Positions 1-35,962 of a DNA stretch of 35,962 nt are shown piece after piece (within the stretch, counting starts at the first letter, position 1; each line of letters opens with the position of its first letter). Source of the DNA: a bacterium. Its GTDB lineage: Bacteria > Chloroflexota > Dormibacteria > Dormibacterales > Dormibacteraceae. Where the stretch lies: NCBI GenBank assembly GCA_902812395.1, contig CADDZO010000009.1, forward strand, positions 1-35,962, read 5' to 3'. The notes beneath the pieces are model-generated. The model was not told the origin of the DNA. It did not search any database and saw only the letters and a list, made by a program, of their open reading frames with translations. Both the position numbers and the translations under genes were made by a program.

Positions 1-882
1 AGGCGTTGGCGGGCAAGATCGCGGAAGGAAAGGCCAGGATCCTCTCTGCCACCGTGTCGCGGACCGCCCAGCGGTGGTTCGTGTCTTTCGCCGTGGAGGT
101 TGAGCGTGAGGTCCCGGATCATCATCGGCGGCCCCAGACGGCGGTGGGCATCGATCTGGGGGTCTCGGCCCTGATCACGGCGGTGGACCATCGGGGTCGG
201 GTGATCCGGTTCCCCGGTCCCAAGCCGCTGAAGGCTGCGCTGCGGCGCCTCCGCCGAGCCTCGCGCGCCCATTCCGCAAAAAGACCGGCTCAGCCAACCG
301 CAGGAAGAGCGCGCGGCGGCTGGCGCGCATCCATGCCCGGATCGCCAACTGCCGTCTCGATGCCGTGCACAAGGCCACGACCTGGCTGGCTGCTCGATAT
401 GAGACGGTGGTGGTCGAGGACCTGAACGTGGCCGGGATGCTCTGTAACCGAAGACTGGCCCGGAGCGGACCAGTCCTTCGGGACCGTGCGGCACCAGCTC
501 GGCTCCAAGACCGTCTGGCGCGGCGGACGGCTGTTGGTTGCCGAGCGGTTCTTCCCCAGCTCCAAGACGTGCTCTGGCTGCGGGACGGTGAAAGCCAAGG
601 CTGGCCGAGCGCATCTTCCGCTGCGAGGGCTGCGGCCTGGTCATCGACCGGGACGTGAACGCTGCGAAGAACCTACTCGCGCTCGCCGTCAGTGGCAGAG
701 GGGCCTGTGGAGCCGAGGTAAGACCCAGCCGTGCTGGGCACACGGCGATGAAGCAGGAGGGGACCCCACGAAGCAGGCTTCGTGGGGAGCCCAAGCAGGA
801 ACCCGGCGCCGTGCAAGCGGATAAGACCGGGACCGCCACCGGGCAACCGGTGGCTGCGGGTCGGCTGGCTAATGCTCACTGA
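1..882 (+). pseudogene. tnpB: Decayed TnpB (IS200/IS605 family), copy 1
   Basis: Relic of the RuvC-like RNA-guided nuclease of IS200/IS605 elements; its 5' part lies left of the window. Read across frames it keeps the RuvC-I motif GIDLGV (about 147-164), the RuvC-II motif VVVEDLN (about 402-428), the zinc-ribbon pair CSGCG (571-585) and CEGCG, and the RuvC-III motif DRDVNAAKN (646-672). The frame breaks three times: near 275-285; near 465, where five bases are missing relative to the second copy at 6066; and at about 600, where one extra g separates the two halves of the zinc ribbon. The last break is shared exactly with the second copy. The final frame ends in TGA at 880-882. No TnpA is visible. 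The protein cannot be made in one piece, so it is non-functional unless recoded. Identification as TnpB is secure. Confidence 0.9.
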
Positions 883-894
883 TCCGCAACGGAG
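720..894 (+). ncRNA. Putative omega-RNA-like right end of TnpB copy 1
   Basis: The tnpB 3' tail and right end carry three successive hairpins: CCCAGC/GCTGGG at 724-738, a perfect 10-bp stem CCCCACGAAG with a four-base loop at 764-787, and an 8-bp stem GCCACCGG closed by a GCAA loop at 835-854. GCAA is a GNRA tetraloop, a typical RNA feature. All three recur in copy 2 at about the same spacing, and the third keeps pairing through a compensatory change. Similarity between copies ends near 894, which I take as the element's right end. In IS200/IS605 elements the guide RNA scaffold overlaps the tnpB 3' end and right end, so an omega-RNA relic is likely; alternatively these are only DNA hairpins for the transposase. 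Confidence 0.45.
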
Positions 895-936
895 TTGAAA
901 GCGGTGCGGCGCCGTCCTCGTGGCCGTGGAGCCGCC

Positions 937-1470
937 TCAGCTAACGCGTTCTTCTGCGATGCCGAGCCGGCGGGCCAGTCGCCGTAGCTCCCGGTCGGTT
1001 CGGTCGAGCCGGTAGAGGACCTGAAGCATCACCTCGTCCTGTGCCTCGAGATGGCTCATCAGCGCCTTCATCTCCTCTTCGTCCTTGACCTGCTGCTCGT
1101 AGTCCTGCTGGGCCTTGAGTCGGTCGCGGAGGGAAGCGCGGTTCAGCGCCATGAGGAGGAGTGAGGCCCAGATCGAGCACTCGAAGGTGAGGGCTAGGTT
1201 GAGGAGCAGGAATGGATAGGGATCCCAGTGGTGGAACTGGGCGGCCACGTTGAGGGCCAGCCAGGCCGCCATCAGCGCCGCCTGGATCGCCAGGAAGGTC
1301 CAGCTGCCGACCATGCGGCCCAGATCCTCGGCCACCCGCTGGGCGGGACCGAGGTGGCGGTCGGCCTCGCGATTGAGGTCGCGGACCGGAGGATGCTCGT
1401 GCTGGTGCCTGACCAGGGAGCGGGCGATGTCGTCAATCTCTCGTGCTATGGCCATTGTCGTGGCTCTCAT
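937..1470 (-). CDS. DUF1003 membrane protein
   Basis: A 177-residue protein matching DUF1003 in layout: a charged N-terminus with the R.AD element (DLNREADRHLGP), a GSW.F entry into the first membrane helix (about residues 55-77), the DPYPFLLLNL signature leading into the second helix (about 83-108), then LNRASLRDRLKAQQDYE, which matches the family's NR..kDR....D element, and a coiled, acidic/basic C-terminus to the end. The family is widespread, inner-membrane and of unknown biochemical role. The ATG at 1470 is preceded directly by GGAGGG, too close for normal use; the ATG at 1455 (MAIAREID) is a credible alternative. It is monocistronic, reads toward the TnpB relic, and has IS debris directly upstream. 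Family call is firm, function unknown. Confidence 0.85.
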   Translation of the reverse strand: MRATTMAIAREIDDIARSLVRHQHEHPPVRDLNREADRHLGPAQRVAEDLGRMVGSWTFLAIQAALMAAWLALNVAAQFHHWDPYPFLLLNLALTFECSIWASLLLMALNRASLRDRLKAQQDYEQQVKDEEEMKALMSHLEAQDEVMLQVLYRLDRTDRELRRLARRLGIAEERVS

Positions 1471-1976
1471 CCCTCCGTCTCAAGCCTTGCTGCCGGGCGG
1501 TGGAGTGTCCGGGAGCAGTATGGCGCCCAGGTCCAGCGTCTGGCAGTGGGTGGCGACCGGACAGGGCTGGGGCGGCGCGAACGAAGCCTTTTCCTGTTGG
1601 GCTGTCGCCGGCCTCCCTCTGGCGAGATGTGCGTGTTGGCCGCGCCGAGGTCGGGCCACGCGGCAGACCCGAGGCCCGACGTCCTGCGTGGAACTCACGC
1701 GGCTTCGGGGGTCGTGCCCTGGAGCAAGAGCGGGTCGCCCGCAGAAGAAGGGGACAGCCCCAGCCGAGGTCCCCGGCTGTTGTAGCGCATGCGCAAGCGT
1801 GTGGCGAGAGCCGAGGAGAGGCGGCGGTGGTTCTCCTCAGAACCCCCGGCCTTTTAGCCGTGGGGAGGTTCAGGGTATCGTCTTCTGCCGATGGCCCTGG
1901 CCCGTTCGCTCCCGGGAGCGGTAGGTTGGTCTGCGCCCGGGAGTGCTCAGGTGATCGGCTGCTGAGCCGGTCAACC
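1471..1976. other. Gene-free interval with IS debris
   Basis: About 500 bases between the divergent DUF1003 and AraC starts. No protein family is recognisable in any frame. The central part, 1703-1873, is an IS right-end repeat (separate entry). A TAGGTT box at 1922-1927 could serve the AraC gene but has no clear -35 partner. Confidence 0.5.
1703..1873 (+). repeat. IS200/IS605-type right-end repeat R1, copy a
   Basis: About 171 bases strongly similar to 30927-31098, including a block of roughly 45 identical bases beginning AGCGCATGCGCAAGCG. It ends in a hairpin (1840-1871): GAAC plus CCCCCGGC pair with GCCG-t-GGGG and GTTC around a short T-rich loop, a structure typical of subterminal palindromes at IS200/IS605 right ends. 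Similarity to the other copy stops just after GGTTCAG. No tnpB or tnpA reading frame accompanies it, so this is either a solo right end or a miniature derivative. Confidence 0.7.
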
Positions 1977-2387
1977 GTGAGCCGAGCCCGGGAGGAACGC
2001 AACCGGCGCATGCTCCGTGCGCGGGACGCGATGGACCTGGCCTATGCCAGGCCGCTCGACCTTGCTGCGCTGGCACGGATTGCGCACGTCTCCCAGGCCC
2101 ACTTCTGCCGAACGTTCCGAGCCACGTTCGGCGAGACTCCTCACCGCTATCTGCAACGCAGGCGGGTGGAGCGGGCGATGTTCTTCCTGCGGGAGACGGA
2201 CCGTCGGGTGACCGAGATCTGCCTGGACGTCGGGTTCGCAAGTCCGGGCACGTTCACGCGGACGTTCCGCGCCATCGTGGGTCAGACGCCGACTGAGTAC
2301 CGACGTCGGGCCGATGTCCGGGCTGCGCCCACGTGCCTGACGATGGCCTGGATGCGACCCAGCAGTTTTGGAGCAGCGGGCCTTTAG
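1977..2387 (+). CDS. Short AraC-family transcriptional regulator
   Basis: A 136-residue protein made almost entirely of the AraC/XylS DNA-binding domain. The first helix-turn-helix is in DLAALARIAHVSQAHFCRTF (about residues 30-50), followed by the typical FGETPHRYLQRRRVERA linker helix, and the second in VTEICLDVGFASPGTFTRTF with the closing G.TPTEYRR motif. There is no separate ligand-binding domain. The frame is open far upstream, but the family begins around EERNRRMLRARD, so I chose GTG 1977; ATG 2010 with GGAGG at 1991-1995 is an alternative. The VOC gene follows after 21 bases; AraC-like regulator plus VOC protein is a common pair, and the regulator plausibly controls it. Confidence 0.85.
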   Translation: MSRAREERNRRMLRARDAMDLAYARPLDLAALARIAHVSQAHFCRTFRATFGETPHRYLQRRRVERAMFFLRETDRRVTEICLDVGFASPGTFTRTFRAIVGQTPTEYRRRADVRAAPTCLTMAWMRPSSFGAAGL

Positions 2388-2396
2388 GGGCGAACA

Positions 2397-2402
2397 TAGC
2401 AT
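2397..2402 (+). promoter_or_regulatory. Candidate -10 box of a leaderless VOC transcript
   Basis: TAGCAT lies exactly six bases before the ATG at 2409, the spacing at which transcription would begin on the start codon. There is no Shine-Dalgarno sequence in between and no obvious -35 box. The same arrangement recurs at other starts in this window. Confidence 0.4.
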
Positions 2403-2408
2403 AGGGCC

Positions 2409-2846
2409 ATGCTCACCATCACGCATTCGAAGCTGTTCGTGCTGGATCAGGACCAGGCCCTCGACTTCTACGTCGGCAAGCTGGGATTCGTGGTGACGAT
2501 GGATGTCGATCTCGGGGGCGGCCGCTGGCTCACGGTGGCAGCTCCGGATGACCCTGACCACCACGTGTACCTGGAACGGCCGGGACCTCCTGCCATGGAC
2601 GAGGCGACCGCGGCACTGGTGCGTGATCTGTTGACCAGAGGGGGGCTCAGCTTCGGTATCGCTCTGGAGACCGATGATTGTCGCAAGCTCTACGAGACTT
2701 GGCGGGAGCGGGGGGTTGAGTTTACGCAGGAGCCGCTGGAGCACTCATACGGAATCGACTGTGGAGTCCGTGACCCCTTCGGGAATCAGATCCGGATCCT
2801 GCAGCCGGCACACCGCCGCTCACGAGTATCGGCCACGTCGAGCTGA
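2409..2846 (+). CDS. VOC (glyoxalase/bleomycin-resistance/dioxygenase) family protein
   Basis: A 145-residue protein with the two beta-alpha-beta-beta-beta units of the vicinal-oxygen-chelate fold. The first unit contains LFVLDQDQALDFYVGKLGF (residues about 9-27) and ends in the HHVYLERPG strand; the second contains IALETDDCRKLYETWRERGV and the closing GVRDPFGNQIRILQP, the classic C-terminal signature. Members bind a divalent metal and act on small molecules as lyases, dioxygenases or antibiotic-binding proteins; substrate cannot be told from sequence. It lies 21 bases after the AraC gene and also has its own candidate -10 box. Confidence 0.88.
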   Translation: MLTITHSKLFVLDQDQALDFYVGKLGFVVTMDVDLGGGRWLTVAAPDDPDHHVYLERPGPPAMDEATAALVRDLLTRGGLSFGIALETDDCRKLYETWRERGVEFTQEPLEHSYGIDCGVRDPFGNQIRILQPAHRRSRVSATSS

Positions 2847-3452
2847 TGTCGTGGACCTGCCTGGGCTGTCGGCCAGCGGTGCAGAATCCGCCCACGCCTG
2901 GGGCGGTGGTCCTCTTCGCCTTCTCCGGCGGGGAGCCGTCTGCCCGACGGAGAGCGGGGATAGCCCGACGGGATTTGGTCGCCGTACGGCGGTGGCGGCT
3001 TGTGAAGGAGCGGACCGTCGCCATCGACCCGCTGGTGGAGGCGCGCCTGGCGTCCGACCGCGATGGCGACAGGGCCTGCGTGCGGTTGCGCTTCTTCTCC
3101 GCGTTCCAGAGGGGCGAAGGTCGACTCCCGAGAACCGCTTCTTCTCGGCCTGGTACCGCCCCGGACACTTGGCCAGGCCCCGTTCCAGGCGTAGCGGTCC
3201 CCCCGACGTGGGGACGGAGCCTCCGCTCTTGGGCCACCGTGGGGTCGAGGGCGACCGGTACGCCTGGCGCAGCTCCTCCCGGTCGGCCCAGCCATCCTCT
3301 GGCAAAGGGATGCAATGGCCGGCCGCGTCTGCGGTCCAGCTCGCGGGATCCAGGGAGCGGGCCCTCAGGGCTGCACGCCCCGGGCGTTCGTGCTGCCGCG
3401 AACCGGCGTCTTCATCCCTCCCAGGACAGGTGAGCCTGGGTGCACGTGGGCC
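2847..3452. other. Gene-free interval
   Basis: About 600 bases between the VOC gene and the 3' end of the AlkA-like relic. Open frames exist on both strands because of the GC content, but none resembles a known family or shows conserved motif structure. I see no tRNA, terminator or clear repeat. It may be old decayed sequence. Confidence 0.4.
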
Positions 3453-3890
3453 TCAGGGGTCGACCCAGCTCCTGGTCAGATACAGCCGGAAGGCAAGCCC
3501 GTCATAACGTCCTAATCGGCGGAAGTGCCCCTGGATGCCCTGCTCGGATGTCTGGCGCCCTCTCAGCCTGGCATACGTTAGCCTGGTCCACGAGTCCAGG
3601 ATCAGCTTCCCGTACCGGCCCAGAGAGAGACCAGCATCACGTGCGCCGCCGCGTACGGGCCAACGCCGGGCAGGGCGGGCAAGCGTTTCTCCACCTCGGC
3701 GTCGGGCATGTCCGAATCGGTGAGCTGCTCCAGATCGATGCTTCCCTCTGCCACTCCCGTTGCCAGCCGCACGAGGTAGGGGCCCCTGTAGCCGCGCGCG
3801 CGACATCCCGGAGAACTCGGTGCCAGCGGCAGCCATTGCCGCCGGGGCGGGAAAGGCGCGGCCGCCACGTGACACCCGAGGCGCTCGACC
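3453..3890 (-). pseudogene. Decayed AlkA-like DNA-3-methyladenine glycosylase (HhH-GPD)
   Basis: On the minus strand, three frames join into the C-terminal part of an HhH-GPD base-excision glycosylase: GRAFPAPAAMA, then ARGYRGPYLVRLA, the helix-hairpin-helix LPALPGVGPYAAAHVML, then GRYGKLILDSWTR containing the catalytic aspartate, and FRRLGRYDGLAFRLYLTRSW before the TGA at 3453-3455. Breaks lie near 3800 and near 3620; the latter sits in a TC-dinucleotide run and looks like a two-base slip. The N-terminal half is not recognisable upstream of about 3890. The active-site helix is split from the aspartate, so the gene is dead unless the breaks are sequencing errors. Confidence 0.75.
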
Positions 3891-4198
3891 GAGGTGACGG
3901 ATCCTGCGGCGGAGCGAGGGGAGGTCGAAACCCGATCCTGGATCCTCGGTCTTTTCTCATTTCTCATTCTCAGGCAGGACCCGGGTGGCTCGATCGCCCC
4001 CGCGTTGGGAAACCTTGCTCGGTGATGGGACGGCGGATCGTGCAGGCTTCTGCGCCATCGCGAAGGAACGGTTGCGGTCGAACGGAAGCGCCATCGGGTC
4101 TATGGTACATGTGTTCGACAACGGGCTGGAGCAGATGGTCGGAGGCACGAGTGGTGACGTATATTGACCGTCGAGGGAGCGCGGTGGAGGCCGAACTC
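3891..4198. other. Gene-free interval upstream of the TfoX-C gene
   Basis: About 300 bases without a recognisable gene. It contains a short imperfect tandem of TCTCATT units at about 3955-3972 and a TATATT box at about 4159-4164 that could be a -10 element for the TfoX-C gene, although no good -35 box precedes it. Confidence 0.35.
4186..4190 (+). promoter_or_regulatory. Ribosome binding site that sets the TfoX-C start
   Basis: GGAGG lies eight bases before the ATG at 4199. The reading frame is open for hundreds of bases upstream, so this site decides the start. Confidence 0.65.
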
Positions 4199-4495
4199 AT
4201 GGCGGAGCGGGGGAGGCCAGAGGGCGCTGGCGCCTCGGACAGCCTGGAGGCCTTGAAGAACCTTGGCCCGCTGTCGGCGGCGAGGTTGCGTTCGGTTGGC
4301 ATCAACAGTCCGGAGGAGCTGCGGGAGGTGGGAGCGGTACGTGCGTATCTGAAGCTGAAGCGGGCCTACCCCTATGAGACCACGGTCATTGCTCTCTACG
4401 CGCTCGAGGGTGCGATCACCGACACCCGCTGGTACGCGCTTCCTGACGAGACCAAGGCGAGGCTGCGCAAGCAGGTCGTGCTCTGGCGGGGCTGA
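4199..4495 (+). CDS. Stand-alone TfoX C-terminal-domain protein
   Basis: A 98-residue protein matching the TfoX C-terminal domain: LKNLGPLSAARLRSVGI (about residues 19-35) and SPEELREVGAVRAYLKLK form the helix-hairpin-helix-like core, and LYALEGAITDTRWYALPDETKARLRKQV gives the family's closing gAl.g..W..lp...k..L element. In Gammaproteobacteria TfoX regulates competence, but single-domain versions are common elsewhere and have no assigned role. The start follows a good ribosome binding site. It is 35 bases ahead of thiO on the same strand and could be co-transcribed with it. Confidence 0.8.
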   Translation: MAERGRPEGAGASDSLEALKNLGPLSAARLRSVGINSPEELREVGAVRAYLKLKRAYPYETTVIALYALEGAITDTRWYALPDETKARLRKQVVLWRG

Positions 4496-4530
4496 GGCCC
4501 AGCCTCCCCCTGGTGAAACAATGTTGGGGG

Positions 4531-5544
4531 ATGGCAGCCATCGCTGTGATCGGTGGCGGAGTGATCGGCTGTGCCGTGGCCGAGCGACTCAGTCGGGAAC
4601 GGCGGCACCGCGTCGTCCTCCTGGAGCGGGACGTGGTCGGTTCGCACGCGTCGGGAGCGGCGGCCGGCCTGCTCGCACCCCATAGCGAGCATCTTGGCGA
4701 TGACACCCCTGGCGGTGCCAGCCTCGCTCTCTATCCGGAGCTGGTCGCCCGGGTGGAGCGCTGCGGCATTGGGGTGGAGTTCCGTACCCAGGAGACGTTG
4801 GCGCTGGCACTCAGCGTCGAGGAGGAGCGGGTGCTCCGCCAATCGTCAGCTTCGTGGTTGGACGCGGCCGACGCCTGCCAACGGGAGCCCGAGGTGAGCC
4901 CATCCATTCTCGGTGCGGCCGTCTACGAGGAGGCCCAGGTCACGCCGATCCGGCTTGTCCATGCCCTGGCCCGAACCGCGGTGCGGCAGGGCGCCGAGAT
5001 CAGAGAGGGCACGCCGGTGTGGGGGCTGTCGGTCCACGCTGATCTGGTCGGATCCGTCCAGGTCCCCGGCGATTCAGTCCAAGCCGACTGGGTGGTGCTG
5101 GCAGCGGGGCCCTGGAGCTCTGGGTTGGCCGCGCCCCTGGGCGTCACCCTCGATGTTCGCCCCAGCCGTGGCCAGCTGGTGACGCTCCGCCCGGTTCGCG
5201 CCTGCCTCAGCCGGGTCGTGGTCTGGCGCGGTTGCTACCTGGTGCCCAAGCCGGACGGCACGATCGTGGCCGGAAGCACCGAGGAGGAGGTCGGGTTCGA
5301 TCCTCGGCCGACGGCGGAGGGCGTCGGCGGTCTGCTCCGGTTCGCCGCCCGAGCGGTACCCGTTCTGGGGTCGGCCACCGTGGAGCGGGTCTGGGCGGCC
5401 CTCCGGCCGGCGACACCCGACGGTCGCCCGGTGGTCGGGCCCGCCCCCGGAATTTCCAACCTGCTCCTGGCCACCGGCCACAACCGCAACGGCATCCTGC
5501 TCGCGCCCCTGACTGCCGAGCTGGTGGCGAGGGCCATACCATGA
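4531..5544 (+). CDS. thiO: Glycine oxidase ThiO-like FAD-dependent oxidoreductase
   Basis: A 337-residue D-amino-acid-oxidase-type flavoprotein. The N-terminal dinucleotide-binding motif is VIGGGVIGCAVAERL followed by the acidic LLERD; a second FAD contact region is VVLAAGPWSSGLA; the C-terminus has WAALRPATPDGRPVVGP and ATGHNRNGILLAPLTAELVA, the signature shared by ThiO enzymes. ThiO oxidises glycine to the imine used to build the thiazole of thiamin. No thiS, thiG or thiE lies nearby, so sarcosine or another amine as substrate remains possible. ATG 4531 is chosen by homology; an in-frame GTG at 4513 exists. The next gene overlaps by ATGA, implying translational coupling. Confidence 0.82.
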   Translation: MAAIAVIGGGVIGCAVAERLSRERRHRVVLLERDVVGSHASGAAAGLLAPHSEHLGDDTPGGASLALYPELVARVERCGIGVEFRTQETLALALSVEEERVLRQSSASWLDAADACQREPEVSPSILGAAVYEEAQVTPIRLVHALARTAVRQGAEIREGTPVWGLSVHADLVGSVQVPGDSVQADWVVLAAGPWSSGLAAPLGVTLDVRPSRGQLVTLRPVRACLSRVVVWRGCYLVPKPDGTIVAGSTEEEVGFDPRPTAEGVGGLLRFAARAVPVLGSATVERVWAALRPATPDGRPVVGPAPGISNLLLATGHNRNGILLAPLTAELVARAIP

Positions 5545-5822
5545 CCGCCGTGGTGGAGGTGGAGGCAACGCCGTACGACGACGGCTGGCAGTGCTCGGTC
5601 GAGGTTGTGGAGGGCCTCGATCGGACCCATCGCCTGGTTCGCCTGGGTCGTGACGATCTGGAGCGCTGGGGAAGGTCGGGTGAAGGGCCAGAGGGCTTGG
5701 TTCGTCGTTCCTTCCAGTTGTTGCTGGCCCGCGAACCCGCGGGCCAGATCCTCCGCAGCTTCGATCTGCCCGTGATCCAGCGGTACTTCCCGGAATTCGA
5801 CCGGGAGATCCGTACGCCATGA
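5541..5822 (+). CDS. Conserved hypothetical protein, thiO operon
   Basis: A 93-residue soluble protein whose ATG overlaps the thiO stop (ATGA). It begins with a beta-rich stretch (VEVEATPYDDGWQCSVEVVEG), has a charged middle, and a conserved-looking C-terminal half: PEGLVRRSFQLLLAREPAGQILRSFDLPVI followed by RYFPEFDREI. I recognise this pattern from small uncharacterised proteins in actinobacterial and related genomes, but no function is known to me. No signal peptide, membrane helix or metal motif is visible. Its tight coupling on both sides (it overlaps the next gene by four bases as well) supports real translation. Confidence 0.7.
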   Translation: MTAVVEVEATPYDDGWQCSVEVVEGLDRTHRLVRLGRDDLERWGRSGEGPEGLVRRSFQLLLAREPAGQILRSFDLPVIQRYFPEFDREIRTP

Positions 5823-6004
5823 AGGTTCCCGTCCCCTGCTTCGAGTGCGGCACCTTCACCATGGTCATGGACCTGACGAAGGACCACCAGCACATCGCCT
5901 GCGAGCGCTGCGAGCGGGTGTGGTGCGCGGTTTGCCTGGGTCGGTTCGAGGTGAAGATCTCGGAGGAGTGGCTCAAGCGCCAGCGGGTGGCGCATCTGAA
6001 CTGA
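5819..6004 (+). CDS. Small zinc-ribbon-like protein
   Basis: A 61-residue protein starting in an ATGA overlap with the preceding gene. It carries three CxxC pairs or near pairs: CFEC at residues 7-10, CERC at about 28-31, and CAVC at about 36-39, with a conserved-looking WCAVCLGRFEVKI stretch and a basic end. The cysteine spacing suggests one zinc ribbon or a compact two-site zinc fold, probably for protein or nucleic-acid contact. It is the last gene of the thiO group; sixty bases later the second TnpB relic begins. The function is unknown. Confidence 0.65.
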   Translation: MKVPVPCFECGTFTMVMDLTKDHQHIACERCERVWCAVCLGRFEVKISEEWLKRQRVAHLN

Positions 6005-6065
6005 TCTGCCGGACTGGAGGGATCTGAGGGGCCGTTGGTCGCGCGCTGCTCGGGGCGGCGCAGCC

Positions 6066-6788
6066 TTGGACGTGACTGCTGCAGGTGACGCCGACCGGGC
6101 GTGCGAGTGGCAGTACCTGGTCGGTGAGGTCCCGGAACGCCATCGGCGGCCCCAGACGGCGGTGGGCATCGATCTTGGGGTCTCTTCCCTGATCACGGCG
6201 GTGGACCACCAAGGCAAGGTGATACGGTTTCCCGGTCCCAGACCTCTTCGGGCTGCGCTGCGGCGCCTACGTCGCGCCTCGGGCGCCCATTCCCGCAAGC
6301 AGAAGAGGACCTGAACCTGGCCGGGATGGTCCGCAACCGGAGATTGGCCAGAAGCCTGGCCGACCAGTCCTTCGGGACCATACGGCACCAGCTCGGCTAC
6401 AAGACCGTCTGGGGCGGCGGTCGGCGAATGGTTGCCGAGCGGTTCTTCACCAGCTCCAAGACATGCTCTGGCTGCGGGGCGGTGAACGCCAAGGCTGGCC
6501 GAACGCGTCTTTCGCTGCGAGGGCTGTGGCTTGGTCATCGACGGGGACGTGAACGCCGCGAAGAACCTGCTAGCGCTCGCCGTCAGTGGCAGAGGGGCCT
6601 GTGGAGCCGAGATAAGGCCCACCACTGCTGGGCGTGCGGCGATGAAGCAGGAGGGGACCCCACGAAGCAGGCTTCGTGGGGACCCCAAGCAGGGACCCGG
6701 CGCCGCACACGCGGGTAAGACCGGGACCGCCGCCGGGCAACCGGCGGCTCCGGGTCGACTGACTCATGCTCACTGGCCGGCAATGGAG
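6066..6788 (+). pseudogene. tnpB: Decayed TnpB (IS200/IS605 family), copy 2
   Basis: A second, shorter relic of the element at 1-894. It keeps HRRPQTAVGIDLGVSSLITAVD (RuvC-I), then loses about 140 bases relative to copy 1, so that the RuvC-I half runs into EDLNLAGM out of frame near 6305. The next segment holds CSGCG and breaks at about 6490 by the same extra g in GCCAAGGCTGGCC as copy 1; the last segment holds CEGCGLVIDGDVNAAKN and the tail. The N-terminus before the GEVPERH region is missing. No stop equivalent to that of copy 1 is kept. Similarity with copy 1 stops around 6788. It cannot encode a working nuclease. Confidence 0.9.
6608..6788 (+). ncRNA. Putative omega-RNA-like right end of TnpB copy 2
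   Basis: Three hairpins match those at 720-894: GCCCA/TGGGC at 6617-6633, the identical 10-bp CCCCACGAAG stem at 6658-6681, and GCCGCCGG with a GCAA loop at 6729-6748. In the last one, pair A838-T851 of copy 1 is replaced by G6732-C6745, so the pairing is preserved while the sequence changed. The sequence after 6788 (ACCATTAGGC) would be the guide position if this once specified an omega-RNA. Confidence 0.45.
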
Positions 6789-6963
6789 ACCATTAGGCAT
6801 CCGGACGCGGCAGCGACGAGGGGACCGCCTTGTGTCGTGAGGAACCGGCTGCAGCGGCCGCCATCCGGGGATGGAGCAGGTCGCGGCTCGCAGGCCACTG
6901 CGGCGCCTGGCGGTGGAGCCGACCAATCCCGAGGTGATGGGTAGTGGTGCGCGAGAGAAGGTC

Positions 6964-8073
6964 TCAGGGGGCGGTCGCGTGCAGCGCCTCAAGCAGGATC
7001 GGCTCCAGCGCCCGCCGCTGCTCCGGCCTGCCGACGGTGATGCGCACGCAGCGGTCCAATGGCGGTGCCGGGCCGCGGCGGACGAACACGCCCTGCTCCC
7101 ACAGTCGATCGGCCACTGCCCGTGCCCGCTCGGCGTCGCCGACGTCGAAGGCGACGAAGTTGGTGGCCGAGGGCAGTGCCCGGACCCGACCCAGGCCGGC
7201 CATCCGCTCGTAGTCGCGCCGACCGTCGGCGACGGCGGCGGCGACACCGGCCACGAACCCCTGGTCGCCCAGCGCCGCCAGCGCCGCCACCTGGGCCAGG
7301 ACACCGACCCCGAAATGGAGCCGGATCTTGTCGAAGCCGGCCACCAGCGGTGCCGCTCCGATCGCGTAACCGACCCGCATGCCGGCGAGTCCGTGGGCCT
7401 TGGAGAACGTACGCAGGCGCAGCAGCCTGGGGTCGGCTGGGTCGAGGGGTAGCCGATCTTCGGGCGCGAAGTCGAGATAGGCCTCGTCCAGGACCAGGAG
7501 GCAGCTGGCCGGCAGGCGCTGCAGGAGTTCAAGCAGGGCGGCGGAGCTGTGATACGAGCCGGTCGGGTTGTCCGGGTTGGCGAGGAAGAGCAGCCGTGCG
7601 CCCTCTGCTCGGGCCGTCTCGACCAGTGCCTCCAGGTCGTTGCGCCACTCCCGGTACGGAACCCGGGCCAGACGGCCGCCGAAGCCTTCGACGTGGTAGT
7701 TGAAGGTCGGGTAGGCGCCGAGGGAGGTCACCGCTACCTGTCCCGGTTCCAGAAAGGCGCGAACGATGAGCCCGAGCAGCTCGTCGATCCCGCTCGCCAC
7801 CACCAGGTTCTCCATGCCGATGCCGTGGTGCTCGGCGAGGGCCCGGCGCAGCTGGTAGATCTCCGGGTCGCCGTAGTTGCTCACCCCGGCGGCCCATTCC
7901 GAGATCGCCTGACGGACGCAGGGCGATGCCCCGAATGGGCTCTCGTTGGCGCCCAGGCGCAGCCGGACCTGGACCCCGGTCCGTCGTTCCAGCGTCTCTG
8001 GGCCGACGAATGGGACCATCGCCGGCAGCTGCTCGACCAGCCGGGTGAACGGCGGCCGTTCGCGCTCGCTCAC
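6964..8073 (-). CDS. hisC: PLP-dependent aminotransferase, histidinol-phosphate aminotransferase-like
   Basis: A 369-residue class I/II aminotransferase. The substrate-facing N-terminal LGANESPFG, the NPDNPTG loop (166-172), LDEAYLDF with the cofactor aspartate (D196), and the Schiff-base lysine in TFSKAHGLAGMRVGYAIG (K225) are all present, and FVRRGPAPPLDRCVRITVG near the end holds the carboxylate-binding arginine. The pattern and length fit HisC, which converts imidazole-acetol phosphate to histidinol phosphate, but no other his gene is nearby, so a related amino acid or phosphonate substrate is possible. It starts with GTG seven bases after the C39 peptidase stop, so the two are very probably co-transcribed. 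Confidence 0.8.
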   Translation of the reverse strand: MSERERPPFTRLVEQLPAMVPFVGPETLERRTGVQVRLRLGANESPFGASPCVRQAISEWAAGVSNYGDPEIYQLRRALAEHHGIGMENLVVASGIDELLGLIVRAFLEPGQVAVTSLGAYPTFNYHVEGFGGRLARVPYREWRNDLEALVETARAEGARLLFLANPDNPTGSYHSSAALLELLQRLPASCLLVLDEAYLDFAPEDRLPLDPADPRLLRLRTFSKAHGLAGMRVGYAIGAAPLVAGFDKIRLHFGVGVLAQVAALAALGDQGFVAGVAAAVADGRRDYERMAGLGRVRALPSATNFVAFDVGDAERARAVADRLWEQGVFVRRGPAPPLDRCVRITVGRPEQRRALEPILLEALHATAP

Positions 8074-8080
8074 CGAGGCC

Positions 8081-8869
8081 CTAGGAGGCGGGGCTGAATA
8101 CCAGCATCACCTGGCCCTGGGGGAAGCGCTGGGCCTGGGCGGCATTGGCCTCGGCCAACGTCGACCAGGTGTAGGCGTAGTTCTGGCCCTGCATGAAGCC
8201 GGCGTCGTTCGTGTAGAAGACCCCTCTGGCTGCGTCGTAGCCGGTGACCACGATCACGTGGTAGACGTTGACCGTCCCATAGTAAGGAGCGATCATCTGG
8301 CCGCCGGGGAGTCCATGGGTCATGACCGGGATGATCACCGGGTGGCCCTCGGCCAGCTCCTGCTCGGTGGTCACCTCGCTGATCGGCACCACCGTCGCCT
8401 GCAGGCCGTAGAGCCGCGATCCGACCTCCGCGATGTCCTGCACCGAGAGGTCGAGAACCCCGGGGAACAGACTCCGCTCCACGCTCACGATGTGACCCAT
8501 GTCCGCGTCAGCGGTGGCGGGTGGGATTCGGCTCTGGTGATCGCCCTGGTAGTAGAGGGCCACCATCAGCAGCGCCGCCGCCTCGCAGTAGTTCTGGTGA
8601 GGGTCGTTGGCGCCCCACTGATCGTAGGGCGATTGAGACGTGTACGGCACCTGGATGAGGACCGAGGCCGGAAGCGGAGTGGGGGAAGGGCTGGCGATGG
8701 GGGTGGCGACCGGGGTCGGTGCCCCGATCACGACCGCGGTCCGTGGCCGGGGCCGAGCGGCCAGCGCCATCTGTCGCTGCCAGCTCTGAAGGGCGAGCCC
8801 GACGATCGCCACTGCCACGATCGCGACCGCCGCGACCACGATCGTGACCACGGTCCCGCGGCTGCGCAT
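8081..8869 (-). CDS. Membrane-anchored C39-like cysteine peptidase
   Basis: A 262-residue protein. Residues 5-29 form one hydrophobic helix (signal anchor), followed by a proline/threonine/serine linker to about residue 68 and an extracytoplasmic papain-like domain. The domain opens with LIQVPYTSQSPY and has the catalytic cysteine in NYCEAAALLM (C95), the histidine in VNVYHVIVVTGYD (H204), and an Asn/Asp in FYTNDAG (221-222), as in the Peptidase_C39_2 family. Such proteins cleave unknown cell-surface or extracellular substrates. ATG 8869 is preceded by TATGGT seven bases upstream and no ribosome binding site; an alternative ATG is at 8881. It is upstream of and coupled to hisC, and divergent from the flippase. 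Confidence 0.82.
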   Translation of the reverse strand: MRSRGTVVTIVVAAVAIVAVAIVGLALQSWQRQMALAARPRPRTAVVIGAPTPVATPIASPSPTPLPASVLIQVPYTSQSPYDQWGANDPHQNYCEAAALLMVALYYQGDHQSRIPPATADADMGHIVSVERSLFPGVLDLSVQDIAEVGSRLYGLQATVVPISEVTTEQELAEGHPVIIPVMTHGLPGGQMIAPYYGTVNVYHVIVVTGYDAARGVFYTNDAGFMQGQNYAYTWSTLAEANAAQAQRFPQGQVMLVFSPAS

Positions 8870-8875
8870 GGCGCA

Positions 8876-8882
8876 TACCATA
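8876..8882. promoter_or_regulatory. Candidate bidirectional promoter with symmetric -10 box
   Basis: The seven bases TACCATA give TACCAT on the plus strand (8876-8881) and TATGGT on the minus strand (8882-8877), both fitting TAnnnT. Transcription starts predicted about seven bases away would fall near 8888 (plus) and 8869 (minus), about 19 bases apart. The minus start coincides with the A of the peptidase ATG; the plus start lies just before TTG 8892. No clear -35 boxes are visible. Confidence 0.4.
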
Positions 8883-8891
8883 GCCGGAACG

Positions 8892-10325
8892 TTGAGCGAC
8901 CAGGCAATCCGTCTGGGCAAGAGGGCCGTCCAGAACACGGCGCTGGTGGTGGCCGCCCGCGTTGTCTCCCGGCTGGTGGCGCTGGTGGTGGTCATCGTTC
9001 TGGCCAACCATCTGGGACCGGCCGGCTACGGCCGCTACACGACGTTGGTCGCGTACAGCGCCCTGGTGTCGGTGGTGGCGGACATGGGCCTCAGCTCGCT
9101 CTACACGCGCGAGGCGGCGCGTCACCCAGAGCGCCTGTCGGCCTTCCTCGCCACCCTGGTCACGGGCAAGCTGGCCCTATCGGCGGCCGCCGCCCTGATG
9201 TTCGCCGCCGCCCTGGCCTGGGTGGCGGGGTTGGGCGGGCTGGCCGTGGCCGGGGTCGCGCTGCTGTTGCTGACCAGCTATGCGACGTTGCTGCGCAGCA
9301 CCTTCTATTCCGTCGGTCGGCTGGGGTTCGAGGCGATTGCGATCCTGTGCGAGACCGTGATCCAGGCGGTCCTGATCGTGGAGGGGGCACAGCACCGGGC
9401 CGGTGTCTCGTTCTTCGTCTGGGCCTACGCTGCCTCCTACGGTTTCACCAGCTGTTACGTGTTGGCCATCATGGCCATCTTCCGCCTGGGCCGTCCCCGG
9501 CTGGGATTCGACCGAGGGCTCTTTCGCTCCTGGATGGTGCTCGCTTTCCCTTTCGCGGTTGCCACCTTCCTCACCAACCTGTACTTCAAGGCCGACGTCC
9601 CCATCCTCCAGCACTTCCGGCCCTTCCAGGAGGTGGGATGGTATGAGTTCGCCTACAAGCCCTTCGAGGCGCTGCAGTTCCTCCCTCTGGCCATCCAGGC
9701 CGTCGTCTACCCGCTCTTGGCGGTCCACTACCGGGATCGCAGCCCCCAGCTTGGTGTGGCCTACGCCCGCTTTTTCAAGGTGCTGGTGCTGCTGGGCTGG
9801 CCACTCTCGGTCGGTACCTTCGTGCTGGTCCATCCGATCGGGCGCCTGTTTCGCCTCTATCCGCAGTCGGAGCCGGCGCTCCGGATCCTGGCCTGGGGGA
9901 TTGTGTTCCTATTCGTCAACTCGGCCTTCACGGCCATGCTGATGGCGATCGACCGGCAGGACCTGTTCGCCTGGGCAACCGGGATCGCGGTGGTGGTGAA
10001 CGTGGGCCTCAACCTCGTCCTGATCCCGCCCTTCGGCTACTTCGCCGCCAGCGCCACCACGGTGGCGACCGAGGCGGCCTTCTCGGTCGTCGGCTGGTGG
10101 TTCGTGCGCAGGACGGAGGCCCTGCCCTGGCTGCGGCTGTCGTGGCGGACGCTGGTCGCCGGGGCGGTCATGGGGCTGGTGCTCTACCCGCTTGCTGCCC
10201 ACTCGATCCTGGTCTCGGTGCCGGCCGGGATCCTGGTCTACGCCATCGCGCTCTGGGCGTTGCGGGCGGTGAACCGGGAAGAGCTCGACCTGGTCCTGCG
10301 CGGGCTCAAACTGCGCCTGGCCTGA
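8892..10325 (+). CDS. Polysaccharide flippase (MATE/MOP superfamily)
   Basis: About 477 residues, strongly hydrophobic, with some 12-14 membrane helices. The N-terminus (KRAVQNTALVVAARVVSRLVALVVVIVLANHLGPAGYGRYT) has the RNT...R......A..LGP..YG.Y pattern of Wzx/RfbX-type exporters, and the mid-section has the YFKADVPILQHF motif on the characteristic helix. Such proteins flip lipid-linked oligosaccharides across the cytoplasmic membrane. Start: TTG 8892 fits the shared -10 box and typical N-terminal length; ATG 8868 is in frame but overlaps the peptidase start codon on the other strand, and GTG 8844 lies inside the peptidase. No glycosyltransferase cluster accompanies it. The pseudokinase-like gene follows after 38 bases. 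Confidence 0.82.
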   Translation: MSDQAIRLGKRAVQNTALVVAARVVSRLVALVVVIVLANHLGPAGYGRYTTLVAYSALVSVVADMGLSSLYTREAARHPERLSAFLATLVTGKLALSAAAALMFAAALAWVAGLGGLAVAGVALLLLTSYATLLRSTFYSVGRLGFEAIAILCETVIQAVLIVEGAQHRAGVSFFVWAYAASYGFTSCYVLAIMAIFRLGRPRLGFDRGLFRSWMVLAFPFAVATFLTNLYFKADVPILQHFRPFQEVGWYEFAYKPFEALQFLPLAIQAVVYPLLAVHYRDRSPQLGVAYARFFKVLVLLGWPLSVGTFVLVHPIGRLFRLYPQSEPALRILAWGIVFLFVNSAFTAMLMAIDRQDLFAWATGIAVVVNVGLNLVLIPPFGYFAASATTVATEAAFSVVGWWFVRRTEALPWLRLSWRTLVAGAVMGLVLYPLAAHSILVSVPAGILVYAIALWALRAVNREELDLVLRGLKLRLA

Positions 10326-10363
10326 AGCCCCGGGCTCGACGCGTTCCTGCGATCGAGGTTGCT

Positions 10364-11437
10364 ATGCTGCGCCCCGCGGCCGGCCTCGAGCCGGGCAACA
10401 CCAACGACAGGAGGGATGGCACGGCGGCCCAGCGCTCTGCCCCGCCGACGGGCGCGTTTCCCCTGCTCGGCGGGGACCAGGACCTCCCCGTCCTCGGACC
10501 CTACCGGCTCAGCCGGCGCCTTGCCGAGGGCCCTAGCGGCATCGTCTGGCTGGGCACCGACGCCGCCGGTAACGAGGTCAGCGTGATCGCAATCTGGCCC
10601 CATGCGGCCGCGGTGCCGGGAGCCCTGGACCGACTCCGGGCGATGCTGGCCCGGGAGGCGGCGGAGGCCGCCCCCGCCCGGGCGCCGGTGGTCGCCGCCG
10701 ACCTGGATTCGGCCCTCCCCTGGATTGCGACCCCCTACGACGGTCGGATCGGCGCCGAGCGGTTCGTGGATCGGTGGGACCGGGGCTTTGCCCCGCCGCC
10801 CTTCCCGTCCGGGCCGCCTCCGGGACCGCCACCCGGGTTCGCCGGATTCCCGGGGGGCTTCCGGCCATCCGCACCGTCTGCACCGGGAGCCCGGCGCCGA
10901 CGTGCTCCTGGGGCGCTGTGGGTGGGTCTGGCCGCCCTGGCCGTGCTGGCCGTCATCGCGATTGCCCACCTCCTGGCCCAGGAACTGAAGGCGCTCAACG
11001 GGCCGACACCTCCGCCCAGCCAGGCCCGGCCGGCTCCGCCGGCGCAGGTGCTTCACACAGGGATGGGGTTCTCGCTGCGCCTGCCGGCCGGCTGGAGCTG
11101 CACGGGCAGCGCCGCCCAGGGCTGGTATTGCTCCGGGGAGGGCTCCAGCCTTGAGCTTTCGAGCCGCCCCTGCCCAGGCGCCTGCGGGCCGGTGCAGCAG
11201 CGGCGGCTGCTGGCAGCCTCCGGGATGCCGGTGGGCCGGTGGCGGTCGCTCGGGCTCGACGCCTGGGGCTACCAGGCAGTCGGGGACCAGGGGATCGAGG
11301 TCGACTTGATCACCTTCTGGAATCCGGAGGGTGGGCTTCGGCCCAACACCGAGGTGCTGGCGCTGGGCAGTGCTCCGCTCGGACGTGGGGGGGCGGTGCG
11401 CGGGCTCGAGGAGCAGGTGCGGCTGGCCACCGCCTGA
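10364..11437 (+). CDS. Membrane protein with degenerate protein-kinase N-lobe
   Basis: A 357-residue protein. Residues about 46-125 read like the start of an actinobacterial Ser/Thr kinase: LGPYRLSRRLAEGPSGIVWLGTD matches the glycine-rich loop, LDRLRAMLAREAAEAA the C-helix, and PVVAADLDSALPWIATPY the following strands and hinge. The VAVK lysine is replaced (VSVIAIWP), and there is no HRD, DFG or C-lobe; instead the chain passes into a proline/glycine-rich linker, one membrane helix (LWVGLAALAVLAVIAIAHLLA) and an outer domain of about 120 residues with four cysteines. It cannot be an active kinase as read. It may sense or scaffold. ATG 10364 follows GAGG by five bases. No family name is assigned. 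Confidence 0.7.
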   Translation: MLRPAAGLEPGNTNDRRDGTAAQRSAPPTGAFPLLGGDQDLPVLGPYRLSRRLAEGPSGIVWLGTDAAGNEVSVIAIWPHAAAVPGALDRLRAMLAREAAEAAPARAPVVAADLDSALPWIATPYDGRIGAERFVDRWDRGFAPPPFPSGPPPGPPPGFAGFPGGFRPSAPSAPGARRRRAPGALWVGLAALAVLAVIAIAHLLAQELKALNGPTPPPSQARPAPPAQVLHTGMGFSLRLPAGWSCTGSAAQGWYCSGEGSSLELSSRPCPGACGPVQQRRLLAASGMPVGRWRSLGLDAWGYQAVGDQGIEVDLITFWNPEGGLRPNTEVLALGSAPLGRGGAVRGLEEQVRLATA

Positions 11438-11552
11438 GTCGTAGGCGAGCCATCTTCGTGGTCTGGGCATCGGTCGGGGTGGATGCTTGGCCAGGTCGGA
11501 CGGCGGCACAGGGCGACGGCGGCCAGGCCCGGCGGGATGGCAAGCTGAGGGA

Positions 11553-12374
11553 GTGGGAGCGGATCCGACCGATCTCTGCTGGGCAGCCATCTTCGAGGCG
11601 GTCGGGCGCCGGGTGCGCCAGGCGGTTCTCCCCCTGCTCGGCACCGAGGCCGGTCGTCGGGAGCTCGGAGTGGGTGCTGGAGGCGACCGCACCGTCGGCC
11701 TGGACCGGGCGGCTGAGGAGGCGGCTCTCGAGGAGCTGAGCGGCGCCGCCGAGACCGGTCTCGCCTTCTCGGTCATCTCCGAGGAGGCGGGTCGGGTCTG
11801 GTTCGGGTCTGACCAGCCGCTGGTGTTGCTGGATCCCGTGGACGGTAGCCTCAACGCCAAGCGGGGCCTGCCCGTGGCCGCGATCATGTGCAGCCTGGCT
11901 GCCGGGCCCCACATGCGCGACCTCAGGGTCGGGGCAGTGACCGACCTGGTCAACGGCGACCACTGGTCGGTGGTGAGGGGAGGCGGTCTGCGGCGCAACG
12001 GACGGCCGCTGGCTCCGCCCCCGCCTCCCTCGCGGGTTGAGGTGCTGGGCCTGGAGGGGTCGCCGCGCAATCTGGTCCGGGTGCTGCCGCTGCTGGAGCG
12101 GGCCGGTAAGGTCCGACTCTTCGGCTCGGTTGCGCTCACGCTGTGCCATACCGCCGCCGGCGCCATGGACCTGGTCTGCGGCGCCAATCGCTCCCGGCTC
12201 TTCGATGCCACCGCGGGTGTCCTCATGCTCCAGGAGGCGGGAGGTGTGGTCACCGATCTCGAGGGTGGGGAGCTGGATGCCCGCCCCATCGGCTTGGAGA
12301 GCCACGGCACGCTGCTCGGCTCGCTTCATCCCGACCTCCACCGGCTGGCCCTGGAGATCCTCCGGGGCGGTTGA
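11553..12374 (+). CDS. Inositol monophosphatase / fructose-1,6-bisphosphatase family phosphatase
   Basis: About 273 residues of the lithium-sensitive Mg-dependent phosphatase fold. The metal ligands are in the ISEEAG motif, the signature LLDPVDGSLNAKRGLP (DPxDGS), and the C-terminal LFDATAGVLMLQEAGGVVTD. The spacing and the N-terminal VGAGGDRT...D.AAEEAALEEL resemble the archaeal-type IMPase/FBPase group more than classic SuhB. Products would be inositol or fructose-6-phosphate; the substrate is not fixed by sequence. GTG 11553 fits the family start; the frame is open to a TTG at 11487. It precedes glgE by 27 bases on the same strand and may belong to that operon. Confidence 0.82.
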   Translation: MGADPTDLCWAAIFEAVGRRVRQAVLPLLGTEAGRRELGVGAGGDRTVGLDRAAEEAALEELSGAAETGLAFSVISEEAGRVWFGSDQPLVLLDPVDGSLNAKRGLPVAAIMCSLAAGPHMRDLRVGAVTDLVNGDHWSVVRGGGLRRNGRPLAPPPPPSRVEVLGLEGSPRNLVRVLPLLERAGKVRLFGSVALTLCHTAAGAMDLVCGANRSRLFDATAGVLMLQEAGGVVTDLEGGELDARPIGLESHGTLLGSLHPDLHRLALEILRGG

Positions 12375-12385
12375 GGAGCCGGCGC

Positions 12386-12391
12386 TACCCT
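12386..12391 (+). promoter_or_regulatory. Candidate -10 box ahead of glgE
   Basis: TACCCT lies ten bases before the glgE ATG at 12402, giving a near-leaderless transcript if used. No -35 box or ribosome binding site is evident. It would let glgE be transcribed independently of the phosphatase gene. Confidence 0.3.
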
Positions 12392-12401
12392 CCACAACCG
12401 G

Positions 12402-14445
12402 ATGTCGGAGGTGCTCCGGGGCCAGCGTGGCCCGGTTCGGCGCCGACCCTCAGGTCGGATGCGGCTGGATGATGTGGCCGTGAACTTGCCCGCCTGCGCT
12501 GTCTGCCCGCCCGACGGCCGGCGCCGGGTCGTAATCGAGCGCGTCGAGCCCGAGATCGACGGTGGCCGCTTCCCGATCAAGCGGGTAGTGGGGGAGCAGG
12601 TGGTGGTAGAGGCGGACGTGTTCGCCGACGGCCACGACGAGATCGCCGGCGTCCTGCAGCACCTTGCCCCGGGGGAGATGGAGTGGCAGGAGACCCCGCT
12701 GCGCCCGCTGGGCAACGATCGCTGGCGGGCGGAGTTCCGGGTGGATCGGATGGGGTGCCATCGCTACTGTCTCGAGGCTTGGGTGGATCCCTTCCACACC
12801 TGGTCCCGGGACCTGCTCCGGCGGATCGAGGCCGGCCAGGAGGTGGAGCCGGAGCTGCTGGTCGGGGCGGAGCTGGTAGCGGAAGCGGCGGTGCGGGCGC
12901 AGGGACAGGACCGCCGCGCCCTGGCCGAGCTGGCGGAGCGGCTCCGAGGCCCTGAGGGGCGGAGCCTGGCGCTCAGCCCGGAGCTGGCCTGGCTGATGGC
13001 CCGTCATCCCGACCGCCGCCACGCCACCCGCTACGAGCGTGAGCTGGAGGTCTGGGTGGAGCGGCCGCGGGCCCGGTTCTCGGCCTGGTACGAGATGTTC
13101 CCCCGCTCGGCCGCGCCGGAGCCGCGCCACGGCACCTTTCGCGACGTGATCGCTCGGCTGCCCTACGTGGCCGACCTGGGCTTCGATGTCCTCTACCTGC
13201 CGCCCATCCATCCCATCGGGCATACCAATCGCAAGGGCCCCAACAACCTCCTCGATGCCTCGCCCGAGGACGTGGGCAGCCCCTGGGCGATCGGCGGTCC
13301 TGAAGGAGGCCACACCGCCGTCCATCCCCGGCTGGGGACCCTGGATGACTTTCGCCAGCTGGTCCGCGAGGCCGAGCGGCTGGGGATCGAGGTGGCCCTG
13401 GACTTGGCCTTCCAGACATCCCCCGACCATCCCTGGGTGCGCCAGCATCCGGAGTGGTTCCGCCGCCGACCGGACGGCTCGATCCGCTATGCCGAGAACC
13501 CGCCCAAGCGCTACCAGGACGTCTACCCGCTGGACTTCGAGACCGAGGCCTGGAGGGAGCTGTGGCAGGAACTAGCCCGGGTGGTCGAGTTCTGGATCGA
13601 GCAGGGCGTACGCATTTTCCGGGTGGACAATCCCCACACCAAGCCCTTCGCCTTCTGGGAGTGGTTGATCGCCGGCCTGCGCCAGCGCCACCCGGAGGTG
13701 ATCCTGCTCGCCGAAGCCTTCGCCCGGCCCAAGGTGATGTACCGCCTAGCCAAGCTCGGCTTCAGCCAGTCCTATACCTATTTCGCCTGGCGGAACACTG
13801 CCCAGGAGCTGCGGGAGTACTTCACCGAGCTCACCCGCACCCCGGTGCGCGAGTACTTCCGGCCGAGCCTGTGGCCGAACACGCCTGACATCCTGACCGA
13901 GGCTCTGCAGCAGGGCGGGCTGCGGGCCAGCGCCATCCGACTGGTGCTGGCGGCGACGCTGGGTGCCAGCTACGGGATCTACGGCCCCGTCTTCGAGCTC
14001 GGGGAGACGCGGCCGCTGGTGCCCGGGCGCGAGGAGTACCTGGACTCGGAGAAGTACCAGCTGCGGCACTGGGACCTGGGGCAGCCCGGCCTGCAGGACC
14101 TGGTCAGGCGGTTGAATCGGGCCCGGCGTTCCCATCCCGCCCTCCAGCAGGACCGGACCCTGCGCTTCCTGCGCACCGACAACGAGCAGTTGCTGGCCTA
14201 TGCCAAGGCATCGGACGACGGCGCCGACGTGGTGGTGGCGGTGGTCAACCTGGACTGGCGCTGGCGCCAGTCGGGCTGGGTGGAGGTGCCAGTGGCGCCG
14301 GGACCCACCTATGCGGTAAGCGACCTGCTCGACGGAGCCGTCTACGAGTGGCGGGCGGGAGAGTGGAACTACGTCGAGCTCGACCCCGAGCGTCGCTGCG
14401 CCCACCTGCTGGCGGTGCCCCGGCCGCTGGTCCCGGAGGGCCAGG

Positions 14446-14456
<11 letters not shown>
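12402..14456 (+). CDS. glgE: GlgE alpha-1,4-glucan:maltose-1-phosphate maltosyltransferase
   Basis: A GH13_3 enzyme of up to 684 residues that adds maltosyl units from maltose-1-phosphate to alpha-1,4-glucans. The family N-terminus RVVIERVEPEIDGGRFPIKR is at about residues 41-60. The catalytic barrel shows YLPPIHPIG, the nucleophile in RIFRVDNPHTKPFAFWEW (D409), and the acid/base in ILLAEAF (E438), 29 residues apart as in characterised GlgE. PGREEYLDSEKYQLR is also typical. Start options are ATG 12402 and ATG 12459 (MRLDDVAV); the domain is unaffected. It overlaps treS by 11 bases, which ties it directly to the enzyme making its substrate. Confidence 0.95.
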
Positions 14457-19367
<4,911 letters not shown>

Positions 19368-19376
<9 letters not shown>

Positions 19377-19467
19377 CATCCTCTCCGCCCTTGAAGGGCG
19401 GAGATTCCCGGTCGGAGTACCGCCGGGTGGTTGACGTTCGGGCCGCTTGGTTCTTGCGGCCCTCCCA
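19368..19467 (-). repeat. IS200/IS605-type terminal repeat R2, copy a
   Basis: Read on the minus strand, about 100 bases match the two flanks of 31104-31269: a stretch coding-like for GPSGPNVNHP-type residues, a palindrome CTCCGCCC/GGGCGGAG (about 19382-19402), and the terminus GAGGATGTCAACTCTC. This terminus is typical of IS200/IS605 right ends. Beyond GAGAGTTGACATC the two copies diverge, marking the element's outer end at about 19368-19374, inside the last codons of glgB. No transposase or TnpB frame is attached. Confidence 0.7.
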
Positions 19468-19761
19468 GTCCAGTCACCGGTACCCCCCGGCCTAGTCCGT
19501 TACCGGACCGCACAAATGTATCACGGCGCCCCTGGGGGCCGCGCGGCGCTTCACCACCGGCCTGAAGGCCGGCGCACTGCGCCGCAATCTCGGTAGGCGC
19601 GCTGGCGGCGACTGCTGGCCACGAGCCGGCCATCTGGCCACGCCGCGGCCGCCATCCGCCGTGTGGTCAGCCGCACCCGGCCCGAGCGGTCCGATGGCGG
19701 CTGCCGCCGAATGCTGGATCTGCGCCGGCGGCCAGGGCTGGGCCACAATCAGCCTTCGTCC
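19468..19761. other. Spacer between IS end and GH57-GlgA gene
   Basis: About 290 bases without a recognisable gene. A perfect palindrome, CCGGCC with a TGAA loop, sits at 19557-19572 and resembles the terminal palindromes of the IS repeats, so more IS debris is likely. A CACAAT box at 19744-19749 is a weak -10 candidate. No ribosome binding site precedes ATG 19762. Confidence 0.4.
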
Positions 19762-22700
19762 ATGCGACCCCTTCACCTGGCCTTCGTCTGGCACCTGCAC
19801 CAGCCTTACTACAAGGACGACCCCACCGGGACCTATCTGCTGCCCTGGGTGAGGCTGCGGGCGACCAAGGATTACGCCAAGATGGCCGCCCTGCTCGACA
19901 GCTATCCCTCGATCCGCCAGACGTTCAACCTGGTCCCTTCGCTGCTGGTGCAGCTGGAGGACTGTGCTGACCCGTCGCCCCACTCCCGGGACCTGTTCGG
20001 GGAGCTGGCCCGCAAGCCTGCAGCCGAGCTGACGGCCGAGGAGCGGAAGTTCCTGTTGCGATGGATGCGGGAGTCCCCCCGCTTCCTCCGGGTCCAGGCC
20101 TCGCCCCGCTATCGGGAGCTGGCCTCCCGCTCCGACGCCGATGCCTTCACTACCCAGGAGGTGCGCGACCTGCAGGTCTGGTACAACCTGGCCTGGGCGG
20201 ACGAGGCCTGGGCCGGCCGCGATCCCCGGCTGGCCGACCTGAAGGCCCGAGATCGCGACTTCACCGAGGAGGACAAGAGGATCCTCTTCGCCGCCCAGCT
20301 GGAGGCTGTGCGCGGCGTCCTTCCCGCCTACGCGGGCCTGGCCCGCCGGGGCCTGGCCGAGCTGACCTTCTCCCCCTTCTACCACCCCATCCTCCCCCTG
20401 ATCGCGAACATGGGCTCGGCCCGCGAGGCCACTCCCTGGATCGACCTGCCCGACCCGCCGTTCGCTCATCCGGAGGACGCCCTGGCCCAGATCGTCGAGG
20501 GTAGGCGCGAGTTCGAGCGCCTGCTCGGGGTGCGCCCGCGCGGCATGTGGCCGTCGGAGCTGGCGGTCAGCGAGGACGTTGCCCGGATCGCCATCCAGGC
20601 CGGGGTGGACTGGTTCCTCTCCGACGAAGAGGTCCTGGGCCGCTCGCTGGGCGTTTACCTGGGACGGGACGAGGCCGGATGCCTCCACCAGCCCGAGCTG
20701 CTCTACCGCCCCTGGCGCCTCCAGCGGGAGGAGGGCTCCATCACCGCCGTGTTCCGCGACAACCTGCTGAGCAACCGGATCGGCTTCGACTACCACCACA
20801 TGGGCACCAAAGAGGCGGTCGAAGACTTCATGGACCGGCTCCGTCGTATCCGGGAGCAGCAGGGAGAGGACCGCGACTTCTTGGTGGTGGTGGCGCTGGA
20901 CGGCGAGAATCCGTGGGACTTCTACCCGCGGGAGGGGCACGATTTCCTAGAGAGCCTCTACGAGCATCTGGAGCGGGCCCCGGAGGTGGTCTGCACCACC
21001 ATCGCCGAGTATTTGGACGAGCACCCCGAGCGCCAGGAGCTGGGCCGCCTCCACGCCGGCAGCTGGATCGGGGCCAGCCTCGACACGTGGGTGGGCGACC
21101 CCGAGCACCGCACCGCCTGGGAGCTTCTGGCCCGGGCCCGCGACTGGCTCGTAGCCCAAGAGCCACACCGCCCGGCAGAGGCCGTGGCTGCGTCCTGGCG
21201 CGAGATCCGGATCGCGGAGGGCTCGGACTGGTTCTGGTGGTTCAGCCGGAAGCACGACTCGGGCATGGACCCGATCTGGGACAACCAGTTCCGCCTCCAC
21301 CTGCGCAACGTTTTCACGTTGCTGGGCGAGCGGCCGCCGGCGGCCTTCTTCCGGCCCATCCTGGGTGGGGCGGCGGCCGAGGAGGGGCAGGGACCGAGGG
21401 GCCTGATCACGCCGGCCGGTCCAGACGATCCGGACTGGGAGCGGGCCGGCCGCTACGAGGTACAGACTGGGTTCGGGCGCCTGCACCACCCGGCCGAGGT
21501 GGTGGACCGCCTGCTCTATGGCTGCGACACCGAGAGGCTCCATGTGCGGGTGGACACCGCCGTCACCCCTCAGCAGCTGGCCGCGCAGGGGATCGAGTTC
21601 TGGGTCTACCTGTCGGGGGCAGCGCCCGGTTCAGGCACGAGGTCGATCCCGGCCCCGCTCGCCCCGGAGGGCTTTGCCGACCTGGGCTTCGAGCCCGGCA
21701 CGGTGGTCCGGGCTGGGCCGGAGGGGCTGGCGGTGGCCCGTCTGGAACCGGACGGGGCGGTGGTGGTGGCCGAGGAGCAGGCGTCCCCGCTCTGCTTCTC
21801 CATCCCTCTGCATCGCCTGGGAGTGCTCGGCGGCGATCTCCTGCAGGCAGCCCTGGTGGTGACCCGCCAGGGCCACGACCTGGAGCACGTCCCTCCGGTG
21901 GGAGCCGTCGGCCTCCGGCTGCCCCGGCTGGCGGGGGAGGAGGGGGAGGGGCGTCCGCTCCGCATCCTGATGGCGGCGGCCGAGGTTGCCCCCTACGCGC
22001 GCGCGGGCGGGGTGGCCGACGTTACCGCCGCGCTGGCCAAGGAGCTACGCCGCCAGGGCCACGACGTCCGTCTGGTCATGCCCCGCTATCGCCAGGTGTC
22101 GGTCGAGGACCACCGGCTCCGGGTGGCGGTGCCGCGGCTGGCCGTACCGCTCGGCGATCGGGTCCTGGAGTGCTCGCTCCTGGAGGGCCGCCTGGGCGAG
22201 GTGCCGGTCTACTTCGTCGACTGCCCCTCCCTCTACGACCGCGACGGTCTCTACGGCTTCGCGGACGACGACGCCCGCTTCGTCTACCTCTGCCGGGCCG
22301 TCCTGGAGGCCCTAGGACCGCTGGGTTTCCACCCCGAGGTGATCCACGTCCACGAATGGACTACGGCCCTGATCCCGAACCTCCTGGCCCGTCTCTACGC
22401 CGGCGACCCTCGACTCTCCAGCGTGGCCACCGTGCTCACGATCCACAACCTCGCCTTCCAGGGGGCCTTCGGCCCGGCCACGTTGCGCCTGGCCGAGCTG
22501 GAGGGCTGGGGCCTGATCCGGCTCGGCATCCCGCACCTGGACGAGACCGTCAACTTCCTGGGCCGGGGGATCCACTTCGCCGACCAGGTGAACACCGTGA
22601 GCGAGCGCTACGCCGAGGAGATCCGGTCACCCGAGTTCGGCGAAGGTTTGGACGAGCTTCTCTGCAGGCACGCGGCCAAGCTCCACGGCATCGCCAATGG

Positions 22701-23418
22701 CCTCGACGTGGAGCTGTTCGATCCAGCCACCGATCCCGAACTTCCCTACCACTTCTCCCTCCGCGATCCCTCACCCAAGGCAAAGGTGCGGACGGCGCTG
22801 CGCGCCGAGCTGGGGCTGGCCGCGACCTCCGATCCGCTGATCGCGGTGATCTCCCGCTTCTACGACGTGAAGGGCCTGGACTTGATCCAGCAGGCGCTGC
22901 CGGCGATGGCGGCGCTGGACCTGCAGCTGGCCGCCCTCGGGGCCGGGGACCGGCGCTACGAGGACATGTTCCGCTACCAGGCGGCCCGACATCCCGGCCG
23001 CTTCGCCGCCTACATCGGCTTCGACCTGGGCCTGGCCCGACGACTCTATGCCGGCGCCGACCTACTCCTGATGCCCTCGCGGGTGGAGCCCGGAGGACTG
23101 GGCCAGCTGATCGCCCTCCGCTACGGCACCATCCCCATCGTCCGGAGCACCGGCGGCCTGGCGGATACGGTGGAGGACTACGACCCCGCCGCTGACCGTG
23201 GCGTCGGCTTCACCTTCGCCGCCTACGACGCCTGGCAGCTGTTCGCGGCCGTGGTCCGAGCGATCGAGAGCTTCAAGCATCGCTCAGCCTGGCAGCGTCT
23301 GGTACGCCGGGCCATGGCCCAGGACGTGTCCTGGCGCCGCTCGGCGCGCGAGTACGCGGCCCTCTACCGACGGGCCATCCGGTCGCACCGGAGCCGCGGC
23401 GCTGCCCTGCCGGGGTAG
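19762..23418 (+). CDS. glgA: GH57 glycoside hydrolase fused to GT5 glycogen synthase
   Basis: 1218 residues. Residues 1-525 are a GH57 domain of the alpha-amylase/alpha-mannosidase type: HLHQP at 11-15, FSPFYHPILPL, nucleophile motif GMWPSELAVSED (E266) and VVALDGENPWDFY (D380). Residues about 560-725 form a beta-rich region typical of GH57 C-terminal parts. Residues 734-1210 are a GT5 starch/glycogen synthase: ILMAAAEVAPYARAGGVADV, IHVHEWTTALIPNL, LTIHNLAFQG, SRFYDVKGLDL, and MPSRVEPGGLGQL (E1109). The usual KxGG nucleotide-sugar motif reads RAGG (R747) and EPCGLNQ reads EPGGLGQ. The protein probably both trims or transfers and extends alpha-glucan. The start is set by GH57 homology. Confidence 0.9.
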   Translation: MRPLHLAFVWHLHQPYYKDDPTGTYLLPWVRLRATKDYAKMAALLDSYPSIRQTFNLVPSLLVQLEDCADPSPHSRDLFGELARKPAAELTAEERKFLLRWMRESPRFLRVQASPRYRELASRSDADAFTTQEVRDLQVWYNLAWADEAWAGRDPRLADLKARDRDFTEEDKRILFAAQLEAVRGVLPAYAGLARRGLAELTFSPFYHPILPLIANMGSAREATPWIDLPDPPFAHPEDALAQIVEGRREFERLLGVRPRGMWPSELAVSEDVARIAIQAGVDWFLSDEEVLGRSLGVYLGRDEAGCLHQPELLYRPWRLQREEGSITAVFRDNLLSNRIGFDYHHMGTKEAVEDFMDRLRRIREQQGEDRDFLVVVALDGENPWDFYPREGHDFLESLYEHLERAPEVVCTTIAEYLDEHPERQELGRLHAGSWIGASLDTWVGDPEHRTAWELLARARDWLVAQEPHRPAEAVAASWREIRIAEGSDWFWWFSRKHDSGMDPIWDNQFRLHLRNVFTLLGERPPAAFFRPILGGAAAEEGQGPRGLITPAGPDDPDWERAGRYEVQTGFGRLHHPAEVVDRLLYGCDTERLHVRVDTAVTPQQLAAQGIEFWVYLSGAAPGSGTRSIPAPLAPEGFADLGFEPGTVVRAGPEGLAVARLEPDGAVVVAEEQASPLCFSIPLHRLGVLGGDLLQAALVVTRQGHDLEHVPPVGAVGLRLPRLAGEEGEGRPLRILMAAAEVAPYARAGGVADVTAALAKELRRQGHDVRLVMPRYRQVSVEDHRLRVAVPRLAVPLGDRVLECSLLEGRLGEVPVYFVDCPSLYDRDGLYGFADDDARFVYLCRAVLEALGPLGFHPEVIHVHEWTTALIPNLLARLYAGDPRLSSVATVLTIHNLAFQGAFGPATLRLAELEGWGLIRLGIPHLDETVNFLGRGIHFADQVNTVSERYAEEIRSPEFGEGLDELLCRHAAKLHGIANGLDVELFDPATDPELPYHFSLRDPSPKAKVRTALRAELGLAATSDPLIAVISRFYDVKGLDLIQQALPAMAALDLQLAALGAGDRRYEDMFRYQAARHPGRFAAYIGFDLGLARRLYAGADLLLMPSRVEPGGLGQLIALRYGTIPIVRSTGGLADTVEDYDPAADRGVGFTFAAYDAWQLFAAVVRAIESFKHRSAWQRLVRRAMAQDVSWRRSAREYAALYRRAIRSHRSRGAALPG

Positions 23419-23430
23419 GCAGACAAAGAA

Positions 23431-23455
23431 GGGGCTGGCCTTGTCGGCCAGCCCC
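23431..23455 (+). terminator. Hairpin terminator after the GH57-GlgA gene
   Basis: A perfect 10-bp stem, GGGGCTGGCC with GGCCAGCCCC around TTGTC, begins 12 bases after the stop at 23418. It is preceded by AAAGAA and followed by TCGTTC, so the U-tract is weak, as is usual in GC-rich genomes. Confidence 0.65.
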
Positions 23456-23789
23456 TCGTTCACTCTCGCTTGAATCCCGTCGCGATGGAGCTATCGAGCA
23501 ATCTCCTGGACTACAGGAAGCCCATCCATTCACGACCAGCTCTGGGTCCCATCGGACCCTCGTCGCGTGCTACCGGAGTTTCGACACCCCCGCCACGACG
23601 GTAGTGAACCTGTCCGGTGGTTCGGCCATAGGCACCTCCGTCTTTCAAAACCCGGTATCAGCTCTGTCGCTAAACCTTACCGGGACGACGGTGTGCTGTC
23701 AACCCCGATCCGCCTCACAGAGCTCCTACCATGCGCGGGGGCACGGGCCACTCGTCTCGGTTCGACATGCGCAGGAGGAGGTGCAAGCG
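23456..23789. other. Intergenic region ahead of the ribokinase-family gene
   Basis: About 330 bases with no recognisable gene; local base composition is more AT-rich than its surroundings. A small hairpin GGGTCC/GGACCC lies at 23544-23559. I could not match it to a known riboswitch class. The promoter of the kinase gene presumably lies here. Confidence 0.4.
23773..23780 (+). promoter_or_regulatory. Strong ribosome binding site for the ribokinase-family gene
   Basis: AGGAGGAG lies nine bases before ATG 23790. It fixes the start although the frame is open upstream, and contrasts with the many starts in this window that lack such a site. Confidence 0.75.
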
Positions 23790-24707
23790 ATGGCGGAGCC
23801 GACGGTCTGCGTGGTGGGGGCGTCCAACCTGGACCTGGTCAGCTACGTTCCCCGGCTGCCCCGGCTGGGGGAGACGCTGCACGGCACCCGCTTCGAGACC
23901 GGGTACGGGGGCAAGGCCGCCAACCAGGCGGTGATGGCGGCCAAGCTCGGGTCTCGGGTCTCGCTGGTGGCCAGGGTCGGCCGCGACCCGTTCGGACAGC
24001 GCATGCTGGACAACTTCCGGCAGCTAGGGGTGGACGTGGCCCACATCACCGTTACCGATGCCGCCCCCTCGGGGGTGGCCACCATCCTGGTCGACCCCGA
24101 AGGACGCAACTGCATCGTGATCGTGGGCGGGGCCAACCAGCACCTCTCGGGTGAGGACGTGCTGGCGGCACGCCCGACCATCGCGGCTGCCCGCGTCGTG
24201 GTCTGTCAGCTGGAGGTGCCACTCGAGACCTCGATGGCGGCGCTGCGGGAGGCGAGGAGTGCGGGTGCCATGACGATCCTGAATCCGGCCCCGGCTCCCG
24301 AGGACCTGCCCGAGGAGGCCTACCGGCTGACCGACGTCCTATGTCCCAACCAGGTCGAGGCTGAGCGGTTGAGCGGAGTCGAGGTGAAGAAGGAGGGGGC
24401 TGAAGCTGCTGCCGTGCGCCTGCTGGAGAGGGGAGCCGAAAGTGTGGTCCTGACGCTGGGTGAGCAGGGGTGCCTGGTCGCCCAGGCCGACCAGGTGGTA
24501 AGGATCCCGGGCGAGCAGGTACGTGCGGTGGACTCGACCGGGGCCGGCGATGCCTTCGTCGGCAGTCTGGCCCACTTCCTGGCCGCCGGTACTTCACTGC
24601 AGGAGGCAGCGGCACGTGCCAACCGCATCGCCGCCATCAGCGTCACCGCCCGGGGTGCCCAGGCCAGCTTCCCCGACCGGGCCGATCTGCCGGCCGAGCT
24701 GGGGTAG
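23790..24707 (+). CDS. rbsK: PfkB-family carbohydrate kinase, ribokinase-like
   Basis: A 305-residue PfkB kinase. The N-terminus VVGASNLDLVSYVPRLPRLGET and the GYGGKAANQAVMAAKLG sugar-binding signature match ribokinase; the ATP site has TLGEQGCLV; the C-terminal PfkB signature DSTGAGDAFVGSLA holds the catalytic base D254. Ribokinase phosphorylates ribose at O5; related enzymes act on other sugars or nucleosides, and no ribose transporter or rbsD is nearby. It follows the GlgA terminator and converges with glgP, the two stop codons being one base apart, so the pair probably lacks a dedicated intergenic terminator. Confidence 0.85.
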   Translation: MAEPTVCVVGASNLDLVSYVPRLPRLGETLHGTRFETGYGGKAANQAVMAAKLGSRVSLVARVGRDPFGQRMLDNFRQLGVDVAHITVTDAAPSGVATILVDPEGRNCIVIVGGANQHLSGEDVLAARPTIAAARVVVCQLEVPLETSMAALREARSAGAMTILNPAPAPEDLPEEAYRLTDVLCPNQVEAERLSGVEVKKEGAEAAAVRLLERGAESVVLTLGEQGCLVAQADQVVRIPGEQVRAVDSTGAGDAFVGSLAHFLAAGTSLQEAAARANRIAAISVTARGAQASFPDRADLPAELG

Positions 24708-24708
24708 G

Positions 24709-26805
24709 TCAGCCGCCCCAGTCGGGGAGCAGCTGGAGCTGCTCCACTCGCTCTGCCGCCGGCACGTAGCAGCGGGACGCGTACTCGGCCACCATACGCC
24801 GAGCCGAGAAGCGGGCCAGGGTCGCCCGCATCGCGGCCCGCATCATGGTAAGCCACCGCCCCGGCAGGCCAGAACTGTCGCGGGCGTAGAAGGTGGAGAC
24901 CACCTCCCGCTCCAAGAGGCGGAACAGCGCCTCTGCCTCCGCGTCGTCGTCCGGCTCGGGGCGGTCGATGGTGGCGCCGGAGGGGATGGCCCAGCCCGCG
25001 CCGGGCCGATACCCCTCGTCCCACCAGCCGTCGAGGATGCTCACATTCAGGGCGCCGTTGGCGGCCGCCTTCATGCCCGACGTTCCGCTCGCCTCAAGGA
25101 AACGGCGGGGATTGTTGAGCCACACATCACTGCCCTGGACCATCAGGCGCGCCACCCCCAAGTCGTAGTCCTCGAGAAAGGCGACCCTCGGCTCGGTGCG
25201 GGCCAGGGCGACGATGTCGCGAAGGACCGCCTTCCCCTCTTGGTCGGCAGGGTGTGCCTTGCCAGAGAAGACGATTTGTACCGGCCGCTGGGGGTCGGCG
25301 AGCAGCTGTTGCAGCCGGTCGCGATCGTGGAGGAGGAGGTTGGCCCGCTTGTAGGCGGCGAAACGACGCCCGAACCCGATCGTGAGCGCCTCCGGGTCGA
25401 GCGGGGCCCCTGAGGCACGGGCGGTTTCGATCAGATGTCGTTTGAGCCGGCGATGGGCCTCCCAAAGGTCGGCGTCGGGAATGGCGTCGATACCTGCCCA
25501 GCGCGGGTCGTCCTCCTCGAGATCGCACCAGTCCTCGCCTACGTACCGGCTCAACAGCCGGCCGATTTGGGGGGCAACCCACGTGGGCATGTGCACGCCG
25601 TTGGTGACGTGGGAGATCGGGACCTGGTCCTCGGGCAGCCCGGGCCAGGCGTCCTTCCACAGCCGCCGGGAGACGGCGGCATGGAGCCTGCTGACACCCA
25701 GGCTGTGGTCCGACATGCGCAGACCGACGTAGGTGGTGGTGAGCGGCTCGGTCGCGTCCCCGGGGTTGCGACGGCCCAGGTCCATGAAGCGGTCGACGTC
25801 GAGGCCGACCTCGGACAGGTAGGGTCCGAGGAGGCCGCGGACCAGGGCGGGATCGAAGCGATCGCTGCCGGCCGCGATCGGGGTGTGGGTGGTGAAGACG
25901 AAGCCGGCCCGGGTCACCAGGCGTGCCTCTTCCAGGCTCATCTGCCGTTCGAGCACGAGCTCTCGCATCCGCTCGATGGCGAGAAGGAAGCCGTGGCCTT
26001 CGTTCATGTGGAAGACGTTGGGGGCGATCCCCATCGCCCGTAGCGCCCGCAGGCCGGCGATGCCGAGCAGCATCTCCTGGGGAAGCCGGCGGTGGGGCTC
26101 GGGCACGTAGAGGCGGCTGGTGATGGCGCGCAAATCAGGTGGGTTGGCCTCCAGGTCGGTATCGAGCAGAACCAGCCGGACCCGTCCCACCCGGGCGGAC
26201 CACAGCGCCACCCGGACCTCGCGCTCCCCGATTGGGCAGGTGACCTCGAGCGGCCCGTGTGCTCCGCGGACACGCTCGATCGGGAGTGCCTCGAAGGCGA
26301 TCTCCGGGTAGATCTCCGACTGGTTCCCGTCGGTTTCGATGCGTTGCCGGCCGAACCCCTGCCGATAGAGCAGGCCGACGCCCACCAGCGGCAGTCCCAG
26401 ATCGCTCGCAGCCTTCAGATGGTCGCCAGCTAGGATGCCCAGCCCGCCCGAGTAGAGAGGCAGGATGTCGGCCAGACCGAACTCCATCGAGAAGTAGGCG
26501 ACCATGAGGGGGGTCCGGCCAGCCAATTGCATGGGCGGTTGCTCGCGGTGCTGGCGCAGCGCGGTCCGGGCCACCTCCAGCGCCTGCCGCGCCTCGGGGC
26601 GCTCGATCGCCAAGGTCGCGCCCTCGGCCCCGAGCCCGGCCAGGAGCACGATCGGGTTGTGGCCGGAGTCGTCCCAGCGGGCCGGCGCCAGGGCCGGGAA
26701 CAGATCGGCGATGCGGTGGTCCCAGGTCCAGGTAAGGTCGAGCGCGATCTCCTTGAGTTCTGCGAACAGGCGTGGCCCGAACTGACGTGCGTCTGAATTC
26801 CCCAC
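24709..26805 (-). CDS. glgP: Alpha-glucan (glycogen) phosphorylase
   Basis: A 698-residue GT35 enzyme of the short bacterial alpha-glucan phosphorylase type, releasing glucose-1-phosphate from storage glucan with PLP as cofactor. It opens with the DUF3417-like LKEIALDLTWTWD element, then YFSMEFGLADILPLYSGGLGILAGDHLKAASDLG, FHMNEGHGFLLAIERM, ISHVTNGVHMPTW, and the PLP region LEASGTSGMKAAANGALNVSILDGWWDEGY. GTG 26805 is chosen because homologous N-termini begin here and TACCAT lies eight bases upstream; the frame remains open through the antisense of the tRNA gene, which cannot be coding. It is convergent with the ribokinase gene and divergent from tRNA-Gly. It degrades the polymer made by the adjacent genes. 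Confidence 0.92.
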   Translation of the reverse strand: MGNSDARQFGPRLFAELKEIALDLTWTWDHRIADLFPALAPARWDDSGHNPIVLLAGLGAEGATLAIERPEARQALEVARTALRQHREQPPMQLAGRTPLMVAYFSMEFGLADILPLYSGGLGILAGDHLKAASDLGLPLVGVGLLYRQGFGRQRIETDGNQSEIYPEIAFEALPIERVRGAHGPLEVTCPIGEREVRVALWSARVGRVRLVLLDTDLEANPPDLRAITSRLYVPEPHRRLPQEMLLGIAGLRALRAMGIAPNVFHMNEGHGFLLAIERMRELVLERQMSLEEARLVTRAGFVFTTHTPIAAGSDRFDPALVRGLLGPYLSEVGLDVDRFMDLGRRNPGDATEPLTTTYVGLRMSDHSLGVSRLHAAVSRRLWKDAWPGLPEDQVPISHVTNGVHMPTWVAPQIGRLLSRYVGEDWCDLEEDDPRWAGIDAIPDADLWEAHRRLKRHLIETARASGAPLDPEALTIGFGRRFAAYKRANLLLHDRDRLQQLLADPQRPVQIVFSGKAHPADQEGKAVLRDIVALARTEPRVAFLEDYDLGVARLMVQGSDVWLNNPRRFLEASGTSGMKAAANGALNVSILDGWWDEGYRPGAGWAIPSGATIDRPEPDDDAEAEALFRLLEREVVSTFYARDSSGLPGRWLTMMRAAMRATLARFSARRMVAEYASRCYVPAAERVEQLQLLPDWGG

Positions 26806-26813
26806 GACGAGGA

Positions 26814-26819
26814 ATGGTA
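26814..26819 (-). promoter_or_regulatory. Candidate -10 box of a leaderless glgP transcript
   Basis: On the minus strand TACCAT lies eight bases before GTG 26805, with no ribosome binding site between and no clear -35 box. Confidence 0.4.
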
Positions 26820-26867
26820 TGGGGCCAGGCGGTTGCGGGAGGCGATCCCGATCAGGACCGAGGACGG

Positions 26868-26873
26868 TACACT
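26868..26873 (+). promoter_or_regulatory. Candidate -10 box of tRNA-Gly
   Basis: TACACT lies 15 bases before the mature tRNA 5' end, a usual distance for a tRNA promoter with a short leader. No convincing -35 box precedes it. Confidence 0.4.
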
Positions 26874-26888
26874 GAGTGCCGCTCGGAC

Positions 26889-26964
26889 GCGGGAGTAGCT
26901 CACCGGGCAGAGCGCGACCTTCCCAAGGTTGAGGTAGCGGGTTCGAGTCCCGTCTCCCGCTCCA
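26889..26964 (+). tRNA. tRNA-Gly (anticodon CCC)
   Basis: A complete 76-base cloverleaf: acceptor GCGGGAG/CTCCCGC, D-arm GCTC/GAGC, anticodon arm CGACC/GGTTG with loop TTCCCAA (anticodon CCC, reading GGG), five-base variable loop, T-arm GCGGG/CCCGT with TTCGAGT, discriminator T and encoded CCA. I saw no duplicated tRNA 3' end elsewhere in the window that would mark an integrated element. Confidence 0.95.
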
Positions 26965-26967
26965 TTT

Positions 26968-26988
26968 CCCTGGGGCCGGAAACCAGGG
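26968..26988 (+). terminator. Possible hairpin terminator after tRNA-Gly
   Basis: CCCTGG and CCAGGG pair around a nine-base loop four bases after the tRNA; an alternative CCAGG/CCTGG stem overlaps it. There is no U-tract. Confidence 0.35.
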
Positions 26989-27138
26989 CTCCTGGGCTGG
27001 TGCAGGAGCAGAACAGGGAGCGCGCTGCGTCCAGTTGCGGTGTCCCTCGCCGTCCTCGGCCATTGCCGTCGGATCGCGTTCATGGCGCGGCGAGCCCGGC
27101 GAGCTGCTCGGGACCCTGGGGCCGACAACGTGGAGCAA

Positions 27139-28590
27139 TTACCGGCCTGCGATGGGGAGCCGATGCGGCGAAGGTGGGGACGGACCATTCCTCGTCACCC
27201 GAGCCAGCTCCGGTACCAGCTCGGCAGCGTTGACCGTACCGACCCCGCTGGCCAGGTCGTAGCCCATCAAGGCCGAATAGCCGGCGACCGTCACTTCCAC
27301 ATGGTGGGTGCTGTTGCAATTCGCCCAGCAAAAGCTGAACGAGTTGTTGCCCCGAGTCACGTCCACGATACCGGCCGCATGTTCGTCGGCCAGGAGATAG
27401 AGACGAGGATTCAGCCACCCAAGACGCCGATGACCTACCTGGTCGGCCAGCGCCACCACACCGGCGAAGAGCGGGCAGGCCTCGCTCGTACCGCCGACCA
27501 CGTGCCACACCGGCTGGCCGCTGAAGCTGGAGAAAACATCGACGCCCCCATTGACTGCGGCGCTCATACTGATGTCCGGGGTTCCGCGTTGGGAGCCGAC
27601 GAGAGACCGAACGTCGTCCTGGAAAGAAGGACGGGAGAACACGGCGGACAGACCGCCGCCTCCTGCCCCGCCGCCATCCCACACCGTATCAGGAGCGATA
27701 CGCCTGCCCTGCGAATCGAGGTGCAGTTGGGTTCCACCCACCGACGTCACCAGAGGATCTGATGAGGGCCAGGAATTGACGGCATAGGCGTAGCAGCATG
27801 TTCCGTCTTCTCTCGGGTCCGTGGGCCCGGTGTCACCGGCCGAGGCTAGAACGGTGATCCGGTTGCGCAGCGCGTCGACGTAGGCACCACGGAGGTCGAG
27901 AATGTCCCGAGGGTCCGGGAACGTCTCCTCGGTGGCGCCGAAGCTCTGCGAGATCACGTCCGCGAGCCGGTGGTTGATGACATAGCGTTCGGAGGTGACG
28001 ATCTGGGGGAAACCCTGGATGCCCTCTGTCTCCGACTGAGGCGTCTCGACCACCACGATGTTGGCGGACGGTGCCATGACGTGGGCCCATTCGACGTCCA
28101 GAGATGTCTCCTCCGCCCAGCCGAGGCGGTCCCCCCTTCCGAACGGGTCCTGCGGAAAGGGTGGCACCTGGCCGGCAGGCTGGATGATGGTCAAGGAAGG
28201 TGGGGCTGGAAGGCCAAAGGCTTCGTCGAATGTCTGCAAGTCGGAGCGAATGGTCGGGGAGCCGAAGGCATCGACGATCGCAATCGAGATCCCTCGCCCA
28301 TCGATCCCCCGGCGCAGGAGGGGCAAGAGATCATAGGCGCGCTGGAGCTGGAACGGCTGGTAGCAGGCCACATGGAAATGCGACTCGCAGTAGCCGGTGG
28401 TCGGGGGAAAGGCAAGACCAGTCCCTGTTTGCAGTTCCACCAAGTCCGGTCTGATCAGTGGCGGCTCGGGCGCGACCGGCTGTAGCCCCATCGAGATCGT
28501 GCCGAGGATGAGAAAGGCGAGTGAGCCGCAGCCCAGCGGCCGATGCACCGCCACTCGGGCTAAACGGCTCCATACGATCGAGCCGGCCAT
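27139..28590 (-). CDS. S53 (sedolisin) family peptidase
   Basis: A 483-residue secreted or membrane-tethered serine-carboxyl peptidase. A hydrophobic segment at about residues 20-38 is a signal or anchor. The catalytic domain begins near residue 75 (FQLQRAYDL, GRGISIAIVDAFG) and shows the Glu/Asp pair in AEETSLDVEWAH (E161, D165), the oxyanion aspartate in VLASAGDTG (D253) and the nucleophile in GGTSEACPLFAGV (S369). SVGGTQLHLD and the calcium-site region GYDLASGVGTVNA are also typical. The usual long activation prodomain (around 180 residues) is absent: only some 40 residues separate the signal from the catalytic domain. Sedolisins work at acidic pH outside the cell. It stands alone between a tRNA and a 550-base gap. 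Confidence 0.88.
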   Translation of the reverse strand: MAGSIVWSRLARVAVHRPLGCGSLAFLILGTISMGLQPVAPEPPLIRPDLVELQTGTGLAFPPTTGYCESHFHVACYQPFQLQRAYDLLPLLRRGIDGRGISIAIVDAFGSPTIRSDLQTFDEAFGLPAPPSLTIIQPAGQVPPFPQDPFGRGDRLGWAEETSLDVEWAHVMAPSANIVVVETPQSETEGIQGFPQIVTSERYVINHRLADVISQSFGATEETFPDPRDILDLRGAYVDALRNRITVLASAGDTGPTDPREDGTCCYAYAVNSWPSSDPLVTSVGGTQLHLDSQGRRIAPDTVWDGGGAGGGGLSAVFSRPSFQDDVRSLVGSQRGTPDISMSAAVNGGVDVFSSFSGQPVWHVVGGTSEACPLFAGVVALADQVGHRRLGWLNPRLYLLADEHAAGIVDVTRGNNSFSFCWANCNSTHHVEVTVAGYSALMGYDLASGVGTVNAAELVPELARVTRNGPSPPSPHRLPIAGR

Positions 28591-29143
28591 CCCTGCGATT
28601 CACCCTACGCCCGCCAGTCCCGGAGGTCAACGGCTGAGCAATCCGGCCTTCTCGCCACAGTTGAGCAAGATCGATGTGGCAGGTGCGCTGGCCTCCCGCC
28701 GCTGGCTGACGTCGCAGGCTTGGCACCATCGCCGAGGCCCGGTGGGAAACGTGCGATTCCTCCTGGGACATGCAGATGTCGACGGCAACGAGTTGATGCA
28801 AATCCTGCCGGCGCAACGAGGGGCGACACTGGTGGCCAGATCGGGCTGTACATAATCACCTGATTGAGGCACTTCTTGAGGTGTCTAGCCTGTTAACATC
28901 GAGCGGCGAGCACAGGAGCCGGCGTTCCACAACCGGTCTGTTGCTGGGAAGGGGCGCGGCGATCGGGGACTACCTCTCGAACAGGCGCTGCGGATGCCAG
29001 TAGTCTCGACTCGGGTCGGGAACAGCTGGCTCAGCTGCATGACGTACCCTGGATGCTGTTGACGAGCCGAAGGACAGCGAGGGTAGCCTGACAGGCCGCC
29101 AGCGGTGATGGCAAGCCATCGCTGTAGTCGCCTTCCCGGAGGG
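28591..29143. other. Gene-free interval upstream of the S53 peptidase
   Basis: About 550 bases with no recognisable gene; 28850-28910 is locally AT-rich and is the likeliest place for the peptidase promoter. A hairpin (CAGC/GCTG and GATGG/CCATC, about 29100-29124) lies 20 bases past the DUF35 stop on the minus strand and may end the thiolase-DUF35 transcript, although no U-tract follows. Confidence 0.35.
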
Positions 29144-29551
29144 TCAGTCCAGGGCTCGGAAGACCGGGATCTTGACCTGGCCCAGATCCTCCCAATCCAG
29201 CCGTACCCGCTGGCCGACCCGAACGGCCTCCGGTGGCGCCACCACCTCGGACAGCATTCGGAATCCCTCGTCGACGTCGATGAGAGCGACCACGTACGGG
29301 AGGCGGGCGCCGAAGAACGGGTGACCGTGTTGCCGAATCACGGTGTAGCTGTAAACGGTTCCCGCGCCGGCCGACTCCTTGGTCTCCAGCTCGAGGCCGC
29401 CACAGTAGGGGCAATGGAGCCGGGGGTGGAAGACCAACCGGCCACAGCGCTGACAGACCTGGTAGATGAGGCGGCCCGCGCGGGTTGCCTTCCAGAAGGC
29501 ACGGGTGTCCGGGTCGGTGAGCGGCGGCAAGGGCCGCTGCTCGTCGCTCAC
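29144..29551 (-). CDS. DUF35 zinc-ribbon/OB-fold acyl-CoA-binding protein
   Basis: A 135-residue protein of the DUF35 (YlxH-like OB-fold) family. The N-terminal helix TDPDTRAFWKATRAGRLIYQ is followed by a rubredoxin-like zinc ribbon CQRCG...CPYCG (about residues 33-51) and an OB-fold (VYSYTVIRQHGHPFF, LPYVVALIDVDEG, VGQRVRLDWEDL). These proteins form complexes with thiolase-like enzymes or hydratases, supplying the acyl-CoA binding part, as with ChsH2 and Ltp2. Its GTG overlaps the thiolase stop by four bases (GTGA), so the two are coupled and very probably form a complex. Confidence 0.88.
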   Translation of the reverse strand: MSDEQRPLPPLTDPDTRAFWKATRAGRLIYQVCQRCGRLVFHPRLHCPYCGGLELETKESAGAGTVYSYTVIRQHGHPFFGARLPYVVALIDVDEGFRMLSEVVAPPEAVRVGQRVRLDWEDLGQVKIPVFRALD

Positions 29552-30729
29552 GTGCCTCCTGCGGCGAGGACGACGGTGCCGGCCGCATGGCGGGTTCCCA
29601 GCTGGCCGCCGTTCCCGTGTGCGATCGCCAGGCGGGCGCCCGGCACCTGCGAGCAGGACTGTCCCCGGAGCTGCCGGGTGGCCTCGATGAGCAGGAAGAT
29701 GCCTCGCATGCCGGGATGGTTGGAGGAGAGGCCTCCGCCGTCGGTGTTGAGCGCCGGCCGTCCACGGTCGAAGCGCAGCCGACCACCCTCGACGAAGGGG
29801 CCGCCCTCGCCCTTGGCGCAGAACCCGAGGTCTTCCAGGATGGTGAGGACCGTGATCGTGAACGAGTCGTAGATCATGGCCACGTCAATCTCGTCCGGGC
29901 GCACCCCGGCCTCGGCAAAGGCCCGAGGGCCGCAATCGCGGGCGGCAGTGGTGGTGATGTCGTTGTCGTTCTCCGTGTAGCCCACCGCTTCCGCCGCACC
30001 GACGATCCAGACCGGTGGCTGACGCAGGTCGCGGGCGAGCTCAGGGGCCACGATCACGACCGCGCCACCTCCGTCGGAGATAATGCAGCAGTCGTAGAGG
30101 CGGAGCGGGTCGGCGATGAGGCGGGCGGAAATCACATCGTCGATCGTGATCTCGCGAACCTCACGAATGCCGATGTCGTGCAGGCCCTGCACCGCCTCCG
30201 GATTGCGCATGGCGTGGGCACGGGTGGTGACCGCGATCTCAGCGAGCTGCTCGGGCCGGGTCCCGTACTGGTGCATGTGCCGGCGCGCCACCAGGGCGTA
30301 GCTCCCTACCAGGGTGAGCCCGAAGGGCACCTCCATCCCGGTGGCCGGGGCGGTGGGCGCTCGCCCGCCCCCCGTACCGATGGCCCGGGCATCGCTGCGA
30401 GCGGTGGAGCCGTAGGTGAGCAGTGCCACCCGCGCCCTGCCGGCGGCTAGGGCTCGGGCGGCGTGGCCAGCGTGGAACTCGAAGGAGGCGCCGCCGACTC
30501 CGGTGGTGTCCAGGATCCGCGGGTGGAGGCCCAGGTATTGGGTCAGCGTCAAGCCGGCCCCGGTCTCGCCTGCGTCGTAGAGGGCGTCAACGTCCTGCCA
30601 GCCGAGCCCCGCGTCCTCCAGGGCTCGGGCTGCCGACAGGGCCTTGATCTGGAGCGCGCTCAGCCCGCCGGCGATGCGGCGGGGGAACTCGTAGATCCCG
30701 GCGATAGCCGCCAGGCGATCGCGCGGCAC
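29548..30729 (-). CDS. Thiolase-like protein of the SCP2-thiolase group, no nucleophilic Cys
   Basis: A 393-residue thiolase-fold protein with recognisable landmarks: ALEDAGLGWQDVDALYD, TTGVGGASFEFHAGHAARALAAG, LYDCCIISDGGGAVVI, IYDSFTITVLTILEDLGFCAKGEGG, LNTDGGGLSSNHPGMRG and AHGNGGQLGTRHA. In true thiolases the nucleophilic cysteine sits in the segment that here reads GGASFEF, and the second catalytic cysteine near the C-terminal GG is also missing. Such proteins with a DUF35 partner include the steroid side-chain retro-aldolase Ltp2, so aldol cleavage or an unknown acyl-CoA reaction is more likely than thiolysis. GTG 30729 is six bases after TAGAAT. IS repeats separate it from the P450. 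Confidence 0.85.
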   Translation of the reverse strand: MPRDRLAAIAGIYEFPRRIAGGLSALQIKALSAARALEDAGLGWQDVDALYDAGETGAGLTLTQYLGLHPRILDTTGVGGASFEFHAGHAARALAAGRARVALLTYGSTARSDARAIGTGGGRAPTAPATGMEVPFGLTLVGSYALVARRHMHQYGTRPEQLAEIAVTTRAHAMRNPEAVQGLHDIGIREVREITIDDVISARLIADPLRLYDCCIISDGGGAVVIVAPELARDLRQPPVWIVGAAEAVGYTENDNDITTTAARDCGPRAFAEAGVRPDEIDVAMIYDSFTITVLTILEDLGFCAKGEGGPFVEGGRLRFDRGRPALNTDGGGLSSNHPGMRGIFLLIEATRQLRGQSCSQVPGARLAIAHGNGGQLGTRHAAGTVVLAAGGT

Positions 30730-30735
30730 CTGGCG

Positions 30736-30741
30736 ATTCTA
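30736..30741 (-). promoter_or_regulatory. Candidate -10 box of a leaderless thiolase transcript
   Basis: On the minus strand TAGAAT lies exactly six bases before GTG 30729, without a ribosome binding site or a clear -35 box. Confidence 0.45.
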
Positions 30742-30926
30742 ACGATCGATCGTCGGACCACCACCTTGACCAAACATCATCTCGGCGGCGCAAGCCCCCC
30801 GCGTCAGCGCTGGGTTGCTCCACGCGGGCTTGGCGCGGGAGCGCTGCCGGGTGCGGAACCGCTCCTGCGGGCGGCGTGGAGGCAAGCTACCCAACCTGCG
30901 AGTTGGAAGGCGTTTCGCCCATCCTC

Positions 30927-31098
30927 CTTCGGGGCCGCACCCCGGAGGAAGAGCGGGTCGCACGCACACGCAGAAGAGAGGACGGCCCAAGCCGAGGCCC
31001 CGGATGTTGGAGCGCATGCGCAAGCGTGTGGCGAGAGCCGAGGAGAGGCGGCGGTGCTTCTCCTCAGAACCCCCGGCTTTAGCCGTGGGGAGGTTCAG
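30927..31098 (+). repeat. IS200/IS605-type right-end repeat R1, copy b
   Basis: About 172 bases matching 1703-1873, same strand. The hairpin at 31067-31096 has GAAC plus CCCCCGGC, loop TTTA, and GCCG-t-GGGG plus GTTC. Similarity ends after GGTTCAG. It is followed within a few bases by repeat R2b, so two different IS ends are stacked here. No transposase or TnpB frame is present. Confidence 0.7.
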
Positions 31099-31103
31099 TG
31101 AAT

Positions 31104-31269
31104 TTGGGAGGACCGCAGGACCAAGCGGGCCGGCCGTCAATCACCCGGAGGTGGGTACGTCGGCGGGGGGAATCCCCGGCCTGAAGGGCGGTGAGTCGCG
31201 GTTTCGCAATCGCCATCAGCTGACCTGCCGGGATCGCCGTCCTTGAGGACGGAGAGGATGTCAACTCTC
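31104..31269 (+). repeat. IS200/IS605-type terminal repeat R2, copy b
   Basis: About 166 bases whose first 75 and last 35 bases match the reverse complement of 19368-19467. Between them lies an extra segment of about 65 bases, bounded by GGGAATC and GGGATC, that contains a second imperfect palindrome (CCCCGGCC/GGGCGGT). The final palindrome is CCGTCC/GGACGG with a TTGA loop at 31237-31252, and the end is GAGGATGTCAACTCTC. The structure suggests a duplicated terminal palindrome. Confidence 0.65.
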
Positions 31270-31340
31270 TGATACTGGCGTTGGCGGTCACGGGCCAGCA
31301 GTGTTGCCCGAGCCGGTAATGGCTCGCCTGTCTAGCCTGA

Positions 31341-32482
31341 TCAGTTGGGCTCGAACCGGACCGGCAGGGAGTCGAGCGCCGGCATCGATAGCCCCCCGCC
31401 CCAGATCAAGGCCGGGGTAGGAGCATCGGGATCGAGCCGGAGGCCGGGAAGCCGGTCCAGGAGCGCGTTCGTAGCCACTTCCAGCTCCAGCCGGGCCAGG
31501 TGCTGGCCCAGGCACATCTGGGGACCGGCGGCAAAGGCCAGGTGTGGTCTGGGCGGGCGCATCACGTCGAAGCGGCCCGGGTCGGTCCAGTGCTCCTCGT
31601 CCCGACTGGCCGATGCCAGACAGAGGCTGAGGAAGGATCCAGCTGGGATCGGCAGGCCCCGGATCGACGTGTCCACGGCGGCCATGCGAGCAATGAACGG
31701 CACCGGAGCGTCGAAGCGAAGCCCCTCCTTGACGGCATCCGGCACCAGCTCGCGATCCTCGATCAGCCTGGCCAGCTGGGCCGTTCTGGAGGAGCCGATA
31801 CAGGAGCGAGGGGAGGGCGCGGGAGGTGGTCTTGATGCCGGCCGGCAGGAGCAGGCGAAGGAACGAGGAGATGGTCTCGTCCTGCAGCCGCTGACCGCCG
31901 ACCTCGGCCTCGACGAGGTCGTTGATCAAGTCCTGACGGGGAGCGCGGCGGCGCTCTTCGACCTCCGCGGCAAAGTAGTCGCGGAGCGCGGCGGACGCGG
32001 CCAGGCCCCGGCTCGGGTCCTGCCCGACCCCGATCAGGTCCAGCGACCAGCGCTGGAAGGGGTCGAAGTCTTCCGGGCGGAGCCCGAGGATGCGGGCGAT
32101 CACCCGGAACGGGAACTCACCACAGGACTCCGCGACCAGATCCGCGCTCCCCTGATGCCGGAATGCTGCCCAGCACCCGGGCGGCCCAGGCCTCGAGGGC
32201 CGCCTGGCGGAAGGCGTGGGCGACCAGGTGGCGGTGGAGCTTGTGATCGGGATCGTCCATGCTCGGGATGGTCCGGCCCATGACCAGGTCGATCCCATGT
32301 TCGTAGGCTCGGGAGGAGAAGGTCCTGGGCTCGCGCAGGACCCGGGCGCAGTCCTGGTAGCGGTAGAGGGTGAAACCCGCGCCCGTGCCGGGTGCCAGCG
32401 ACCGCGGCCACACGGGTGCCGTGCGCCAGCGCTCGGCGAACTCCTGGTAGACAGCCTCGTCGAGCAGCATCAGCTCGCCCAT
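31341..32482 (-). pseudogene. Cytochrome P450 interrupted by two frameshifts
   Basis: Three minus-strand frames join into one bacterial P450 of about 380 residues. The N-terminal part (32482 to about 32155) has TFSSRAYEHG and DDPDHKLHRHLVAHAF; the middle (about 32150-31775) has GSADLVAESCGEFPFRVI and the I-helix LLPAGIKTTSRAL, whose usual acidic residue is lysine; the last part has the K-helix EGLR, HLAFAAGPQMCLGQHLA with the heme cysteine at 31512-31514, and a normal end. Each break is explained by one extra G in a G-rich run, so sequencing or assembly error is possible. If real, the gene is recently inactivated. GGGGAG precedes ATG 32482 by nine bases. It reads in the same direction as the transporter and the synthetase upstream. 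Confidence 0.82.
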
Positions 32483-32869
32483 CGCCCTAGTCTCCCCGCC
32501 ACCGTTCGTCCTCCGGGAGAGCTCGCGCCGTCGGCGCCGGAACAGCCGCCGCCTCGAGGTGGCTCAGCAGCTCGTCTCGGCAACGGGTGCTTCGGTCGGC
32601 TCGGCCGGAGGAGATGCCAGCTGGGCCGGACCGACCCGAGCCGGTTCCAGCCCACCTGGCCCCTGCCTTTGGCGGTCATTGCGAGTCGGCCCGGGTGGGC
32701 CCTGGTGCCGCCGGGAAGGTTACGGATCACGTGGCGCCAGTGGGAACGCCCGCCTCGGCCGCTCCTGGCGGGTGCTCTGGGGGCCGGCCCTGGCGGGGGT
32801 GACGTCAACCGGCAACATGGGGGCCGCCTCCCCGGCCTCGGCTCGAGGCCGCGTACCCCGCGTCGCCGC
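32483..32869. other. Gene-free interval between MFS transporter and P450
   Basis: About 390 bases with no recognisable gene on either strand and no match to the IS repeats. A P450 promoter may lie here, but I see no clear -10/-35 pair. Confidence 0.4.
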
Positions 32870-34084
32870 TCAGGCCGAGCCGACCTCGGAGCGAGGCTGC
32901 CAGGGTCGCAGCCTGTGCAGCCCGGAGAGGAGTGCGCCGGCCACACCACCTGCGCCCAGGACGGCGAAGGCGGTTGCTGGCAAGCCGGAGGCATCCCAGG
33001 CCGCACCTCCGGCCAAGGGTCCGAGGAACGACATCAGGTAGATGATGAGGAAGGCGCCGGCGCTGAATCGGGGTACGTCCTCGGGCGCTACCAGCAGCGG
33101 GGGCAGGGCCAGGGTGAGCACCAGCACGAACGCGGTGGCGAAGCCGATGACGCCGGCGAACGCCACCGTCCAGGTCGGGGGCCCGAGGGCGAGTCCGGCG
33201 GCGGCGCCTGCGATCAGGAGCCCGGCGGCGGCGAATGGCCAGCGGCGCCCGACCAGGTGCCGGGAGGTCGTCAACACCAGGAGCGAGGCTGCCAGCTGGC
33301 TGGCGTTGAGGGCAGCCAGCGCCGGGTTCGCAAGAGAGGGACGGCCGATCGCGTTGACGAAGTCGGGGACGAACGCGTTGGTTCCGAAGTACGCAGCCGA
33401 TGCGAACCCCATCACCACCCCCACCCGCCAGAGCTGCCCATCACGGAAGTTCGGCCACCAGCGAGCCAGGGGCGGCTGGGGGACGTGGCGGGTCAGCGCC
33501 GCCAGGAGGACCAGCGCCAGCAGCGCCGGCGCCGCCCAGGCGACGAAGACGAGCGGCCAGCTGTGGCCGAGGAGGGGGAAGAGCCAGGGGCCGGTGAACG
33601 AAGCCGGGATCAGCTCGCCGAAGAGCAGGCCGTTGGAGTAGACCGCGGTGGCCAGCGCCACACGGGCCGGGAACCACTCCTGGGCCAGGGTGGGGAAGAC
33701 CGGCTGGCTGACTGCCACCCCGGCGCCCATCACCGCGGTCATCGCGAACAGAAGGACGAGGTGCGGGCCGATCCCCCGCAGCGCCGAGCCGACCGCGATC
33801 AGGCCGAGCCCGGCCAGCAGCGCGCGGCGGGCGCCGATCCGGGCGATCAGGAGGGCGCCGGGAATCGCCGCTAGGGCCAGCAGCAGGGTGGGGAGCGCGG
33901 TCAGGATCGAGATTCCCTTCTCGTCCAACCCCAGCGAGCGGTGGATGGCGGGGATCACGGGCGGGACCGCCAGCACCGTGGCCCTGAGGTCGAAGCCGCC
34001 CAGCCAGAGCAGAGCCAGGCTACCCAGCTCGCGGCCGGGGCGCCCCCCAAGGCTTTCCCCTCGGGTCTCTCGCTTCCCGATCAC
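32870..34084 (-). CDS. MFS transporter, CynX/NimT-like
   Basis: A 404-residue 12-helix major facilitator. The first helix region LGGFDLRATVLAVPPVIPAI, the loop ISILTALPTLLLALAAIPGALLIARIGARRALLAGL and GSALRG follow the CynX/NimT pattern (cyanate, 2-nitroimidazole and other anions). The second half repeats the fold after a cytoplasmic loop around HVPQPPLARWWPNFRDGQLWR. Substrate is not deducible; its place between an acyl-CoA synthetase and a P450 suggests uptake of an organic acid. It starts with GTG 34084, 27 bases after the synthetase stop, so the two are probably co-transcribed. The cytoplasmic N-terminus is rich in charged residues and Gly. Confidence 0.83.
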   Translation of the reverse strand: MIGKRETRGESLGGRPGRELGSLALLWLGGFDLRATVLAVPPVIPAIHRSLGLDEKGISILTALPTLLLALAAIPGALLIARIGARRALLAGLGLIAVGSALRGIGPHLVLLFAMTAVMGAGVAVSQPVFPTLAQEWFPARVALATAVYSNGLLFGELIPASFTGPWLFPLLGHSWPLVFVAWAAPALLALVLLAALTRHVPQPPLARWWPNFRDGQLWRVGVVMGFASAAYFGTNAFVPDFVNAIGRPSLANPALAALNASQLAASLLVLTTSRHLVGRRWPFAAAGLLIAGAAAGLALGPPTWTVAFAGVIGFATAFVLVLTLALPPLLVAPEDVPRFSAGAFLIIYLMSFLGPLAGGAAWDASGLPATAFAVLGAGGVAGALLSGLHRLRPWQPRSEVGSA

Positions 34085-34111
34085 GCGGACCCGATCCCAT
34101 GGGGGGCCACT

Positions 34112-35962
34112 TCAGCCGGGGTCGGGTGCCCTGCAGGCGGCGATCGCGTCCAAGGAGGTGGGATTCTCCAGCGCGGTGAGGTCGCCCGGCTGCTGCCCCA
34201 GGTAGACGGCACGGATGACCCGGCGCAGGATCTTGGCGTTGCGGGTCCGGGGCAGGTCGGCGACGAAGTGGATCTGGCCGGGACGAAGCGCCCGTCCCAG
34301 GGCGGCCGCGACCGTCTCCTTGAGCTCTTCGGCTAGCTGCTGGGTGGCCTCGAAGCCGGGCGCCAGAACGCAGAACCCGGCCACCGCCTCTCCCTTCAGC
34401 TGGTCCGGAATCCCGATCGCGGCCGCCTCGGCCACCGCCGGGTGGCCGACCAGGACCGACTCCACCTCCGCCGGTCCCAGGCGCTTCCCGGCGACCTTGA
34501 TGGTGTCGTCGGACCGACCCAGCACGTACCAGAGGCCGTCAGGGGCGACGTAGGCCCAGTCGCCGTGGACCCAGACTCCCTCGAAGCGGGACCAGTAGGT
34601 CTCCAGGTAGCGCTCTCGACTTCCCCAGAACCCGCGTGTCATCCCGGGCCAGGGCTGGCGGACGACCAGCTCGCCGACCTCGCCCCGGACGCTTCGTCCG
34701 GCGTCGTCGACCACGTCGGCCGCCATCCCCGGCACCGGGCCGGCGAAGGAGCAGGGACGGAGGGGGCTGAGCACGTTCCCGGACAGGATTCCTCCCGAGA
34801 CCTCGGTGCCGCCGGTGTAGTTGATGACCGGCAGCCGACCGCCGCCCACGTGGGCGAAGAACCAGTTGAACGGCTCCGGGTTCCAGGGCTCCCCCGTCCC
34901 ACCCAGGATGCGGAGGCTGGAGAGGTCGTGGCGGGCGGGATGCTCGGGCCCGTGGGGGATCAGGCTCCGGATCAAAGTGGGGGAGACGCCGAGCACGGTG
35001 ATCCTGTGGTCGGCCACCATCCTCCAGAGCCGGTCCGGTCCGGGGGTGTCCGGAGTTCCCTCGTAGAGGAACACGGTGGCGCCGCACGCCAGTCCCCCTA
35101 GGATCAGCCAGGGCCCCATCATCCAGCCGATGTCCGTGAACCAGAACAGCTTGTCCTGGGGCCCCAGGTCGAAGGCGTGGGCCAGGTCCTGGGCAGCCTT
35201 GACGGGGAAGCCACCGTGGACGTGGAAGGCCCCCTTGGGCTGGCCGGTGGTGCCGCTGGTGTAGATGACCATGAGGCCGGTCTCGGGGTCGAAGGCCTCC
35301 CGGTCCGGGGCCTCTGCCCCCGACACCACCTCCGCCCAGTCCAGGTCGCGCCTCTCGGTCCATGACACCTTGCGGCCAACCCGCCGGAGGACGACGAGGT
35401 GCTTGACCGACGGCGCCGCCTCAGCCGCCTGGTCTGCGGTCTCCTTCATCGGCACCACCCGTCCTCGCCGGTAGAAGCCGTCGGCACAGAGCAGCACGCT
35501 GACCTCTGCATCCCGGAGCCGGTTGGCGATCGCGGCCGGGCCGTAGCCGCTGAACAGGGGCACGAAGACGGCGCCCAGGTGAGCGCATGCCAGCAGCGCC
35601 ACCGCGGTCTCCGGGACCATGGGCATGAACACGCCCACCGTCCGCCCGGGTCCGACCCCGAGCCGGCGCAGCCCTCCGGCCAGCCGGCGCACCTCGCGGT
35701 CAAGGTCCCGGAAGCTGAGCCGTCGGACCTCCCCCGGCTCTCCCTCCCACACCAGCGCCCACCGCTCTGGGGCCTGCTCCAGCCAACGGTCGATGCAGGT
35801 GTCGACGATGTTCATGGCCCCGCCCCGGAACCAGCGCGCCCATTGGGGACCCCGGGTCAGGTCCAGCACCTCGCGGTACGGCTCCCGGAAGCGGATGCCG
35901 AGGTCGCGCACGGCGGCGTCCCAGAACCAGTCCAGATCCCGGCTGGCCCGCTCCTGCAGTGC
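34112..35962 (-). CDS. Acetyl-CoA synthetase-like AMP-forming acyl-CoA ligase, 5' end beyond window
   Basis: About 616 residues are visible; the frame stays open to the window edge, and the edge sequence (DLDWFWDAAVRDLGIRF, PYREVLDLTRGPQWARWF) is the normal N-terminal domain of acetyl/propionyl-CoA synthetase-like enzymes, so only some tens of residues are missing. Core motifs: phosphate-binding YTSGTTGQPKGAFHVHGG, INYTGGTEVSGGIL, WVHGDWAYVAPDGLWYVLGRSDDTIKVAGKRLGPAEVES, and the C-terminal catalytic lysine in RTRNAKILRRVIRA. The enzyme activates a carboxylic acid via the acyl-adenylate to its CoA thioester. It heads the group with the MFS transporter and P450. The substrate is unknown; the length and N-terminus favour short acids. 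Confidence 0.9.
   Translation of the reverse strand, partial: ALQERASRDLDWFWDAAVRDLGIRFREPYREVLDLTRGPQWARWFRGGAMNIVDTCIDRWLEQAPERWALVWEGEPGEVRRLSFRDLDREVRRLAGGLRRLGVGPGRTVGVFMPMVPETAVALLACAHLGAVFVPLFSGYGPAAIANRLRDAEVSVLLCADGFYRRGRVVPMKETADQAAEAAPSVKHLVVLRRVGRKVSWTERRDLDWAEVVSGAEAPDREAFDPETGLMVIYTSGTTGQPKGAFHVHGGFPVKAAQDLAHAFDLGPQDKLFWFTDIGWMMGPWLILGGLACGATVFLYEGTPDTPGPDRLWRMVADHRITVLGVSPTLIRSLIPHGPEHPARHDLSSLRILGGTGEPWNPEPFNWFFAHVGGGRLPVINYTGGTEVSGGILSGNVLSPLRPCSFAGPVPGMAADVVDDAGRSVRGEVGELVVRQPWPGMTRGFWGSRERYLETYWSRFEGVWVHGDWAYVAPDGLWYVLGRSDDTIKVAGKRLGPAEVESVLVGHPAVAEAAAIGIPDQLKGEAVAGFCVLAPGFEATQQLAEELKETVAAALGRALRPGQIHFVADLPRTRNAKILRRVIRAVYLGQQPGDLTALENPTSLDAIAACRAPDPG

Follow-up and report, generated by a model that had tools for sequence, protein, structure and literature searches.

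The two GCAA-capped hairpins that follow the tnpB relics studied here belong to an RNA already catalogued as Rfam family RF03015 ("Transposase-2 RNA"), not to a new family, and this RNA is very probably the core of the guide-RNA scaffold (omega-RNA or reRNA) of an IS607-family transposon, lying next to the gene of its TnpB, the two copies being old insertions. The reading draws on the IS607 homology of TnpA and TnpB, the RF03015 match, covariation of the paired bases, a constant right end followed by variable flanks, a G-rich left flank and a high copy number. Scaffold RNA of this type had been proposed in a sequence-only reading of the window, i.e. the whole stretch of 35,962 nucleotides that was analysed, and it gained support from the RF03015 match, the adjoining IS607 TnpB, the constant 3' end with variable sequence behind it and the covariation across genera. 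The host assembly has 381 contigs, and the window is its contig C9.

Direct reading of the letters confirmed that GCAA closes both stems, and that the pair A838-T851 of copy 1 is replaced on both sides by G6732-C6745 in copy 2, with eight of eight pairs intact in each copy. Both hairpins are helix 3, the 3' helix, of RF03015, and the cmscan alignment spans the full model of 69 nt (gathering threshold 42.7 bits). The third small hairpin that the earlier reading had added to the scaffold is probably helix 2 of the same model.

792-858, forward strand: RF03015 core of copy 1 (cmscan 59.7 bits, E 1.1e-11), helix 1 at 802-806/827-831, helix 2 at 809-812/817-820, helix 3 at 835-842/847-854
835-854, forward strand: GCAA hairpin of copy 1, RF03015 helix 3 by cmscan and covariation, with GCCACCGG at 835-842, GCAA at 843-846 and CCGGTGGC at 847-854
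6686-6752, forward strand: RF03015 core of copy 2 (cmscan 47.2 bits, E 1.4e-8)
6729-6748, forward strand: GCAA hairpin of copy 2 by cmscan, with the compensated pair 6732-6745, GCCGCCGG at 6729-6736, GCAA at 6737-6740 and CCGGCGGC at 6741-6748
724-738, forward strand: 5' hairpin CCCAGC-CGT-GCTGGG upstream of RF03015 in copy 1, with counterparts CCCGC..GCGGG and CCCGG..CCGGG in outside relatives
856-887, forward strand: terminal stem of copy 1, GCGGGTC (856-862) with GATCCGC (881-887), from copy counts and the MFE fold

The terminal stem kept at least six of its seven pairs in 79 of 84 scored copies, and a compensated variant GTGGATC/GATCCGC was present in eight. Outside helix 3, copy 2 shows damage: one mismatch in the 5' hairpin (6618-6632), a terminal stem paired at five of seven positions, and an MFE fold from which helix 1 and the terminal stem have disappeared. 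RF03015 was found at 93 places of the host genome with E<=0.001, 83 of them over the cut-off, while the hairpin pattern with up to three mismatches matched 88 places; the total is about 92 copies. A search of 100 relatives yielded two genomes with matches besides the host, both under the cut-off. The literature search, with most subscription papers outside its range, found no paper naming RF03015; many orphan RNA motifs of this kind reportedly stem from Weinberg 2017.

The two window copies by themselves would have made a weak case for covariation, and the pairs were checked with more copies in alignments built on sequence and not fitted to structure. The signal was strong across genera and modest inside the host genome. 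Among 27 sequences, eight from the host and 19 from other genomes, two-sided changes occurred at 8/8 pairs with 88.2 % of the cells paired, and from these alignments we judge the RNA structure to be real. With the true partners the whole structure scored 0.434 for covariation, roughly threefold the shuffled value (mean 0.152) and roughly fourfold the highest of the slid-partner controls (0.044-0.109). For 55 distinct host sequences, 96.2 % of the cells were paired versus 94.9 % after shuffling, and four helix-3 pairs showed two-sided change versus 1.7 +/- 0.8 in the shuffled sets (10/500). Position 836/853 was C-G in 35 of the distinct host sequences, U-A in six, U·G in three and not paired in 11. 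Uncompensated stem changes, which the sequence-only reading had named as evidence against its proposal, do occur in part: 63 of 92 copies preserve all eight pairs, while the stem of the other 29 has a gap or one or more pairs broken. In 17 of these the sole defect is C·A at the second pair. The broken or shortened stems speak against the scaffold. The loop was GCAA in 82 of the 92 copies, ACAA in four, GCAG in one and lost in five.

The surrounding element was reconstructed from sister copies and measures about 1,995 bp: a left end TCGGTAACTGTTGGCG..., tnpA, tnpB with a GTG start, the RNA and the right end CAACGG. The left flank was GGGG in most of 11 cases. TnpA of the sister copy on C104 matched the IS607 transposase model NF033518 (166.6 bits, cut-off 110) and PF00239, a serine recombinase; a reading as IS200/IS605 was rejected for this reason. 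TnpB of the sister copy on C71 matched NF038280, IS607_TnpB, with 387.2 bits (cut-off 350). A tnpA gene was seen beside neither window copy, the TnpA assignment thus being that of C104. At the right end, 82 of 84 distinct junctions ended in GG and then continued into unique flanks that were otherwise unrelated. The genome holds about 75 left ends versus about 92 right-end RNAs; on these counts the majority of copies are probably close to full length, though split between contigs.

1-720, forward strand: tnpB relic of copy 1 (IS607 TnpB; PF01385, PF07282; 69 % identity to P0001, with TGA), 5' cut by the contig end, several frameshifts
6124-6615, forward strand: tnpB relic of copy 2, 5'-truncated, with an internal deletion
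891-892, forward strand: GG crossover dinucleotide at the right end of copy 1, from the comparison of right-end junctions
893-912, forward strand: expected guide segment of copy 1 in the unique host flank, placed by the IS607 reRNA architecture (PMC10711439)
6785-6786, forward strand: GG at the right end of copy 2 with the terminal motif CAATGG, from the junction comparison; expected guide at 6787-6806

The missing 5' end of copy 1 is the contig edge, window base 1 being position 1 of contig C9, and is not due to decay.

Outside the host, RF03015 was represented by 19 distinct sequences, drawn from seven or more genera of actinobacteria; they lie 3' of a homologous tnpB and in most cases overlap an ORF that is intact. 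The RNA stands beside TnpB relatives in Micromonospora, Actinopolymorpha, Trebonia, Nonomuraea, Actinoplanes, Amorphoplanes, Bifidobacterium and other actinobacteria. Most of these ORFs carry the RuvC motifs GxDxG, EDL and DRDxNA, and in most loci the tnpB frame reads through the RNA and ends in ...EPGTAxAGxTGT.... AACGG closes every outside RF03015 locus, and unrelated sequence comes after it. A catalytically complete TnpB adjoining the RNA was thus present in outside relatives and absent at the window copies.

The tnpB genes of the host look mostly defective. Both window copies share a frameshift in the zinc finger, at a site that was aligned in all fetched copies.

597-606, forward strand: shared zinc-finger frameshift of copy 1, AAGGCTGGCC, where in-frame copies have AAGCTGTCCCTTGCC or a close variant
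6491-6500, forward strand: shared zinc-finger frameshift of copy 2, from the site alignment

AAGGCTGGCC or a one-base variant occurred in 47 of 55 distinct scorable copies, including both in the window, and the frameshift takes away the DRDVNAA segment and with it the last catalytic Asp of TnpB. An intact master tnpB was not seen among the listed TnpB stretches and the in-frame zinc-finger copies of the host assembly, where contigs break inside copies, which leaves its absence unproven. With 47/55 copies frameshifted and no intact tnpB seen, the RNA may be idle or inactive in the host, and it may be active in the relatives. The missing complete TnpB weakens the case for activity in the host and leaves the identification of the RNA untouched. 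IS607 transposition requires tnpA only (PMC6188088), so copies with a dead tnpB can spread.

A second hairpin of the window demands a separate explanation. The letters at 764-787 and 6658-6681 are the same, CCCCACGAAGCAGGCTTCGTGGGG, and this perfect conservation had been taken as a further part of the scaffold.

758-799, forward strand: palindromic insertion of copy 1, 42 bp, in frame, core 764-787, with AAGCAGG direct repeats on either side, outside the conserved RNA
6652-6693, forward strand: palindromic insertion of copy 2, core 6658-6681

That assignment was rejected. The insert is cleanly missing from the copies at C4, C244, C261 and C11:16363 and from all outside loci, and the insert-free copies on C4 and C244 reached the top RF03015 scores of the genome (70 bits). 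The same palindrome occupies two further sites of the element, after the first tnpB codons, a context matched at 38 places, and near the tnpB end; by translation it is in frame each time. All host places sampled lay within the element. Family relatives contain exact or near copies of it as well, including some genomes in which the search found no relative of the TnpB (eight copies in G005, five in G020), while the reversed-pattern control gave 0 in 121 of 121 genomes. Being absent from some copies, present at other sites and scattered among relatives, the palindrome is best explained as a dispersed palindromic repeat; it would have inserted into the transposon and then multiplied with it. Its identity between the window copies is uninformative on the guide RNA. 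Rickettsia palindromic elements are palindromic repeats that lie in frame in protein genes, with more copies dispersed in related genomes. The 764-787 hairpin may be comparable to them; it differs in that a single mobile element carries it at three sites. The case is a warning that conservation inside a repeat family, here of an unrelated insert, is easily misread as function.

The covariation could in principle reflect something other than a folded RNA. If the hairpin worked as DNA, as a recognition or folding element that serves TnpA at the right end, the paired changes would express the symmetry of a DNA site; the hairpin does lie 38-57 bp from the right end, and IS607 TnpA binds the transposon ends (PMC6188088). 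We regard this as very unlikely: IS607 has no terminal inverted repeats (PMC6188088), G-U pairs are tolerated at several stem positions, the stem letters diverge widely between genera with the pairing kept, and RF03015 adjoins tnpB in the outside loci examined. Still more remote, and close to negligible, is a by-product of coding constraint on an RNA that lies within the tnpB frame. The ORF does span the RNA in most outside loci, but the slid partners stay far below the score of the true pairs and each of the eight pairs changes on both sides.

The sequence-only reading went further and argued that the RNA, being kept while the nuclease gene decayed, had value independent of the protein. This is unsupported, as the RNA shares sequence with the 3' end of tnpB, coincides with the right end needed by TnpA and moves with the element. 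A narrow part survives: the compensated change from C-G to U-A at 836/853 was seen in copies with the shared tnpB frameshift, a point weakened by few independent events, likely exchange between copies and a possible TnpB in trans. The same variant would favour a host-selected role of the RNA or hairpin without a cutting TnpB, played, e.g., by the RNA itself or as guide for a TnpB that is truncated and does not cut, and so would the singleton variants before the frameshift, with 78 silent to 123 non-silent changes (ratio 0.63 versus a neutral 0.40), a count from shallow coverage with possible exchange between copies. Singletons after the frameshift, also at shallow coverage, showed no codon-position bias. 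Against such a role, which we hold to be highly improbable, the insertion sites are all different and the copies are typical IS insertions, many stems are broken, and diversity among copies is similar in the RNA (0.040-0.086 per site in 75-bp windows) and in tnpB (0.038-0.124), the RNA lying inside the tnpB range. Somewhat less improbable, though still unlikely, is that this IS607 lineage grew to about 90 copies after its TnpB had lost the zinc finger and the last Asp, with selection keeping the N-terminal part of TnpB and the RNA fold. If true, the preserved entity would be a non-cutting TnpB-RNA complex that binds guide-matched sites. The window copies are most likely old, ordinary insertions of a common mobile element with a broken tnpB, in which the RNA has no independent life.

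For the guide-RNA scaffold, transcription, processing, TnpB binding and cleavage are proposed by analogy with tested systems. The tnpB message would yield the RNA at its 3' end, in the order 5' hairpin, two-stem core, GCAA hairpin, terminal stem and CAACGG at the right end, and the RNA would continue past the right end into the host flank, the source of the guide. With this RNA bound, TnpB would cleave guide-matching DNA beside a GGGG-type motif, and this cleavage may restore the element at sites it has left. The RNA ends of the window copies would have been kept mainly by descent from a right end that had gone through repeated rounds of transposition. ISXfa1 represents a tested IS607 TnpB, with a reRNA of about 150 nt that crosses the right end, depletion of a GGG motif and a GG crossover (PMC10711439). 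The present element shares with it IS607 TnpA and TnpB, an RNA predicted to cross the right end, the GG crossover and the G-rich motif (PMC10711439); in contrast, the TnpB copies of the present host are mostly frameshifted. The ISXfa1 reRNA needs a pseudoknot between guide-proximal bases and an apical loop, whereas the structure found here consists of the 5' hairpin, helices 1-3 and the terminal stem. The RAGATH-18 group of IS607 TnpBs (ISFba1) likewise has a conserved structured RNA 3' of tnpB, initially listed as an orphan motif, yet the RNA motif is another one, and the reRNA is separate from the ORF there and overlaps it here (PMC11061315).

With the RF03015 model the window RNA has in common all three helices, the GCAA loop, a score over the curated cut-off and an adjoining transposon gene. 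It differs in the palindrome inserted just 5' of the core in host copies, and in the outside loci the 69-nt model is framed by the 5' hairpin on one side and by the terminal stem, as far as CAACGG, on the other. The likely full extent of the RNA is thereby supplied, comprising the 5' hairpin, the core, the GCAA hairpin, the terminal stem and the CAACGG end, and a family that has carried only a generic name is linked to one particular system: it probably provides the guide-RNA scaffold for the IS607 TnpB nucleases that are common in actinobacteria.

One zinc-finger frameshift was common to 47 of the 55 scorable tnpB copies of the IS607 element, and it puts the last catalytic Asp of TnpB out of frame.

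597-606 and 6491-6500, window: shared tnpB frameshift
Loci L107, L105, L110 and L109: shared tnpB frameshift

The element is present at about 90 copies despite the frameshift in most scorable tnpB copies.

The palindrome CCCCACGAAGCNNGCTTCGTGGGG was found as in-frame insertions at three sites within one IS607 element.

758-799 and 6652-6693, window: palindrome
Loci L022, L138, L141, L130 and L135: palindrome

It is also scattered through family relatives, including some for which a search did not find the TnpB of the palindrome-bearing element. In a same-genus relative (L251, G001:C198), a C-terminal stretch of TnpB adjoins two palindromes of the type present in the IS607 element.

Loci L134, L135, L137, L138 and L139 belong to a divergent sub-lineage. 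Its helix 3 of the RF03015 RNA reads CACC-GATC-GGTG, having lost the GCAA cap and being shorter by 4 nt. In another copy, L073 (C23:23400-25518), tnpB is mostly deleted, but the beginning of the gene is retained, as are the right end and the RNA; a left end is located 5' of the copy. L073 is possibly a non-autonomous derivative.
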